Assembly (NCBI RefSeq): GCF_001077535.1
Contig: NZ_CP011968.1
Span: 1,674,001 to 1,738,000 of the forward strand
Reading direction: 5' to 3'
Length of the DNA: 64,000 bases
Origin: Clostridioides difficile ATCC 9689 = DSM 1296
Lineage (GTDB): Bacteria > Bacillota > Clostridia > Peptostreptococcales > Peptostreptococcaceae
A model generated the notes under the pieces. It saw only the letters and a list, made by a program, of their open reading frames with translations. It had not been told where the DNA came from and did not search any database. A program made the translations under genes and the position numbers. Shown in pieces: positions 1 to 64,000 of this stretch (positions are counted from its first letter, which is position 1; every line of letters starts with the position of its first letter).

Positions 1-1772
1 TATTTATCATATATGTACCAATTGTAAAAAATAATGAGATGATTGGGACCATTTTTGCTTCTTTTTATTTTCAAGATGTAAATAATTTAATAAGTAGAAG
101 CAATTTTGATGATTCTATTAAATTTCTAATGATAGATAAAGATTATACTATTATTTCTCATCCAAACAAAAAATATGTAAATGATAAAAGTAAGATGCTT
201 GATTTAGAAGGGAATATTATAGGAACCACTAAAAGTGAAATCTTAAAAAATATAAATAAAAAATGTCAAGGTGATTTTTTATCTTGGGATAATTGGAGAT
301 TATATAATGTAAAATATACGAACATAAAGTGGACTAATTGGACTTTAGTATCAAAATGTAATATATTTAAGAACTTTAAAAATCTAATAGTTAATTTTAT
401 GATAAAGTTGTATTTTTATATAGTAATATTTATGATATTGTGGAAATTAAGTAATGCTAAATTAATAGAACAACTTAAAAAATTGGCTTATTATGATTCT
501 TTAAGTGGAATAAAAAATAAAGAAAAGTTTAGAAAAGATTCTATGTATATTTTAAAGAATTATTATCAAGATAATTTTTACTTAGTACAATTGGATGTCA
601 ATAAATTTAAATATATAAATGAGATGTTTGGATATGCTGAAGGGAATAAGATATTAATTCATATATCACAAGTTTTAAATAATAATACAAATAAATATGA
701 AATTTGTGCTAGGATGGATAATGACCATTTTATATTGTTGATTGCTTGTAACACTGAAGATGAACTTTTAAATAGATTATCTAAAATAAATAAAGAAATT
801 TGTAACTTAAATACTACTAACTCATCTAAGTATAAAATTGTTATGTCAAGTGGAATATATAAGATTACTAAAAAGGATGATATTAAAAAGATTGACTTGT
901 TAATTGATAGAGCAAATATTGCAGCAAAAAGTAAAAAGGAAAAATATGAACATTCATATTCATTTTTTAATGAAGATACAAGAAATCGATTGTACAAGGA
1001 AAAACGATTGGAAGATAATATGAATAAAGCTTTAGAAAAAGGTGAATTTATAGTATATTATCAACCTAAGTATAGTTTAGATGATGTAAATGAAATTGAA
1101 GGAGCAGAAGCCTTGATAAGATGGAATAGTCCAGAATTTGGGTTTATTTCACCTATAGATTTTGTACCTTTATTTGAAAAGAATGGTTTTATTGTAAATA
1201 TTGATATGTTCGTGTTTGAAGAAGTATGCAAAACATTAAACAAGTGGATAAATAAAGGGTATACTCCTGTACCAATCTCTGTAAATATGTCTAGAGTTCA
1301 TTTATATAGGGATAATTTTATAGAAAATATAACTGATTTGATAAGTAAATACAATATATCTCCTGAGTTTATTGAGCTTGAACTAACAGAAAGTGTTGTG
1401 TTTGATAATTTAAATATATTGATTGATATAATGAAAAAGATTAAAGAGATAGGATTCCTTATATCAATGGATGATTTTGGTTCGGGATATTCATCTTTAA
1501 ATCTGTTAAAAGACCTTTCTTTTGATATTTTAAAATTAGATAGAGGATTTTTAATCGAAACAACAGATACAAAACGTGGAAAAATTATTATTTCTAAGAT
1601 TGTGGAAATGGCAAAAGCGATTGATATTAAAGTAATCTGTGAGGGCGTAGAAACTTATGAACAAGTAGAGTTCTTGAAAGAGATAGGTTGTGATAAGGTT
1701 CAAGGATACTTATTTGCTAAACCTATGGTATTAGATGAATTTGAAAAACACTTAAACTTTAAATTTGATTAA
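1..1772 (+). CDS. Cache-GGDEF-EAL c-di-GMP phosphodiesterase (5' end cut by window)
   Basis: Membrane-bound cyclic-di-GMP turnover protein. The reading frame is open back to the first base, and the residues before the first in-window ATG (position 39) continue an extracellular Cache-like sensor domain, so the true start lies outside the window. One membrane segment follows near 395-440. The GGDEF domain (about 480-960) is degenerate: the signature near 711-731 reads R-M-D-N-D-H-F, so diguanylate cyclase activity is unlikely. The EAL domain (about 1010-1760) keeps E-A-L-I-R-W near 1105-1120, E-L-T-E-S, the D-D-F-G loop near 1468-1480 and the C-terminal E-G-V-E-T and Q-G-Y-L-F-A-K-P motifs, so phosphodiesterase activity is expected. 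In related proteins a degenerate GGDEF domain can act as a GTP sensor; that is inference here. Confidence 0.93.
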   Translation, partial: FIIYVPIVKNNEMIGTIFASFYFQDVNNLISRSNFDDSIKFLMIDKDYTIISHPNKKYVNDKSKMLDLEGNIIGTTKSEILKNINKKCQGDFLSWDNWRLYNVKYTNIKWTNWTLVSKCNIFKNFKNLIVNFMIKLYFYIVIFMILWKLSNAKLIEQLKKLAYYDSLSGIKNKEKFRKDSMYILKNYYQDNFYLVQLDVNKFKYINEMFGYAEGNKILIHISQVLNNNTNKYEICARMDNDHFILLIACNTEDELLNRLSKINKEICNLNTTNSSKYKIVMSSGIYKITKKDDIKKIDLLIDRANIAAKSKKEKYEHSYSFFNEDTRNRLYKEKRLEDNMNKALEKGEFIVYYQPKYSLDDVNEIEGAEALIRWNSPEFGFISPIDFVPLFEKNGFIVNIDMFVFEEVCKTLNKWINKGYTPVPISVNMSRVHLYRDNFIENITDLISKYNISPEFIELELTESVVFDNLNILIDIMKKIKEIGFLISMDDFGSGYSSLNLLKDLSFDILKLDRGFLIETTDTKRGKIIISKIVEMAKAIDIKVICEGVETYEQVEFLKEIGCDKVQGYLFAKPMVLDEFEKHLNFKFD

Positions 1773-1798
1773 TCATTAATAATTATTAGACTATAAGA

Positions 1799-1849
1799 TA
1801 CCCTAACAACTTACTTACAAATATGTAAGTTAATTGTTAGGGTATTTTT
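1799..1849 (+). terminator. Rho-independent terminator of the EAL gene
   Basis: An 11-bp perfect stem (TACCCTAACAA at 1799-1809 with TTGTTAGGGTA at 1834-1844) has an inner CTTAC/GTAAG stem and ends in a run of five T. It excludes an ATG at 1850 as the start of the next gene. Confidence 0.88.
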
Positions 1850-1918
1850 ATGGTTAAAGTAGTATATTCACGATATTATGGTATTGTAGTAAAAATAAAA
1901 AATTATGGAGAATATAAA

Positions 1919-2665
1919 ATGAACATATTGAGTATTAGAAATATATCAAAAACATATTGCGGAAATATTCCATTTAAAGCATTAGATAAGGTTAGTCTAA
2001 ATATAGAAAAGGGAGAATTTGTGTCTGTTATGGGACCATCTGGAAGTGGTAAATCTACTCTTTTAAATATAATATCTACAGTTGATAGACAGAGTGAAGG
2101 TGAGGTTGTATTAGATGGATATGATGTAAGTAAATTGAAAGGAGAAAAACTTGCTGAATTTAGAAGGAAACAACTTGGTTTTGTATTTCAGGATTTTAAT
2201 TTGATTGACACTTTAACTGTTGGCGAAAATATTATGTTGCCACTTACACTAGAGGGGGAAAGTATCAAAGATATGAATATACAAACTAAAAGTATATCTA
2301 AATTTTTAGGAATAGATAAAATTTTAGATAGAAAAACCTATGAAATTTCAGGAGGTCAAGCTCAAAGGTGTGCTATTGCTAGAGCTATTATAAATAAACC
2401 TGCCATACTTCTTGCAGATGAGCCAACTGGAAATCTTGATTCAAAATCTACTGATGATGTTTTGAAATTATTTACTAGGATAAACAAAGAACAAAAGGTA
2501 ACAACACTTATGGTAACTCATGAAGCATATAGTGCAAGTTATTCAGATAGAGTAATTTTTATAAAAGATGGTTGTATATATACAGAAATAAAAAAATCTG
2601 AAAGCAGTAATTCTTTCTATTCTGATATACTAGCTGTTTTGTCTCAAATAGGAGGTGTAAGATAG
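1919..2665 (+). CDS. BceA-type ABC transporter ATP-binding protein
   Basis: ATPase subunit of a MacB/BceA-type exporter, probably for antimicrobial peptides or lipid-II-binding compounds. Walker A GPSGSGKST is at residues 39-47, the Q-loop (FQDFN), signature ISGGQAQR and Walker B LLADEPTGNLDS follow in order, and the H-loop is MVTHE. I chose the ATG at 1919 (248 aa), preceded by TATGGAG, because the in-frame ATG at 1850 sits directly behind the upstream terminator's T-run. The gene overlaps the permease gene by one base. No histidine kinase or response regulator of the BceRS kind lies next to it here, so the substrate cannot be inferred from context. Confidence 0.9.
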   Translation: MNILSIRNISKTYCGNIPFKALDKVSLNIEKGEFVSVMGPSGSGKSTLLNIISTVDRQSEGEVVLDGYDVSKLKGEKLAEFRRKQLGFVFQDFNLIDTLTVGENIMLPLTLEGESIKDMNIQTKSISKFLGIDKILDRKTYEISGGQAQRCAIARAIINKPAILLADEPTGNLDSKSTDDVLKLFTRINKEQKVTTLMVTHEAYSASYSDRVIFIKDGCIYTEIKKSESSNSFYSDILAVLSQIGGVR

Positions 2666-4545
2666 TGGATTTTAGAAAGTTTGCTTATAATAATATAGTT
2701 AGAAATTTCAGGGCATATTTAGCATATTTTTTAAGTTCTGTTTTTTCTATAATGATATTTTTTGTTTTTGCAGTGTCTATGTTCCATCCAATTATAACAA
2801 AATCTGGAATGCAGAGTGGTTCTACTGCATTTATGGCTCTTATGACTTCAGAATTAATAATATTCGGTTTTAGTCTACTTTTTATATTGTACTCTTTAGG
2901 AAATTTCTTAAAATATAGATTGAAAGATTTTGGAGTATTGATGATAATTGGAATGAGTAACAGACAACTGAAAAAATTGATATTAATTGAAAATTTGATA
3001 ATAGGATTTTTAGCAGTGATGTTAGGAATATTACTTGGTTTATCAATTTCAAAATTGTTTTTATTGTATTTAAGCAAACTGTTTTATATGAATTTAACTG
3101 AATTTTATTTTCCAGTAAAAGCAATGCTATTGACTATTGTATCATTTATGATTTTATTTTTGATAACAGGACCAATGAGCTTAAAATTATTGAGTAAAAA
3201 GAGCATTTTAGAGCTTTTAGTAGGTACAAAAAAGCCTAAAAAAGAGATAAAATCTTCAAAGCTATTTGGAATAATTGGTGTAATATGTCTTATATTAGGA
3301 TATGCTATGATACTATTTGGCAATAAGTTAAAAATAAATGGAGGTATGTATACAACAGCACTATTAATTACTTTGGGGATATTTTTATTTTTTTCTCAAT
3401 TTACTATTTTGATATTAAAGTATTTAAAAAATAAAGAAAAATTTTATAAGAACAAAGTAAATATGTTACTTATAAGTAATTTGATATATAAATTAAAGGA
3501 TAATACACGATTGTTATTTTTAATAACAATACTTTTATCGGCTACTTTAGTAGCATTTACAACAACTTCAACACTTGTAAGTTCTCAAGGAGAAGCTTCT
3601 AAAAATAATTTCCCAATGGTTTACTCATATTTTTCAGAGCATAATAATGAAAAAGAATATGAAGAACTACAACAAATTAGAGAAGCAATCAAAGGATATG
3701 ATTATAAGGAGTTAAGTTTTCCTGTACTTAAATATAATAGGGAAGTCTTACTAAGTGTAAAGAATTATAACAAATTATCAAAGGAATTGGGATTAGATAA
3801 AATTAGTTCAAAGTTAGAAAAATATGAAGGGATTATAATTCCTAGTAGCAATTCGCAAGAACATATAAATTCTTTAAAACAATTAAAAAATTATAGTATA
3901 AAAAATTTAAATATAGAAGTAAAAAAATCAAAAAATAAAATAATTTTTCCTACAGGACTGTTTAGTAAAGTTGTAGTTATAAGTGATGACTTATACAATG
4001 AAGTAAAAGGTGAATTTTCAAAAATTAATTTTCATGGATTTGATTATAAAAACTGGCAAAGCAGTGCACAGATAACTGAAAATTTAAAAGAAAAACATTT
4101 TAATTTGGATAGAGAATATAACAGGTCATATTTTTTAACATTACCAGATATGTATTTAGTAGAGTTACAACAAAGTAAAATTCTTCAATTTATGGGTGTT
4201 TTTATAGGAGTGATATTATTTATAGCAGTTTTTAGTTTTTTATACTTTAGATTATATACAGACGAGATAGAAGATAATGTAAAGTACAAAAAACTATCAA
4301 AAATAGGTCTATCTTTTAAAAATATGAATAAGATTGTTAGTATAGAGATAGGTACATTGTTTTTTATACCGTATTTTATAGCAATTATAAATAGCATAAT
4401 TTCTTTACTGTTTTTAAATCAAGTATTAAATAATAGTTTTAAGTTAGAAAATTTGGGTATATTACTACTGATATCATCTATATATTCACTTTATTTTTAC
4501 TTATTAAAAAAAATTTATACTAGAAAAGTTTGGTTTTTTGATTAA
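2665..4545 (+). CDS. BceB-type ABC transporter permease
   Basis: Permease partner of the preceding ATPase, 626 aa with a GTG start overlapping the previous stop codon. About ten hydrophobic segments fit the BceB/FtsX-like family: one N-terminal segment, a cluster to about residue 180, further segments around 200-290, then a long hydrophilic, presumably extracellular, domain (roughly residues 310-500) and a C-terminal cluster. The large external loop is where BceB proteins contact peptide antibiotics. One-base coupling implies co-translation with the ATPase. Function follows from family; the ligand is unknown. Confidence 0.88.
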   Translation: MDFRKFAYNNIVRNFRAYLAYFLSSVFSIMIFFVFAVSMFHPIITKSGMQSGSTAFMALMTSELIIFGFSLLFILYSLGNFLKYRLKDFGVLMIIGMSNRQLKKLILIENLIIGFLAVMLGILLGLSISKLFLLYLSKLFYMNLTEFYFPVKAMLLTIVSFMILFLITGPMSLKLLSKKSILELLVGTKKPKKEIKSSKLFGIIGVICLILGYAMILFGNKLKINGGMYTTALLITLGIFLFFSQFTILILKYLKNKEKFYKNKVNMLLISNLIYKLKDNTRLLFLITILLSATLVAFTTTSTLVSSQGEASKNNFPMVYSYFSEHNNEKEYEELQQIREAIKGYDYKELSFPVLKYNREVLLSVKNYNKLSKELGLDKISSKLEKYEGIIIPSSNSQEHINSLKQLKNYSIKNLNIEVKKSKNKIIFPTGLFSKVVVISDDLYNEVKGEFSKINFHGFDYKNWQSSAQITENLKEKHFNLDREYNRSYFLTLPDMYLVELQQSKILQFMGVFIGVILFIAVFSFLYFRLYTDEIEDNVKYKKLSKIGLSFKNMNKIVSIEIGTLFFIPYFIAIINSIISLLFLNQVLNNSFKLENLGILLLISSIYSLYFYLLKKIYTRKVWFFD

Positions 4546-4558
4546 AGTGGTATATAAT
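4530..4558 (+). promoter_or_regulatory. Predicted sigma-A promoter of the MATE gene
   Basis: TTGGTT (4530-4535), 17-base spacer and TATAAT (4553-4558) overlap the end of the BceB gene and would start transcription near 4565, giving a leader of about 100 bases with the hairpin at 4596-4620. Confidence 0.5.
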
Positions 4559-4595
4559 AGATATATAAATTAATATTTAAAAAGTAGTTAATATT

Positions 4596-4620
4596 AGGGG
4601 AGGGCATTTGCACCTCCCTT
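4596..4620 (+). other. GC-rich hairpin in the MATE leader
   Basis: AGGGGAGG pairs with CCTCCCTT (8 bp, one G-T) around a short GC/GC inner pair. There is no T-run, so it is a structured leader element or a weak terminator of the upstream operon rather than a clear intrinsic terminator. Confidence 0.5.
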
Positions 4621-4663
4621 GTAATATGTGGAAAATTGAATATTAGAAGAAGGAGGAGACTTG

Positions 4664-6055
4664 ATGGAAAATCAACAATTATTAGGAACAGAACGAATTA
4701 GTAAATTACTACTAAAATATTCTATACCAGCTATAATAGGTATGTTGGTAAATAGTTTATATAATGTAGTAGATAGAATTTTTATTGGAAATATACCAGG
4801 GGTTGGACCACTTGCAATAACAGGTCTTGGTGTAACAATGCCAATAATGACAATAATACTTGCATTTGGGATGTTGATAGGTATAGGAACTACTACTACC
4901 ATATCAATAAAACTTGGGCAAGGTAAAGTAGAAGAGGCAAGAAAACTTATAGGAAATGCAATGACGTTATCTGTAATAACAGGAATTATCATAATGATAC
5001 TTGGAATATTATTTGCAAATAAAATACTTACATTGTTTGGAGCAAGTGAAAATACTTTAATATATGCAAAATCATATATAAATATTATATTATTAGGTAC
5101 AGTAGTAAATCTTCTTTCCTTTTCTTTAAACCACTCAATAAGAGCTGATGGTAGTCCTAAAATTTCAGCAGGAATAATGATAGTAGGATGTTTAACTAAT
5201 ATAGTTTTAGACTGGATATTAATATTTGGATTCAATTTGGGAATACAAGGAGCTGCAATTGCTACAGTAACTTCTCAGGCTCTTACAGCTATTTTAACTA
5301 TAGGGTATTATATAAGTGGAAAATCAAACTTACGATTCAGTAAATCTAATCTAAAATTAGATAAAAAGCTAATAAAAGCAGTGTTTGCAATAGGTATGTC
5401 GCCATTTGCTATGCAACTTGCAGCAAGTTTAGTTCAAGTAATATCAAATATTGCACTTAAAACTCATGGTGGAGATTTAGCTATAGGGGCTATGGCTACT
5501 ATTTCTTCTATTGCAATGGTATTTTTGATGCCTATCTTTGGAATAAATCAAGGAGCGCAACCTATTATAGGTTTCAATTATGGAGCTGAAAAATATGATA
5601 GGGTTAAAAAAGCATATTTAGGTTCATTAGTAGTAGCTACTATAATTTTATGTATGGGTATGGTAGTAGTTATGCTTTTCCCAGAAGCTATTATAGGTAT
5701 ATTTAATAAAGACCCTGAACTTATGAATATATCTGTTAATGGATTAAGAATATACTTACTTATGTTGCCAATTGTAGGCTTATCAGTTACAGGAACAAAC
5801 TTTATACAATCTATAGGAAAAGCAAAAATGGCTATGTTATTGAGCCTTTTAAGACAAGTAATTTTATTGATACCAGCAGTATTAATTCTTCCTACATTCT
5901 TAGGCTTACAGGGTGTATGGACAGCTCAACCAGTGTCTGATTTTATAGCTACAGTAATTACAGGTATAGTTGTATTTAGAGAATTAAAAAGATATACTCC
6001 TAAAACTGAAAAATTAAATGAAAATGAAAGACTAAACGAGATAACTACTGAGTAA
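4664..6055 (+). CDS. MATE family multidrug/sodium efflux protein
   Basis: Twelve-helix cation-coupled exporter, 463 aa, the usual MATE length. Two homologous halves are visible: the first begins with the typical L-L-x-Y-S-I-P-A-I-I-G-M and V-D-R-I-F-I-G-N motif, the second at about residue 235 with the S-P-F-A-M-Q segment and the I-N-Q-G-A-Q-P-I-I-G-F-N-Y-G-A motif characteristic of the DinF/NorM-like group. The ATG at 4664 lies seven bases after AGGAGG (4651-4656); a TTG one codon earlier is less well spaced. It is monocistronic between its own promoter and the Fic gene. Substrates cannot be told from sequence; it need not be CdeA, the characterised C. difficile MATE pump. Confidence 0.92.
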   Translation: MENQQLLGTERISKLLLKYSIPAIIGMLVNSLYNVVDRIFIGNIPGVGPLAITGLGVTMPIMTIILAFGMLIGIGTTTTISIKLGQGKVEEARKLIGNAMTLSVITGIIIMILGILFANKILTLFGASENTLIYAKSYINIILLGTVVNLLSFSLNHSIRADGSPKISAGIMIVGCLTNIVLDWILIFGFNLGIQGAAIATVTSQALTAILTIGYYISGKSNLRFSKSNLKLDKKLIKAVFAIGMSPFAMQLAASLVQVISNIALKTHGGDLAIGAMATISSIAMVFLMPIFGINQGAQPIIGFNYGAEKYDRVKKAYLGSLVVATIILCMGMVVVMLFPEAIIGIFNKDPELMNISVNGLRIYLLMLPIVGLSVTGTNFIQSIGKAKMAMLLSLLRQVILLIPAVLILPTFLGLQGVWTAQPVSDFIATVITGIVVFRELKRYTPKTEKLNENERLNEITTE

Positions 6056-6085
6056 AAATATAAATTCAGATAATTGAGCAAGAAA

Positions 6086-6114
6086 TTGCAAAAAATACGA
6101 TTATATGATAAAAT
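6086..6114 (+). promoter_or_regulatory. Predicted sigma-A promoter of the Fic gene
   Basis: TTGCAA (6086-6091), 17-base spacer and TAAAAT (6109-6114), about 45 bases upstream of the Fic start codon. Confidence 0.5.
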
Positions 6115-6161
6115 AAAACCGCTGTCAAGGATAAGAGAAATTCTAATTATGGAGTGATTTT

Positions 6162-7202
6162 ATGGAATTTACAAAGAAAAGCAAATTAAAAAATATGTAT
6201 GTAAACATGAATGTAGCTAGAATGTTGTCTAAGATAAATGAGTATAAGGGTAGACAACTGCTTTACAAAAAACAACCAAAAGAAATTTTAGAAAACTTAG
6301 AAAAAAAATCTTTAGTAGATTGTTCTGAATCTACATACATTGGAAATCAAAGAGATAGTAGTAATTTTAATCTAGAAAAGTTGATAAGTAATGAAGTTAC
6401 ACCTAGAAGTAGAGAGGAATTGAGTATTGTTGAATACAGAGATGTGGTAAAAACTATTAACAGTGCTTATGAGAGTATTCCCATCAGTTCACAAACGATT
6501 CTTGAGCTTCATGGATACTTATATAAATTTTCATCTACTAGAGGAGGAAGTTATAAGTCAGATAATGATTTTATTGAACACAATTTAAAACCTAGCGAAT
6601 TTATAAGTACTGATTCAAGTGTCAATAAAGTTGAAAAAGCTATAGAAGAAATATGTGAAGCTTATAATACATTGATAGAGGAAGATGAAATTGATATATT
6701 AATATTAATTTCTGCATTTGTGTTAGATTTCATATTGATACATCCATTCAAAGAAGGTAATATAAAAATGGCGAGAGTACTTATCCTATTGTTACTAAAT
6801 AAAAATGGGTATGAAGTTGGAAGATATATAAGTTTAGGAAAGATATTTGATGATAGTTCATATGAATATTATAGTAATTTAAATTATTTGAAAGCCTCAA
6901 TAGGTAGTGAAAAAGCAGATATGAATGCATGGATTGAGTATTTTTTAGAGACGATATTAACTGCATATGAGAAGCTGGATGATAGTTTAAATATATCTGA
7001 TAAGAAAAGACAAACAAAAACTAGTAGAATAGAGAAAATAATAAATTCTACCCTTGGATATTTTACAAAAGAAGATATAAGAGATTTATGTCCTGACATT
7101 CCAGAACCTACTATAAATAGAGTTTTTAATAATCTAAGAAAACAAGATAAGATAGAAGTTGTTGCAAGAGGAAGAAGTGCAAAATGGAAGAAAAAATATT
7201 AA
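6162..7202 (+). CDS. Fic domain protein with C-terminal winged-helix segment
   Basis: Fic proteins usually transfer AMP to a hydroxyl side chain of a target protein. This 346-aa protein has an N-terminal region of the Fic_N type (about residues 20-100), the Fic core (about 110-265) and a C-terminal winged-helix-like DNA-binding segment (about 285-345). The catalytic loop reads H-P-F-K-E-G-N-I-K-M-A-R at 194-205: the catalytic His and the E-G-N are kept, but the usual G-R after the Asn is I-K. The region that in class II Fic proteins carries the inhibitory S/T-x-x-x-E-G/N motif reads S-T-Y-I-G-N, without an obvious Glu. AMP transfer may be weakened or altered. It stands alone, with no antitoxin-like partner next to it. 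Confidence 0.85.
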   Translation: MEFTKKSKLKNMYVNMNVARMLSKINEYKGRQLLYKKQPKEILENLEKKSLVDCSESTYIGNQRDSSNFNLEKLISNEVTPRSREELSIVEYRDVVKTINSAYESIPISSQTILELHGYLYKFSSTRGGSYKSDNDFIEHNLKPSEFISTDSSVNKVEKAIEEICEAYNTLIEEDEIDILILISAFVLDFILIHPFKEGNIKMARVLILLLLNKNGYEVGRYISLGKIFDDSSYEYYSNLNYLKASIGSEKADMNAWIEYFLETILTAYEKLDDSLNISDKKRQTKTSRIEKIINSTLGYFTKEDIRDLCPDIPEPTINRVFNNLRKQDKIEVVARGRSAKWKKKY

Positions 7203-7220
7203 AAAATGTTTAGATAACTA

Positions 7221-7253
7221 AAATGGTATAGTGTTTTACACTATACCATTTTT
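7221..7253 (+). terminator. Rho-independent terminator of the Fic gene
   Basis: A 13-bp perfect stem AAATGGTATAGTG / CACTATACCATTT with a five-base loop, 19 bases after the stop codon, ending in T-rich sequence. Confidence 0.88.
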
Positions 7254-7690
7254 AATGTCATTAGCATGAGCAATAATTTAACAACTTAAGTAATATCAAT
7301 TTTATTTATTGATTATTTTTGAACTGAAAAATGGCGTTATATGGTATACCTCAGTGGTAATTAATTTTGGATGAGAAGATATAATATTACAGAATATATT
7401 AGGAGTATATGTAGAAAAAATATAATAAAAGTGTGAGGCTTAGTAATTAACAAATTATGTGGCTTCACACTTTTTTATAAAATAAAGATACTTAGCAGAA
7501 TAATATTTTAGTTGATATGTTTATAAGATGGTACTTGTTTGGGTAAAAGTATAAATAGTAAAAAAGTAGAAGTAATGTGTATAAAAACATAAGTTACATT
7601 CTGTAATAATAGTTATTTTATAATTCAACAAAAGAATAGAATGGGTATATTTGTGAAATAATAATATAAAATAATCTTAGGAGTGAGCTT
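7254..7690 (+). other. Gene-free stretch with one internal terminator
   Basis: No convincing reading frame on either strand. The stretch holds one strong intrinsic terminator (7427-7476) that does not follow any recognisable gene, so the 170 bases before it may be a small non-coding transcript. I could not place a convincing promoter for it. Confidence 0.45.
7427..7476 (+). terminator. Orphan rho-independent terminator
   Basis: Stem AAAAGTGTGA (7427-7436) with TCACACTTTT (7465-7474) followed by T residues. It lies 170 bases beyond the Fic terminator with no gene between, which suggests a short RNA ending here. Confidence 0.7.
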
Positions 7691-8344
7691 ATGAAGAAAA
7701 AATTATTATATATAAATGTAAATTCAAAACCTGAAGACTTATCTTCAAGTAAAACTGTAGCAAGAAAATTTATAAGTAAATTTATGGAAAAAAATAAAGA
7801 TTTTGAGGTTGAAGAGATAGACCTTTATAAAGAACATATACCAAGACTTGAGTATCAGTACTTTGAAAAAAGAAATAGCATAGTTAGTGAAGAAAATGCT
7901 AAAAATTTAGACGATAAGGATAGAAAAGAACTTACAAAGATTAGAAATCTTTGTGACCAATTTGTGAGTGCAAGTGTATATGTAATAGCAGCACCTATGT
8001 GGAGTTTATCTTTTCCAGCACCACTTAAAGAGTATATAGATTGTATAATTCAAGATGGAAAAACTATATCTTTTGAAGGCAATGATAAACCACAAGGAAT
8101 TTTAAATGATATTGATAGAAGTATGGTATATATACAATCTTCTGGTGGACACATACCATGGGTGTTGAAGCCAGTTATGAATAAAGGGTTAAATTATGTG
8201 GAAAGTATTATGAAATTTATAGGAATTAAAAAATTTGATGAATTGTTAGTAGATGGAACTGGAACTAGTGAAGAAGAAAGACAAGCTGCAATAGAAAAAG
8301 CATCTGAAAAAATAGATGGTATAATAGATGGGATGAAATTTTAA
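7691..8344 (+). CDS. FMN-dependent NADH-azoreductase-like flavoprotein (AzoR/AcpD family)
   Basis: Flavodoxin-fold NAD(P)H quinone/azo-compound reductase, 217 aa, near the usual family length. The N-terminus has the short strand followed by the S-S-S-K/T phosphate-binding stretch (about residues 17-21). The family motif A-A-P-M-W-S-L-S-F-P-A-P-L-K-E-Y-I-D sits at about residues 99-116, with the S-S-G-G segment near 155 that binds the flavin. Start ATG is preceded by TTAGGAGTGA. Expected role is two-electron reduction of quinones or azo dyes using FMN in the cytosol. It is transcribed alone. Confidence 0.88.
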   Translation: MKKKLLYINVNSKPEDLSSSKTVARKFISKFMEKNKDFEVEEIDLYKEHIPRLEYQYFEKRNSIVSEENAKNLDDKDRKELTKIRNLCDQFVSASVYVIAAPMWSLSFPAPLKEYIDCIIQDGKTISFEGNDKPQGILNDIDRSMVYIQSSGGHIPWVLKPVMNKGLNYVESIMKFIGIKKFDELLVDGTGTSEEERQAAIEKASEKIDGIIDGMKF

Positions 8345-8419
8345 TTATAATATTTTATTAAAAATATAAAGGAAAAACCTCTTTTAATGTAGAAACTTAT
8401 ATTGAAGGAGGCGAGAATC

Positions 8420-8629
8420 ATGCGAGAAGAAAAAAGTAATGAAAAGTATGATTGTTATTGGTGTAATCAAGAGAATAATTTCTGTGTAGAAATAAAAGAT
8501 AATATAGTCATGATAGATGATGGCACTGGTACGTTAAAACAAGCCGTTTTCATAGGGTATAAACAAATCCAAATTAATTTAAATTGTTCACATTGTCAAA
8601 ACTTAAATAGAATAAAATTAAATTTGTAG
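8420..8629 (+). CDS. Small CxxC protein, 69 aa, hypothetical
   Basis: I do not recognise the family. The product carries C-Y-W-C (about residues 13-16) and C-S-H-C (about 57-60), a spacing that suggests one zinc-ribbon site. The middle is rich in beta-prone residues. The ATG at 8420 is chosen over an in-frame TTG at 8402 because the TTG overlaps the ribosome-binding site AAGGAGGCG. No membrane segment. The gene lies between the azoreductase and a convergent regulator; it could be a small nucleic-acid-binding or metal-binding protein, but no function is claimed. Confidence 0.72.
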   Translation: MREEKSNEKYDCYWCNQENNFCVEIKDNIVMIDDGTGTLKQAVFIGYKQIQINLNCSHCQNLNRIKLNL

Positions 8630-8682
8630 AATTTTAAAATGGAAATTATTGAAGGAATTAAAAATAGAAAGTGTTAATATTT

Positions 8683-8755
8683 AGACTGAAAATTATATTT
8701 TATACAATAAAAGTTTATTTAAATAACATTGTATTTTAATATTTATTTTCAGTCT
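8683..8755. terminator. Long inverted repeat between convergent genes (bidirectional terminator candidate)
   Basis: AGACTGAAAAT (8683-8693) is the exact complement of ATTTTCAGTCT (8745-8755), enclosing AT-rich sequence with further partial pairing (ATACAAT / ATTGTAT). It sits exactly between the stops of two convergent genes. Confidence 0.6.
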
Positions 8756-8768
8756 TACTTTATTAAAA

Positions 8769-9335
8769 TTATTTTTTGGTTATGTCTGGAAAATATCTGT
8801 CTACTAATTTTTCTGAAATATTTTTTAATTGGTCAGCCATTGAAGTCAGACTTAATAAGGCTATCAATAAATCATCTTTATTTTCTGGATTTATACTAAT
8901 ATTTTCAAAATTAGACTCTATAAAGTCCGGTATATTCTTTCTTTGATTTTCTTTTATTAACATGAATTTTTCGTAACATGAAACTAAATCTTTTTCACTG
9001 AAATTATCCTTTTCATACACACCATGTAAGATTCTTTTAATTTCTTGTATTGTAAGTGTATTTTTCATAGAATAAATAATTATCATCTGTAAAATTTGTT
9101 CTTTAGTATACTTTTTTCCCTTAACTGGTTTGATTAATCCCTCTTTGCTGTAATTATTTATCATGGTTTTAGTAAGAATTTTATCACTTTCAAATCTTTT
9201 ATTAGCAGAAAGCTTATTGTCAATTAGAGAAATAATTTGATCCATATATAAGTCAATAGATGGAATATCGTTTGAAGTTATATCTGCATTACTTAGTGTT
9301 TCTAGTATTATAGTATTAAGTTCATTATTCATCAT
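8769..9335 (-). CDS. DUF1836 family predicted regulator
   Basis: The 188-aa product matches the DUF1836 pattern: a D-Q-I-I-S-L-I-D segment, then K-I-L-T-K-T-M-I-N-N-Y-S-K-E-G-L-I (about residues 54-71), K-K-Y-T-K-E-Q-I, and an I-x-x-I-K-x-I-L stretch. This arrangement resembles a MerR-like helix-turn-helix with a winged segment, and the family is usually taken to be transcriptional regulators, though targets are not known to me. The first ATG (9335) has GGAGG six bases upstream; a second ATG directly follows. It is divergent from the hemolysin-III gene. Confidence 0.82.
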   Translation of the reverse strand: MMNNELNTIILETLSNADITSNDIPSIDLYMDQIISLIDNKLSANKRFESDKILTKTMINNYSKEGLIKPVKGKKYTKEQILQMIIIYSMKNTLTIQEIKRILHGVYEKDNFSEKDLVSCYEKFMLIKENQRKNIPDFIESNFENISINPENKDDLLIALLSLTSMADQLKNISEKLVDRYFPDITKK

Positions 9336-9393
9336 ATGTTACCTCCATAATATATATAATACACTAAATTAGAAAGTAAAACAATATTAAGGC

Positions 9394-9421
9394 TTGTAAA
9401 AAAAACATAAAGTGGTATAAT
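9394..9421 (+). promoter_or_regulatory. Predicted promoter of the hemolysin-III gene
   Basis: TTGTAA (9394-9399), 16-base spacer, TATAAT (9416-9421), in the divergent region between the DUF1836 gene and the hemolysin-III gene. Confidence 0.5.
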
Positions 9422-9495
9422 TAAATATATAATATAGTAATGGAAACTATATTTGTGAATCTGATTTTTAAAATACATAATTGTAGGAGGACGAA

Positions 9496-10149
9496 ATGTA
9501 TCAATTTTTTTTAAAGGGTAGAGACCCAATAAGCAGTTTAACTCATTTTATAGGTGCTTGTTTATCTCTTTTAGCAACTATAATTTTAGTTTTTCAATCT
9601 GTTACATTACAGGAAACTTCTCTCTTGATGATAGTATCTGTATCTGTATTTGGACTTTCACTAATTGCTTTATATAGTGCAAGTTCGTATTATCATTTTT
9701 TAAAGGGGACACCAGAACAAGAATTGTTTTTTAGAAAAGTAGACCATGCAATGATTTACGTATTGATTGCTGGCTCTTATACACCAATATGTCTGAATTT
9801 TATGGAAAAAAAAGAAGGCATAATATTTGTTACAGCAATATGGATAGTTGCATTTATTGGCATAATAATAAAAATATTTTGGATGGATGCACCTAGATGG
9901 TTATCTACCAGTATATATTTACTTATGGGGTGGGCAATTGTTTTTGATATAAATGCATTCAATTCAATTCCTAAGGATTGCCTTAGACTATTAATTATGG
10001 AAGGTGTATCTTACTCTATAGGTGCGATTATTTATATAATTAAAAAGCCTAATATAAGTCCTGAGTTTGGATTTCATGAAATATTTCATATTTTTATTAT
10101 GATAGGTTCTTTATTTCACTTTTTAGCAGTTTTATTGTATGTTTTATAG
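9496..10149 (+). CDS. Hemolysin III family (PAQR/YqfA-like) membrane protein
   Basis: Seven-helix integral membrane protein of 217 aa. Family marks are visible: the N-terminal D-P-I-S-S-L-T-H-F-I-G-A, the S-S-Y-Y-H-F segment, the V-D-H-A-M-I-Y-V-L-I-A-G-S-Y-T-P-I-C-L motif, and the C-terminal H-E-I-F-H-I-F-I-M-I-G-S-L-F-H-F; the conserved Ser, Asp and His residues form the metal site in PAQR proteins. The name hemolysin III is historical; the physiological role of bacterial members is unsettled. Start ATG follows GTAGGAGG. It is monocistronic with a terminator shortly after. Confidence 0.9.
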   Translation: MYQFFLKGRDPISSLTHFIGACLSLLATIILVFQSVTLQETSLLMIVSVSVFGLSLIALYSASSYYHFLKGTPEQELFFRKVDHAMIYVLIAGSYTPICLNFMEKKEGIIFVTAIWIVAFIGIIIKIFWMDAPRWLSTSIYLLMGWAIVFDINAFNSIPKDCLRLLIMEGVSYSIGAIIYIIKKPNISPEFGFHEIFHIFIMIGSLFHFLAVLLYVL

Positions 10150-10198
10150 TTTTAAAAGATTTGATTAATTGATACTAAAATTCTACAATGAATAAAAT

Positions 10199-10246
10199 GG
10201 AACTGCCTTATATAGATTATATCTTAGACAATAAGACAGTTCCTTA
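10199..10246 (+). terminator. Terminator after the hemolysin-III gene
   Basis: GGAACTG-CTTAT pairs with ATAAG-CAGTTCC across one mismatch, followed by T-rich sequence. It lies between this gene and a convergent small gene. Confidence 0.7.
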
Positions 10247-10306
10247 TTATAAATATTAAATTCTACTTATAATAAAATTTTGATAAAAATAGTCCATTCA
10301 AAATGC

Positions 10307-10483
10307 CTATTCCATAATTCCTTTAATGTACTTTTCATTTACGACATATAGTTTGAATTTATGTACTATAATTATATCCTCTAAATTCTCTGAAACACTA
10401 ACAATTCTGACACATTTGTTTCTAATTTCTACAGGTAAATCTAAATCATTTGTTAAATTCACATAGTCATCATATTTATACAT
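10307..10483 (-). CDS. Small hypothetical protein, 58 aa
   Basis: An intact frame on the minus strand, preceded by AAAGGGATG seven bases before the ATG at 10483. The product is acidic to neutral and begins M-Y-K-Y-D-D-Y-V-N-L, with a beta-rich middle; no membrane segment, no cysteine pair and no motif I can name. It is convergent with the hemolysin-III gene and divergent from the his operon. The good ribosome-binding site and codon use support a real gene; function is unknown. Confidence 0.6.
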   Translation of the reverse strand: MYKYDDYVNLTNDLDLPVEIRNKCVRIVSVSENLEDIIIVHKFKLYVVNEKYIKGIME

Positions 10484-10671
10484 AAAATCATCCCTTTACA
10501 TTAAGATATACTTATTATACTATATTTTAATAAGTTTTTTTAAATTATTACAATTTTTCCCGAAATTTCATTTTTTATACATAAAATTTCCAAATTAGGT
10601 AAAGATTAAATTTTTTATTGTATAAACAAAAGTTACATATAAAATATTTTATTCAATTTTTTAAATAACTA

Positions 10672-10700
10672 TTGCCAATTTTTGAAAAATATATTATTAT
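10672..10700 (+). promoter_or_regulatory. Predicted promoter of the his operon
   Basis: TTGCCA (10672-10677), 17-base spacer and TATTAT (10695-10700). The start would fall near 10707, giving a leader of about 300 bases that contains the His-rich peptide and the terminator. Confidence 0.55.
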
Positions 10701-10762
10701 TAATAGTAACAAAAAACTGTAAATTTAGAATATTAATAAAAATTATTTGGGAGGAAATTATC

Positions 10763-10837
10763 ATGGTGAGATTAAATATAGTAAAATTAAATACAAAATT
10801 AAATCATCACCATCATCATAGATTAAAGGGATTGTAA
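10763..10837 (+). CDS. His operon leader peptide (24 aa, five consecutive His codons)
   Basis: A short frame begins with ATG after GGGAGGAAA and carries CAT CAC CAT CAT CAT at 10805-10819 (residues 15-19), then stops at 10837. Five adjacent His codons directly upstream of the histidine operon, followed by alternative hairpins and an intrinsic terminator, is the classic arrangement for ribosome-mediated attenuation: stalling at low charged tRNA-His would alter folding of the leader RNA. The peptide itself is not expected to have a function. The frame is too short for a standard gene caller. Confidence 0.88.
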   Translation: MVRLNIVKLNTKLNHHHHHRLKGL

Positions 10838-10958
10838 TATGAAATTAATTCATAGACACAAGCCCTGTTTTTAGTGTAATTGGTCTTGTATCTATGATGG
10901 GAAGTAATTTTAAGAGAAAATTATAGCCATATAGGTATAAAGCCTATATGGCTTTTTT
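10814..10958 (+). promoter_or_regulatory. his operon attenuator with intrinsic terminator
   Basis: The terminator is an 11-bp perfect stem AGCCATATAGG (10925-10935) / CCTATATGGCT (10943-10953) with a T-run. Upstream, segment 10885-10900 can pair in three ways: with the His-codon segment CATCATAGAT (10814-10823, ten exact pairs), with 10851-10862 (11 of 12 pairs), or, through CTATGATGG, with the 5' arm of the terminator (one bulge). These exclusive pairings support a switch. Which pairing is favoured when the ribosome stalls is not settled by inspection. Confidence 0.82.
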
Positions 10959-11010
10959 ATTGTTTTAAATTTGCAAATATAAGAGTAAATTTAATGAAGA
11001 GGGTGAGAAT

Positions 11011-11955
11011 GTGAAATTTTTGAGGATTGAAGATGAGGTTATTTATTCTAAAAAAAGATATAAATTAAAAAGGGAAATAGATAAACTTTTTTTGGATGAA
11101 GAATATTTTCAAATAGAACCACAATTATTTGAAGAATATGATGAATTTACAACTATAAATAATAAAATTCCAGAAGAATCTATGGTAAAGGTTGTAAATG
11201 GAAAAGTAATGGTACTTAGAGCTGATATAACTACAAGTATAATAAAAAGCCTTGTACCAAGATGGGAAGATGGTTTAAAGCTTAAGCTTTTTTATAATTC
11301 ATCAATATATAAAAATAAAAATACAGTTGGAATAAAAGAGATAAGACAAATAGGTTGTGAGTATCTAGGAGAAGCCTCTGTAGAAGCAGATAGAGAAGTA
11401 GTGAAATTAGCTCTTAAGATACTTGAAAAATACAATAATAATTTTATTCTAGAGGTTGGGAGTAGCAAGTATATTCATGGTTTGTTAGAAGAATTAAATT
11501 TAAATAAGAATTGTGAAAATCAAATTAAAAATTTACTATATACGAAGAACACTCATGAACTAAAAGTATATATTGAAGAATTAAAAATTAAGCGTGAAGT
11601 AAAAGAGTTATTATCAAATATTTTAAGTTTACAAGGGAATTTATATAATGTTATTGAAAAATCAAACAAGTTCTATTGTAATAATAAGATGAAGCAAGCT
11701 CTTGAAGAATTAAAGCAAGTAAATAATTTAATTGAGGAATGTAATTTTTTAGATAAGGCTAGATTTGATTTATCAATGATTACTATGCTTGACTATTATG
11801 AAGGAATTATGTTTAGAGGATACTACCCAAACTCATATAAAGAAATTCTTAGTGGCGGAAGATATGATTCTTTAACTAAAGAGTATGGAAAAGAAATTCC
11901 AGCCATTGGATTTACACTAAGTGTTGATGAGTTAATGAAGTATGTATATAAGTAA
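11011..11955 (+). CDS. hisZ: ATP phosphoribosyltransferase regulatory subunit
   Basis: HisZ is a histidyl-tRNA-synthetase-like protein without aminoacylation activity that forms the allosteric complex with short-form HisG, the first enzyme of histidine synthesis. The 314-aa product has class II synthetase features: an N-terminal motif-2-like R-x-D-I-T-T-S-I-I segment (about residues 71-79), the central domain, and the C-terminal S-G-G-R-Y-D-S-L motif (about residues 284-291). It lacks the anticodon-binding domain of HisS. GTG start with GAGGGTGAG upstream. First structural gene of the operon, 21 bases before hisG; its presence agrees with the short HisG that follows. Confidence 0.93.
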   Translation: MKFLRIEDEVIYSKKRYKLKREIDKLFLDEEYFQIEPQLFEEYDEFTTINNKIPEESMVKVVNGKVMVLRADITTSIIKSLVPRWEDGLKLKLFYNSSIYKNKNTVGIKEIRQIGCEYLGEASVEADREVVKLALKILEKYNNNFILEVGSSKYIHGLLEELNLNKNCENQIKNLLYTKNTHELKVYIEELKIKREVKELLSNILSLQGNLYNVIEKSNKFYCNNKMKQALEELKQVNNLIEECNFLDKARFDLSMITMLDYYEGIMFRGYYPNSYKEILSGGRYDSLTKEYGKEIPAIGFTLSVDELMKYVYK

Positions 11956-11976
11956 AGTTTATAAGGAGGGATTGTT

Positions 11977-12603
11977 TTGGATTATTTGACTATAGCACTA
12001 GCAAAAGGACGAATTGAAGGGGAATCATTTAAAAAATTTAAAAAAATGGGTCTAGGAGATAGTATAGACACAGATACGAGAAAACTAATTTTTAAAGATG
12101 AAGAAAATAAAATTATATATATACATGTAAAGCCATCAGATGTAGTTACATATGTTGAAAAAGGAGTCGCTGACCTCGGTATAGCAGGTAAAGATACTAT
12201 TTTAGAAAATGAGACAGATGTATATGAAATATATGATTTAGGTTTTGGAAAGTGTAAATTTGCTGTAGCAGGATTAAAGGGAGATAGCATATATAGAGAA
12301 GATGAATATTTAAAAGTGGCAACAAAGTATCCCAATATAGCAAAAAAGTATTTTAAAGAGAAAGGTCAAAAAATTGAAATAATAAAATTAAATGGTTCTG
12401 TAGAACTAGCTCCAATAGTAGGGTTGTCAGATGTAATTGTAGATATAGTTGAGACTGGCAATACACTTAAAGCAAATGGTCTTGAAATATTAGAAGACAT
12501 ATGTAATATAAGTGCTAGAATTATATCAAATAGAGCTAGCTATAGATTTAAATATGAACAAATTCAGAATATAATTCGTTTATTTGAAGAACTTGATAAT
12601 TAA
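11977..12603 (+). CDS. hisG: ATP phosphoribosyltransferase, short form, catalytic subunit
   Basis: Condenses ATP with PRPP to phosphoribosyl-ATP, the committed step of histidine synthesis. At 208 aa it is the short form that needs HisZ and lacks the C-terminal regulatory domain. Typical marks: A-L-A-K-G-R-I at the N-terminus, the V-A-D-L-G-I-A-G-K-D segment at about residues 64-73, and the PRPP-binding D-V-I-V-D-I-V-E-T-G-N-T-L stretch near residues 150-162. The TTG start lies six bases after AAGGAGGG. Confidence 0.95.
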   Translation: MDYLTIALAKGRIEGESFKKFKKMGLGDSIDTDTRKLIFKDEENKIIYIHVKPSDVVTYVEKGVADLGIAGKDTILENETDVYEIYDLGFGKCKFAVAGLKGDSIYREDEYLKVATKYPNIAKKYFKEKGQKIEIIKLNGSVELAPIVGLSDVIVDIVETGNTLKANGLEILEDICNISARIISNRASYRFKYEQIQNIIRLFEELDN

Positions 12604-12636
12604 AATATAATTGAGCTTTATAAGGAGGGATTTAAG

Positions 12637-13686
12637 TTGAGAGAAAAAGAAAGCATAAGAGAGTTAAGGGGATATGAACCAAATCACGTAAACTGTAAAG
12701 TAAAACTTGATGCAAATGAAGGAAGTAAGAGGTTGTTTAAATACCTTATTAAAGAAATTTCAGATAGTGATATAGATTTAAATTTATATCCTGAAGATTC
12801 TTATAGTGATTTGAAAGAATCTATAATAGATTACATAAATATTTCTGGAGTAAATAAGAAAAATCTTCTAGTAGGAAACGGTTCAAGTGAAATAATTGAT
12901 TTAATAATACATACTTTTGTAGATAAAGATGAAGTAATATTGAGTTTCTCTCCAAGTTTTAGTATGTATTCTATATATAGTCAGATAAATGGGTCTAAAT
13001 TTATAGGTGTTGAAAGTGATGAAAATTTAGTTATAAATATAGATAATGTGATTGAAAAAGTAAAGGAGAATAATCCTAAAATAGTAATTGTATGTAATCC
13101 TAATAATCCAACGGGAACAATATTAAAGAGGGAAGAGATAATAAAGCTTTTAGATTCAACTAATAGTCTAGTGGTTTTAGATGAAGCATATATGGATTTT
13201 GGAGAAGAAAGCATGTTAAGTGATGTTTTTAAGTATGATAATCTAATAGTTCTTAGAACTTTATCAAAGGCATTTGGATTGGCTGGAATAAGAACAGGAT
13301 ATATGTTATCTAATAGTAGTTTAATAAATTCTGTTGAGAAAGTAAGACCTCCATATAATTTAAATTCATTATCAGACTTTATTGCTACAAGAGCACTTAG
13401 AAATAAAGATGTGGTAAAGGCTTATATAAAGGAAGTAAAAGAGGAAAGAGAAGTTTTATATGAAGAAATGATTGGTATGGGAATTAAAGCATACAAATCA
13501 CAAGCAAATTTTATATTATTTTATTCTGAAATCGAAAATTTATCACAAAAACTTATTGATAGAGGTGTTTTAATAAGAAAATTTGGTGGAAAGTTAGAAA
13601 ATTATTACAGAGTTACAATTGGTGATAAAGAAGAAAATTCTATGTTTGTTGGAGCTATAAGAGATATTTTGAAAAAGGAGAAATAG
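12637..13686 (+). CDS. hisC: Histidinol-phosphate aminotransferase
   Basis: PLP-dependent fold-type I aminotransferase converting imidazole-acetol phosphate and glutamate to histidinol phosphate. 349 aa. Motifs in order: R-G-Y-E-P near residue 8, G-N-G-S-S-E-I-I near 87, the N-P-N-N-P-T-G-T segment near 150, D-E-A-Y-M-D-F near 182 with the PLP-binding Asp, and T-L-S-K-A-F-G-L-A-G-I-R-T-G-Y near 209 with the Schiff-base Lys. TTG start after AAGGAGGGA. Placed between hisG and hisB. Confidence 0.94.
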   Translation: MREKESIRELRGYEPNHVNCKVKLDANEGSKRLFKYLIKEISDSDIDLNLYPEDSYSDLKESIIDYINISGVNKKNLLVGNGSSEIIDLIIHTFVDKDEVILSFSPSFSMYSIYSQINGSKFIGVESDENLVINIDNVIEKVKENNPKIVIVCNPNNPTGTILKREEIIKLLDSTNSLVVLDEAYMDFGEESMLSDVFKYDNLIVLRTLSKAFGLAGIRTGYMLSNSSLINSVEKVRPPYNLNSLSDFIATRALRNKDVVKAYIKEVKEEREVLYEEMIGMGIKAYKSQANFILFYSEIENLSQKLIDRGVLIRKFGGKLENYYRVTIGDKEENSMFVGAIRDILKKEK

Positions 13687-13688
13687 GT

Positions 13689-14267
13689 ATGAGAATTTGG
13701 AAGGTAGAAAGAAATACTCTTGAAACACAGATTTTAGTAGAATTAAATATTGATGGTTCTGGTAAAGCTGAAATAGATACTGGAATAGGATTTTTAGACC
13801 ATATGCTTACCTTAATGTCATTTCATGGCAAGTTCGATTTAAAAGTGATTTGTAAGGGTGATACATATGTAGATGACCACCATAGTGTAGAAGATATAGG
13901 TATAGCTATAGGTGAAGCATTTAAAAATGCACTAGGTGACAAAAAAGGAATACGAAGATATTCTAATATCTATATACCTATGGATGAATCTCTATCAATG
14001 GTAGCAATAGATATAAGCAATAGACCTTATCTTGTATTTAATGCTAAATTTGATACCCAAATGATTGGTAGTATGAGTACTCAATGCTTTAAAGAATTTT
14101 TTAGAGCTTTTGTAAATGAATCGAGAGTAACATTACATATCAATCTCTTATATGGGGAAAATGACCATCATAAGATAGAAAGTATTTTTAAAGCATTTGC
14201 AAGAGCTTTAAAAGAGGGTAGTGAAATAGTTTCTAATGAGATAGCATCTTCAAAGGGGGTTTTGTAG
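13689..14267 (+). CDS. hisB: Imidazoleglycerol-phosphate dehydratase
   Basis: Dehydrates imidazole-glycerol phosphate to imidazole-acetol phosphate. The 192-aa product is the monofunctional form, without the N-terminal histidinol-phosphate phosphatase found in enteric HisB. Metal-binding motifs are present: G-F-L-D-H-M-L near residue 36, D-D-H-H-S-V-E-D near 63, and the C-terminal N-D-H-H-K-I-E-S-I-F-K-A near 157. It starts two bases after the hisC stop and is two bases from hisH. A separate histidinol phosphatase must be supplied from outside this operon. Confidence 0.95.
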   Translation: MRIWKVERNTLETQILVELNIDGSGKAEIDTGIGFLDHMLTLMSFHGKFDLKVICKGDTYVDDHHSVEDIGIAIGEAFKNALGDKKGIRRYSNIYIPMDESLSMVAIDISNRPYLVFNAKFDTQMIGSMSTQCFKEFFRAFVNESRVTLHINLLYGENDHHKIESIFKAFARALKEGSEIVSNEIASSKGVL

Positions 14268-14268
14268 A

Positions 14269-14874
14269 ATGAATATAATAGTAGACTATGGTCTTGGAAA
14301 TATAGATTCTGTGTCTAGGGGTTTTAGAAAAGCTGGAATAGAAACTAAAATTTCTAGTGATATAGATGAAATAAAACAGGCAGATTCACTTATACTTCCA
14401 GGTGTTGGAGCTTTTAGAGATTCTATAAGTGCCTTAGATAAACTAGGATTGATACCAATAATAAAGGAGCATGTTTCTAAGGGTAAATTTATGATAGGTA
14501 TATGTCTAGGAATGCAATTACTTTATGAAAAAAGTTATGAGTATGGAGAATATGAAGGATTAGGACTTATAAAAGGAAGTATTGATAAACTGGATATAAG
14601 TTTAAAAGTGCCACATATGGGATGGAATAATCTAAAATTTAATAAGGCAAATGATGATATACTTAAATATATAAATGAAGATGATTATGTATACTTCGTT
14701 CACTCATATTATGCAAATTCATCAAATGAAGAACTAATTGCATTTTCAGAATATGAAAAGAAAATCCCTGCTATTGTTAGAAAAGGCAATGTATATGGTA
14801 TACAATTTCATCCTGAAAAAAGTGGAGAAGTAGGGTTAAATATATTAAGAGCATATGGGGAGATGATAAAATGA
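14269..14874 (+). CDS. hisH: Imidazole glycerol phosphate synthase, glutaminase subunit
   Basis: Class I glutamine amidotransferase that passes ammonia to HisF. 201 aa. The nucleophile Cys is in G-I-C-L-G-M-Q-L-L near residue 79; the catalytic His and Glu are in Y-G-I-Q-F-H-P-E-K near residue 178. The oxyanion-strand P-G-V-G-A-F is at about residues 44-49. It overlaps hisA by four bases, indicating coupled translation. Confidence 0.95.
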   Translation: MNIIVDYGLGNIDSVSRGFRKAGIETKISSDIDEIKQADSLILPGVGAFRDSISALDKLGLIPIIKEHVSKGKFMIGICLGMQLLYEKSYEYGEYEGLGLIKGSIDKLDISLKVPHMGWNNLKFNKANDDILKYINEDDYVYFVHSYYANSSNEELIAFSEYEKKIPAIVRKGNVYGIQFHPEKSGEVGLNILRAYGEMIK

Positions 14875-15593
14875 TAATATTTCCAGCAATAGATATAAAA
14901 GATAATAAGTGTGTAAGACTCACACAAGGAGAATTTGACAAAGTAAATGTATATTATGATAATCCATTAGAAGTAGCATATAAATGGAAAAATGAAGGAG
15001 CAGAATATATACATATAGTAGATTTAAATGGTGCTAGAAGTGAATTTGGTGTAAATACAAAAATAATTGAGGACATAGCAAACAATATAGATATACCTAT
15101 TCAAGTTGGCGGTGGAGTTAGGGATAAGGAAAAAGTCAAAAGTTTAATAAATGCTGGTGTTACTAGAGTAATATTAGGCAGTATAGCGATTGAAAATTTG
15201 AATTTAGTTGAAGAATTGGTCAATGAATATAAAGAGAAAATTGTAGTTTCTATAGATGCTAAAGATGGAAAAGTAGCAGTTAGGGGATGGGAAGTTGTAA
15301 GCAATGTAGACTCATTAACATTATGTAAACAACTTGAAAAGATAGGTGTACAAACTATTGTTTATACAGATATATCAAAAGATGGGATGTTGCAAGGTCC
15401 AAATTTTGACATATATGAAAGAATAGCAAAGGAAACATCACTAAATGTTATTGCTTCTGGAGGTGTAACTTCTATAGAAGACGTAAAAAGACTAAAAGCT
15501 ATGAACTTATATGGTGCAATAATAGGTAAAGCGCTTTATGATAAAAAGATAGACTTTAAGGAGGCACAACAATTATGCTTACTAGGAGAATAA
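14871..15593 (+). CDS. hisA: Phosphoribosylformimino-5-aminoimidazole carboxamide ribotide isomerase
   Basis: TIM-barrel isomerase, 240 aa, acting before HisHF. The catalytic Asp is in F-P-A-I-D-I-K-D near residue 8 and the second in V-Y-T-D-I-S-K-D-G near residue 169. The two half-barrel phosphate-binding motifs, V-G-G-G-V-R near residue 79 and A-S-G-G-V near 199, are present. It overlaps hisH by four bases and hisF by 19. Confidence 0.95.
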
Positions 15594-16333
15594 TACCTTG
15601 TCTAGATGTGAGAAATGGAAGAGTTGTAAAGGGGAAAAAATTTAAAGATATAGTAGATGTTGATAGTCCAGAAGTACTTGGAAAATTTTATAGTGATTGT
15701 GGTGCAGATGAACTTGTATTCTATGATATAACTGCATCAAATGAAGAGAGAAAGACATCTTTAGAATTTGTGACAAAAGTTGCAGAAAATATAAATATAC
15801 CATTTTGTGTTGGTGGAGGAGTAAATAAATTAGAAGATTTCACTGATATTTTAAGAAAAGGTGCTGATAAAGTTTCTATAAATTCATCAGCAGTCAAAAA
15901 TCCTGAATTAATAAGGGAAGCTTCATTAAAATTTGGAGCACAATGTGTTGTTTTATCGATAGATGCAAAGAAAAATGAAGAGGGTTCATGGAGCGTATAC
16001 GTAAAAGGTGGAAGAGAAAAAACTAATCTGGATGCAATTGAATGGGCTGTTAAAGGTGTAGAACTTGGAGCAGGAGAAATCGTTGTAAATAGTATGGATG
16101 AAGATGGAATGAAAAATGGATATGATATAGAATTATTATCAAAGATAACTTCTTTAGTAAATGTACCTGTCATAGCATCTGGAGGCGCTGGAAAAAAGGA
16201 AGATTTTTATGAGGCGGTTAATAAATCCAATGTAGATGGAATTTTAGCAGCATCTGTTTTTCATTTTGGCGAGATAAAAATAAACGATTTAAAGAAATAT
16301 TTAAAAGACATGGGTGTAGAAGTAAGATTATAA
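15575..16333 (+). CDS. hisF: Imidazole glycerol phosphate synthase, cyclase subunit
   Basis: TIM-barrel synthase, 252 aa, which uses ammonia from HisH to make imidazole-glycerol phosphate and AICAR. Motifs: [14 protein letters not shown] at the N-terminus with the catalytic Asp, V-G-G-G-V-N near residue 79, and [12 protein letters not shown] near residue 174 with the second catalytic Asp. The ATG at 15575 lies inside the end of hisA, with AAGGAGG eight to nine bases upstream. Confidence 0.95.
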
Positions 16334-16360
16334 GTTAAATACTAAAAGGAGATTAGAAAT

Positions 16361-17029
16361 ATGGATAATAAGTGTAACAATGTATACAGTGATGAAGTAG
16401 AGAAATTTATAAGAAGTATAAAGTTTGATGATAAAGGGTTAGTCCCTGTTGTTGTTCAAGAGGTAGTTAGCAAAGATGTACTGATGTTAGCATATATGAA
16501 TAAAGATGCTATAAAGAAAACCTTAAAAGATAAAGTAGCTTGCTATTTTAGTAGAAGTAGACAAGAACTTTGGGTTAAAGGTGAGACATCTGGTAATACT
16601 CAAAAAGTAGTTAAGATGTCTTATGATTGTGATGTAGATACTATACTACTTTTTGTTGAACAAACTGGTGTAGCTTGTCATACAGGCAATTATTCTTGTT
16701 TTTACAGAGACTTGTTTGATGATAGTTCAAAAATGGAGCTTGAAGTACAAACAAATATATTGAAAGAATTATATGATTTAATCAATGAAAGAAAAAATAA
16801 TCCAGTTGAAGGTTCTTATACTAATTATCTTTTTGAAAAAGGAATAGATAAGATTCTTAAAAAAGTAGGTGAAGAGAGTAGTGAGGTAATTATAGCATCA
16901 AAAAATACTGATAAAAGTGAACTTATTTACGAAATTAGCGATTTAGTATATCATACATTGGTTTTAATGATAGAAAAAGGTGTTGAAATTGATGAAATAA
17001 AAAAAGAATTACTTAAAAGAAGAAAATAG
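16361..17029 (+). CDS. hisI: Bifunctional phosphoribosyl-AMP cyclohydrolase / phosphoribosyl-ATP pyrophosphatase
   Basis: Fused HisI-HisE type protein, 222 aa, performing steps two and three of the pathway. The cyclohydrolase part (about residues 15-115) shows [17 protein letters not shown], the D-C-D-V-D-T metal site and the zinc-binding C-H-T-G-N-Y-S-C-F. The pyrophosphatase part (about 120-215) shows G-S-Y-T-N-Y-L-F and the [12 protein letters not shown] motif. It ends the operon and is followed by a strong terminator. The operon has no hisD and no histidinol-phosphate phosphatase. Confidence 0.94.
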
Positions 17030-17056
17030 AATAAGATAGATTAATGGGTAATAAGA

Positions 17057-17093
17057 AAATATACCACTTTTAATAAAAAGTGGTATATTTTTT
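17057..17093 (+). terminator. his operon terminator
   Basis: 15-bp perfect stem AAATATACCACTTTT (17057-17071) / AAAAGTGGTATATTT (17076-17090) followed by T residues, 28 bases after the last gene. Confidence 0.92.
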
Positions 17094-17830
17094 ATTTTAT
17101 ATTTTGATTTATAGAATAATATTTAAATTACTTGATAAAATTAACTATATATATAATTTATTGATAAAATAATTCTAGTACATTATTTATTTTAGAAAAA
17201 AGATAATTATCTAATTATATTTAAGGATAATAATATGAAAATAATTTTTATATTAAAAAATATGAATGAAAGTAGTGGGTTTTATAAAAAAACATATTTA
17301 GATTTTAACATCTAAAAGGAGTTTTCAAAGCTAATATTTCATTTTTAAATAAAAAAATAAAATATTAGTTTTGATTTCTGGTTTAAATTGGGTTATAATA
17401 AATTGTCAAATTATTTATTAATATAAAATAGACTATAAAACAAGCAAAAATCATACTATTATATAAAAGACCTTAAAGATAGAAAACTACAGAAAGAAGC
17501 CAAAATGTTTTTGAAAAAAATGAAATTTTATTGAAAAAAAATCAAAATGAATTTAACTTAATAGTTATAATCTATTTTTAGTGTTACAAATATACAATGT
17601 ATATTATACAATATAAAAAATACATTTACTTAGAAGTATTATTATATTTGGATTTTTGGTTTTTATAATTTTTTTATATTTAAACATAGCTAAAAATAAA
17701 AGATTACGAAAGCTAAGTAGAGTTTATTTTATTTTAATAAATAATAAAGCTATTTTTCTATATATTGGCATAATATATGCTTATTTAACTATGAAATTAA
17801 AATTAAATAGGATTAATGAGGAGGAAAAAA
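17094..17830 (+). other. Long AT-rich gene-free stretch before the permease
   Basis: About 740 bases without a convincing protein gene. One short frame (17235-17315, 26 codons, ATG seven bases after AAGGA) and an imperfect 14-bp hairpin at 17328-17373 (CAAAGCTAATATTT / AAATATTAGTTTTG) are the only structure I see. A 61-codon frame overlapping the permease start (TTG at 17656) has no ribosome-binding site and is not called. Confidence 0.4.
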
Positions 17831-19159
17831 ATGGGAAGTAATGAACTGAAAAAGACTCTTGGCGTATCAGCAGCATTATCAACTGTTGTTGGTTCCGTTA
17901 TAGGAGCGGGCGTATTTTTTAAACCACAAGCAGTCTATACATTAACTGGAGGAGCTCCAGGTCTTGGTATATTGGCATGGTTAATAGCTGGAATCATAAC
18001 TATAACAGCTGGTCTTACAGCTGCAGAGGTATCAGTTGCGATACCAAAAACTGGTGGAATGATGGTATATATAAAAGAAATTTATGGAGAAAAATTAGGT
18101 TTTTTAACTGGATGGATGCAAATTGTATTATTTTATCCAGGGATGATGGCAGCATTAGGTGTTATATTTGGAGAACAAGCATCAGCACTAATTGGTAGTC
18201 CATCACTTTTACTTCCAATAGCAATTGGAATTATAGTAATAGTTGCAGGGCTTAATATGTTAGGTTCAAAAACTGGAGGAGTCATACAAACTGTTTCTAC
18301 AATTTGTAAGTTAATACCACTTATTTTAATAATGGTTGTTGGATTTATTAAAGGTGGTGGAAATAATCCAATACTTACACCTATGGTTGGTGAAGGATTA
18401 AGCCTGGGTAGTGTACTAGGTCAAGTTTTAATTGCTATATTATTTGCTTTTGATGGATGGATGAATGTTGGTACTTTAGCTGGAGAAATGAAGAATCCTG
18501 GAAAAGACCTTCCAAAAGCTATAATAGGTGGATTATCAGTTGTTATGGCTGTTTATTTTATAATAAATTTAGCGTATCTTTGGGTATTACCAGCTAATGA
18601 ATTAGCAAATTATGCTTCTCCTGCATCAGCAGTTGCTGAAGTTATATTTGGTTCAATGGGTGGAAAAATAATATCTGTAGGTATATTAATTTCAGTGTTT
18701 GGAGCATTAAATGGATTTTTACTAACTGGTTCAAGGGTGGCATATACTTTAGCTACAGATAAGACTTTACCAAAGTATGGTATATTTTCTAAATTAAATT
18801 CTGCTCAAGTTCCAGCAAATGCAATAGCATTAGTATCTGTTATTGCATCTATATATGCTTTGTCAGGTCAATTTAATTTATTAACTGACTTAGCTGTATT
18901 TGCTACTTGGATATTCTATGTATTAACTTTTATAGGGGTTATGAAACTTAGAAAGACTCATCCAAATATACCAAGAGAGTATAAAGTTCCATTATATCCT
19001 ATTGTTCCTATAATAGCTATAGCAAGTGGTATATTTGTTGTAGTTAATCAATTGTGTTTTGCAGGTATGAAAACTACTATGATATCTATAGGAGGTCTTG
19101 TAATAACAGCTATAGGCTTACCAGTGTATGCTTATATGACTAGAGGAGTAAAAAGATAA
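17831..19159 (+). CDS. APC-superfamily amino acid permease/exchanger (SteT/LAT-like)
   Basis: Twelve-helix amino-acid transporter, 442 aa. The first helix carries S-V-I-G-A-G-V-F-F-K-P, the substrate-backbone-binding G-x-G motif with the F-x-K-P extension typical of the LAT/SteT serine-threonine exchanger group. The third region reads P-K-T-G-G-M-M-V-Y-I. Start at ATG 17831 is chosen because an in-frame ATG at 17816 overlaps the ribosome-binding site GAGGAGG. Substrate specificity cannot be read from sequence. Monocistronic with its own terminator. Confidence 0.9.
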   Translation: MGSNELKKTLGVSAALSTVVGSVIGAGVFFKPQAVYTLTGGAPGLGILAWLIAGIITITAGLTAAEVSVAIPKTGGMMVYIKEIYGEKLGFLTGWMQIVLFYPGMMAALGVIFGEQASALIGSPSLLLPIAIGIIVIVAGLNMLGSKTGGVIQTVSTICKLIPLILIMVVGFIKGGGNNPILTPMVGEGLSLGSVLGQVLIAILFAFDGWMNVGTLAGEMKNPGKDLPKAIIGGLSVVMAVYFIINLAYLWVLPANELANYASPASAVAEVIFGSMGGKIISVGILISVFGALNGFLLTGSRVAYTLATDKTLPKYGIFSKLNSAQVPANAIALVSVIASIYALSGQFNLLTDLAVFATWIFYVLTFIGVMKLRKTHPNIPREYKVPLYPIVPIIAIASGIFVVVNQLCFAGMKTTMISIGGLVITAIGLPVYAYMTRGVKR

Positions 19160-19193
19160 ACCAAGTAGTTTACAAATGCTTCATAATTAAAAT

Positions 19194-19232
19194 AAAAGAG
19201 ACTGTCTCAAATAGAGATAAGTCTCTTTTTTA
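19194..19232 (+). terminator. Terminator after the permease
   Basis: AAAAGAGACT (19194-19203) pairs with AGTCTCTTTT (19220-19229) with an inner TCTC/GAGA stem and a T-run. A closely similar sequence, in reverse, occurs at 36525-36554. Confidence 0.85.
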
Positions 19233-19803
19233 TTGTTAAAATTGTAAAGATATGTTTAATTTTACAAAAAAAGAGCGTTCCATGAACTAAAAAGTTTATT
19301 TTAAGGTATTCATTTTATTTTTAGTTTTTTGATTATAAAATTAAACATCTAAAAAATTATTTATTTTAAAATACTTTATTTTAAAGTGTTTTTTATCAAA
19401 CTAAGTGGTATCTGTACAACAAATATTATACATAGCTTTTATGAAAATTAAATCTTTCTGTTATATATAATAGAATATTGTATTATATAGAAAATATTAC
19501 CTGATTAATATAGTGATTTATAAATGAGATTAGAAAATTTTATTTGATAACAAAAATTAGATAATATGAATATATAATGTATGTATTAAAAATGTGGCAA
19601 ATAGTTGTTTTGCTATTTATTATTTGTTTAATATTTCTAATTTATAAAAAAAAAATTATAAATTTTAAAAATTATAAATGACATTTTAACTAGAATTAAT
19701 TGTAAAAAACACTATATAATACTCAATTTTCAACATTCTATACAATTATACAGAAATTATACAGCATAATAATGACCGAAATAACAAATTTTAAAAATTA
19801 AGC
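19233..19803 (+). other. Long AT-rich gene-free stretch before the sigma-V operon
   Basis: No convincing frame on either strand apart from a spurious antisense frame over the next gene's start. It holds a solitary sequence (19388-19416) resembling the C. difficile CRISPR repeat as I remember it, and small hairpins. The last part leads into the ECF-type promoter. Confidence 0.4.
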
Positions 19804-19805
19804 AA

Positions 19806-19831
19806 AACTTTTTGTCGAAGTTCAACGTCTA
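19806..19831 (+). promoter_or_regulatory. ECF (sigma-V type) promoter of the lysozyme-response operon
   Basis: AAC (19806-19808) within AAAACTTTTTG, 17-base spacer, then CGTCTA with CGTC at 19826-19829. The AAC / CGTC pair is the ECF-group signature, and B. subtilis sigma-V promoters are similar. Its place in front of an operon encoding an ECF sigma factor implies autoregulation. Confidence 0.75.
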
Positions 19832-19911
19832 TATATATGTAGTGTAAATTTTTGGGATAAAATACTACAAAAATATAAATGTAAAAATATAGTAATATTG
19901 GAGGTCGAACG

Positions 19912-20745
19912 ATGAGAAATAAAAAGAAAAAAATAAATAGAAAGAAGTTGTATTTGCTTTTAAGTGCTATTGTAGTGTGTCTGGCTTTTATAGTAGTTGG
20001 TGTTCGCGTCAGCTCTTTAAATATGAAGGAAAATGAAATTAGTAGAAATGCAAAACTGTCAAGTTCTACTATTACAGATATAGTATCTAATACATCAATA
20101 GAAGTTAGTAAAGGGCCAAGTAAAAGTTCTGGAAAAATAGCATACATAACTATAGATGATGGTCCATCTAAATTTACTGACGAGATGATAAAAACTTTAA
20201 ATAAATACAATGTTAAAGCAACTTTTTTTATGATAGATGGGAATATGAAGGAATATCCACAGCAAGTTAAAAATATAATTAAAAATGGGAACACAGCAGG
20301 TTTTCATAGTGTATCACATGATATTCACAAGCTTTATGTTACTAGTACATCAGCAAAAGAGGAATTTGATACAAATGATCAAACTTTTTATAAGATAACT
20401 GGTAAACATTCAAAAGTAATAAGAATACCTTATGGAAGCAAACCATATACACCACAAGCCTCTTATCAGGCTTTAGTTGATGCTGGATATAAAATTTGGG
20501 ACTGGGACTTAGATACAGAAGACTGGAGATCTAATTCTTCTCAAATTGTACAAAATGTAAAAAATCATATTAAGAATAGAAAAGGTGAAGATAAAGACCA
20601 ACTTGTAGTTTTAATGCATGAGAAAAAACAGAGTGCAGAAGCTTTAGATTCAGTTTTAAAATTCTTATCAGATGAAGGTTATGAATTTGCGCCAGTAGAT
20701 CAAAACCAAATACCAAAAAATTATTGGTTACGTAATTTAGAGTAG
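19912..20745 (+). CDS. pdaV: Peptidoglycan N-acetylglucosamine deacetylase (NodB family), sigma-V operon
   Basis: Membrane-anchored polysaccharide deacetylase, 277 aa. A basic N-terminus and one membrane segment (about residues 13-31) place the enzyme outside. NodB motifs: T-I-D-D-G-P-S with Asp at 82-83, H-S-V-S-H at 132-136 for the metal, R-I-P-Y-G near 173, W-D-W-D-L-D and L-M-H near the C-terminus. Deacetylation of peptidoglycan glucosamine lowers lysozyme attack. It is first in an operon with prsA-like, csfV and rsiV genes, which matches the known C. difficile sigma-V locus; hence the symbol. GGAGGTCG lies just before the ATG. Confidence 0.9.
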   Translation: MRNKKKKINRKKLYLLLSAIVVCLAFIVVGVRVSSLNMKENEISRNAKLSSSTITDIVSNTSIEVSKGPSKSSGKIAYITIDDGPSKFTDEMIKTLNKYNVKATFFMIDGNMKEYPQQVKNIIKNGNTAGFHSVSHDIHKLYVTSTSAKEEFDTNDQTFYKITGKHSKVIRIPYGSKPYTPQASYQALVDAGYKIWDWDLDTEDWRSNSSQIVQNVKNHIKNRKGEDKDQLVVLMHEKKQSAEALDSVLKFLSDEGYEFAPVDQNQIPKNYWLRNLE

Positions 20746-20813
20746 TTAAAATATAAGAATATTGATTGATATTTTTAGAAATTGAGAATAAAAATGAGTG
20801 AGGTGTAGGTATA

Positions 20814-21770
20814 TTGAATAAAAAAATTTATATAGGAATGGTCGGAATATTGTCTTTGATGATGGTTGGTTGTAATAAAAGTTTAGCAAAAGTAAATGAT
20901 GTGGAAATCACAAAAGAACAGTACAAAAAAACAAAAGCAGTTTTATCTGCTACTAATAATTATATAAATGGGCAGTCTTTAGATGAATTAGAAAAAACTT
21001 TGGATAAAAAAGGTAGAAATAAATTAGAAAATGTTATAATATCGTTTATGGTGGATAATGAACTTTTATATCAAGAGGCTAAGGATAAAGGACTAACTCC
21101 AAGTAAAAGTGAAGTAGACTCAAAATATCAAGAACTAGAAGATAAGATGAATTTGAATACAAGCTATAAGGAAAAAATGGACAAAGCAGGTGTTGATAAA
21201 GATTATTTAAAACAAGAAATATCTAGAGATTTAGCAATAGATAAAAATAAAAAGGCCTTTGAAGATAGAATAAACATAAGTGATAATGATATGGAAGCCT
21301 ACTATACAAGTCATAAAAAAGATTTTAATGTAGAAGAAGTAAGTGCTTCTCAGATACTTATATCGACTTTAGATAAAAATAAAAAAGAAGTAAGCAAAGA
21401 TAAAAAAGAAGCTTTGAAGAAGAAGGCAGATAATATATTGACTAAAATCAAAAATGGAGAAAGTTTTGAAAGTTTGGCTAAAAAATATTCGGATGATAAA
21501 GCAACTGGAAAAAATGGAGGACAGCTAGGATATTTTACAAAGGATGATAAAAATGCTGAGTTTACAAAGGAAGTGTTCAAATTAAAGAAAAATGAAGTTT
21601 CAAATGTGTTTGAAACTAGTTATGGATATCATATAGTCAAAGTTACTGATAAAAGAGAAAGACAAAAAAGTTTTAATGAGTGTCAGAGTTTAATAAGAGA
21701 ATCTATTTTAAATGAAAAGTATATTGAGCATATAAAAAAACTGAATGAAGATGCTAAAATAGACAGATAG
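20814..21770 (+). CDS. prsA2: Parvulin-type peptidyl-prolyl isomerase lipoprotein (PrsA-like)
   Basis: Surface foldase of 318 aa. A lipoprotein signal ends in L-M-M-V-G-C with the lipid-modified Cys at residue 20. The SurA/PrsA N-terminal helical part (about 24-170) is followed by a rotamase domain (about 176-275) with S-A-S-Q-I-L-I-S, the E-S-F-E-S-L-A-K-K-Y-S stretch, G-G-Q-L-G-Y-F and S-Y-G-Y-H-I-V-K-V. It probably aids folding of exported proteins under cell-wall stress. TTG start with GAGGTG eight bases upstream. Within the sigma-V operon. The symbol follows the naming I recall for this operon. Confidence 0.87.
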   Translation: MNKKIYIGMVGILSLMMVGCNKSLAKVNDVEITKEQYKKTKAVLSATNNYINGQSLDELEKTLDKKGRNKLENVIISFMVDNELLYQEAKDKGLTPSKSEVDSKYQELEDKMNLNTSYKEKMDKAGVDKDYLKQEISRDLAIDKNKKAFEDRINISDNDMEAYYTSHKKDFNVEEVSASQILISTLDKNKKEVSKDKKEALKKKADNILTKIKNGESFESLAKKYSDDKATGKNGGQLGYFTKDDKNAEFTKEVFKLKKNEVSNVFETSYGYHIVKVTDKRERQKSFNECQSLIRESILNEKYIEHIKKLNEDAKIDR

Positions 21771-21793
21771 AATTTCTAACAGCTCAATCCTAG

Positions 21794-21820
21794 CCTGTAA
21801 TCGGAGGGAGATTTTACAGG
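21794..21820 (+). promoter_or_regulatory. Hairpin holding the csfV ribosome-binding site in its loop
   Basis: CCTGTAA (21794-21800) and TTACAGG (21814-21820) form a perfect 7-bp stem whose 13-base loop contains GGAGGGAG; the ATG follows one base after the stem (21822). This may tune translation of the sigma factor. Confidence 0.6.
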
Positions 21821-21821
21821 A

Positions 21822-22304
21822 ATGTTTAAGAGTTTAAAGAGAACGAAAGTTGAGAAATACATTATCGATAATAAAGACTCTTTTTATAGAATAGCATATA
21901 GTTATACGAAGAATGAAGAAGATGCCTTAGATGTGGTTCAAGAAGCCATGTATAAGGCACTATACTCAGTGGAAAATATTAAAGAAGTAAATTATATAAA
22001 GACATGGTTTTATAAAATTTTAGTTAGAACGAGTATAGATTTTATTAGAAAAAACCGTAAATATAATAATATGACAGATATTGACCTTATAGATGAGACT
22101 GGAGAGTATGATAAATATACTGATTTGGATTTAAGAAGAGCTTTGGAAGAATTACCTATTGAATACAAATCTATTATAATATTAAGATTTTTTGAAGATT
22201 TAAAGATTGAAGAAGTAGCAATAATATTGGATGAAAATGTGAATACTGTTAAAACTAGGTTATATACTGCTTTAAAAAAACTAAAATTAAAAATTGAAGA
22301 GTAG
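21822..22304 (+). CDS. csfV: ECF sigma factor V (lysozyme response)
   Basis: Group IV RNA polymerase sigma factor, 160 aa. Region 2 (about residues 10-75) shows the Y-R-I-A-Y-S-Y-T-K-N-E-E-D-A-L-D-V-V-Q-E-A motif and K-T-W-F-Y-K-I-L; region 4 (about 100-155) shows L-P-I-E-Y-K-S-I-I-I-L-R-F-F-E-D-L-K-I-E-E-V-A and the recognition helix V-N-T-V-K-T-R-L-Y. Gene order with a deacetylase before and an RsiV anti-sigma after fits CsfV, which controls lysozyme resistance in C. difficile. RsiV is expected to hold it inactive until lysozyme triggers RsiV cleavage. Confidence 0.93.
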   Translation: MFKSLKRTKVEKYIIDNKDSFYRIAYSYTKNEEDALDVVQEAMYKALYSVENIKEVNYIKTWFYKILVRTSIDFIRKNRKYNNMTDIDLIDETGEYDKYTDLDLRRALEELPIEYKSIIILRFFEDLKIEEVAIILDENVNTVKTRLYTALKKLKLKIEE

Positions 22305-22315
22305 GGATAAAAAGA

Positions 22316-23185
22316 ATGACAAGCAAAGAAAGGTTAAATAAGTTAAAAGATGAGTATCATAAAATTCCAATACCCAAGAAATTAGATACTATAATAAATC
22401 ATGAAAAAATAGAAAACATATATCGAGAGAAAAATAAAAAAGTAAATAGATTAAGATTTAAAGTTGCAATAGCCTTTGCATGTATATTTACAGTATTAGT
22501 AAATATAAGTCCTGTATTTGCAGACAATTTTTCTAAGATACCTGTAATTGGAGCAATAGTAGAAGTAATAACTATAAAAAATTATAGTTTAAAAAGTGAA
22601 AATTATGAAGCTGAGATTGATATTCCTAAAATACGAGGTTTAAAAGATAAAAACTTAGAACAAAGATTAAACAGTAGTTTTATGGAAGATGGAAAAAGGC
22701 TTTATCATCAATTCCAAGAGAGAATGGAGAAGATACAATCATCAAAGAATAAAGGATATAAATCTTTAAGTTTGAGTTATAGTGTAAAAAATAATTCTAA
22801 AAAATTTCTATCAATAGAGATGACAAAAAATGAGATAGAGGCTTCATCATATGTGAGTAAGGTACATTATACTATTGATAAAAAAAGACAAATAGTTTTG
22901 ACTTTGCCAATGCTTTTTAAAGATGATAAGTATATAAAAGTTATAAGTGATAATATAAAAGAACAAATGAGAGAACAAATGAAAAAGGATAGTACAAAAT
23001 CCTATTTTATAGATCAAAAAAAAGACTTGCCTGTTGAAGATTTTAAAACAATTAATAAGTATCAGGATTTTTATTTTAATAAAAATGAAGACCTTGTAAT
23101 TTGTTTTGATGAATATGAAGTAGCACCTGGTTATATGGGCGCAGTTGAGTTTGTAATACCATATAAAGTAATAAAAGATTTGTAA
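22316..23185 (+). CDS. rsiV: Anti-sigma-V factor RsiV, lysozyme receptor
   Basis: Membrane anti-sigma factor, 289 aa. Cytoplasmic part about residues 1-47 (sigma-binding), one membrane segment about 48-66, then an extracellular DUF4163/DUF3298-type domain to the end. The segment ends in V-F-A followed by Asp (69/70), a signal-peptidase site, matching the known mechanism in which lysozyme binding lets signal peptidase cut RsiV before intramembrane proteolysis. Conserved block E-Y-E-V-A-P-G-Y-M-G-A-V-E-F is near the C-terminus. It starts 12 bases after csfV. Confidence 0.92.
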   Translation: MTSKERLNKLKDEYHKIPIPKKLDTIINHEKIENIYREKNKKVNRLRFKVAIAFACIFTVLVNISPVFADNFSKIPVIGAIVEVITIKNYSLKSENYEAEIDIPKIRGLKDKNLEQRLNSSFMEDGKRLYHQFQERMEKIQSSKNKGYKSLSLSYSVKNNSKKFLSIEMTKNEIEASSYVSKVHYTIDKKRQIVLTLPMLFKDDKYIKVISDNIKEQMREQMKKDSTKSYFIDQKKDLPVEDFKTINKYQDFYFNKNEDLVICFDEYEVAPGYMGAVEFVIPYKVIKDL

Positions 23186-23227
23186 ATTGAATAGTAGTTT
23201 ATATATAAATCTTTTAAGGAGGACAAT

Positions 23228-23983
23228 ATGACTACATATAAAAAACTTAAAAAATCTATATTTAAAATTGCTATATTTTCAATATGCTTATTAGTTTCAT
23301 TAGTAGATACAAACCCTATATTTGCAGGTAGTTCCTTTAATGAAACTTCAAATAGTGATACGATAAAGGTGTTAAATGCTAAGAGTATCAACTTTAAACA
23401 AGACAATTATGAAGTGAATGTGAGTATTCCTAAAATAAAAGGTTTAAAAGATAAAACTTTAGAGAATAAATTAAACAATGAGCTTTTGCAAGATGGGAAA
23501 AAAATTTACAGTGAATTTCAAAATAAAATGAAAAAGGAAAATAATAAGGGTCATAGATACCTAAATGTAATCCATAATGTCAAAAATAATTCTAAGGACT
23601 TTTTATCAATAGAAATGACAAAAGAAGAGATAGAAGCTTCCTCATCTATAACTAAGAAGCATTACACTGTTGATAAAAATAGAGGAATACTATTAAATTT
23701 ACCAATATTTTTTAAAGATAGTAGATATATTAGAGCTATAAGTGATAATATAAAAGAGCAGATGAGAAATCAAATTAAGAAAGATGATACAAAATCTTAT
23801 TTTATAGACCAAGATAAAGACTCGCCAGTGAAAGATTTTGAATCTATAAATAAGTATCAAGATTTTTATTTTAATAAAAATGGAAATCTTGTGATTAGTT
23901 TTGATGAATATGAAGTAGCTCCTGGTTATATGGGAGCAGTAGAATTTGTGATACCAAATAAAGTAATAAAAAGACTAAGATAG
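23228..23983 (+). CDS. Second RsiV-like protein lacking the cytoplasmic anti-sigma region
   Basis: A 251-aa paralogue of RsiV directly downstream (42 bases, with AAGGAGGA). The extracellular domain is closely similar along its whole length, sharing for example F-L-S-I-E-M-T-K, the S-D-N-I-K-E-Q-M-R segment, K-Y-Q-D-F-Y-F-N-K-N and the E-Y-E-V-A-P-G-Y-M-G-A-V-E-F block. The N-terminus differs: only about eleven residues precede a hydrophobic segment (about 12-28) ending in I-F-A at 31-33, a plausible signal-peptidase site. So the sigma-binding part is missing and the product is probably exported or membrane-tethered outside. It could bind lysozyme without signalling, as a buffer or inhibitor; that is inference. 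Corresponds to the CD1560-type gene of this operon. Confidence 0.88.
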   Translation: MTTYKKLKKSIFKIAIFSICLLVSLVDTNPIFAGSSFNETSNSDTIKVLNAKSINFKQDNYEVNVSIPKIKGLKDKTLENKLNNELLQDGKKIYSEFQNKMKKENNKGHRYLNVIHNVKNNSKDFLSIEMTKEEIEASSSITKKHYTVDKNRGILLNLPIFFKDSRYIRAISDNIKEQMRNQIKKDDTKSYFIDQDKDSPVKDFESINKYQDFYFNKNGNLVISFDEYEVAPGYMGAVEFVIPNKVIKRLR

Positions 23984-24024
23984 ATATATAGAAGATTTTT
24001 AGATAGACTGGTAAGGAGAATTAT

Positions 24025-24846
24025 ATGAATATATATGAACAAGCAATAAGATTAATAGAAAATAATGAGGATTTCGCATTTGCTACAATAACGTCTCATT
24101 CAGGTTCAACACCACGTGAAACTGGAGCAATGATGATTGTGAAAAATGATTCTACTATATTTGGCTCAGTAGGAGGAGGTAGTGTAGAAGCAGAATGTAT
24201 AAAACATGCAATTAATGTTATAAAAAACAGAGAATCAATGTTGTATAAATTTACTCTAAACAAATCTGATGTGGCAAAACTAGGAATGATATGTGGAGGT
24301 ACTGGAGAAATACAAATAGATTTTATAGATAGTAAATTAAAAAGTAATATAGAAAAATTTAATAAGAGACTAAAGGAAAATACAAGTAAAGCATATATAT
24401 TTGGTGCAGGTCATATTTCAAGAGATGTTGCTGTGATACTATCTCTTTTAGAATTTAGAACAGTAGTAATAGATGATAGAGAAGAATTTGCTAATCATGA
24501 AAGGTTTCCAGAATCAGAAGTAGTAGTTTTAGATTCTTTTGAAAACATACCAGATTTTCCAACTGACGAAAATAGTTATATAATTATTTTAACAAGAGGT
24601 CATCTATATGATTCAAGTGCTTTAGAATGGGCTCTTAAAAGAGAGGCTGGTTATATAGGTATGATTGGAAGTGGAACAAAAATTGGATTGACTTACGAAA
24701 AACTCATGAAAAAAGGTTTTAAGAAGGAAGAATTATCAAAAGTACATGCACCAATAGGCATAAAATTGAATGCTCAAACACCAGCTGAAATAGCTGTATG
24801 TATAGCTGCTGAACTTATAAATTGTAGAGCTAATAAGGAAAAATAA
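24025..24846 (+). CDS. XdhC/CoxI family molybdoenzyme maturation protein
   Basis: XdhC proteins bind molybdenum cofactor, take part in its sulfuration and insert it into xanthine dehydrogenase-type enzymes. The 273-aa product has the N-terminal G-S-T-P-R-E-x-G-A-M-M motif (about residues 28-38), G-S-V-G-G-G-S-V-E near 49-57, a Rossmann-like segment I-F-G-A-G-H-I-S near 126-133 and the C-terminal G-M-I-G-S-G-T-K and H-A-P-I-G segments. No molybdoenzyme subunit genes lie beside it here. It precedes the metallopeptidase gene by four bases. Confidence 0.87.
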   Translation: MNIYEQAIRLIENNEDFAFATITSHSGSTPRETGAMMIVKNDSTIFGSVGGGSVEAECIKHAINVIKNRESMLYKFTLNKSDVAKLGMICGGTGEIQIDFIDSKLKSNIEKFNKRLKENTSKAYIFGAGHISRDVAVILSLLEFRTVVIDDREEFANHERFPESEVVVLDSFENIPDFPTDENSYIIILTRGHLYDSSALEWALKREAGYIGMIGSGTKIGLTYEKLMKKGFKKEELSKVHAPIGIKLNAQTPAEIAVCIAAELINCRANKEK

Positions 24847-24850
24847 ACTA

Positions 24851-25612
24851 ATGAACACAGGGAGTAAAGATATTGATACTTTAAAGGTTAATTTTAGAGG
24901 GATTGAAATAAAAGCAGTTTTAGTATATAAAAATAGAAAAAATATTTCTATAAAAATAGATCCATTTGGCAAAATAACTGTAATGAGTCCTCCTAAAATA
25001 TCCAAAAAAATAATAAAAGATATAATTATTGAAAAAGGAGACTGGATACTTAAAAAGTCAGAAAAATGTAAAGGAAGAGAGGAAGTATATAAACAAAGAA
25101 TGTTTATAACTGGCGAAAAATTTCTTTATTTAGGTGAAGAGTACCATCTAGTTATAAAAGAACTGTTGAGAGATTCTGTCAAAAAAAGTAACTGTAGAAT
25201 AACTATTAACGAATATCAAATAGTTGTTCAGACAAATGATACAAGTACAGATTTTATTAAAAAATCTTTAAAATCTTGGTATAAGATGGAAAGTGAAAGA
25301 ATAGTATTAGAGAGAATAGATTTTCTTAAATTAAATTGTGAAATAATGAAGCAATTAGTTCCAGCGAGTGTTAAGGTAAAAGAACAAAATAAGAGATGGG
25401 GAAGTTGTACAGCTCAAAAAAATATTTATATAAACTCAAAAATATCTATGGCAAGATTAGATGTAATTGATTATGTAATAATACATGAGTTTAGCCATTT
25501 AGTACATATGAATCACTCTAAAAAATTCTATGATTTAGTAAAATCCATTATGCCCGATTATAAAGATAAAGAAAATTGGCTAAAAATAAATGGATATAAA
25601 ATAATAATCTAA
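24851..25612 (+). CDS. YgjP/SprT-like zinc metallopeptidase-type protein (DUF45)
   Basis: The 253-aa product has the family signature R-W-G-S-C (about residues 180-184), followed by I-N-S-K-I-S-M-A, and the zinc motif H-E-F-S-H-L-V-H-M-N-H-S-K-K-F (about 212-226), i.e. H-E-x-x-H with a third His. The N-terminal half is beta-rich as in other YgjP/DUF45 proteins. Protease activity is predicted from family only. No ribosome-binding site is clear between XdhC and its ATG; the frame starts four bases after the XdhC stop, so translational coupling is likely. Confidence 0.85.
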   Translation: MNTGSKDIDTLKVNFRGIEIKAVLVYKNRKNISIKIDPFGKITVMSPPKISKKIIKDIIIEKGDWILKKSEKCKGREEVYKQRMFITGEKFLYLGEEYHLVIKELLRDSVKKSNCRITINEYQIVVQTNDTSTDFIKKSLKSWYKMESERIVLERIDFLKLNCEIMKQLVPASVKVKEQNKRWGSCTAQKNIYINSKISMARLDVIDYVIIHEFSHLVHMNHSKKFYDLVKSIMPDYKDKENWLKINGYKIII

Positions 25613-25700
25613 AAACGATTATTCCAAAATATAGGCGTAAAGTATAAAAGAAGTATTATTGTGAAAAAAATAAATAATCTGAAAATTTTAAAAAAAGTCA

Positions 25701-25729
25701 TTGACATTGTAAATGATAGGGAATATAAT
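25701..25729 (+). promoter_or_regulatory. Consensus promoter of the ilv operon
   Basis: TTGACA (25701-25706), 17-base spacer, TATAAT (25724-25729): a full consensus sigma-A promoter directly upstream of the T-box leader. Confidence 0.85.
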
Positions 25730-25780
25730 CTATATTAACAACAAAACAGAATTAAAATATAAAATTAAAAAATTAAAAGC

Positions 25781-26068
25781 AATGACAGAGACAACAATAC
25801 TAATAGTGTTATCCACAGAGAACCAATGTTGCTGAGAATTGGTGTTAACAGTAGTATAATGATCACTCTGGAGCTTTTGTACTGAATATTTTTAGTAAGT
25901 ACAAACGTATGTCAGCGTTACATGACTAAGGTTAAGGTAATTAATTACCCGACCTGAAAAAAGAGGGGTAGATGTATTTTTTATATCTACAAATAAGGTG
26001 GTACCGCGGAATATAACTTTCGTCCTTATAAGTAATATTTATATTGCTTATAAAGATGAAAGTTTTTT
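25781..26068 (+). promoter_or_regulatory. T-box leader, isoleucine specifier, ilv operon
   Basis: The T-box sequence AAGGTGGTACCGCGG is at 25995-26009. The base of stem I pairs CAGAG (25786-25790) with CTCTG (25866-25870), and the codon next to it, ATC at 25862-25864 followed by A, is the probable specifier, matching Ile. An intrinsic terminator (26015-26068; AACTTTCGTCCTTATAAG with CTTATAAAGATGAAAGTT) with a T-run ends the leader. Uncharged tRNA-Ile should allow read-through into the ilv genes. Confidence 0.92.
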
Positions 26069-26142
26069 TATTTTAAGCGATATAAATAAATTTAATCCAT
26101 ATAAAATTAATAAAAAAATAATAAAAATAAGGAGGGATTTTT

Positions 26143-26382
26143 ATGGAAAATACTGTATATGCTAAATTAAACCAAGGAATAGATTCTTTTTTAAGAGTGG
26201 CTATGACTCTAAGAAGAAGAGAGGTTGATATACAATCAATAAGTATGACTGTAGATAATATGAATAATTCAGGTATAAAATTAATAGTAAATGAAGAAAA
26301 GACATCTTTAGATTCTGTCTTAAACCATATGAAAAAACTACATGATATAAGAGAGATAACTGTTGAAAGAATGAGACATTAA
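26143..26382 (+). CDS. Acetolactate synthase regulatory small subunit-like ACT protein
   Basis: A 79-aa single ACT-domain protein. The beta-alpha-beta-beta-alpha-beta layout and the R-R-R-E-V-D-I-Q-S-I-S-M segment resemble the short IlvM/IlvN type, which binds branched-chain amino acids and controls the large subunit. It is the first gene after the Ile T-box and is separated from ilvB by ilvC, an order seen in other Clostridia. AAGGAGGGA precedes the ATG. Assignment as the partner of IlvB rests on size and context. Confidence 0.78.
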   Translation: MENTVYAKLNQGIDSFLRVAMTLRRREVDIQSISMTVDNMNNSGIKLIVNEEKTSLDSVLNHMKKLHDIREITVERMRH

Positions 26383-26489
26383 TTAAATATATTTTATAAA
26401 ACTAAAGATAAATATGCTTATTTTAAAATAAAAAACTAAAGATAAATATTAAATAAGAAAAATCTTAGATTAAAATATAAGTGTCATTG

Positions 26490-26542
26490 AATTTATTAGT
26501 TTATCACAGTTAATAAATTTATTAGTTTGTTGTAGCTAATAA
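26490..26542 (+). repeat. Two tandem 27-base hairpin-forming repeats upstream of ilvC
   Basis: Two near-copies beginning AATTTATTAGTTT and ending TAATAA (26490-26516 and 26516-26542) follow each other. The second folds with a perfect TTATTAG / CTAATAA stem. They lie in the 309-base gap between the ACT gene and ilvC. Their role is unknown; RNA processing or stability is possible. Confidence 0.55.
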
Positions 26543-26691
26543 AAACTGAAAATTCTAAAATTATAATTGTAAGATTATATAAATTTAGAATTTAAATCTG
26601 TTGAATAATATTAAAACAATGATAATGAGTATGAATTTCTAATAAAAATAAATATCATAAAAATAAGAAAAAGTATTGGGAGGAAATGAAA

Positions 26692-27681
26692 ATGGCAAGA
26701 ATGTATTATGAAAAAGATGTGGATTTAGAGGTTTTAAAAAATAAAAAGGTTGCAGTTTTAGGTTATGGAAGTCAAGGACATGCACATGCACAAAATCTTA
26801 GAGATAACGGTGTACATGTAATGATAGGTCTTTATGACGGAAGTAAATCAGCACAAAAAGCAAAAGAAGATGGATTTGAAGTTAAGAGTGTAGCAGAAGC
26901 TACAAAAGAAAGTGATTTGACAATGATGTTAATGCCTGATGAAAAACAAAAGAAAGTTTATGAAGAGAGTGTAAAGGATAACTTAAAAGAAGGTCAGACA
27001 TTAGCTTTTGCTCATGGATTCAATATACATTATAATCAAGTACAACCACCAGAATTTGTTGATGTTGTAATGGTAGCTCCTAAAGGACCTGGTCACTTAG
27101 TTAGAAATGTATTTACAAAGGGAAGTGGAGTTCCTGCACTATTTGCAGTATATCAAGACTACACTAAAAAAGCTACAGAGACAGTTTTAGCATATGCAAA
27201 AGGGATAGGAGCAACAAGAGCAGGTGTTTTAGAAACTACTTTTAAAGAAGAAACAGAAACAGATTTATTTGGAGAACAATCAGTACTTTGTGGTGGAATA
27301 AGTGAACTTATAAAATTGGGATATAAAACGCTTGTAGATGCAGGTTATCAAAAAGAAGTAGCATATTTTGAATGTTTACATGAAATGAAACTAATAGTCG
27401 ACCTTATATATGAAGGTGGATTTGAAAGAATGAGATATAGTATAAGTGACACAGCAGAATATGGAGATTATGTATCTGGTAAAAGAGTAATAACTGATGC
27501 TGCAAAACAAGGTATGCAAAATGTTTTAGAGGATATACAAAATGGAAAATTTGCAAAAGCGTGGATTAAAGAAAATGAAGAAGGACGTGAAAACTTCCTA
27601 AAAACTAGAGAAGAAGAATATAATACAGAAATTGCCGAAGTTGGTAGAAATCTAAGAAGTATGATGTCATTCTTAAAATAA
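26692..27681 (+). CDS. ilvC: Ketol-acid reductoisomerase
   Basis: Class I enzyme that isomerises and reduces acetolactate and acetohydroxybutyrate in valine, leucine and isoleucine synthesis. 329 aa. Rossmann [10 protein letters not shown] at residues 24-33; catalytic region [11 protein letters not shown] with the metal-binding Asp/Glu in E-T-D-L-F-G-E-Q; C-terminal [12 protein letters not shown]. The ATG at 26692 is eight bases after GGGAGG; an in-frame ATG at 26686 is too close to it. Confidence 0.95.
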
Positions 27682-27727
27682 ATATATATTAAATGGATTA
27701 GTTTGAGGGAAAGAGTGGTGTATAGTA

Positions 27728-29422
27728 GTGCGTATGAATGGAGCAAAGGTAATTTTAGAATGTTTAAAGAAAGAGGGAATAGACACAATATTTGGATATC
27801 CTGGTGGAGCCGTGATACCTCTTTATGATGCTCTATACGATTATTCAGATGATTTTAAACATATAAGGACATCCCATGAACAAGGTTTAGTTCATGCTGC
27901 AGATGGGTACGCAAGAAGTACTAATACAGTAGGAGTTTGTTTTACAACATCTGGTCCAGGAGCAACAAATGCCATAACTGGAATAGCAACAGCTTTTATG
28001 GATTCTTCACCTATGGTTGTAATTTCAGGGCAGGTGCCAACTAGTTTATTAGGAAAAGATTCTTTTCAAGAAATTGACATAACTGGAGCAACATTATCTA
28101 TGACAAAACATAATTATTTAGTTAGAAACACTAAAGAATTAGTTCCTACAATAAAAGAAGCTTTTAGAGTTGCAAATTCAGGTAGAAAAGGACCTGTACT
28201 TGTAGATGTTCCAAAAGATTTATTTTTAGCAGAAATGGATTTTAGTGGTGAGGACTATGATTTATGTCAAATAGATGATTATATGGATTATAAGAGTGAT
28301 TTTGATCTAGATGATGAAACTAATATTAAGCTTTTAAATGAAGCAATAGATATCATAAAAGAATCTAAAAAGCCTGTAATATATGCAGGTGGAGGTGTTA
28401 AATCTTCAGACAGTGAGGAAATTCTTGAAAAATTTGCAACTAAGATAGATACACCCGTACTAAATACACTTATGGGGCTTGGAAATATAGATAGAAAGAA
28501 TGAACTATCTCTTGGAATGGTTGGAATGCATGGAAGTAGAGAAAGTAATTTAGCACTTTCTAATTCAGATTTAGTGATAGCGATAGGTGCGAGATTTAGT
28601 GATAGAGTGATAAGTAAAAGTTCTGAATTTGCTAAAAATGCAAAAATAATACACATAGACATAGACCCATCTGAAATAAGTAAAAATATAGAATCTAATG
28701 TATCTTTGGTTGGAGATGTAAAGCTAGTCCTTAGTTTATTAATTGAAAGGGTTGAAAGTAAGAATAATAGCAATTGGAAAGAAGAGATAAAGACATTTAG
28801 AAAGAGTGAGGGTGTACAAACATATGAATTTCATCCACAAAATATACTTAAAAAAATAAATGAAAAATATGAAACATTAAAGAAACCCACTGTGGTAGTA
28901 ACTGATGTCGGTCAACATCAAATGTGGGCTGCTAAGTACTGGAATTTTAAAGGTAATAAAAGTTTTATAACATCAGCAGGGTTAGGAACTATGGGATTTG
29001 GTTTAGGTGCAGCTATTGGAACTAAAGTTGGTAATGTAGATAAAAATGTAGTTTTAGTCACTGGTGATGGAAGTTTTAGAATGAACTGTAATGAACTAGC
29101 TACAGTTGCAAATTATAATGTACCTATGCTTATTTTACTACTCAATAATAGAACATTAGGAATGGTAAGGCAATGGCAAAAGTTATTTTCCAATCAAAGA
29201 TACTCTCAAACTGACATTAATGAAAATGTGGATTATGTTAAACTCGTAAATGCATATAATATTGATGGATATAAGGTAGCCAGTATGGAAGAATTAGGAA
29301 AGGCGCTAGATATGATAGATTTTAATAAACCTGTATTTTTGCAATGTGATATAGATAAGGATTATGATGTTTATCCTATTGTAGCACCTAATGATGCATT
29401 GGAAAATTTGATATGTAACTAA
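27728..29422 (+). CDS. ilvB: Acetolactate synthase large subunit
   Basis: Thiamine-diphosphate enzyme forming acetolactate from pyruvate. 564 aa. The N-terminal F-G-Y-P-G-G-A and the TPP-activating Glu in S-H-E-Q-G-L-V-H-A-A-D-G-Y-A-R are near residues 18-65; the TPP-binding G-D-G-S-F-R-M-N-C-N-E-L is near 440; F-Q-E-I-D-I-T-G is near 112. GTG at 27728 is taken as start, but the ATG two codons later (27734) is also possible because the ribosome-binding site is weak. Third gene of the ilv operon; ilvD is not in the window. Confidence 0.93.
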   Translation: MRMNGAKVILECLKKEGIDTIFGYPGGAVIPLYDALYDYSDDFKHIRTSHEQGLVHAADGYARSTNTVGVCFTTSGPGATNAITGIATAFMDSSPMVVISGQVPTSLLGKDSFQEIDITGATLSMTKHNYLVRNTKELVPTIKEAFRVANSGRKGPVLVDVPKDLFLAEMDFSGEDYDLCQIDDYMDYKSDFDLDDETNIKLLNEAIDIIKESKKPVIYAGGGVKSSDSEEILEKFATKIDTPVLNTLMGLGNIDRKNELSLGMVGMHGSRESNLALSNSDLVIAIGARFSDRVISKSSEFAKNAKIIHIDIDPSEISKNIESNVSLVGDVKLVLSLLIERVESKNNSNWKEEIKTFRKSEGVQTYEFHPQNILKKINEKYETLKKPTVVVTDVGQHQMWAAKYWNFKGNKSFITSAGLGTMGFGLGAAIGTKVGNVDKNVVLVTGDGSFRMNCNELATVANYNVPMLILLLNNRTLGMVRQWQKLFSNQRYSQTDINENVDYVKLVNAYNIDGYKVASMEELGKALDMIDFNKPVFLQCDIDKDYDVYPIVAPNDALENLICN

Positions 29423-29429
29423 AACTTAT

Positions 29430-29480
29430 ACTGAATATTGATAAAATTTTTTATTAAATTTTTATTGGTATTCAGTTTTG
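29430..29480 (+). terminator. ilv operon terminator candidate
   Basis: ACTGAATA (29430-29437) pairs with TATTCAGT (29469-29476) around an AT-rich, partly paired loop, followed by TTTGTTGTTT. Confidence 0.65.
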
Positions 29481-29631
29481 TTGTTTAGAGATAGATTGGC
29501 ATTTTTTATTTTTTCAAATAAATCAATGACTATATAATTGAGAACTTATTAAATTTTAATTATACAATTTGGAATAGTATTACAACTTAAGTAAATAATA
29601 ATTTTGAATAATAATTTACGGAGGTATTCAT

Positions 29632-30309
29632 ATGTTTAAACACGATAAAGCATTATTAAAAGAAGTAAAAGTAGAAAGACCAAATCCTCAATATGCTGTT
29701 TTAATGCAAGAACAGTTGGGTGGTGCAAATGGAGAGTTAAAAGCAGCTATGCAATACTTGTCCCAAAGTTTTAGAATAAAAGACCCTCAAATAAAAGATT
29801 TATTTCTTGATATAGCAGCAGAAGAGCTTAGCCATATGGAAATGGTAGCACAAACTATAAATTTATTAAATGGACATGATGTTGATTATAATTCAGTTAA
29901 TACAGGCGAAATAGAAACACATGTATTAACTGGTCTATCACCAGTCTTAATAAACTCATCAGGAGCTCCTTGGACTGCTAATTACGTTACAGTTACAGGG
30001 GATTTAGTAGCTGACTTACTTTCAAATATAGCTTCTGAACAAAGAGCTAAGGTAGTTTATGAGTACTTGTATAGACAAATAGATGATAAATATGTAAAAG
30101 AAACAATAGATTTCTTACTTAATAGAGAAGAAGCACATAATGCTCTATTTAGAGATGCTTTAAATAAAGTTAAAGATACAGGTTCAAATAGAGATTTTGG
30201 AGTTACAGAAGATTCTAAATTATATTTCGATTTGTCTACTCCAGGGCCAAATCACGATACTAAGATAGATATTAATCCTCCTTCTTTTGAAAAACCTTTA
30301 AAAAAATAA
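29632..30309 (+). CDS. cotG: Spore-coat manganese catalase
   Basis: Di-manganese catalase of the CotJC family, 225 aa, breaking down hydrogen peroxide at the spore surface. Four-helix ferritin-like ligands are visible: Glu in G-A-N-G-E-L-K-A-A-M-Q-Y-L (about residue 35), E-E-L-S-H-M-E-M (about 64-71), Glu in A-S-E-Q-R-A-K (about 128) and N-R-E-E-A-H-N-A-L-F (about 164-173). C. difficile has several such spore catalases; length and position next to the DUF255 gene fit the one called CotG. It is preceded by a clear ribosome-binding site (ACGGAGGT). Expression is expected late in the mother cell; no promoter is claimed. Confidence 0.88.
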   Translation: MFKHDKALLKEVKVERPNPQYAVLMQEQLGGANGELKAAMQYLSQSFRIKDPQIKDLFLDIAAEELSHMEMVAQTINLLNGHDVDYNSVNTGEIETHVLTGLSPVLINSSGAPWTANYVTVTGDLVADLLSNIASEQRAKVVYEYLYRQIDDKYVKETIDFLLNREEAHNALFRDALNKVKDTGSNRDFGVTEDSKLYFDLSTPGPNHDTKIDINPPSFEKPLKK

Positions 30310-30408
30310 TTTGATATTTTTTATGTTGTTTTGTTTTAGTAGTTATAAAAATTATTTACTAGAAGAATTAATTATATGAAAAATTAAATATGTATAGTTA
30401 AAAATGGG

Positions 30409-30440
30409 TATACACTTATTATAAGTGTATATCTATTTGT
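30409..30440 (+). terminator. Weak terminator candidate after cotG
   Basis: TATACACTTA (30409-30418) and TAAGTGTATA (30422-30431) form a 10-bp stem with a three-base loop, followed by a T-rich but interrupted tail. Confidence 0.5.
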
Positions 30441-30482
30441 TTATTGCAAAACATATAATAAAATAACAAATGAGGTGGTATT

Positions 30483-32519
30483 TTGGACAGTAATAGAAAA
30501 CCTAATAATCTAATAAATGAAAAATCTCCATATCTTTTACAGCATGCTTATAATCCTATAAACTGGTATAGTTGGAATGATGAGGCTTTTAAAAAAGCAA
30601 AAGAAGAGGATAAACCAATATTTTTAAGTGTAGGATATTCAACATGTCATTGGTGCCATGTTATGGAAAAAGAATCTTTTGAAGATGAAGAAGTTGCTGA
30701 AATAATGAATAGAAACTTTGTGGCAATAAAAGTAGATAAAGAGGAAAGACCTGATGTAGATAGCGTGTATATGACAGTTTGCCAAGCTATGACAGGTAGT
30801 GGTGGATGGCCAATGACCATAATAATGACACCAGATAAAAAACCTTTTTTTGCGGGAACATATTTCCCAAAATATTCAAGGTATAATAGACCTGGAGTTA
30901 TAGATTTATTAGAGAATGTATCTGAAAAATGGAATACAAGCAGGGATATATTAATAAAATCTGGAGATGAAATAATAGAAGCTCTTAAGGATGATTTTGG
31001 TGTAAAAAATACTGAGGGTGATTTATCAAAAGAGATGTTGAGTTCATCAGTTAGAGTATTTAAGGCTATTTATGATGAAAATTATGGTGGTTTTGGTAAT
31101 GCTCCTAAATTTCCAAGTCCTCAGAATCTTATGTTTTTAATGAAATATTATAGTATAGAAAAAGATAAAGATGTGTTAAAAATGGTGGAAAAAACTTTAG
31201 ATGGAATGTATAGAGGAGGCCTGTTTGATCATATTGGATTTGGGTTTTCAAGATACTCTACTGATAAAAAGTGGTTGGCTCCTCATTTTGAAAAAATGCT
31301 ATATGATAATGCTATGCTTACTATAGCTTTTTTAGATGCGTATAAAATAACAAAGAAAGAGTTATATAAAGAAATTGCTATAAAAACTATAGATTATGTA
31401 GTTAGAGAGATGAAGGATAAAGAAGGTGGGTTTTATTCAGCACAGGATGCTGATAGTGAAGGTGAAGAAGGTAAATTTTATACATTTAATCCTCTTGAGA
31501 TAATTGAAGTTTTGGGTGAAGAAGATGGAATTTTCTTTAATAATTATTTTGATATAACTAGTAGTGGAAATTTTGAAGGCAAAAGTATTCCTAATCTTAT
31601 AAAAAATAAAGAATATGAAAGACATAATGAAAAGATAGCTGACCTTAGTAAAAAGGTATTTGAATATAGAAAAGAAAGAACATCTTTGCATAAAGATGAC
31701 AAGATACTTACATCATGGAATGCATTGATGATAGTTGCTTTAACAAAGGCATATAGTACTTTAAAAAATGACATATATTTAGAGTATTCAAATAAGTGTC
31801 TTAACTTTATAAATAATAATCTTGTAAATGAGTCAGGTAGATTATTAGCTAGATATAGAGATGGAAGTTCCGACTATTTAGCATATTTAGATGATTATGC
31901 TTTTTTAATCTGGGCGTATATAGAGCTTTATGAGTCAACATTTAATATGAAATATTTAGAAAAGGCTTTAAATTTGAATGAAAGCTGTATCAACCTTTTT
32001 TGGGATTATGAAAAAAGTGGATTTTATATATATGGTAAAGATAGTGAAAATTTAATAGCAAGACCAAAAGATTTGTATGATGGAGCTATTCCATCAGGAA
32101 ATTCTGTTCAATTATACAATCTTATAAGACTTGCGAAAATTACTGGAGATAATAGACTTGAAGAAATGTCATATAAACAATTAAAACTGTATGTGGATAA
32201 TGTAAAGAGTTCTCCAACTGGCTACAGCTTTTATATGCTTTCATTGATGTTTGAACTTTATTCTACTAAGGAAATTATATGTATTTTTAAGGAAGATTCT
32301 GATTTAATTGCATTTAAAGAATTGATAAGTGAAAATTTTATACCAAATGCAACTTTTTTAGCAAAGAAATACAATGAAGAAAACACTATTATAGGTTTTT
32401 TAAATAACTATATATTGAAGGATGATAAGACTAGTTATTACGTGTGTCAAAGTAATAGTTGTAGTCAACCAATTAATGATTTACAAAAATTAAAAGATAT
32501 GATTTTAGGAGTAGAATAA
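30483..32519 (+). CDS. DUF255 thioredoxin-domain protein (YyaL/SPATA20 family)
   Basis: A 678-aa cytosolic protein. The N-terminal thioredoxin-like DUF255 domain (about residues 1-165) has the family signature [24 protein letters not shown]-x-E-S-F with the C-x-x-C pair, [10 protein letters not shown] and G-G-W-P-M-T. The rest is an alpha/alpha-barrel like N-acylglucosamine epimerases and glycosidases. The biochemical role of this widespread family is not established. TTG start with GAGGTGG upstream. Confidence 0.88.
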
Positions 32520-32530
32520 TCATAATAGCG

Positions 32531-32576
32531 AAAAAGGAGATGCTTTAAAATAAAAGTCTAATCATCTCCTTTTTTT
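32531..32576 (+). terminator. Terminator after the DUF255 gene
   Basis: AAAAAGGAGATG (32531-32542) and CATCTCCTTTTT (32563-32574) form a 12-bp stem followed by more T. Confidence 0.9.
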
Positions 32577-32709
32577 GTACAAAAAACAGAAAAAGAGTTC
32601 CTAAGAACACCTAATCTATGTAATGATTGTTTTGTTAAAAAATAAAAATGACATTATAGTTATATAAAATATTGTACTACAAAAAAGTAGTATTATAGAT
32701 GCGATAGTA

Positions 32710-33381
<672 letters not shown>

Positions 33382-33492
33382 TTATGTAACTATTAATTAA
33401 TTAAATTATTGTATAATTTTATGTAAAAACTTCTATGTACCAATGATAACTTCTATGAGGAATTAATAATTCTTAAATTTTTTAGAAAGATT

Positions 33493-33519
33493 TTGACTTG
33501 AAAATACTTGTAATATAAT
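33493..33519 (+). promoter_or_regulatory. Possible promoter of the alpha/beta hydrolase gene
   Basis: TTGACT (33493-33498) and TATAAT (33514-33519) with a short, 15-base spacer; alternative -10 hexamers two to three bases later give 17-18 bases. Exact -10 is uncertain. Confidence 0.4.
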
Positions 33520-33563
33520 ATATAAATTAATATACTGAATAAAATCAATCTGGAGGGATAATT

Positions 33564-34499
33564 ATGAAGTGTACAAACTTTACTTTCAAAGGAGAGGAAG
33601 GTTTAGATATATATACATATAAATGGGAAGATGAAAATATAAAAAAACCAAAGGCAGTTATCCAAATTGCACATGGAATGGCTGAAACTGCACAAAGGTA
33701 TGAGACTTTTGCCAAGGTACTTACTAAAAATGGTTATATAGTATATATCAATGACCATAGAGGTCATGGAAAAACTGCAAAGATAATAGAAAATGTTGGA
33801 CATTTAGCTGAAAAAGAAGGATTTAGATGTCTTGTAGAGGACATGTATACTTTAACAAATATTATAAAGAAAGAAAATGAAGATTTGCCAATTTATCTAT
33901 TTGGACACAGCATGGGTTCATTTGCAAGTCAAAGATATATAATGGATTACAGTAATAATTTATCTGGACTTATACTATGTGGTTCAAATGGAAAGCAAGG
34001 AATCATTCTAAATCTTGCTCATCTGATAATCAATCATGAGATTAAAAAGTATGGAAGACGTTTTAAAAGTAATAAAATAAATAATTTGATATTTGGCGGC
34101 GAAATAATAAGAAGAAATGAAAAGACTAAGTTTGACTGGTTAAGTAGAGATAAAGAACAAGTTGAAAAATATATAAATGACCCATTTTGTGGAGTAGTGT
34201 GTAGTTGTGGCTTTTTTTATGATTTAGTTCAAGGGTTAAAAGAAATTGAGGATAAAGAAAACTTAAAAAAAGTGCCACTTGATATACCTATTTACATAAT
34301 ATCTGGAGATAAAGACCCCATAGGAAAAAATGGTAACGGAGTCTTAAGACTAAGGGATAGATATATAAAATTAGGAGTAAAAGATGTAACTTGCAAACTT
34401 TACAAAGATGGAAGGCATGAATTGTTGAATGAAATAAATAGAGAAGAAGTTTTTGAGGATATAATTTGTTGGTTAAATAATAAAATAGAAATATTGTAA
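33564..34499 (+). CDS. Alpha/beta hydrolase, monoacylglycerol lipase/lysophospholipase type
   Basis: Serine hydrolase of 311 aa. The family pattern is I-A-H-G-M-A-E (oxyanion loop, about residues 38-44), Y-I-N-D-H-R-G-H-G-K-T (about 62-72), the nucleophile in F-G-H-S-M-G-S-F with Ser near residue 117, the acid in I-S-G-D-K-D-P-I and the catalytic His in D-G-R-H-E-L-L-N-E. No signal peptide, so it is cytosolic. GGAGGGA precedes the ATG. It is divergent from the MarR gene. Confidence 0.9.
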   Translation: MKCTNFTFKGEEGLDIYTYKWEDENIKKPKAVIQIAHGMAETAQRYETFAKVLTKNGYIVYINDHRGHGKTAKIIENVGHLAEKEGFRCLVEDMYTLTNIIKKENEDLPIYLFGHSMGSFASQRYIMDYSNNLSGLILCGSNGKQGIILNLAHLIINHEIKKYGRRFKSNKINNLIFGGEIIRRNEKTKFDWLSRDKEQVEKYINDPFCGVVCSCGFFYDLVQGLKEIEDKENLKKVPLDIPIYIISGDKDPIGKNGNGVLRLRDRYIKLGVKDVTCKLYKDGRHELLNEINREEVFEDIICWLNNKIEIL

Positions 34500-34777
34500 T
34501 AAAAAAAATATAATGATATATTTACTTTAAATTTATTTATATATAATATTTGAAAAGTGGATTATGTATATGCAAAGTAGAAAAGAGAGAGCCTAGAAGT
34601 GATTTTTCGCTACAATGCCATTTATTGAATAGGTGGGTGTTATTATAAATAAATTATTAACACTCAGTATTATTATCATTGTATATGGAATTTATTTTAT
34701 TTAAAATTCCTTGAAAGTTTAAATATAGTAAGTTGTAGTAAAGAGAAAATCTAAATATTTAAATGCTATTTAATGTG

Positions 34778-34822
34778 AATCTATTAATTAGGTTATACTT
34801 AAACTTAATTAATAGATTTTAT
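34778..34822 (+). terminator. Terminator-like hairpin between hydrolase and XRE genes
   Basis: A 13-bp perfect stem with a 15-base loop and a TTTTATATTT tail, 280 bases after the hydrolase stop. It may end a long 3' leader or a separate short RNA. Confidence 0.6.
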
Positions 34823-34902
34823 ATTTCAAGCTAATGAGATAGGGTTTTAGATTAAAATATAACCAATGGTTAAATTACAGACATTTTGTTAACTTTCCCT
34901 CG

Positions 34903-34916
34903 ATTTACTAGTAAAT
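34903..34916. promoter_or_regulatory. Palindrome upstream of the XRE regulator (operator candidate)
   Basis: ATTTACTAGTAAAT is a perfect 14-base palindrome about 50 bases upstream of the XRE start, a likely place for autoregulation. Confidence 0.45.
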
Positions 34917-34964
34917 ATTTTTTTAATATACTTAAATTACAACAGATGTACTAGGGAGGTATAT

Positions 34965-36179
34965 ATGCAAATTAAAATAGGTAAAGTCATACAGCGTCTT
35001 AGAAAAGAACGAAATTTAACTCAAGAACAATTAGCAAAGTTTATAGGTGTGTCAACACCAGCAGTATCTAAGTGGGAGAGTGGAAATTCTTACCCAGATA
35101 TAGAATTATTGCCTTTATTAGCAGACTTTTTTAATGTGTCTATTGATAAGCTTTTAAATTACAAGATTGATTTAAGTGAAGAAGAAGTAATGAAAATTTA
35201 TAAAGAATTAGAATCAGGCTTTGCTAGAATTGAAATTGATTTATCAACAGAAGAACCAAAAGAAGAATTTAGACAAGACTTAGAATCTGTAAAAAAGCTT
35301 TCCAATATGTATATAGAGAAGTATCCTAAAAGCTATTTATTGAAGCTAAGGATATGTTCGCTGTATCAGATGTATTCATATAAATTTGGTAAGAGTGAAC
35401 TTAATGACAGAGTAAAAGAAACAACGAATATTCTTGAAGATATAGTGAGAAATACAGATGATATCCAAATAAAAGAAACAGCTCTTATTATATTATCAAA
35501 CGCATATTGTATGTTGGAGGATTATGAAAAGGCAGAGTTGTATTTAAATATGATACATAAGTCAATAGGGGATACAAGTGTTAATTTAGCTATGATATAT
35601 TTAAAGCAAAATAGACTTGAAGAAGCAGAAATATTGCTTCAAAATAAATTGTTTAGTAATGTATTTAATATAAGCATGGATTGTAAGGGAATAATTAATG
35701 TATACAAAAATCAATACAAGGAATTAAAGAAAAAATTGGAGAATAGAAATTTTAATAAAAATGCAATTGAGAGAGAAATGGAGTATATAAAAAATAAGTT
35801 GCTGGGGTATGCAAATCTTTCTTTAGAAATAAAAAAAATGCTCAGTGAAGATAAAGGTGCATTTTTTAGTATGTATATGGATTATATGGAATTATCTCTA
35901 ATTTTTTTATTTTTTAACATGAAAGAAGAAGCAAAAAAAGCCTTATATAGTCTAAAAGAAATATTAGAAAAATATCCTATACATGAAAATTTGGATGTAA
36001 GTCAAATGAGATTTTTTGATAAGGTAGAGTCTAAAAATTTATATACTTTTAATATATATACAAACTTGTTAATTGTACTTAATGATGATAGTTATAATGA
36101 GCTTAGAGAAGAACCAATTTTTAAGGATGTAATTGAAAAGATTTTAGATATGGAAAAAATGTTGAAAAATAAAGAATAA
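34965..36179 (+). CDS. XRE-family regulator with C-terminal TPR-like region
   Basis: 404-aa protein. The N-terminal HTH (about residues 5-60) has the standard I-Q-R-L-R-K-E-R-N-L-T-Q-E-Q-L-A-K-F-I-G-V-S-T-P-A-V-S-K-W-E-S-G-N-S-Y-P-D-I pattern and the L-L-P-L-L-A-D-F-F-N-V-S-I-D-K-L-L tail. The remainder is helical with repeat-like units (for example L-E-D-Y-E-K-A-E-L-Y-L-N and N-R-L-E-E-A-E-I-L-L), resembling TPRs. Such regulators in Firmicutes may respond to peptides or partner proteins; the ligand here is unknown. Confidence 0.87.
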   Translation: MQIKIGKVIQRLRKERNLTQEQLAKFIGVSTPAVSKWESGNSYPDIELLPLLADFFNVSIDKLLNYKIDLSEEEVMKIYKELESGFARIEIDLSTEEPKEEFRQDLESVKKLSNMYIEKYPKSYLLKLRICSLYQMYSYKFGKSELNDRVKETTNILEDIVRNTDDIQIKETALIILSNAYCMLEDYEKAELYLNMIHKSIGDTSVNLAMIYLKQNRLEEAEILLQNKLFSNVFNISMDCKGIINVYKNQYKELKKKLENRNFNKNAIEREMEYIKNKLLGYANLSLEIKKMLSEDKGAFFSMYMDYMELSLIFLFFNMKEEAKKALYSLKEILEKYPIHENLDVSQMRFFDKVESKNLYTFNIYTNLLIVLNDDSYNELREEPIFKDVIEKILDMEKMLKNKE

Positions 36180-36217
36180 GTAAAAATTTAATATAGGACT
36201 TAAAGATTAATCAAATT

Positions 36218-36259
36218 AAAAGAAAGTGTTTCAAAATAAAAATTTGAATCACCTTTTTT
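36218..36259 (+). terminator. Terminator of the XRE gene
   Basis: AAAAG...GTG and CAC...CTTTTTT flank an inner TTCAAA/TTTGAA stem, 40 bases after the stop codon, ending in six T. Confidence 0.75.
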
Positions 36260-36524
36260 GTCTGTCTTAAACAGTTATTTAGAAAAATAGAGGTTTCAAA
36301 ATAGAAATCTGAATTATCTGTATTATTACACAAAAATAGAAACCTAAATTTATAAAAATAGAATAAAGTTTGTTATATAAAATGTAATTTTGTCTATAAA
36401 ATCTCACCTGTTTTCTAACTTTAAGCGTGAAAAAGAGAATGTATCATGAATTTTTTAGTTCATGATGCATCCTTCTTTGTATGAAATCCAATATATCTTT
36501 ATTATTTAAACAATGGAAAAGAGT
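36260..36524. other. Gene-free stretch with degenerate repeats and a hairpin
   Basis: TTTCAAAATAGAAATCTGAAT near 36294 repeats the core of the upstream terminator in degenerate form. A 12-bp stem ATGTATCATGAA / TTCATGATGCAT lies near 36440-36472. No protein gene is evident. Confidence 0.4.
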
Positions 36525-36554
36525 CTTATTTCTATTTTGAGACATCTCTTTTAT
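36525..36554. terminator. Bidirectional terminator between XRE and GNAT genes
   Basis: AAAAGAG and CTCTTTT flank an inner TCT/AGA pairing. Read in reverse it closely resembles the terminator at 19194-19232, so it is a recurring sequence. It lies about 45 bases beyond the end of the minus-strand GNAT gene. Confidence 0.65.
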
Positions 36555-36597
36555 TTAATTATGAAGTTTTATACAGTTCAATAAATAGGAATTATAT

Positions 36598-37119
36598 TTA
36601 GAAACTCATGACATTATTTCTTAGATAGTGATTAAATTTATCATATTCCATTTTAGATAACTTTTCTGGGTAAGACATTACAATCAGGTTATGCCCATTA
36701 AATTTTTCATGGTATGGTGGATGAATGTGTTCATAATTATTTGTCTTATATTTTACTCTTTCATAGAACGCCTTGCGATAAATTGAAATCTCATCAATTG
36801 GAAGGTCAATTTCTAAAATAATAGTTTTTCCTTTCTTATTTAAAAGCTCTAACGCTCTTTGTCCATATCTATTATTGCGCATTTCTGGAAAAATGCAGAA
36901 ATGTTCTACATAGATAAAGTCATCTGTTTCCCAACATAAAATTATGCCGACAAACTGGTTTTTATTATAAATTAAATTGAATTGATATTCTTTATTTTTC
37001 AAAATTTCTTCTTGCAAAGAAGATTTTCTTTGTTCATGAAATGGGAAACTAATTTTATATAATTCCATAGCCTTGTAATATAATTTATTTTCACTGGTTC
37101 TTAACCGTTCAAATTTCAC
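36598..37119 (-). CDS. GNAT family acetyltransferase
   Basis: 173-aa acetyl-CoA-dependent N-acetyltransferase. The central part fits the GNAT fold: N-K-N-Q-F-V-G-I-I-L-C-W-E-T (beta strand), I-Y-V-E-H-F-C-I-F-P-E-M-R-N-N-R-Y-G-Q-R-A-L-E-L-L (the acetyl-CoA pyrophosphate loop, here R-N-N-R-Y-G-Q) and I-I-L-E-I-D-L-P. GTG at 37119 is six bases after AGGAGG; an in-frame GTG at 37137 lies before that site and is not used. Substrate unknown. Confidence 0.83.
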   Translation of the reverse strand: MKFERLRTSENKLYYKAMELYKISFPFHEQRKSSLQEEILKNKEYQFNLIYNKNQFVGIILCWETDDFIYVEHFCIFPEMRNNRYGQRALELLNKKGKTIILEIDLPIDEISIYRKAFYERVKYKTNNYEHIHPPYHEKFNGHNLIVMSYPEKLSKMEYDKFNHYLRNNVMSF

Positions 37120-37474
37120 TTTACTCCTCCTAATCACGAAAATTCCAATTTATTTATGAGTTCATTTTACCATAGTCAGTATTTGCATACAATGTGTTTT
37201 AAGTTGAGTGTCATTTCTTTCTTTTATTTATGTTTATATCTCATAGACTAAGAGATAATTACTTAAGACATAACTAAAAACTATTATATTAAGCTTTGAT
37301 AATCTAAAAACAGTATATTTATGGACTTTTCTAGGTCTAAAAGTAATCTTAATAATTTTAGAAGTTACAAAAAAGTTACATAAATTTGGAAAGCTATAAT
37401 ATACATATATAATATAAGGTTAAAACTGTAATGAATAATATTAATTTAAAATTTGAACATGGAAGGAGATTATT
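37120..37474 (+). other. Gene-free divergent region
   Basis: Holds the upstream regions of the minus-strand GNAT gene and the plus-strand 3D-domain gene. A TATAAT-like box lies near 37400 but I could not pair it with a good -35 element. No repeat or gene is evident. Confidence 0.4.
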
Positions 37475-38272
37475 ATGGAGAAAAGAGAAAAGAGGATAAT
37501 AATATCATCTTTATTAAGTGTATCAATTTTAATGGGTTTGGTAAGTATATATTCTATATTAAATAAAGAAGACATAATTTTAACTGTTAAGGGTCAAGAG
37601 CAAAAAGTATCTTCCTTTAAGAAAACAGTTGAGGAACTTTTGGATGAACAGGGTGTAAAGTATAATTCTGAAGATAAGATTAATCCAAGTTTAGATACAG
37701 AACTAAAAGATGATATGAAAATAAAAGTTGTTAAGGTAACTAAAAGTAAAAAAGAAGAGATTGAAAAAATTCCATTTGATACAAAGCATGTAAATGATAG
37801 TAATTTGTTAAAAGGAAAATCTAAAGTTTATCAAGAAGGTCAAGAAGGAGAAAAAAAACTAGTCTATAATTTAACTTACCATGATGGAAAGTTAGTCAAA
37901 AAAGTCTTATCAAAAGAAGTAATATCTAAGGAGCCAACTACAAAAATTATAAAATATGGAACTAAAGAAAAAGTACTAATAGCATCAAGAGGAGCAAATA
38001 TAAGAGGAGGCAAACATATGAAAGTGGTTGCCACTGCATATGCAGGAGATACAATAACATCTACTGGTACAACTCCAAGATGGGGTGTTATTGCAGTTGA
38101 CCCACGTGTAATACCATATGGAACAAAAGTATATATACCTAAACTGGGTATGACTTTTGTAGCAGAAGATTGTGGAGGTGCAATTAAAGGTAATAGAATA
38201 GACATTTTTATGAACAGTGAAGGAAAAGCTTCAAATTGGGGAAGGAAAAGTATAGATATATATCTACATTAA
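37475..38272 (+). CDS. YabE-like cell-wall protein: DUF348, G5 and 3D domains
   Basis: 265-aa exported wall protein. One N-terminal membrane/signal segment (about residues 8-28), a DUF348 ubiquitin-like domain (about 33-78), a G5 domain (about 85-165) and a C-terminal 3D domain (about 185-262) with V-V-A-T-A-Y, W-G-V-I-A-V-D-P-R-V-I-P-Y-G-T-K-V-Y-I-P and the A-E-D-C-G-G-A-I-K-G-N-R-I-D-I-F Asp triad. 3D domains resemble lytic transglycosylase MltA, so a role in peptidoglycan cleavage or resuscitation is likely. Start after GGAAGGAGA. Confidence 0.88.
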   Translation: MEKREKRIIISSLLSVSILMGLVSIYSILNKEDIILTVKGQEQKVSSFKKTVEELLDEQGVKYNSEDKINPSLDTELKDDMKIKVVKVTKSKKEEIEKIPFDTKHVNDSNLLKGKSKVYQEGQEGEKKLVYNLTYHDGKLVKKVLSKEVISKEPTTKIIKYGTKEKVLIASRGANIRGGKHMKVVATAYAGDTITSTGTTPRWGVIAVDPRVIPYGTKVYIPKLGMTFVAEDCGGAIKGNRIDIFMNSEGKASNWGRKSIDIYLH

Positions 38273-38381
38273 ATTAGTGAATAGAATAACTTTACTTGAA
38301 GGACAAAAAAGTATAAAATATGAATTAACTAAACTGTTAGATTATTCTTAAAACATAAAAATATATCTAAGGGGGGATAAG

Positions 38382-38972
38382 ATGAAAATAGTCTGCTTAG
38401 GAGACAGTTTAACGTATGGATTTGGGGTATCACGAAGTAATTCATGGACAAACATTGTAAATAAAGAGACTCGATTAGAAATAGTAAATAAGGGTATAAA
38501 TGGTGATACAACAAGTGGTATGTTAGCTAGGTTTAATGAAGATGTTGTAAAAAACTCTCCTGATATAGTTTTTATAATGGGTGGCACCAATGATTTTATT
38601 GCTGGTGCGGGAAATAAAATTATTAATTCTAATATAATGGCTATGGTGCATCAGTCATATTCAAAAAATATTATACCTATAATAGGTATACCATTAAAAC
38701 CAGATATTCCAAATGTTAGGGAAGATTGGAGTTGTTTTACTGATTTTAATATAGTATCTCAAAACTTAGAATCATATAGTTATTGGATAAAAAAATTTTG
38801 TATGACATTTAATACTAATTTCGTAGATTTTTATTCAGAATATAATAAAAATATGGAACTAGAAGGATATAAAAAATTATATTTTGATGGGTTACATCCA
38901 ACCAAAGAGGGTCATAGAATAATGGCAGACATTTTTATTAATTCAATTAATAAGTATATAGAAGAGTTATAG
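38382..38972 (+). CDS. SGNH/GDSL-type hydrolase
   Basis: 196-aa serine esterase. Block I C-L-G-D-S-L-T-Y-G with the nucleophile Ser (residue 9), block II G-I-N-G-D-T, block III M-G-G-T-N-D-F and block V F-D-G-L-H-P-T-K-E-G-H with catalytic Asp/His are all present. No signal peptide, so cytosolic. AAGGGGGGAT precedes the start. Substrate unknown; homologues include thioesterases and carbohydrate deacetylases. Confidence 0.9.
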   Translation: MKIVCLGDSLTYGFGVSRSNSWTNIVNKETRLEIVNKGINGDTTSGMLARFNEDVVKNSPDIVFIMGGTNDFIAGAGNKIINSNIMAMVHQSYSKNIIPIIGIPLKPDIPNVREDWSCFTDFNIVSQNLESYSYWIKKFCMTFNTNFVDFYSEYNKNMELEGYKKLYFDGLHPTKEGHRIMADIFINSINKYIEEL

Positions 38973-39037
38973 ATTACATTAAAATGCTTGTTTATGCGTC
39001 AGTTGCAATAAATACATACAGTAGAGAGGGGTTTATT

Positions 39038-40735
39038 ATGGATTATACTAAAACTTATGAAGAGTGGATAAAGGGTTCATATTTTGATGAAGATACAAAG
39101 CTAGAGTTGGAGAATATAAAAAATAATGAAAAAGAAATAGAGGATAGATTCTATAAGGATTTAGAATTTGGGACTGCGGGTCTTAGAGGAATAATTGAAG
39201 CAGGAACGAATAGAATAAATAAGTACACAGTTAGAAGAGCTACTTTTGGATTGGCAAACTATATATTAGAAAACACAACAAAAGAAGAAACAAGTAGAGG
39301 AGTAGTAATAGCTCATGATAATAGACACAAGTCTAGACAATTCTGTATAGAATCTGCAAATACTTTGGCAGCATGTGGTATAAAAGCATATATATTTGAT
39401 AGTTTGAGAACTACTCCAGAATTATCTTTTGCTGTTAGAAGCTTAAATGCAATCGCTGGTATAGTCATAACAGCAAGCCATAATCCTCCAGAATATAATG
39501 GATATAAGGTATACTGGGAAGATGGAGCACAAGTTATGCCAGAGATTGCAAATGCAATAACAGAGAAAGTAAATAGTATACATGATTATAGTACAATACC
39601 AACCTTAACGGAAGCTAATAAAAATTTGGTAGTTTTGTTGGACGAATCACAAGATACTAAATTTATAGAAGCAGTAAAAAGCCAAATTATAAGAAAAGAT
39701 TTAGTTAAAAATGTAGGTAAAAGCTTTAAGATAGTTTATACACCTCTTTGTGGAACAGGGAATGTTCCAATAAGAAGAGCATTGAAAGAAGTTGGTTTTG
39801 AAAATATAATTGTAGTTCCAGAAGAAGAAAATCCAGACCCAAATTTTGCAGGGCTTGATTATCCAAATCCAGAAGAGAAAAAAGCTTTAAATAGAGGTAT
39901 ATTACTCGCAAAAGAAAAAGGAGCAGACCTTGTAATAGCAACTGACCCAGATTGTGATAGAGTAGGTGTAGCAGTAAAAACTACTACAGGTGAGTATGCT
40001 TTACTTACAGGAAATCAAATTGGTGGTATGCTGACACATTATATAATAGAAGGATTAAAAGAAAATAATAAATTAAAAGAAAATCCTACAATAATAAAAA
40101 CCATAGTTACATCAGAATTTGGAGCAGATATAGCTAAAGCAAATAATGTTGATGTATTAAATGTTCTTACAGGTTTTAAATTTATTGGTGAAAAAATAAA
40201 ATTATTTGAACAAAATAAAAATAGAAGTTATGTATTTGGATATGAAGAAAGTTATGGTTACTTAGTTGGGACTCATGCTAGAGATAAAGATGGTGTAGTT
40301 TCTTCATTGTTAATATCTGAAATGGCAGCATTTTACTATTCAAAAGGTATGAGTTTATATGATGGTTTAATAGAACTTTATAAAAAGTATGGATTTTTCA
40401 AAGAACAGACTATATCTTTGACTTTAAAAGGTATAGAAGGTGTAGAAAAGATAAAAGAAATAATATCTTATTTTAGAGAAAATCAAATTGATTATATAAA
40501 TAGTATTAAAGTAGTTGATAAAAAAGATTATAAAAATGGTATAGATAATCTTCCTAAATCTGATGTTTTAAAATACTTTTTGGAAGATGAATCTTGGGTA
40601 GCTATAAGACCATCTGGAACAGAACCAAAACTTAAATTTTACATAGCTGTAAAAGGAGCTAGTGATATTGAAGCAGATAAAAAGATTCAAGGTTTGAAAA
40701 AGTATATAGATGACATGGTCGAAAAATTAAAATAA
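39038..40735 (+). CDS. Phosphoglucomutase/phosphomannomutase
   Basis: 565-aa alpha-D-phosphohexomutase interconverting hexose 1- and 6-phosphates. Four-domain signature: L-E-F-G-T-A-G-L-R-G near the N-terminus, T-A-S-H-N-P-P-E-Y-N-G-Y-K with the phospho-Ser (about residue 145), metal loop A-T-D-P-D-C-D-R-V-G-V (about 305), sugar loop G-Y-E-E-S-Y-G-Y and phosphate loop R-P-S-G-T-E-P-K. ATG at 39038 follows GAGAGGGG; an upstream in-frame ATG at 38984 has no ribosome-binding site. The length and G-Y-E-E-S-Y-G motif fit the PgcA-type group that supplies glucose-1-phosphate for surface glycans. Confidence 0.92.
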   Translation: MDYTKTYEEWIKGSYFDEDTKLELENIKNNEKEIEDRFYKDLEFGTAGLRGIIEAGTNRINKYTVRRATFGLANYILENTTKEETSRGVVIAHDNRHKSRQFCIESANTLAACGIKAYIFDSLRTTPELSFAVRSLNAIAGIVITASHNPPEYNGYKVYWEDGAQVMPEIANAITEKVNSIHDYSTIPTLTEANKNLVVLLDESQDTKFIEAVKSQIIRKDLVKNVGKSFKIVYTPLCGTGNVPIRRALKEVGFENIIVVPEEENPDPNFAGLDYPNPEEKKALNRGILLAKEKGADLVIATDPDCDRVGVAVKTTTGEYALLTGNQIGGMLTHYIIEGLKENNKLKENPTIIKTIVTSEFGADIAKANNVDVLNVLTGFKFIGEKIKLFEQNKNRSYVFGYEESYGYLVGTHARDKDGVVSSLLISEMAAFYYSKGMSLYDGLIELYKKYGFFKEQTISLTLKGIEGVEKIKEIISYFRENQIDYINSIKVVDKKDYKNGIDNLPKSDVLKYFLEDESWVAIRPSGTEPKLKFYIAVKGASDIEADKKIQGLKKYIDDMVEKLK

Positions 40736-40778
40736 AATATTATTATTTTATAAGATAATTTTGTAATAATATTTATTT

Positions 40779-40852
40779 AGCTGAAAATTATAATTTACTT
40801 TCATTGAGTAGAATATGGAAATGTTAGTAGAATTGTTATTTTCAGCTTTTAT
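40779..40852 (+). terminator. Terminator after the phosphoglucomutase gene
   Basis: AGCTGAAAAT (40779-40788) and ATTTTCAGCT (40838-40847) form a 10-bp perfect stem with a long loop, followed by TTTTATTT. Its ends resemble those of the palindrome at 8683-8755. Confidence 0.75.
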
Positions 40853-40948
40853 TTGTGTTATTTTTACTTAAATAATTATATTATAGAATGAATCTGAGTA
40901 TAATTAATATTGTATAATGAAATTAATTTGATAGAAAAGGGGATATTT

Positions 40949-41788
40949 ATGTTTGGTATAGATAAGAAATTGATTGAATATATAATTGCAAAATCCAATT
41001 ACAGTGAATTAAGTTCAAAGTCAGCAGAAGTATCTTTCTTCTTAATGTTGTCCATATTTCCTTTTTTAATATTTACAATAAGTTCTATAGCTTATATACC
41101 GATTCTTCATTTAAATAAGTATATAGCTTTGTTTAGAAATATGATGCCAGAAGGTGCTTTTGCTGTGTTATCTTCAATCATAGTTTCTGCAATAGACAAT
41201 AGAAACCTGAAATTTTTAGCAGTCAGTTTTGTACTTACTATGTGGACATTTTCAAGAGCAGTAAAAGCTCTTATTAAAGGAATGAATAGAGCCTATAAAG
41301 TTAAAGAAACTAGGTCTTTTTTTAAAATTTTATCTATATCATTTTTATTTACAATAATGCTTTTGGTCCTTATTTTTTTATCTATGATATTTTTAGTTTA
41401 CGGGGAAAAAATAGGTTATTTTATTTTTAATCTTGTAGGATTGGATGAGATATTTATAAAAATATGGGATATTCTAAGATACACTGTAGGTATAATAACA
41501 ATAATAGTGATATTTACACTTTTATATAAATACACTCCAAATAAAAAGTTAACTATTAAAGAATCTGCGCCAGGTGCTATTTTTGCTACTTTTGCTTGGT
41601 TTTTAGTATCATTTTTATATTCTTATTATACAAATTACTATGCTAACTATGAAGTAATCTATGGAAGTATAGCTGAAATAATTGTACTTATGACCTGGAT
41701 GTATTTTAGTAGTTGGTCTATCGTTATTGGCTATGAGGTAAATTCAAGATTGTATTTTAGAAAGATAAGACATGAAATGTTAAAGTAA
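40949..41788 (+). CDS. YihY/UPF0761 family membrane protein
   Basis: 279-aa protein with about six membrane helices. Typical family features are A-E-V-S-F-F-L-M-L-S-I-F-P-F near residues 23-36, W-T-F-S-R-A-V-K-A-L-I-K-G-M-N-R-A-Y near 95-112, and G-A-I-F-A-T-F-A-W near 205-215. Often annotated ribonuclease BN, which is a historical misassignment. Role unsettled. The ATG at 40949 follows AAAGGGGA; an earlier in-frame ATG (40910) is less well supported. Confidence 0.88.
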   Translation: MFGIDKKLIEYIIAKSNYSELSSKSAEVSFFLMLSIFPFLIFTISSIAYIPILHLNKYIALFRNMMPEGAFAVLSSIIVSAIDNRNLKFLAVSFVLTMWTFSRAVKALIKGMNRAYKVKETRSFFKILSISFLFTIMLLVLIFLSMIFLVYGEKIGYFIFNLVGLDEIFIKIWDILRYTVGIITIIVIFTLLYKYTPNKKLTIKESAPGAIFATFAWFLVSFLYSYYTNYYANYEVIYGSIAEIIVLMTWMYFSSWSIVIGYEVNSRLYFRKIRHEMLK

Positions 41789-41863
41789 AGTATTTAAAAT
41801 AAAAGAGAGTATTTAGTATTATAAATGTAATTGAATTAATAAAGAAATATTGACATTTAAGTT

Positions 41864-41895
41864 AAAAAGTCTAGAATTTTTCTGGGCTTTTTTTA
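41864..41895 (+). terminator. Terminator after the YihY-family gene
   Basis: AAAAAGTCTAG (41864-41874) pairs with CTGGGCTTTTT (41882-41892) with G-T pairs, followed by T. Confidence 0.75.
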
Positions 41896-42304
41896 TTTTT
41901 AGTATAACTTGACAAATTTTATTTAATGGGATAGTTTTAATTTATAATCATCTTTAAAAAGATGACTATTGATAAGTAAGAGATAAAATTGGTAAGTATC
42001 AAAAAATATACTAAATAAAAATTATAGTCCTAATGAGTTAATTTCTGTATTTTCAAATAATGCAGTATTTAGTCATGTGTTTTTATATGTGCCTGTATTT
42101 CTAATTACCAATATATTAGAATAAGCTACTGTAATTAGATTTAGAAAAAAGCGACATAAATAATTATAAACAAATAATAAATTACATAAAATTAAATTTA
42201 TTCACAAGTATATCTTATAAAATATGTTATAATTAATAGAAAATTGTCATATAATTAATTAAGTAGTATTATTATAAATAACATTGAAAGGTAGTGGTTA
42301 GAAT
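41896..42304 (+). other. Gene-free stretch before the histidine kinase
   Basis: AT-rich. One short hairpin (TCATCTTT / AAAGATGA near 41948-41966). No frame or promoter convincing enough to call. Confidence 0.4.
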
Positions 42305-44161
42305 ATGGATACCCATAATAAATATGTAAATTTTATAAAAAATATACCTGTACCTTTTTTATATTGTAGAATTGTAAAGAGACAAGAAGATATAGAATAT
42401 CGAGTAGAATATATAAGTAAGGGTATGGGCAAAGTATTACAATTAGAAGAAGGTATTTGTGATAAAAATATACTAGATGTATTGCCTGTATTTAAGTCTA
42501 AAAAATATTTCAAAGAGTTGTTCTCAAATGAAGTGGATTGTATAAAAAGGTACATTCCGACACTTAAAAACTGGATAAATATAAAAAAACAGATAATAGG
42601 GGATTCATACATAATTTTGTATTTTGGTAAAATTGTATTTGATTATAGACAGATAATCGATTCCTTTGATAAAAAGGAAAAAGTAGCTTATATTAAAGAC
42701 GAAGAAGGCATATATATAGATTGCAGTGAAAATTTAATACCAATATTAAATAACAACATTAAAACAACGAAAGATATCTTTGGTAAAAATGATATAGAAG
42801 TATGGGGAGAGAATACAGGAAAATTATTTAGAGATGATTATAGAGAAGGAGTATCTAGTAAAAAAAGATTTTTACAAAATCTTTTTGAATATGAAGAAAC
42901 ATTTTTTATGGTTGAAAAATATTTTTTGTATGATGAAGACGAACTTTTAGGTACTATAGGGATAGTAGACAATATAATATATAGTGGTTACAGTAATAGA
43001 AATTATAACTCAAAAGATTTAATGAAGATGATAGAACACTCAATTCCAGAGAATATGTTTTATAAAGATGTGTATGGAAATTATATTGGATTTAATTCAG
43101 GTTTTTTGAATTTAGCTTGTATGAATAAAGAAGAATTATTAGGGAAGAATAGTTATAAAATATCAGAAGAAGAAGCTTTAATAGATAAGATATTTGAAAG
43201 TGATAAGGGTGTAGTTGAAAATAAAAAAGTAGTTACATTTGAGTTAAATATAAGTATGAATGATGAAAACAAGTGCATTGAGATTACAAAAAGGCCGTTT
43301 TTTGATAGCTATGGAAGTGTTATTGGAATAATTGGAACAGCAAGGGATATAAGTAGAAGAAAAAGATTAGAAGAGGAAATGGATAAAACTAGGATGGAAT
43401 TTTTTGCAAATTTATCCCATGAACTTAGAACGCCTATAAACTTAATATCATCTTCATTACAAGTGATAGAAAAAAAAGAAGCAGATTTAATAGAATCAAA
43501 TGATACTTTAAAAAGAAATTTAGGTATAATAAAACAAAATGGAAATAGAATACTGAGGTTAGTAAATAATGTTATAGATTTTACAAAAATGCAATCAGGA
43601 TATTTAGATTTTAAACCAGAAGAATCTGATATAATTGCATTTATAGAGGAGATATGTATGTCTGTAGCTGATTTTGCAAGCCAAAATAATATACAACTTA
43701 CATTTGATACAGAAATAGAAGAATTTTCAATGTTATTTGATTCAGAAAAATTGGAAAGAATAATATTAAATTTACTTTCTAATGGAATTAAGTACAATAA
43801 GAAAGATGGAAAAATAAATATATTTTTATATGTGAAAGATAATGTATTTAATATGAAAATATCTGATAGTGGTATAGGTATACCAAAAGAAAAAATAGAT
43901 AAAATATTTAATAGGTTTGAACAGATTGACAATGAACTTTCTTACAGAGTTAAAGGAAGTGGTATTGGACTTTCATTAGTGAAATCTTTGGTTGAGTTGC
44001 ATGAGGGAAGTATATCTTTAAAAAGTCAACTTGGTATTGGAAGTGAATTTATAGTTTCATTGCCTGTTAGAAGTAAAAATAATATTGAAAAATATAATCA
44101 TAAAAGAGAAATCAGCAATGAACTAAGTAAAAAATTAGAAATAGAGTTTTCGGATTTATAA
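42305..44161 (+). CDS. ptpC: Orphan PAS-domain histidine kinase, sporulation-associated (CD1579/PtpC type)
   Basis: Soluble sensor kinase, 618 aa, no membrane helix. The N-terminal half holds PAS-like sensor regions, the clearest at about residues 240-345 (M-F-Y-K-D-V-Y-G-N-Y-I-G-F-N ... I-G-T-A-R-D-I-S-R-R-K-R-L-E-E-E). HisKA: S-H-E-L-R-T-P with phospho-acceptor His372. HATPase: N-L-L-S-N-G-I-K-Y-N, D-S-G-I-G-I-P, F-E-Q and G-S-G-I-G-L-S-L-V-K. No response regulator adjoins it. In C. difficile a kinase at this place, directly upstream of hom and cdeM, is known to act on Spo0A; the symbol rests on that match. Confidence 0.88.
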   Translation: MDTHNKYVNFIKNIPVPFLYCRIVKRQEDIEYRVEYISKGMGKVLQLEEGICDKNILDVLPVFKSKKYFKELFSNEVDCIKRYIPTLKNWINIKKQIIGDSYIILYFGKIVFDYRQIIDSFDKKEKVAYIKDEEGIYIDCSENLIPILNNNIKTTKDIFGKNDIEVWGENTGKLFRDDYREGVSSKKRFLQNLFEYEETFFMVEKYFLYDEDELLGTIGIVDNIIYSGYSNRNYNSKDLMKMIEHSIPENMFYKDVYGNYIGFNSGFLNLACMNKEELLGKNSYKISEEEALIDKIFESDKGVVENKKVVTFELNISMNDENKCIEITKRPFFDSYGSVIGIIGTARDISRRKRLEEEMDKTRMEFFANLSHELRTPINLISSSLQVIEKKEADLIESNDTLKRNLGIIKQNGNRILRLVNNVIDFTKMQSGYLDFKPEESDIIAFIEEICMSVADFASQNNIQLTFDTEIEEFSMLFDSEKLERIILNLLSNGIKYNKKDGKINIFLYVKDNVFNMKISDSGIGIPKEKIDKIFNRFEQIDNELSYRVKGSGIGLSLVKSLVELHEGSISLKSQLGIGSEFIVSLPVRSKNNIEKYNHKREISNELSKKLEIEFSDL

Positions 44162-44195
44162 GTTTAAATATAAAAAATAAAATTTTAAAAAAGTA

Positions 44196-44224
44196 TTGAC
44201 AATTGATTTAGAAGGGTTTAAAAT
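44196..44224 (+). promoter_or_regulatory. Promoter of the hom T-box leader
   Basis: TTGACA (44196-44201), 17-base spacer, TAAAAT (44219-44224). Confidence 0.8.
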
Positions 44225-44249
44225 AAATTACAACATAATAAATAAAAAG

Positions 44250-44506
44250 GCGATGAATAGGAAGAGTAAATCTAATTCGATTACCAGAGAGAAGAGTCCG
44301 TTGGCTGGAAGACTTTTTAAATTAGAGGGATTGAAAACTACCTAGGAGCTACTTTCTGAAGTCATCTGCATTAGTAGATTTTAGTAAGAATAGTCGTTAG
44401 CTGCGTTAAAGTGTAAAGTGAGTTTTCATGACATATGAAAACTAAATTAGGTGGAACCGCGGGAATAATACTCTCGTCCTTATGTTATAAGGATGAGAGT
44501 TTTTTG
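44250..44506 (+). promoter_or_regulatory. T-box leader 1, threonine specifier, upstream of hom
   Basis: T-box sequence AGGTGGAACCGCGGG at 44449-44463. Stem I base TAGG (44258-44261) pairs with CCTA (44341-44344), placing the specifier ACT at 44337-44339 (Thr), followed by A. The terminator is a 14-bp stem ACTCTCGTCCTTAT / ATAAGGATGAGAGT (44470-44500) with six T. Confidence 0.9.
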
Positions 44507-44554
44507 TTATTTAAAAATATAAACAGTAATCATAATAATTATAGAAAATATAAA

Positions 44555-44806
44555 AGCAATGAATAGGAAGAGTAAATTTAATTCGACTATCAGAGAGGAA
44601 AGTTCACAGGCTGAAAGACTTTCTAAGTTTGAGAAATTGAAAACTACCTAGGAGCTGTGGTCTGAAGTTACTTTAAAAAGTTTTAGTAAGACTAACCGTT
44701 AACTGCGTTAAAGTGTAAAGTGGATTTTATCAATAAATGATAAAATCAAATTGGGTGGAACCGCGAGTATAGACTCGTCCCTTTATATAGGGATGAGTCT
44801 ATTTTT
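44555..44806 (+). promoter_or_regulatory. T-box leader 2, threonine specifier, upstream of hom
   Basis: A second complete T-box follows the first. T-box GGGTGGAACCGCGAG is at 44753-44767; stem I base TAGG (44564-44567) pairs with CCTA, and the specifier is again ACT (44643-44645). Terminator AGACTCGTCCC / GGGATGAGTCT (44771-44800) with a T-run. Its body is similar to T-box 1, pointing to duplication. Confidence 0.9.
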
Positions 44807-44869
44807 ATTGCAATAAAAGATTGAAAATAAAAAAAAATCGGAAAATTATAAATTTAGGAGGAAAATAAA

Positions 44870-46087
44870 ATGGAGAATAAAGTGAAAATTGGAGTACTAG
44901 GATATGGAGTTGTAGGAAGTGGACTTATAGATATAATAGATAATAATAAAGAAAAAAGAAATATAGAAATAGTTGGAATTTTAGTTAATAATTTGGAAAA
45001 ACATAAGGATAAAAAATATTCTAATATAATAACTAATAATATAGATGATATATTTAATAAAGATATAGATATACTTGTTGAAGTCATGGGTGGTTTAGAA
45101 CCATCATTATCTTATATAAAAAAAGCATTAAACAATAAAATTCATGTTGTTACAGCAAATAAAGATTTGTTAGCTGAATGTGGAGATGAGCTTGCAAAAT
45201 TAGCAAGTGAAAATAAAGTAAGTATTAAATTTGAAGCTTCAGTTGCAGGAGGTATACCAGTATTAAAACCAATAATAGAATCACTAGAAGGAAATAATAT
45301 AGATAGTATAAATGCAATTTTAAATGGAACTACTAATTTTATATTATCTAAAATGTATGATGAGAATCTATCTTATGATATGGCATTAAGACAAGCACAA
45401 GAATTAGGTTTTGCTGAAGCAAATCCAGAGTCAGATGTATTAGGGTATGATGCTGCTAGAAAACTATCAATATTATCAACTCTAGCTTATGACAATAGAG
45501 TATATTGGAAAGATGTGTATTTAGAAGGAATTACAGATATAGATGAAAAAGATATTGAATATGCAAAAAAATTAAATTGTAAAATAAAATTGATTGGTCA
45601 AAGTAAGTATGAAAATGATAAAGTAAGTGCTTTTGTTAGACCTGTTTTAGTAGAAAAAGATAATATCCTTGCTAGAATAGACAATGAGTTCAATGCTGTC
45701 ATAGTGAATGGAGATTCAGTAGGAGAAGTTTCTTTTGTAGGTAAAGGAGCTGGAAGTTTAGCAACAGGAAGTGCGGTTTATTCAGATGTTATAGATATAA
45801 TAGATAATAGAGTTTCAAGTATAGATTCTTTTACTAAAGATAAAATACAAGTTAATAAAATAGTTAGAGAAAAGTGTGGAGCACTTCTTAGATTTAAAAA
45901 ATGTAATAAAGATGAAATTCTAAATATAGTTGAGAATTGTTTAGTAAAATTCGATATTTTAAATGATGATGATGAACTTGCTATTATGGTTTATGCTGAT
46001 TCTGAATATGAAATAAACAACAGTTTATGTCTAATAAAAGATAAAGGATACTGCGAAAAAATGAATAAAATGTTGAAAATAAGTTAA
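44870..46087 (+). CDS. hom: Homoserine dehydrogenase
   Basis: NAD(P)H-dependent reduction of aspartate semialdehyde to homoserine, the branch point to threonine and methionine. 405 aa. N-terminal Rossmann motif G-V-L-G-Y-G-V-V-G-S-G (about residues 8-18), V-T-A-N-K-D-L-L near 98, the catalytic region G-G-I-P-V-L-K-P near 132 and N-G-T-T-N-F-I-L-S near 154, and G-F-A-E-A-N-P-E-S-D-V-L-G-Y-D-A near 180. The C-terminal 70 residues look like a divergent ACT domain. Control by two Thr T-boxes agrees with the pathway. GGAGGAAA precedes the ATG. Confidence 0.94.
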   Translation: MENKVKIGVLGYGVVGSGLIDIIDNNKEKRNIEIVGILVNNLEKHKDKKYSNIITNNIDDIFNKDIDILVEVMGGLEPSLSYIKKALNNKIHVVTANKDLLAECGDELAKLASENKVSIKFEASVAGGIPVLKPIIESLEGNNIDSINAILNGTTNFILSKMYDENLSYDMALRQAQELGFAEANPESDVLGYDAARKLSILSTLAYDNRVYWKDVYLEGITDIDEKDIEYAKKLNCKIKLIGQSKYENDKVSAFVRPVLVEKDNILARIDNEFNAVIVNGDSVGEVSFVGKGAGSLATGSAVYSDVIDIIDNRVSSIDSFTKDKIQVNKIVREKCGALLRFKKCNKDEILNIVENCLVKFDILNDDDELAIMVYADSEYEINNSLCLIKDKGYCEKMNKMLKIS

Positions 46088-46144
46088 AAAAGAAAAAATA
46101 TAAGTTTATATGTAACATATTTTGACGATTTTAATACTATATAG

Positions 46145-46170
46145 TATGAGATGAAACAAAACATCTCATA
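46145..46170 (+). other. Hairpin in the cdeM leader
   Basis: TATGAGATG (46145-46153) and CATCTCATA (46162-46170) form a perfect 9-bp stem with an eight-base loop about 35 bases before the start codon. It is followed by A, not T, so it is more likely an mRNA-stabilising 5' structure than a terminator on this strand. Confidence 0.6.
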
Positions 46171-46203
46171 AAAAAATTAAAATTAAAGGGAGAGATATGT
46201 TAT

Positions 46204-46686
46204 ATGGAAAATAAAAAATGTTATTCAGAAGATTGGTATGAAAGAGGAGAATCTACAGCTAAATGGTTCCAAAATGATAGAGAAGAATATGAAAGAGAAG
46301 CATATGATGAAGATAGAGAAAGAAGAGGTTCAAACTGTGGATGTTCAGATTCAGGAGAAAATAGACCTAGAAACTGTGAAAGATTTAGAAGAGAAGCTGA
46401 GATAAGAGAAAGAGAAGCAAGAGAAGCATTCTGTGAATCTTCAGAGAAAAAGAAAGAGGCATTAGCATATGAATGTGAAGCTAGAAAATTATGGGAAGAA
46501 GCAGAAAAATACTGGGATGAATATTCAAAATACAACTATAAAGGAATCGAATATTTAGCAGAAGCTGCTAGATTATTTGATGAAGGTATGGAATGTGAAG
46601 CTAGAAGAAATGGAAATAATGGAGGAAACAATAATAATTGTTGCCATAAATGCCATAAATGTAATTGTAACTGCTGTAGAAAATAA
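46204..46686 (+). CDS. cdeM: Cysteine-rich exosporium protein CdeM
   Basis: 160-aa structural protein of the C. difficile exosporium. I count 14 cysteines, seven in the last 16 residues (C-C-H-K-C-H-K-C-N-C-N-C-C). The middle is a highly charged alpha-helical region rich in Glu, Arg and Ala (for example E-A-E-I-R-E-R-E-A-R-E-A), followed by a G-N-N-G-G-N-N-N-N linker. The composition favours disulfide cross-linking and self-assembly. No signal peptide, as expected for a protein made in the mother cell. Late sporulation control is known for this gene; I could not assign the promoter with certainty. Confidence 0.93.
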   Translation: MENKKCYSEDWYERGESTAKWFQNDREEYEREAYDEDRERRGSNCGCSDSGENRPRNCERFRREAEIREREAREAFCESSEKKKEALAYECEARKLWEEAEKYWDEYSKYNYKGIEYLAEAARLFDEGMECEARRNGNNGGNNNNCCHKCHKCNCNCCRK

Positions 46687-46695
46687 AAAAATTAA

Positions 46696-46724
46696 TTGAC
46701 AAATCAATAGTTAAAATATATCAT
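46696..46724 (+). promoter_or_regulatory. Promoter candidate of the HisD-family leader RNA
   Basis: TTGACA (46696-46701), 17-base spacer, TATCAT (46719-46724), ten bases after the cdeM stop. Confidence 0.6.
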
Positions 46725-46798
46725 ATTATGTATAATAAAGAGAAAATTCAGAAAAAAATAATGATTAGAAGAAATATAAGTATATTTATTAGACAAAT

Positions 46799-46825
46799 AG
46801 TGCTCAGTTAGTGAGGTGAGTACAA
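46799..46825 (+). other. Hairpin upstream of the mini-ORF
   Basis: GTGCTCA and TGAGTAC pair (7 bp, one G-T) around a loop containing GTGAGG. The 3' arm overlaps the likely ribosome-binding site (GAGGTGAG) of the mini-ORF at 46827, so the hairpin could mask it. Confidence 0.5.
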
Positions 46826-46826
46826 T

Positions 46827-46856
46827 ATGATTAAACTCCCATCCTCTAGCTTTTGA
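46827..46856 (+). CDS. Mini-ORF of nine codons inside a terminator (leader-peptide candidate)
   Basis: ATG with GAGGTGAG seven bases upstream encodes M-I-K-L-P-S-S-S-F and stops at 46856. Its codons occupy the whole 5' arm of the following terminator (46834-46848), so a translating ribosome would block the terminator. Three adjacent Ser codons are present and no His codon. It may be a chance frame; the placement is what makes it worth noting. Confidence 0.4.
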   Translation: MIKLPSSSF

Positions 46857-46874
46857 TAGAGGGTGGGAGTTTTT
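46834..46874 (+). terminator. Strong terminator between cdeM and the HisD-family gene
   Basis: A 15-bp stem (46834-46848 with 46857-46871, one G-T) and a T-run, about 105 bases after the candidate promoter and 77 bases before the next start codon. It either attenuates the HisD-family gene or ends a small RNA. Confidence 0.85.
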
Positions 46875-46950
46875 ATTTATTTATATATCTTAAATGAGGA
46901 TAATATTGTAAAATAAATGAGTATGAGATTGTAAAATTAGGAGGTAAAAA

Positions 46951-48216
46951 ATGAAAAGTATTAAAACATCAAGTATGAAAGAAAAGGTAGATGAAAAGAT
47001 ATTAAGAGAGCAAGTAAGTTCTATAATAGAAGATATAAGAAATAATAAGGATGTTGCACTTAAAAAATATAATGAGAAGTTTGATAGAAATACAAGAGAT
47101 GAATTTAGAATTACTAAGGAAGAAATAAAGGAAGCTTATAAGCATGTAGATGACGAATTTATAAATAACTTAAAGATTGCTGCCAAAAATATAAGAGAAT
47201 TTGCTAAAGCTCAAAAACTAAGTTTTGAAAACCCTTTTGAAAAAGAAATTTATCCAGGTGTAATCTTAGGTCAAACTAATATTCCAATAGAGTCATGTCT
47301 TGCATATGTTCCAGGAGGTCAGTATCCATTGTTTTCAACAGCTCTTATGCTTATAATACCTGCAAAAGTAGCAGGAGTAAAAAGAATAGTGGCATGTTCA
47401 CCAACTATGAAAAATACTGAAAAGATAAATCCTAAGACATTGGTAGCTATGGATATAGCAGGTGCTGATGAAATATATGCAACTGGAGGAGTTCAAGCTA
47501 TAGCAGCATTTACATATGGAACAGAAAAGATTAATCCAGTTGACATAATTGTAGGACCAGGAAATAAGTTTGTAACTGAAGCTAAAAGACAATGTTATGG
47601 ACAAGTAGGGATTGATTTTGTCGCTGGGCCAAGTGAAGTTCTTATAATAGCGGATGAAACTTCAAATCCAGTTTATATTGCAGCTGATTTATTAGCACAA
47701 TGTGAGCATGATTTAAATGCAAGAGGAATATTATTGACAAATAGCTTGGAAGTAGCACAAAAAGTTGAAAAAAATATAGAAAGTATGCTAAAAGATTTGC
47801 CAACAAAGGACATAGCATATAGTTCATGGGAAAATAATGGAGAGATAATATTGGTTGATGATATGGAAGAAGCCATTAAAATAAGTAATTTTTATGCACC
47901 AGAACATTTAGAAGTTGCAGTAAATGAGTATAATGATATTTGTGATAGATTAACTAACTATGGTTCTTTATTTATTGGAAATCTTTCTGCTGAGGTATTT
48001 GGCGACTATGTTTCAGGTACCAATCATACATTACCAACACTTAAAGCATCAAGATATACTGGTGGTGTTTGGGTTGGAACTTTTATCAAAACTTGTACAA
48101 AGCAGATATTTAATGAAAAAGCTATACAATCATTAGCACCTGTAGCTGAAAAGCTGGCAAAAGAAGAGGGATTATATGCACATGCAAAGGCTGCTGAGGT
48201 TAGGTTTAAAAAGTAG
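46951..48216 (+). CDS. hisD: Histidinol dehydrogenase family protein (HisD/HpsN-like)
   Basis: 421-aa NAD-dependent zinc dehydrogenase family member. HisD oxidises histidinol to histidine. Family motifs: V-G-P-G-N-K-F-V-T-E-A-K, A-G-P-S-E-V, A-Q-C-E-H-D, Y-A-P-E-H-L-E and G-D-Y-V-S-G-T-N-H-T-L-P-T. The segment after it, A-S-R-Y-T-G-G-V-W-V-G-T-F-I-K-T, resembles the HpsN-like subgroup more than enteric or Bacillus HisD, so activity on histidinol is probable from need but not certain. The his operon lacks hisD, and this is the only candidate in the window. AGGAGGTAA precedes the ATG. Confidence 0.8.
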   Translation: MKSIKTSSMKEKVDEKILREQVSSIIEDIRNNKDVALKKYNEKFDRNTRDEFRITKEEIKEAYKHVDDEFINNLKIAAKNIREFAKAQKLSFENPFEKEIYPGVILGQTNIPIESCLAYVPGGQYPLFSTALMLIIPAKVAGVKRIVACSPTMKNTEKINPKTLVAMDIAGADEIYATGGVQAIAAFTYGTEKINPVDIIVGPGNKFVTEAKRQCYGQVGIDFVAGPSEVLIIADETSNPVYIAADLLAQCEHDLNARGILLTNSLEVAQKVEKNIESMLKDLPTKDIAYSSWENNGEIILVDDMEEAIKISNFYAPEHLEVAVNEYNDICDRLTNYGSLFIGNLSAEVFGDYVSGTNHTLPTLKASRYTGGVWVGTFIKTCTKQIFNEKAIQSLAPVAEKLAKEEGLYAHAKAAEVRFKK

Positions 48217-48266
48217 TAAAAAATTTTATTTTGGCAGTCGAGATTTAGTGTTAGACTGAGATAAGG

Positions 48267-48320
48267 AAAACGCTGAGAACCCGAATAAATACTATATTTT
48301 GTGGGCCTCGGCGTTTCTTT
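48267..48320 (+). terminator. Terminator after the HisD-family gene
   Basis: AAACGCTGAG (48268-48277) and CTCGGCGTTT (48307-48316) form a 10-bp stem with an inner CCC/GGG pairing and a T-rich tail. A small CAGTC/GACTG hairpin precedes it. Confidence 0.8.
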
Positions 48321-48418
48321 TATATCTGTATATAATAGGATAATACTACCTGTGTGTTTAAATACTAACTTAATATTTCTTTTCTAAATAATGTTTATGA
48401 AATAGTTAATATTTTTAG

Positions 48419-49171
48419 TTAATAGTTGAAAAAAACTTTTGCTAACTGTGCAAATTCATCTGCATTTGTCAATATAGCAGGGTGTCCTCCCTGACTAAAA
48501 ATGTGAATACTTGCTTTTGAAATAAAAGTTGCCATTTGTTTGTACTCTTCTTCAAGATTATGACGACACATTTCGTCTTCCTTACTTCCTGTAAATAAAA
48601 TTGGCATTTCTAATTTACACAATTCTTTATGAAACAAAGGGCGTTTCTCGTTTGCACATTGCAATAGAGCTTTTGTATCAAGATTAACAACATTCTCCCA
48701 ATCTTTTCCATGACACCATTCATAGAATTTTCGTGCTTGAATATCTTGCTTTGATTTTTCCCTTCCAGTGATTAGATTATCTATGAAGTTATCATTAAGA
48801 GTACGTCCATCAAAGCTATCTGCTATAATTGCTTCAACTAAATCGGGACGTTCTAATCCAGTATTAACAGCTGCCCATGCTCCTCCACTTGTTCCAATTA
48901 AGCCAACTTTACCACAATTCAAATGTTCAATCAGTGCTATTGTCTGTAAGGCTTCATCATGCCATATGTCAGGAGAAAATTGAGAAACTCTATCCGACTG
49001 TCCATTACCTAAAAAATCAATTAAGATACATCTAAAATTTTCTGCATATAATGGCACAAGTGCTTTAAACATATTAGAAGAACCAGTATTACCATGCAGG
49101 AAAATTATCGGTTTACCTTGTCCATATTCTTTATAAAAACAAGAATTACCTTGATACTGAAAATATGACAT
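48419..49171 (-). CDS. Alpha/beta hydrolase, accessory
   Basis: 250-aa serine hydrolase. Motifs: F-L-H-G-N-T-G-S-S (oxyanion, about residues 24-32), nucleophile in G-L-I-G-T-S-G-G-A-W-A-A (Ser near 95), acid in F-T-G-S-K-E-D-E and catalytic His in F-S-Q-G-G-H-P-A. Close in pattern to esterases of the haloperoxidase/bromoperoxidase-like group. GC content seems higher than in neighbouring genes. It follows a small HTH gene on the same strand and is convergent with the HisD-family gene. AAGGAGGA precedes the start. Substrate unknown. Confidence 0.85.
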   Translation of the reverse strand: MSYFQYQGNSCFYKEYGQGKPIIFLHGNTGSSNMFKALVPLYAENFRCILIDFLGNGQSDRVSQFSPDIWHDEALQTIALIEHLNCGKVGLIGTSGGAWAAVNTGLERPDLVEAIIADSFDGRTLNDNFIDNLITGREKSKQDIQARKFYEWCHGKDWENVVNLDTKALLQCANEKRPLFHKELCKLEMPILFTGSKEDEMCRHNLEEEYKQMATFISKASIHIFSQGGHPAILTNADEFAQLAKVFFNY

Positions 49172-49250
49172 ATATTTTCCTCCTTTTTATTTGATAAGTT
49201 AATTATAACAATATAGGTATGAATGAAAAACCTCATGTTCTTTCTTAGAA

Positions 49251-49282
49251 TAAAAATGTGCCACGCATAAAACGTGACACAT
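49251..49282 (-). terminator. Terminator of the small HTH gene
   Basis: Read on the minus strand: ATGTGTCACG and CGTGGCACAT pair with one mismatch around a seven-base loop and are followed by TTTTTATT. Confidence 0.8.
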
Positions 49283-49288
49283 TTCTAA

Positions 49289-49558
49289 TTATAAATTTTG
49301 CTGTTTAAGTATTCTTTGTATGCTTTTCTCTGTCAAAAAGTATTTCTCTGATAACTGCTTGATACTCATTCCATTTTGGAAATTTATACAGATTTGAGAA
49401 TTACGAGAAGCTAAGACTTGTTTGGTGTTTGTGTTTTCACCCCAATGCTTTTTGTGCTCTTGCTTTTTGGGAATATAAATCACTTTACCATCTATATATT
49501 CTTGCACTTGCTCAATCAGTTCTTTAGGCAGTAAGTCAATCGAATTTTGATAGCTCAT
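49289..49558 (-). CDS. Small HTH DNA-binding protein (CD3324-like)
   Basis: 89 aa. The N-terminal M-S-Y-Q-N-S-I-D-L-L-P-K-E-L-I-E-Q-V-Q-E-Y-I-D-G-K-V-I-Y-I-P is typical of small proteins of the CD3324 group, and the C-terminus forms a helix-turn-helix (M-S-I-K-Q-L-S-E-K-Y-F-L-T-E-K-S-I-Q-R-I-L) like Mor/resolvase-type domains. Such genes often sit beside single accessory enzyme genes in Clostridia and may act as local regulators; that is inference. AGGAGGTG precedes the ATG. Confidence 0.78.
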   Translation of the reverse strand: MSYQNSIDLLPKELIEQVQEYIDGKVIYIPKKQEHKKHWGENTNTKQVLASRNSQICINFQNGMSIKQLSEKYFLTEKSIQRILKQQNL

Positions 49559-49590
49559 TTTGCACCTCCTAAATAATTATTCTTTAGGAT

Positions 49591-49656
49591 TAGCAAAGGC
49601 TACTGCCACTCACAATTAAAAATAAAATTTTTTATTATGTACAATAGCCTTTGCTA
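49591..49656. repeat. 12-bp inverted repeat flanking a short AT-rich spacer
   Basis: TAGCAAAGGCTA (49591-49602) is the exact complement of TAGCCTTTGCTA (49645-49656). It lies just upstream of the HTH gene at the edge of the two-gene cassette. It could be a terminator without T-run or a recombination scar. Confidence 0.55.
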
Positions 49657-49963
49657 TGCACAAGTTCCAATTCCCATAAACTAAATACTCCTTTCTGGTT
49701 TGAAAAATTCATCTGAACATTGATTTCGCTTTTAAGATAGAGTTCAATGACAAATTTACATTTTTATTATATATATTCAGATAGATAATTGCAACTGTCT
49801 TTGTATGAGGATATTTTATTATAGTCAATACTATAATATGTATTTATATCATCAAACTAATATGAACAGTTGAAAGGAATATGAACAATAAAACTTAGTC
49901 AGGAAGAATAATTATGAAGCAGATAATAGAGAAATTTGATTTTAAAGTTTTATTGAAAATTTA
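49657..49963 (+). other. Gene-free stretch between the cassette and the sugar locus
   Basis: AT-rich; no frame, repeat or clear signal until the ROK gene promoter at 49964. Confidence 0.4.
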
Positions 49964-49993
49964 TTGACAAATTTAACTTGTAAATATTATACT
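49964..49993 (+). promoter_or_regulatory. Promoter of the sugar operon
   Basis: TTGACA (49964-49969), 18-base spacer, TATACT (49988-49993), followed at once by the dyad at 49993-50014. Confidence 0.7.
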
Positions 49994-50014
49994 AAACTTA
50001 ATAAATAAAGTTTA
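49993..50014. promoter_or_regulatory. Operator candidate for the ROK repressor
   Basis: TAAACTT and AAGTTTA (7-bp dyad, eight-base centre) lie over the expected transcription start, a position from which a ROK repressor could block its own operon. Confidence 0.5.
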
Positions 50015-50032
50015 TAAAGTAAGGTGTTGTCT

Positions 50033-51127
50033 ATGAAAAATATAGTTGGAAAACCGCAAACGATAAAAAAAGTAAATGAAGATTTAATAAAAAACATTAT
50101 AAAAAATGAAGGTCCTATAACAAAACCAGAAATTTCAAGCATTACTGAATTGAGTTTAGCTACAGTTAATAAGATTGTAGAGCAATTAGCTTTGAAAAAT
50201 GAAGTTAAAGTAAGTGGACTAAGTGAATCTACTGGAGGAAGAAGAGCTCAATTATTTGAAATAAATGCAAACTTAGAACACATAATAGCTTTATATTATT
50301 ATAGAAATTGTTGTATAGGGGTAGTTGCCAATTTATTAGGTGAAATAATTTATCAAGAAGAATTTAATATAAGAATGGATACGTATGAAAACGTTAACCA
50401 AGATACTTTTTTTGTTATAGATACTCTAATAAAAAGGGAAAAAGGAAACAATATAAGGGCTATTGGAATTGGTGTCCCAGGAGTTGTAAAAAAAGGTGTA
50501 GTTAAAAATATACCAACTATAAAAAGTTGGGAAGGTATAAATTTAGAAAATTTAATAAAGAGTAAATACAATACTAAAGTGTTTATAGAAAATGATACAA
50601 ATATTACTACTATTGGGATTTATCAAAAACAGTATAAAGACAAATATAAAAATATGGCTCTTATGTATTTAGAAGATGGTATTGGTTCAGGTATAGTTAT
50701 AAATGGTGAATTGTATTTAGGTTCTACAAATTTTGCTGGAGAATTAAGTTATCTAAATATAGAATTTGGTAAGTATAACTCTAACAACTTAAATCTTGAA
50801 GATTATATTATGAGTTTAAGAAAAAGATATTTAGAAAGTAAAGATAATAAATTTAAGAAAGAAATTTTATCTATAATATCAAACTTTATAAGGACTCTTG
50901 TATGTGTCCTAAATCCACAAGCTATGATTATACAGTGTAGTATATTAACCAAGAGTGACATGGAGTTTATAGAAAAAGATGTAAGCAATAATGTTGGAGA
51001 AGAAAATTTTCCTAAATTAATAAAAGTAGAGTCATTGAGAGAAGGAAGTATAAATGGAGTAATTAGTATGTGTTTAAAAGAAACTGACTATCAATATTCC
51101 TTATCTAATAAAAAAGGAGGATATTAA
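50033..51127 (+). CDS. ROK family transcriptional repressor (NagC/XylR type)
   Basis: 364 aa. N-terminal winged helix (about residues 15-70: I-K-N-E-G-P-I-T-K-P-E-I-S-S-I-T-E-L-S-L-A-T-V-N-K-I-V) and a C-terminal ROK sugar-binding domain (about 80-350) with A-I-G-I-G-V-P-G-V-V, E-N-D-T-N and L-E-D-G-I-G-S-G-I-V-I-N-G-E-L-Y-L-G. The usual zinc-binding cysteine cluster of ROK proteins is not evident. ATG at 50033 is preceded by AAGGTG. It leads the operon of kinase, glycosidase-like and ABC importer genes and is the likely local repressor, released by a sugar or sugar phosphate. Confidence 0.88.
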   Translation: MKNIVGKPQTIKKVNEDLIKNIIKNEGPITKPEISSITELSLATVNKIVEQLALKNEVKVSGLSESTGGRRAQLFEINANLEHIIALYYYRNCCIGVVANLLGEIIYQEEFNIRMDTYENVNQDTFFVIDTLIKREKGNNIRAIGIGVPGVVKKGVVKNIPTIKSWEGINLENLIKSKYNTKVFIENDTNITTIGIYQKQYKDKYKNMALMYLEDGIGSGIVINGELYLGSTNFAGELSYLNIEFGKYNSNNLNLEDYIMSLRKRYLESKDNKFKKEILSIISNFIRTLVCVLNPQAMIIQCSILTKSDMEFIEKDVSNNVGEENFPKLIKVESLREGSINGVISMCLKETDYQYSLSNKKGGY

Positions 51128-51128
51128 T

Positions 51129-52079
51129 GTGAAATATTTGGTTTCAATAGATGGAGGGGGAACAAAAACTAAATTTTGTGTAAGTGACTTAGATGGAAAC
51201 ATACTTAAAGAACATACCACTGGTTCAACTAATTATAAGTCAGTTGGAATTAAAAAAACATATGAAAATATTAATAATGGATTTAAAAAAATATTAAAAG
51301 ATTTATATATCGATTATGACGATATTGAGTACACTGTATTTGGTATATCTGGTTGTGATTCTCCTAATGATTATAAGATTATAATGGATGAAATATTAAA
51401 AATTGGGATTAACAAAGAAAAAATATATCTGGCAAATGATGCAGTTTTAGCTTTTTATGCACAAGCTGATTCCCCTGGTTTAGTAATTGTGGCTGGGACA
51501 GGTTCAATTATACTGGGAATTAAAGAAGATGGAGAAATATATAGAGTTGGTGGATGGGGGTATAATTTTAGTGATTTGGGTTCTGGATATGATATAGGGA
51601 GAAAATTATTAAAGAAAGTATTGCTTTATTGTGATGAATGTCATGAGTATAGTGATTTATTTAGTTGTGTCTTGGATTTCTTTGGAGCAAATAGTTTTGA
51701 ACAACTTGCATATATGATTACTGATATAAATGATAATGTTGAAATAGCAAACTTAGCTTCATTAGTGATTGATTGTGCCGAACAAGGTGATAAATTGGCT
51801 ATTGAAATATTAAGAGAATCATCAACTGAACTATCTAAATTAGCTCAAGTAATATTGAGAAAAATATCTAATCCAATGAAAATGGATAAAAGCGAAATAA
51901 ATATAGTTTTGTCTGGTGGTACATTAAATAAAACTGTATATGCTCAAATGTTAATGAATAATTTAAAAACAGAAAATACAGATAAAAATTTAAAATTTAT
52001 ATCTCAAGAAAATCAGCCAGTATATGGGGGGATAAGACTTGCTATGGCATTAGCTAATAGGAGGGCCAAGCATGGATAG
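51129..52079 (+). CDS. BadF/BadG-type sugar kinase (N-acetylglucosamine kinase-like)
   Basis: 316-aa ASKHA-fold kinase. N-terminal phosphate-1 motif S-I-D-G-G-G-T-K-T-K-F (about residues 6-16), A-N-D-A-V-L-A near 103-109, adenosine/phosphate-2 motif V-A-G-T-G-S-I-I near 122-129, G-G-W-G-Y-N-F-S-D-L-G-S-G-Y near 142-155 and a C-terminal L-S-G-G-T. This matches the NagK-like BadF family, which phosphorylates amino sugars. GTG start eight bases after AAAGGAGG. It overlaps the next gene by eight bases. Confidence 0.88.
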   Translation: MKYLVSIDGGGTKTKFCVSDLDGNILKEHTTGSTNYKSVGIKKTYENINNGFKKILKDLYIDYDDIEYTVFGISGCDSPNDYKIIMDEILKIGINKEKIYLANDAVLAFYAQADSPGLVIVAGTGSIILGIKEDGEIYRVGGWGYNFSDLGSGYDIGRKLLKKVLLYCDECHEYSDLFSCVLDFFGANSFEQLAYMITDINDNVEIANLASLVIDCAEQGDKLAIEILRESSTELSKLAQVILRKISNPMKMDKSEINIVLSGGTLNKTVYAQMLMNNLKTENTDKNLKFISQENQPVYGGIRLAMALANRRAKHG

Positions 52080-53256
52080 AAAAAAGGTAATAGTACAAAT
52101 TTTTACTGGAGGTTTTAAGGCTAAAGAAATAAAGTTTAATGATATAAAATGTAAACTACTAGAATTATTGGACTGTATTGATATAGAAAAGGTTATCATG
52201 GGATGGAGTGTAGATGAAGAATTATATGTAGAAACTAAAAAACTATTAAATAAATATAATGTTGAACTATATCTTTGGTTGCCATGTTTTTCTGAAATAG
52301 GATTACTTGAAAAAAGTAATTTACTAATTGATTATATGGGGAAGGAAGTCAAGGGCTATGCTTTACAAGAGGATGAAAATTTTGAGTTTTATTGCCCAAA
52401 TAATAAGGAAAATATAAAAAATATAAAGAAAATATATAGTACTTATTTTAGTGATATTAAATTTGATGGAATTTTTTTAGATAAAATAAGGTATGGTTCT
52501 TTTTCGAATAAACTAAATGGTGTTTTTAATTGTTTTTGTAAAGATTGTTTAAATATATATGAAAAAAATAATATTGATAAAGAGTCGTTAATGAGAGAAA
52601 TGAATAATGTGTCTAAGGGAGTTATAGATAATGAAGATACTCCATTTGGTATAACAGAATACATTAATGGAAAATACAAATTTAAAAATAAAATATGGGA
52701 AGATTTTTTTGAAACAAAAAATCAAAATATATACAAGGCATTATTAGAGATAAGTAATTATTTTAAAAGTAAGGGATTGAAAATAGGTATAGATACTTTT
52801 TCTCCTTTTATTTCTTACTTTACAGGTCAAGATTTAGAAAAATTACAAGAAGTAGCAGATTTTATAAAACCAATGATGTATAGAATTACAAAAGCTCCAG
52901 CTGGTTTACCATTTGAATTTGAAAGGTTTATTGATGAATCCATACATAAGAATAAAGAGATTGGAAAAAGAAATTTCTTAGATATTTTAGGAATTAAGGA
53001 GTATGAAGGAAATGTATACCCTATAGAATTTGTACTAGAGGAAATCGATTTTATGACAAGAAATCTTAATAAAGATATATATGTAGGAGTTGAAATAAAT
53101 AAAAAGGAAATTATAGCTCCTGTTACACCTAAGTACATAAGTGAAAATATTTCAAATATAAATAAGACAACAGTAAAAGGATATGTTTTATCTTGGGATT
53201 TGTTATCAGCACCAAAAGAAAATATTGATGAAATTATAAAATGGTTTCGGAATTAG
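52072..53256 (+). CDS. Putative TIM-barrel glycoside hydrolase, unassigned family
   Basis: 394 aa, no signal peptide, so probably cytosolic. Features recall uncharacterised hypothetical glycosyl hydrolase (GHL/DUF187-like) barrels: a strand with L-Y-L-W-L-P, the segment F-D-G-I-F-L-D-K-I-R-Y near residues 139-149 with a potential catalytic Asp, a nearby cysteine cluster C-F-C-K-D-C, G-L-K-I-G-I-D-T-F-S-P, D-F-I-K-P-M-M-Y-R and a final Y-V-L-S-W-D-L-L-S-A-P. I cannot assign a CAZy family or substrate. Its overlap with the kinase gene and position inside an importer operon suggest it acts on the imported oligosaccharide. Confidence 0.7.
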   Translation: MDRKKVIVQIFTGGFKAKEIKFNDIKCKLLELLDCIDIEKVIMGWSVDEELYVETKKLLNKYNVELYLWLPCFSEIGLLEKSNLLIDYMGKEVKGYALQEDENFEFYCPNNKENIKNIKKIYSTYFSDIKFDGIFLDKIRYGSFSNKLNGVFNCFCKDCLNIYEKNNIDKESLMREMNNVSKGVIDNEDTPFGITEYINGKYKFKNKIWEDFFETKNQNIYKALLEISNYFKSKGLKIGIDTFSPFISYFTGQDLEKLQEVADFIKPMMYRITKAPAGLPFEFERFIDESIHKNKEIGKRNFLDILGIKEYEGNVYPIEFVLEEIDFMTRNLNKDIYVGVEINKKEIIAPVTPKYISENISNINKTTVKGYVLSWDLLSAPKENIDEIIKWFRN

Positions 53257-53268
53257 TGAGGTGATATA

Positions 53269-54765
53269 GTGAGTAAGATATTGGAAATGCAACAAATATA
53301 TAAAAGTTTTGGAAAGGTAGATGTTTTAAAAGGGATAAATTTTGAGTTAGAAAAGGGAGAAGTAAGAGCTCTTTTGGGAGCTAATGGAGCAGGAAAATCT
53401 ACACTTATTAAAATTTTAGGAGGAGTTCATTCCCAAACTAAAGGTAAAGTAATTTTGACTGGTAATGAAATAATGTTTAAAAATCCACATCATTCTAAAG
53501 AAAATGGTATTAGTATAATTTATCAAGAATTAAGCTTGATACCAACGCTTACAGTACTTGAAAATATTTTTCTTGGTAGAGAAATTTTAAAAGGAAGTGT
53601 GTTTTTAAACAAGAAAGACATGCTTGAGGAATATATGAAAATTTGTGAGGATTTTGATTTTAATATAGACCCACATATAGTAGTTTCTAATTTAAGTGTA
53701 GCAAACCAACAAATGGTTGAGATAATGAAAGCTGTTTCATGTAATTCTGAAATTATCATAATGGATGAACCTACAACATCACTTACTAATAATGAAAAAG
53801 ATGGGCTATTTAAAATAATAAGTAGACTAAAGTCTAAAGGTAAAACAATAGTCTATATTTCTCACATATTAGAGGAAGTTTTTAAAGTATGTGATAGTAC
53901 AAGTATAATGAAAAATGGAATTATGATTGGAACTTATGATGTAGAGGATTTAACTAAATTAAAGATAACTCAACTTATGACAGGAAATGATAATCACAAA
54001 CTTATTGAGAAGAAGGATTATACATTTGCAAAATATGAAGAGCCACCAGTACTAGAAGTAAAGAATATAAGCTGGTCTAACAAAATAAAAAATGTTTCAT
54101 TTAAAGTTTATAGAGGCGAAGTTGTAGGTCTTGCAGGTCTTGTAGGTTCAAGAAGAACTGAAATTATAAATTTGATATTTGGTATAGATAATAAAGATAG
54201 TGGAGACATTTTTATCAATGGTAAAAAAGTAGACATAACTTCTCCTAAGGTTGCTATAAAAAACAAAATAGGATTGATTCCTGAAGATAGAAAAAATCTA
54301 GGATTAATTTTAGAACAAGCTATATACACAAACTCATCATCAGTACAAATTGATAAATTCAAGAAATTCTTGTTTATAGATAGAAATAAAGAAATTGAGT
54401 TTTCTAAAAAAGGTGTTAAGGAATTAGGAATAAAAGTTAGTGATGTAAAGCAAGAAGTAAAAGAGCTTAGTGGTGGAAATCAACAAAAAGTAGTAGTTTC
54501 TAAGTGGTTAGAGAAAGATTTAGATTTAATAATATATGATGAGCCAACAAAGGGAATAGATATTGCTGCAAAAGAAGATATTTTCAATACAATCAAAGAA
54601 TTTTCAAGTAAAGGAATAGGAGTAATATTTATATCTTCTGATTTAGAAGAAGTAATAAGAGTAAGTGATAGAATTTTAGTAACTAGAGAAGGTTCTATTG
54701 TAGATGATTTAAAAAATGAGAATATACAGGTTCAAGATATAATGAACAGTATATTTAATGTATAA
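53269..54765 (+). CDS. Sugar ABC importer ATP-binding protein (RbsA type)
   Basis: 498 aa with two ATPase halves. First half: Walker A G-A-N-G-A-G-K-S-T (about residues 37-45), Q-loop Y-Q-E-L, Walker B I-I-I-M-D-E-P-T-T-S-L-T. Second half: degenerate Walker A G-L-V-G-S-R-R-T-E, signature L-S-G-G-N-Q-Q-K-V and D-E-P-T-K-G-I-D, the usual asymmetry of RbsA/MglA-type carbohydrate importers. GTG start after GAGGTGAT. Energises uptake with the next two gene products. Confidence 0.92.
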   Translation: MSKILEMQQIYKSFGKVDVLKGINFELEKGEVRALLGANGAGKSTLIKILGGVHSQTKGKVILTGNEIMFKNPHHSKENGISIIYQELSLIPTLTVLENIFLGREILKGSVFLNKKDMLEEYMKICEDFDFNIDPHIVVSNLSVANQQMVEIMKAVSCNSEIIIMDEPTTSLTNNEKDGLFKIISRLKSKGKTIVYISHILEEVFKVCDSTSIMKNGIMIGTYDVEDLTKLKITQLMTGNDNHKLIEKKDYTFAKYEEPPVLEVKNISWSNKIKNVSFKVYRGEVVGLAGLVGSRRTEIINLIFGIDNKDSGDIFINGKKVDITSPKVAIKNKIGLIPEDRKNLGLILEQAIYTNSSSVQIDKFKKFLFIDRNKEIEFSKKGVKELGIKVSDVKQEVKELSGGNQQKVVVSKWLEKDLDLIIYDEPTKGIDIAAKEDIFNTIKEFSSKGIGVIFISSDLEEVIRVSDRILVTREGSIVDDLKNENIQVQDIMNSIFNV

Positions 54766-54787
54766 AAAATGAAAATGGAGGACTGAG

Positions 54788-55738
54788 ATGAAGAAAGCTT
54801 TTGAGAAGTTAAATTTAAGAGATTATGGAGTATTATTAGGTTTTTTAGCTTTATGTATAGCTATAAGTATTGCAACTCCATCATTTTTAGGTAAACAAAA
54901 TATACTTAATCTTTTACGACAATCTTCTATAATTGGAATAATTTCAGCAGGTATGACTTTTGTTATAATATCTGGAAACTTTGATATATCAGTTGGAGCA
55001 GTAGCAGCTCTTGCAGGTGCTATAACAATGAAATTTGCGACTGGTGGAACTAATTTGTTTGCATCCATGTTCTTAGGTGTAGCGATTTGTGCAGTAATAG
55101 GATTAATCAATGGTATAGTAGTTGCAAAGATAAATGTACCATCATTAATAGCCACTATGGCTATGGTCACTATTGTAAGAGGATTGCTGTTGATGCTTAC
55201 AGGAGGATATCCAATTACTGAAAATATACCAATACTTGATTACATTGGAAATGGATATTTGTTTAATATACCAATACCAGTAGTAATTTTCTTTATAGTG
55301 GTGTTAGTTTCGTTTATTGTACTTAATAAAACTAAGTTTGGTAGATATGTTTATTCTGTAGGAGGGAATCAAGAAGCAAGTAAACTTAATGGTATAAATG
55401 TAGATTCTCACAAAGTGAAAGTGTTTATTATTAATGCTGTACTTGCAGGAATAGCTGGAATCGTACTAACAGGAAGACTTGGGACTGCAACTGCGATTGC
55501 AGGTGAAGGATATGATATGGATGCAATTGCATCTGTAGTAATAGGAGGTACATCAGTGGCAGGAGGTTCTGGTTCTGTACTTAAAACTGTTATAGGAGTA
55601 TTACTTATGAGTGTTATAAACAACAGTTTTAATCTTCTTGGAATAGATGTATATTTCCAGTACATATTTAAAGGATTAATAATTTTAGCAGCAGTTGGAT
55701 TTGATTCTTATAGCAAGAAAAAACTTGCTTCAAGATAA
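54788..55738 (+). CDS. Sugar ABC importer permease (RbsC type)
   Basis: 316 aa, about eight to ten membrane helices. Family motifs: G-M-T-F-V-I-I-S-G-N-F-D-I-S-V-G-A-V-A-A-L-A-G (about residues 57-79), F-G-R-Y-V-Y-S-V-G-G-N-Q-E-A-S-K-L-N-G-I (about 184-203) and V-I-G-G-T-S-V-A-G-G-S-G-S (about 252-264). GGAGG precedes the ATG. A single permease gene implies a homodimer, as in the ribose system. Confidence 0.93.
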   Translation: MKKAFEKLNLRDYGVLLGFLALCIAISIATPSFLGKQNILNLLRQSSIIGIISAGMTFVIISGNFDISVGAVAALAGAITMKFATGGTNLFASMFLGVAICAVIGLINGIVVAKINVPSLIATMAMVTIVRGLLLMLTGGYPITENIPILDYIGNGYLFNIPIPVVIFFIVVLVSFIVLNKTKFGRYVYSVGGNQEASKLNGINVDSHKVKVFIINAVLAGIAGIVLTGRLGTATAIAGEGYDMDAIASVVIGGTSVAGGSGSVLKTVIGVLLMSVINNSFNLLGIDVYFQYIFKGLIILAAVGFDSYSKKKLASR

Positions 55739-55758
55739 AAAATAAGGGGGATTTTTTT

Positions 55759-56721
55759 ATGAAAAAATTAATGAAACATTTAGCATTGTTGCTATCACTT
55801 GTTATGATATTTGGTTTAGTTGGTTGTTCAAATGGTGGTGACAAAGAAAAAAATGGAGAAAAGAAAATAGCAGTATTACTACCGGGTTCAACAGGTTACT
55901 TTGTAGCAACTAAACAAGGTATAGATGCAAAATCTAAAGAATTAGGTGTAAGCGTGGAATATGCAGATGCTCAATGGGATGCTAGTAAACAATTATCACA
56001 AGCTGAAGATTTTATGGCTAAAGGGGTAGACATGATTGCATTATGTGGAGTTGATTCTGCTGTAAGTGAGAGAATAGCTAAAGCTGCTAATGATTCAGAC
56101 GTTCCTATAGTAGCATTTACAAATTCTATAGGAAGTAACCCAACTGGAGAATTTAAAGGTTTAGTTACATATATAGGACAAAATGAGGAAGAAACAGGAG
56201 CATTAACTGGAAAAATTGCTAAAAACTTATTAGGAGAAACTGGTGGGAAAGCTGTATTAATAGAAGGAGTACCAGGAACTACTCCACAAGTATTAAGAAA
56301 AAAAGGTCTTGAAAAAGAATTAAAAGATAGTAATATAGAAATAGTTTATAATCAAACTTCAAATTGGGAGAAAGAGCAAGCTTTAAAAGTAACAGAAGAT
56401 TTAATTCAAAAGAAAACTGATTTTAATGTTATAATATGTCAAGATGATAATTCTGCTACAGGTGCAGGTCAAGCTTTAAAAGATGCTGGTCTTAAGGATA
56501 AAGTTAAAGTCATAGGTTTGGGTGGAAGTAAAGATGGATTAAAAGCTATAACTGATGGGTTAATAGATGGTACAACTTATATGTCTGCTGTAGAAGAAGG
56601 TGGATTAGTCATAGAAAAGGCATCTAAATTCCTTAAAGGTGAAAAAATAGAACCTGTTACACAAATTAAACAAGTTGAAGTTAACAAAGATAATATTTCA
56701 GAGTTCAAGGGTGAATGGTAA
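55759..56721 (+). CDS. Sugar ABC importer substrate-binding lipoprotein (RbsB type)
   Basis: 320 aa. Lipoprotein signal ending in G-L-V-G-C (Cys at residue 23), a charged linker, then a periplasmic-binding-protein type 1 (LacI/RbsB) fold starting I-A-V-L-L-P-G-S-T-G-Y-F and containing D-A-Q-W-D-A-S-K-Q, G-V-D-M-I-A-L-C-G-V-D and the I-C-Q-D-D-N-S-A-T-G-A-G segment. Anchored on the outer membrane face, it decides which sugar is imported. AAGGGGGA precedes the start. Last gene of the operon. Confidence 0.92.
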   Translation: MKKLMKHLALLLSLVMIFGLVGCSNGGDKEKNGEKKIAVLLPGSTGYFVATKQGIDAKSKELGVSVEYADAQWDASKQLSQAEDFMAKGVDMIALCGVDSAVSERIAKAANDSDVPIVAFTNSIGSNPTGEFKGLVTYIGQNEEETGALTGKIAKNLLGETGGKAVLIEGVPGTTPQVLRKKGLEKELKDSNIEIVYNQTSNWEKEQALKVTEDLIQKKTDFNVIICQDDNSATGAGQALKDAGLKDKVKVIGLGGSKDGLKAITDGLIDGTTYMSAVEEGGLVIEKASKFLKGEKIEPVTQIKQVEVNKDNISEFKGEW

Positions 56722-56749
56722 ATTGTCATAGATAATAAATAAGATTTTT

Positions 56750-56788
56750 AGAGTTACTTTAGAAACTATATAAAGTAACTCTTTTTTT
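56750..56788 (+). terminator. Terminator of the sugar operon
   Basis: 12-bp perfect stem AGAGTTACTTTA (56750-56761) / TAAAGTAACTCT (56771-56782) followed by seven T. Confidence 0.92.
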
Positions 56789-57092
56789 AATTTAATTTAG
56801 TGATAAATTATTGAATAGTATTTCTAAACAAATAAAAAATTAATATAAACAAAGACTTAATTATACTAAATTATAAGTAAAACTAATATAAACTTATGGA
56901 AAAAAGGAAAACGTCTAAAGTATTGGAATTACTATAGTGTAGGTGTGGTATTAAAAAAACATAAAAAAACATAAAAAAATTGTTGAAAAAAATATAGAAA
57001 TTTTGTATAATTAAAGATTTGAAAAGTGCGGTATACAAAGCCAATTCTTTTGTATATAATATATATAAATTCAGAAAAAGGAAGGGATATGT
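56789..57092 (+). other. Gene-free stretch with the YitT-family promoter
   Basis: No frame seen. Holds a short repeat of ATAAAAAAAC (56960-56980) and the promoter at 56983-57011. Confidence 0.4.
56983..57011 (+). promoter_or_regulatory. Promoter of the YitT-family gene
   Basis: TTGAAA (56983-56988), 17-base spacer, TATAAT (57006-57011). Confidence 0.65.
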
Positions 57093-57725
57093 ATGGCCAG
57101 GCGGTTATTTTTAGAAAGGATTGGACTTATATTTTTAGGTTCAGCAATATTAGCATTTGGAGTTTATAATTTTTATTATTTAAACAACATAACAGAAGGT
57201 GGAGTGTTAGGTATTTTACTACTGTTAAAAAATTTATTCAATATACAACCAGCAATAGCAAATGTTGTAATAGATGGTTTACTACTTTTAGTAGGATATA
57301 AATTTTTCGGTAAAAAATTCCTTATATATTCAATAGTAGCTTCTATAACTTTTTCAGTGTTATATGACTTATTTGAAGCTATAGGACCTCTAGTACCACA
57401 ATCACAAAATATGCTTTTATCAACTATTTTGGCAGGTGTAACTGTTGGAACTGGTGTAGGTATAGTAGTAAAAGCAGGTTGTGCATCAGGAGGAGACGAT
57501 GCTTTAGCATTAGTAATTTCTAAGACTACATCTTTGAACATAGGGCAAGTTTATTTAGCAACAGATGTTATTGTATTGTTGTTATCATTATTTTATCTAT
57601 CAGCGTTTGATATCTTTTATTCTTTGATTGCTGTTACAATTAGTGGCAAGGTAATTGATTTTATTTATTATCATGGTAAAAGTTTGGATATGGATATAAG
57701 TAATGATATAGTTCCAGAATGTTAA
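57093..57725 (+). CDS. YitT-family membrane protein without DUF2179 domain
   Basis: 210 aa with five to six membrane helices. The N-terminal N-I-T-E-G-G-V-L-G-I-L-L-L, the central G-V-G-I-V-V-K-A-G-C-A-S-G-G-D-D-A-L-A and F-D-I-F-Y-S-L-I-A-V-T-I-S-G-K-V-I-D segments are typical of the DUF161/YitT-YczE family. The C-terminal cytosolic DUF2179 domain found in most YitT proteins is absent, and the protein ends shortly after the last helix. Function of the family is not established. GGAAGGGA precedes the ATG. Confidence 0.85.
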   Translation: MARRLFLERIGLIFLGSAILAFGVYNFYYLNNITEGGVLGILLLLKNLFNIQPAIANVVIDGLLLLVGYKFFGKKFLIYSIVASITFSVLYDLFEAIGPLVPQSQNMLLSTILAGVTVGTGVGIVVKAGCASGGDDALALVISKTTSLNIGQVYLATDVIVLLLSLFYLSAFDIFYSLIAVTISGKVIDFIYYHGKSLDMDISNDIVPEC

Positions 57726-57753
57726 TATAAATTAAATAACTTTAGATTTTATT

Positions 57754-57780
57754 AGGGGTGGCAGATTTGCCACCTTTTTT
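57754..57780 (+). terminator. Terminator after the YitT-family gene
   Basis: GGTGGCA and TGCCACC form a 7-bp stem with a four-base loop, extended by G-T pairs, followed by six T. Confidence 0.88.
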
Positions 57781-58031
57781 GTGTCTAAATCTTTATAGAA
57801 AGTATAATCCCATCTAGGTTTTTGTAAATCTCAAATATAGAATTATGTTGGAATGACTGGGAATACGATTGCTAGATGTGCATTTTAAAAACCAAATTTT
57901 ATATTTATGAAATACTAATCATTAATGGATGTTTCTTAATCCTATCTTTATACCTAAAATGATAAGATAAATGAAGTAGCAATACAAAACTAAAATTTGT
58001 AAAAGAGATTAAATTAAATGGAGGAGCTAAA
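57781..58031 (+). other. Region before the kdp genes
   Basis: No frame. I looked for a c-di-AMP (ydaO-type) riboswitch, which controls potassium uptake in many Firmicutes, and saw no convincing match by eye; no clear promoter or terminator was found either. Confidence 0.35.
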
Positions 58032-58127
58032 ATGTTGGATATAGTTATGATAGCATTGTTATTCATAGGATTTGTTTCCATGAAGTTACTTGCTGATTGG
58101 TGTGGGAAACAAACTGAAAAAAAATAA
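58032..58127 (+). CDS. 31-aa membrane peptide upstream of kdpF
   Basis: A small frame with GGAGGAG five to six bases before the ATG encodes one hydrophobic helix (I-V-M-I-A-L-L-F-I-G-F-V-S-M) and a charged tail (D-W-C-G-K-Q-T-E-K-K). It lies 23 bases upstream of kdpF and on the same strand. It resembles KdpF in size but not sequence, and could be an extra small subunit or regulator of the potassium pump. No known name. Confidence 0.65.
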   Translation: MLDIVMIALLFIGFVSMKLLADWCGKQTEKK

Positions 58128-58150
58128 TGTAATGTATGGAGGGATTACCT

Positions 58151-58228
58151 ATGTGGTTTCTGGCAGTTGTAATTATAATGTTAATAATATATTTGGTATA
58201 TGCGCTTATTAATCCTGAAAAATTTTAA
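58151..58228 (+). CDS. kdpF: Potassium-transporting ATPase small subunit KdpF
   Basis: 25-aa hydrophobic peptide with GGAGGGAT before the ATG, one helix and the family-like ending Y-A-L-I-N-P-E-K-F. KdpF stabilises the KdpABC complex in other bacteria. It precedes kdpA as usual. Too short for normal gene calling. Confidence 0.85.
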   Translation: MWFLAVVIIMLIIYLVYALINPEKF

Positions 58229-58274
58229 ACAGTATAAGGCTAATAAGTAAGTTGAATTGGGGGGAACAATTTTT

Positions 58275-59951
58275 ATGGTGCAGATAGTAATAGTGTTAGC
58301 GATTTTTATGATTTTAGTAATACCTATGGGCAAGTATTTATATCATATAGCTACTAATCAAAAAACATTTGGAGATAGACTATTTGATAAAGTGGACAAT
58401 TTTATATATAAGGTATGTAGTATAGATAAGAAAAAAGAAATGAACTGGAAACAGTATGCATTAGCTTTATTATTTACAAATGCAGTTATGGTATTTATAG
58501 GATATATCATACTTAGAACTCAAAGTATGCATATTTTTAATCCAAGTGGAATTAAAAGTATGGAACAAGGACTATCATTTAATACAATAATAAGTTTTAT
58601 GACAAATACAAATCTTCAACATTATTCAGGTGAATCAGGACTTTCATACTTTAGTCAGATGACAGTGATAATATATATGATGTTTACATCAGCTGCAACA
58701 GGATATGCGGCTGCTATGGCATTTGTAAGAGGTCTAGTCGGTAAAAAGAAAACATTGGGAAATTTTTATGTAGATTTAATTAGGATAACAACAAGAGTAC
58801 TTTTACCAGGAGCTTTAATTATTGGGCTTATATTAGTTACACAAGGAGTACCACAAACTTTTGCTGGGACAGAAACAGTGACTACTATAGAAGGAAAGCT
58901 TCAAGATATAGCTAGAGGTCCTGTGGCAGCTCTTGAATCAATAAAACATTTAGGAACAAATGGTGGTGGATTCTTTGGTTCAAATTCATCACACCCATTT
59001 GAAAATCCAACAATAATATCAAATATAGTAGAAATATTATCTATGATGATATTACCAGGAGCTTGTGTTGTTGCATTTGGTCACATGATAAAGAATAAAA
59101 AACAAGGTTGGGTTGTGTTTGGCGCAATGTCAATCATATTTTTAATAGGTCTAGTAGTGTGCTTTAAAGCAGAAAGTGCAGGAAACCCTATTTTATCACA
59201 ATTAGGGCTTAATCAAAGTATGGGAAGTATGGAAGGTAAGGAAGTTAGATTTGGTATAGCACAATCATCATTATTCACAACAGTGACTACTTCCTTTACG
59301 ACAGGTACAGTTAATAATATGCATGATACACTGACTCCTTTAGGAGGATTAGTACCACTTTTAAATATGATGCTAAATGTAGTATTTGGTGGTAAAGGCG
59401 TAGGTCTGATGAATATGTTGATGTACGCTATAATAGCAGTATTCTTATGTGGATTAATGGTAGGAAGAACACCAGAGTTTTTAACTAAGAAAATCGAAGG
59501 AAAAGAAATGAAGCTTATTGCTTTACTTATTATATTACATCCACTTTTAATACTAATGTTCTCTGGTCTTTCAGTAGCAATACCAGCAGGACTTGAAGGA
59601 ATTTCAAATCCTGGATTCCATGGATTATCACAGGTATTGTATGAGTTTGCATCTTCAGCAGCTAATAATGGTTCAGGATTTGAAGGTTTAGGAGATAACA
59701 CTATGTTTTGGAATATAACAACAGGTATAGTTATGTTCTTTGGAAGATATGTGTCTATTATAGTACTACTAGCAATATCAAGTTTGTTAGCATCTAAAAA
59801 AGCTGTAAATGAAAGTATAGGAACACTTAGAACGGATAATTTTACATTTACAATAGTTCTAGTACTTGTTGTTTTAATTGTTGGTGCTTTAACATTTTTC
59901 CCAGCCTTAGCGCTTGGACCTATTTCGGAGCATCTAGTGTTGTGGCACTAA
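58275..59951 (+). CDS. kdpA: Potassium-transporting ATPase, channel-like subunit A
   Basis: 558-aa membrane protein of the K+ channel superfamily that forms the potassium path of the Kdp pump. Four degenerate selectivity-filter regions are seen, among them N-T-N-L-Q-H-Y-S-G-E, G-T-N-G-G-G-F-F-G-S-N-S-S-H-P-F-E-N-P-T and N-N-G-S-G-F-E-G-L. ATG at 58275 is chosen; a TTG 18 bases upstream overlaps the G-rich ribosome-binding site. It is followed by kdpB after 24 bases. Confidence 0.95.
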   Translation: MVQIVIVLAIFMILVIPMGKYLYHIATNQKTFGDRLFDKVDNFIYKVCSIDKKKEMNWKQYALALLFTNAVMVFIGYIILRTQSMHIFNPSGIKSMEQGLSFNTIISFMTNTNLQHYSGESGLSYFSQMTVIIYMMFTSAATGYAAAMAFVRGLVGKKKTLGNFYVDLIRITTRVLLPGALIIGLILVTQGVPQTFAGTETVTTIEGKLQDIARGPVAALESIKHLGTNGGGFFGSNSSHPFENPTIISNIVEILSMMILPGACVVAFGHMIKNKKQGWVVFGAMSIIFLIGLVVCFKAESAGNPILSQLGLNQSMGSMEGKEVRFGIAQSSLFTTVTTSFTTGTVNNMHDTLTPLGGLVPLLNMMLNVVFGGKGVGLMNMLMYAIIAVFLCGLMVGRTPEFLTKKIEGKEMKLIALLIILHPLLILMFSGLSVAIPAGLEGISNPGFHGLSQVLYEFASSAANNGSGFEGLGDNTMFWNITTGIVMFFGRYVSIIVLLAISSLLASKKAVNESIGTLRTDNFTFTIVLVLVVLIVGALTFFPALALGPISEHLVLWH

Positions 59952-59975
59952 AAAATTGGGAGGGAGTAAAGTTTT

Positions 59976-62033
59976 ATGGAAACTAAAAAAACAAAGTTTA
60001 TTACAAAAGATATTTTCAAAACTTCCATTATAGAAGCTTTTAAAAAATTAAATCCTAAATATATGATGAAAAATCCAGTTATGTTTGTTGTAGAAATTGG
60101 ATTTATAGTAACATTGATACTTACAATAGTACCTAGTTTGTTTGGTGATGAAGGCAATAACTTAAGAGCTTATAATGGGATTGTAACAATAATCTTATTT
60201 ATAACAGTCCTTTTTGCAAATTTTGCTGAAGCTGTAGCTGAGGGAAGAGGTAAAGCTCAAGCAGATACACTTAAGAAAACTAGAAAAGATACAGTAGCAA
60301 GGGTTATAGATACGTTAGGAAATGAAAAAATGATAAGTGCAAGTGAGCTAAAACTTGGTGATATTGTTTTAGTAAATGCTGGAGAAGTTATTCCAAATGA
60401 TGGAGAAGTTATAGAGGGCATAGCTTCTGTAGATGAGTCAGCAATAACTGGAGAATCTGCACCTGTCATGAGAGAATCAGGTGGAGATTTCGCATCTGTT
60501 ACAGGTGGTACTACAGTTGTAAGTGACTGGTTAAAGATAAGAATAACAACAAAACCAGGAGAATCGTTCTTAGATAAAATGATAGCTCTTGTAGAAGGTG
60601 CTTCAAGACAAAAAACGCCAAATGAGATTGCTTTAAATACTTTGTTAGTAGGGTTAACACTTATATTTATGGTTGTTTTAATATCTCTTTATCCAATGGC
60701 AAACTATGCAGGTGTAAAGATTCCAATTTCTACTATGATAGCTCTTTTGGTATGTTTAATACCAACTACTATAGGTGGATTGTTGTCAGCTATTGGTATT
60801 GCAGGTATGGATAGAGTAACTAGATTTAATGTAATTGCAATGTCAGGAAAAGCAGTAGAAGCTTGTGGAGACGTTGATACTATGATTTTGGATAAGACAG
60901 GTACGATTACTTATGGGAATAGACTTGCATCAGAATTTATAGCAGTTGGAAATGCAGATTCAAAAGATTTAATAAATTATTCTGTTATGTGTTCATTAAA
61001 AGATGATACACCAGAAGGAAAATCTATAGTTGATTTAGGTATGAAATTAGGTTCAACAGGTAAGACAAAAGAGGCAGAGGAAGCTGAGTTTGTAGAATTT
61101 TCTGCACAAACTAGAATGAGTGGTATTAACTTAGCTGATGGTAGAGCTATAAGAAAAGGTGCTTATGATAGCATAATAAAAAGAGTAAAAGAATCTGGTG
61201 GTACAGTGCCAGAAGATTTAGAAGAAAATGTAAATCGAGTAGCTAAACTAGGAGGAACACCTTTAGTAGTGTGTGTAGATAATGAGATATATGGAATTAT
61301 CTACTTAAAAGATACAGTAAAATCAGGGCTTGTAGAAAGATTTGCTAGACTTCGAGAGATAGGAATAAAGACAATAATGTGTACAGGGGATAATCCCTTG
61401 ACAGCAGCTACAATTGCAAGAGAAGCTGGAGTAGATGGATTTATTGCAGAATGTAAACCAGAAGATAAAATAGATGCAATAAAAAAAGAACAATTAGAGG
61501 GTAAAATAGTTGCAATGACAGGTGATGGAACAAATGATGCTCCTGCACTTGCTCAGGCAGATGTAGGTCTTGCAATGAATAGTGGTACAACATCTGCAAA
61601 AGAAGCAGCAAATATGGTAGATTTAGATTCAGACCCAACTAAGATATTGGAAGTTGTTGAAATAGGAAAACAGCTTTTAATAACTCGTGGGGCTTTGACA
61701 ACATTTAGTATAGCAAATGATGTTGCAAAATATTTTGCGATTATACCAGCTATATTTACTCTTGCAATACCTCAAATGGAGATATTAAATGTAATGAAAC
61801 TTTCTACGTCATTTAGTGCGATATTATCAGCTTTAATATTTAATGCTATAATTATCCCATGTTTAATACCTCTTGCAATGAAGGGAGTAAAATATAGACC
61901 TATGAAATCACAAGCTATGTTAATGAGAAATATGCTTATATTTGGTCTTGGTGGAGTTATAGTACCATTTTTAGGAATAAAATTAATTGATTTATTGATT
62001 ACACCTTTAGTAATGGTTCTTAATTTAGGTTAA
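59976..62033 (+). CDS. kdpB: Potassium-transporting P-type ATPase subunit B
   Basis: 685-aa P-type ATPase that drives K+ uptake. Phosphorylation site D-K-T-G-T-I-T with Asp306; actuator T-G-E-S-A-P (about residue 155); hinge [12 protein letters not shown] near 510; nucleotide-binding domain between. About seven membrane helices. GGGAGGGAG precedes the ATG. Sits between kdpA and kdpC. Confidence 0.96.
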
Positions 62034-62051
62034 TAAATGGAGGATATAAAA

Positions 62052-62678
62052 ATGAAAACATTAAAGCCAGCATTACTTGTAAGTATTGTATTGTTAGTTG
62101 TTTGTGGACTTGTATATCCACTTGTTTTGACAGGTGTAAGTCAAGTTGCATTTAAAGATAAAGCCAATGGAAGTATGATAGAAGTAAATGGTGTAAAAGT
62201 AGGTTCAGAACTTATTGGTCAAAGCTTTACAGATGCGAGATTCTTTAAGGGAAGAGTATCATCAGTAAACTATAATACTTATACAAAAGAAGATTTAGTA
62301 CCAGATAAAGATGGAAATACATCTTATGGAGGTGTATCATCAGGGTCTTTTAATTATGGAGCTACAAATCCAGAACTTCATGATAGAGTACAAAAAGATA
62401 TAGAAAAGTTTTTAAAGGATAATCCAACTGTCAAAAGAGAGGATATACCAACAGATTTACTTACAGCATCAGGTTCAGGACTTGACCCTAATATAAGTCC
62501 AGCCTCTGCAAAAATTCAGATACCAGCTATAGCAAAAGCGTCTGGAATATCAGAAAGTAAATTACAAAAAATTGTAGATGATAATACTTCCAAAAAACTT
62601 TTTGGAGTTTTAGGTGAAGATAGAGTTAATGTATTAAAAGTTAATGTAGAGGTCGCAAAAATATTAGGTCTTATATAG
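62052..62678 (+). CDS. kdpC: Potassium-transporting ATPase subunit C
   Basis: 208-aa single-span subunit of the Kdp complex. N-terminal helix (about residues 5-27), Q-S-F-T-D-A-R-F-F-K-G-R-V-S near 57-70, S-G-S-G-L-D-P-N-I-S-P-A-S-A near 141-154 and the C-terminal G-V-L-G-E-D-R-V-N-V-L-x-L/V-N motif. The start is ATG 62052 with GGAGGATA before it; an in-frame ATG at 62037 includes that site. No kdpD/kdpE genes follow within the window. Confidence 0.95.
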   Translation: MKTLKPALLVSIVLLVVCGLVYPLVLTGVSQVAFKDKANGSMIEVNGVKVGSELIGQSFTDARFFKGRVSSVNYNTYTKEDLVPDKDGNTSYGGVSSGSFNYGATNPELHDRVQKDIEKFLKDNPTVKREDIPTDLLTASGSGLDPNISPASAKIQIPAIAKASGISESKLQKIVDDNTSKKLFGVLGEDRVNVLKVNVEVAKILGLI

Positions 62679-62742
62679 TATTTTGTGGAATTTTAGCAAC
62701 AAAATATTACTCAAGATTTAATTTAAAGGTTAAATTTTAAAG

Positions 62743-62773
62743 AGTGAAAATCGATAATGATTTTCACTTTTTT
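62743..62773 (+). terminator. kdp operon terminator
   Basis: AGTGAAAATC (62743-62752) and GATTTTCACT (62759-62768) form a 10-bp stem followed by six T. Confidence 0.92.
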
Positions 62774-62832
62774 ATTTGAATATTACTAATATTTGGAATA
62801 AAGTGATTGTAAGTATAAAATCCAAAAAAAGG

Positions 62833-62861
62833 TTGCATTATCAAAATGATAATACTATAAT
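62833..62861 (+). promoter_or_regulatory. Promoter of cysK
   Basis: TTGCAT (62833-62838), 17-base spacer and TATAAT (62856-62861). The spacer is filled by the first TTATCA-N3-TGATAA dyad. Confidence 0.8.
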
Positions 62862-62886
62862 ATATTTATCGTTATCAATTTGATAA
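62838..62886. promoter_or_regulatory. Two operator-like dyads at the cysK promoter
   Basis: TTATCAAAATGATAA (62838-62852) lies between -35 and -10, and TTATCAATTTGATAA (62872-62886) lies just after the expected start. The copies share perfect TTATCA/TGATAA arms and are 34 bases apart centre to centre. A dimeric repressor binding both sites would shut the promoter. The regulator is unknown; Fur-like and CymR-like proteins are both conceivable. Confidence 0.65.
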
Positions 62887-62914
62887 TAGATTTGGACATA
62901 TAGGAGGAAATAGT

Positions 62915-63823
62915 ATGTTATATAATAACGCATTAGAGTTGATAGGAAACACACCTGTAGTAAGGCTGAATAATTTAGGCTGTACTAATGGGTGTTCTAA
63001 CATATATGTAAAATTAGAAAAAGTAAATCCAGCAGGAAGTATAAAAGATAGAGCTGTTTATGAAATGTTAGAGGGCTTAGAGCAAAGAGGAGAATTAAAA
63101 AAGGGAGATGTACTAGTTGAAGCAACTAGTGGAAATACTGGTATTGCATTATCTATGATAGGAAAATTAAAAGGATATGAAGTAGTAATCGTAATGCCCG
63201 AAACAATGAGCGTTGAGAGAAGAGATTTAATGAAGGCTTATGGAGCAAATTTGGTGCTTACAGATGGTAAAGCTGGAATGGCAGGTTCCATAGAAAAAGC
63301 AAATGAACTTTTAAAAGAAAATCCAAACTATAAAAGCTTAAAACAATTTGAAAATAAAGATAATCCAAATGCACATTATAAAACAACAGCAGTTGAAATT
63401 ATGAATGATGTCAAAGATTTAGATATATTCGTATGTGGAGTTGGAACAGGTGGTACTTTAATAGGAACTGCAAGATATTTAAAAGAACAAAATCCAAATA
63501 TAAGAGTAATTGCACTTGAACCAAAAAAATCTCCAGCTATATCAGAAAACAAGACTGGACCTCATAAAATACAAGGAATAGGTGCTAACTTTGTTCCTGA
63601 AAATTATGATTCTAGTGTAGTTGATGAAGTAATATTAGTAGATGATGAAGATGCATTTGATACAGTTAAATTACTTGCAGCAAAAGAGGGAATTTTAGTA
63701 GGGATATCTTCTGGAGCAAATATATTTGGTGCTATAGAGATGGCAAAAAAGTATCCAGATAAAAAGATAGTTACAGTAGCTCCAGATGGAGTTGATAAGT
63801 ATATGTCTATGGGAATATTTTAA
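62915..63823 (+). CDS. cysK: Cysteine synthase (O-acetylserine sulfhydrylase)
   Basis: PLP enzyme making cysteine from O-acetylserine and sulfide. 302 aa. N-terminal I-G-N-T-P-V-V-R-L, PLP Lys44 in N-P-A-G-S-I-K-D-R-A, E-A-T-S-G-N-T-G-I-A-L near 69-79, G-V-G-T-G-G-T-L-I-G near 173-182, and the C-terminal G-I-S-S-G-A-N near 262. TAGGAGGAA precedes the ATG. It is followed after 26 bases by cysE, which supplies its substrate. Confidence 0.95.
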   Translation: MLYNNALELIGNTPVVRLNNLGCTNGCSNIYVKLEKVNPAGSIKDRAVYEMLEGLEQRGELKKGDVLVEATSGNTGIALSMIGKLKGYEVVIVMPETMSVERRDLMKAYGANLVLTDGKAGMAGSIEKANELLKENPNYKSLKQFENKDNPNAHYKTTAVEIMNDVKDLDIFVCGVGTGGTLIGTARYLKEQNPNIRVIALEPKKSPAISENKTGPHKIQGIGANFVPENYDSSVVDEVILVDDEDAFDTVKLLAAKEGILVGISSGANIFGAIEMAKKYPDKKIVTVAPDGVDKYMSMGIF

Positions 63824-63849
63824 TAATTTTATTTGAGGGAGTGAATACT

Positions 63850-64000
63850 TTGTTTAAGAAAATAAATAAAGATATTGAATATATAATGAAGAATGATCCA
63901 GCAGCTAGGTCTAAGATAGAAGTTTTTTTACTTTATCCATCAGTTCATGCAATGATAATGCATAGGATGGCTCATGCTCTTTATAAGAAGAAGAAGCTTT
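63850..64000 (+). CDS. cysE: Serine O-acetyltransferase, N-terminal part (cut by window)
   Basis: The frame starts at TTG 63850, eight bases after GAGGGAG, and runs off the window. The 50 residues seen contain the CysE N-terminal pattern D-P-A-A-R-S-K-I-E-V-F-L-L-Y-P-S-V-H-A followed by M-H-R-M-A-H-A-L-Y-K. The enzyme makes O-acetylserine from serine and acetyl-CoA and forms a complex with CysK. Same operon as cysK. Confidence 0.9.
   Translation, partial: MFKKINKDIEYIMKNDPAARSKIEVFLLYPSVHAMIMHRMAHALYKKKKL

Follow-up and report, generated by a model that had tools for sequence, protein, structure and literature searches.

The last gene of the sigma-V operon in this stretch of Clostridioides difficile DNA is, with high probability, a tandem duplicate of rsiV that has turned into a lysozyme inhibitor. 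The gene and its main function are already in print as C. difficile lbpA: according to PMC9044953, which cites Kaus et al. 2020, LbpA binds lysozyme, gives resistance to low lysozyme levels and has no role in the activation or regulation of sigma-V. We found the same operon and the same architecture, namely an RsiV-like outer domain that lacks the sigma-binding part and is encoded in the csfV operon, which identifies the two as one gene; the idea that it is a new discovery was dropped because PMC9044953 describes it. Its passages on LbpA call the protein membrane-bound and say nothing of a lost switch, and its discussion section does not mention LbpA. Our analysis makes small additions to this published knowledge: the genus-limited distribution of lbpA together with a fusion deletion in one relative, and the loss of the amphipathic switch of RsiV, which has a testable consequence.

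The lbpA gene and its operon

In the window (the whole stretch of 64,000 nucleotides that was analysed), lbpA starts with ATG, runs for 251 codons and a stop, and is bounded exactly by positions 23228 and 23983 on the plus strand. Its neighbours were identified by Pfam and NCBIfam profiles (Table 1) and carry, like lbpA itself, the names used in PMC9044953 and PMC7864072 (csfV, rsiV, pdaV, lbpA). The gene order is pdaV, prsA-like, csfV, rsiV and lbpA, with lbpA at the end and a gap of 42 bases between rsiV and lbpA. The preliminary description had taken the gene for an RsiV paralogue in the sigma-V operon, and this is borne out by 59% identity to RsiV and by the presence of csfV and rsiV directly upstream. 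A literature search on CD1560, which we take to be the locus tag of lbpA, returned no paper from the library searched, spelling variants included.

The sigma-V promoter consensus in its strict form, TGAAAC-N15-18-CGTC, has no match in the window. A looser form, AAAAC-N17-CGTC, matches weakly 5' of pdaV, with 0.26 chance matches expected within the window; because this looser form alone matched, the pdaV promoter is put forward as a suggestion. A further promoter, or a terminator, in the rsiV-lbpA gap was considered and dropped, since the search of the region scanned found 46 promoter-like sites against 46.1 expected from shuffles (no excess), and the sole terminator-like site in the region scanned lies elsewhere, at 20951-20936 on the minus strand. 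LbpA would be produced from the sigma-V operon under lysozyme; the weakness of the promoter match counts against this part of the explanation. The window also holds three T-box leaders (Rfam RF00230) at 25773-26030, 44244-44484 and 44550-44785, the last two in tandem.

Table 1. Positions in the window of lbpA, its parts and its neighbours
Feature	Position	Strand	Basis
pdaV-type polysaccharide deacetylase, at the head of the operon	19912..20745	+	Pfam Polysacc_deac_1 3.5e-29; name from PMC9044953/PMC7864072
Candidate sigma-V promoter AAAAC-N17-CGTC, 5' of pdaV	19804..19829	+	motif scan, weak match
PrsA-like peptidyl-prolyl isomerase	20814..21770	+	Pfam Rotamase_3 1.4e-36
csfV, ECF sigma factor sigma-V	21822..22304	+	NF053879 203 bits, cut-off 190
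rsiV, anti-sigma-V factor and lysozyme receptor, 289 aa	22316..23185	+	NF052658 334 bits, cut-off 250
rsiV residues 70-86, switch (DNFSKIPVIGAIVEVIT), lost in lbpA	22523..22573	+	alignment
Ribosome-binding site AAGGAGGA, 4 nt 5' of the lbpA ATG	23216..23223	+	read from sequence
lbpA, RsiV paralogue without anti-sigma region, 251 aa	23228..23983	+	ORF list, profiles, pairwise alignment; name from PMC9044953
LbpA residues 1-33, signal-peptide-like leader ending in I-F-A, A33 invariant in 6/6 LbpA	23228..23326	+	alignment
LbpA residues 34-50, polar segment replacing the RsiV amphipathic switch	23327..23377	+	alignment; switch as described in PMC6066255
LbpA residues 51-251, lysozyme-binding-type outer domain (PdaC/DUF4163 and DUF3298), 5JEN fold	23378..23980	+	Pfam, sequence and structure match
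A137-S138-S139, aligned with lysozyme loop A167-S168-S169 of B. subtilis RsiV	23636..23644	+	alignment; contacts from PMC5014341 Table 2
A231-P232-G233-Y234, counterpart of the P259/G260/Y261 lysozyme loop	23918..23929	+	alignment; PMC5014341

LbpA compared with RsiV and its lysozyme contacts

RsiV residues 41-289 align with LbpA residues 5-250 at 59% identity over 249 residues (76% positives; E 2e-104 in a single comparison). The short N-terminus without a cytoplasmic part of about 45 residues, as noted in the preliminary description, is confirmed: the hydrophobic stretch begins near residue 10 in LbpA versus near residue 48 in RsiV, the relatives being alike, and the cytoplasmic anti-sigma region is missing in all six intact LbpA and present in all eight Clostridioides RsiV. 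Pfam places PdaC (DUF4163) and DUF3298 in both proteins. DUF4179, which in RsiV matches residues 45-119 (the membrane segment with the adjoining outer part), was not found in any of the six intact LbpA, the window's included (Pfam, E 0.001). LbpA also matches the RsiV profile NF052658, scoring 254 bits (cut-off 250) and covering positions 35-278 of the 286 in that profile. The NCBIfam name 'anti-sigma-V factor RsiV' would mislead for LbpA, whose architecture is not that of an anti-sigma factor, and a match to the RsiV profile is no proof of one. Named contigs that match LbpA include those of C. difficile CD160 (85% identity over residues 1-251) and C. difficile strain 173070 (64% over residues 5-251). 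LbpA has in common with RsiV (NF052658; PDB 5JEN) the fold of the outer domain, the lysozyme-contact loops and a leader with a signal-peptidase site. Unlike RsiV, it lacks a sigma-binding region in the cytoplasm, a match to DUF4179 and the amphipathic switch.

A structure model of LbpA has a mean pLDDT of 83.6, mostly at least 90 from residue 51 onward, and its best structural match is PDB 5JEN, the RsiV-lysozyme complex (E 4.5e-23, rmsd 1.5, 205 columns); by sequence, the match of LbpA to 5JEN has an E value of 2.4e-41. B. subtilis RsiV inserts two loops into the active site of lysozyme, where mutants of S169, P259 and Y261 were tested; at a 1:1 ratio, the outer domain of this RsiV inhibits lysozyme almost fully (PMC5014341). 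The alignment and the model place both the 5JEN fold and these three tested positions in LbpA.

The 16 contact positions of Table 2 in PMC5014341 were located in an alignment that joins B. subtilis RsiV to the eight Clostridioides RsiV and the six LbpA. K137, A167, S168, S169, D225, E256, G260 and Y261, and also P259, are identical across all 15 rows. LbpA equals B. subtilis RsiV at 11 of the 16 positions in each of the six genomes, and Clostridioides RsiV at 9 (five genomes, the window included) or 10 (three genomes). H139 and E163 are B. subtilis-like in every LbpA; in Clostridioides RsiV, E163 is replaced by N in 8/8 and H139 by Y in 3/8. The window's own RsiV (22316-23185) has Y for H139 and N for E163, and its LbpA keeps the B. 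subtilis residues at both. Counting against our explanation, the B. subtilis contacts E88, S93, T165, Q166 and T171 are altered in both Clostridioides families. Judged from the contact residues, LbpA might be a tighter lysozyme binder than the RsiV of the window.

LbpA would grip lysozyme with the two loops that also enter the active site in RsiV, and inhibition would follow. The expected loop insertion is a likeness to the Gram-negative lysozyme inhibitors Ivy, MliC and PliC (PMC5014341 compares RsiV with Ivy and MliC), although LbpA is of another family, DUF3298 and PdaC/DUF4163 being the only domains found in the six LbpA (Pfam, E 0.001). The reading as a lysozyme inhibitor is supported by the lysozyme binding and resistance reported in PMC9044953.

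The preliminary description had offered two functions, of which one stands. Its lysozyme inhibitor or binder agrees with the lysozyme binding and low-level resistance given in PMC9044953, while a protein that resets or dampens the signal is contradicted there. Such a decoy would compete with RsiV for lysozyme and so damp or reset sigma-V signalling; the predicted ligand-binding face is the same as that of RsiV, the gene sits in the csfV operon, and an abundant lysozyme binder must, we infer, reduce free lysozyme. Nevertheless, PMC9044953, citing Kaus 2020, gives LbpA no role in sigma-V activation or regulation, and we dropped the damping decoy on that ground as an improbable explanation.

Amphipathic switch and cleavage site

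The outer domain had been described as nearly wholly shared between the two proteins. This holds for the alignment of RsiV 41-289 as a whole, but not for RsiV residues 70-86, where identity between the families falls to 16%, the lowest of 229 overlapping 17-residue windows (the rsiV of genome G005 being left out of this comparison as a chimera). Within families, identity over the same segment is 84% for RsiV and 56% for LbpA. In B. subtilis RsiV, putative amphipathic helices just past the cleavage site block signal peptidase until lysozyme binds; removal of residues 67-76 or 67-86 results in lysozyme-independent cleavage, and a Lys placed in the hydrophobic face of the switch likewise allows the protein to be cut without lysozyme (PMC6066255). 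The predicted cut in C. difficile RsiV lies after either A69 or N71, and Trp changes at the predicted site stop its lysozyme-induced degradation (PMC9044953). The residues mutated in that work, V67, A69 and N71, are found at those positions in the window's RsiV.

The switch was examined in an alignment of 80 rows, consisting of 6 LbpA, 8 Clostridioides RsiV and a further 66 proteins drawn from the family, the order and a named genome collection. As a sequence pattern, the hydrophobic switch pattern with Pro at position 76 occurs in 74/74 RsiV-type rows versus 0/6 LbpA, and the mean Kyte-Doolittle value of the segment runs from 0.31 to 1.39 in RsiV-type rows and from -1.26 to -0.38 in LbpA. Since 33 of the RsiV-type rows were retrieved by peptide patterns that lay outside the switch, these were not selected for it; rows retrieved by the RsiV profile may favour switch-bearing proteins. 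The 74 rows include one protein without the anti-sigma part (L040) and another (L049) whose called start omits that part, similar residues lying in frame upstream. Left out of the alignment were 11 long, split or distant DUF3298 proteins, L053, whose contig has the same length as that of L005, and six loci of Clostridioides genomes already included, one of these being the piece of broken lbpA in G010. AlphaFold was dropped as a test of the switch: RsiV residues 17-79 and LbpA residues 1-43 fall below pLDDT 50, and the switch regions of both proteins are included in them.

The signal-peptidase-like site I-F-A, also pointed out in the preliminary description, is indeed present at LbpA residues 31-33. 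Signal-peptidase sites more usually have Ala or Val than Ile at -3, and the Ile found at this position in LbpA counts against the secretion step, as does the ambiguous placing of the cut in C. difficile RsiV itself. With the shield lost and the cleavage site kept, LbpA is predicted to undergo cleavage and release even when lysozyme is absent. If cut after A33, the mature protein would be about 25 kDa with a pI of 8.7-9.2. We consider it probable that LbpA is cleaved by signal peptidase with or without lysozyme and freed to the cell wall or the medium as a basic protein of this size, a prediction at odds with the term 'membrane-bound' in PMC9044953. The literature passages and titles covered, those of PMC9044953 included, hold no discussion of lysozyme-independent cleavage or of switch loss.

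The competing explanation is that an uncut N-terminal signal anchor keeps LbpA in the membrane, where it would work as a surface-tethered lysozyme trap. This agrees with the published wording (PMC9044953) and with a leader that consists of a hydrophobic segment behind a Lys-rich N-terminus. However, the segment that blocks signal peptidase is lost in 6/6 LbpA while the Ala at -1 is invariant, and B. subtilis RsiV deprived of that segment is cut independently of lysozyme (PMC6066255). A tethered trap is accordingly rated as possible but rather unlikely. Of the two forms named in the preliminary description, secreted or tethered, the published wording points to the second and the loss of the switch to the first. 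On balance we lean towards a freely secreted, untethered lysozyme neutraliser, which would be a natural counterpart of the switch-less deletions of B. subtilis RsiV.

Distribution, selection and related loci

Among 393 genomes of the order, drawn from a larger group, 89 have an RsiV-type match at E 1e-40 or better. Adjacent RsiV-type pairs at this level occur in 6 of the 393 genomes, all of them Clostridioides; at most six candidates were scored per genome, and weaker second copies escape such a survey. Of eight Clostridioides genomes, lbpA is intact in six, broken in G010 and absent in G005. One other adjacent pair was noticed among the weaker family-survey matches listed (L092:526-1955, genome G068), consisting of two ORFs of 264 and 168 aa identified by profile matches. 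It was rejected as an rsiV-lbpA pair, because these are distant DUF3298-type ORFs and no sigma gene was seen by eye on the 3.4 kb contig that carries them.

Trees of the outer domain part the six LbpA from the eight Clostridioides RsiV with supports of 98/97 on RsiV 91-210, 94/94 on RsiV 91-289 and 88/87 on RsiV 211-289. All 14 Clostridioides proteins form one group, separate from RsiV sequences outside the genus (99/98 on 91-210; 100/99 on 91-289). The drawn root is a midpoint only; with the root placed outside the genus, the trees imply a single duplication in the ancestor of Clostridioides. After a tandem duplication of rsiV in that ancestor, the lbpA copy would have dropped the cytoplasmic sigma-binding part and retained the outer domain that grips lysozyme.

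Mean dN/dS is 0.20 for lbpA, 0.12 for rsiV, 0.05 for csfV and 0.09 for pdaV (15 pairs from 6 genomes), which shows that lbpA is under purifying selection less tight than that on the other three genes. These values bear on the view that lbpA is merely what remains of a tandem duplication, decaying and without a function under selection. The broken and absent copies in two of the eight genomes fit such decay, as do the relaxed switch segment and a dN/dS above that of the three neighbours tested. Against it, dN/dS across the six genomes is still 0.20, the outer-domain segments of lbpA orthologues are 86-92% identical at the DNA level, the lysozyme-loop residues are invariant, and lbpA influences lysozyme resistance (PMC9044953). 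We hold the leftover to be extremely improbable. The benefit of lbpA is modest, because two of the eight members of the genus have no intact copy; as a lysozyme inhibitor, LbpA would form a minor protective layer next to peptidoglycan deacetylation by PdaV.

In G010, the broken lbpA (L039:3697-4446) matches in pieces that lie in differing frames, the first open piece having 100 aa. G005 has a single rsiV of 290 aa (L034:2360-3232) whose first part is RsiV-like and whose 3' part is LbpA-like, and it has no lbpA. Over codon columns 180-225 this gene is 95% identical to the window's rsiV and 76% to its lbpA; over columns 225-260 the values are 83% and 93%, and in the tree of RsiV 211-289 it groups with LbpA (97/97). 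Going by these identities, the chimera looks like a deletion by unequal recombination between the tandem copies, and G005 is a natural lbpA-minus Clostridioides. Recent gene conversion between rsiV and lbpA within genomes is not shown in general: paralogue identities within and across genomes are nearly equal in all seven segments (for example, 82.1 and 81.1%), and G005 is the sole clear chimera.

Several related loci were observed elsewhere. A 244-aa RsiV-type protein of G033 (L040:953-1687) is without the anti-sigma region and retains both the switch and DUF4179, and upstream of it is an ORF that by eye resembles a transposase gene; no sigma gene was seen by eye among the ORFs of at least 90 aa in its 4.5 kb surroundings. 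From its sequence, this protein appears to be a separate loss of the anti-sigma part, differing from LbpA. Four Paenibacillus loci (L054:3989-5113, L055:3945-5060, L056:3815-4930 and L077:3966-5078) have a secreted-looking protein of about 370 aa some 70-200 bases 3' of rsiV; in the three of the four on which Pfam was run, it contains PdaC/DUF4163, DUF3298 and the N-terminal domain of copper amine oxidase. This may be a further case of a sigma-V locus that encodes an RsiV-like outer domain as a secreted protein in its own right. In G031, rsiV lies behind a sigma-factor-like ORF (by eye) in two open pieces (L090:1653-2213 and 2225-2536), of which the 103-aa piece has the membrane segment and the switch, and the 186-aa piece the outer domain. 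Two Hungatella loci (L062:4435-5412 and L064:4426-5775) encode, some 0.7 kb past rsiV, a second protein that has a membrane segment of its own and carries a switch-like motif; DUF3298 is present in that of L062, the one tested by Pfam. Finally, the genome of the window contains a third, distant PdaC/DUF3298 protein of 287 aa (L050:2342-3205, G000:C1 near 645.5 kb), and inspection by eye of the ORFs in the surrounding 6 kb showed no sigma factor.

LbpA serves as an example of how a sensor can become an effector by shedding modules. With a cleavage site of the same type and no switch, it also lets the switch model of RsiV be tested in nature, the model predicting cleavage without lysozyme. If LbpA is freely secreted, a receptor would have been converted to a soluble inhibitor through duplication and the loss of both the sigma binder and the switch, and the protein could act at a distance and shield neighbouring cells.
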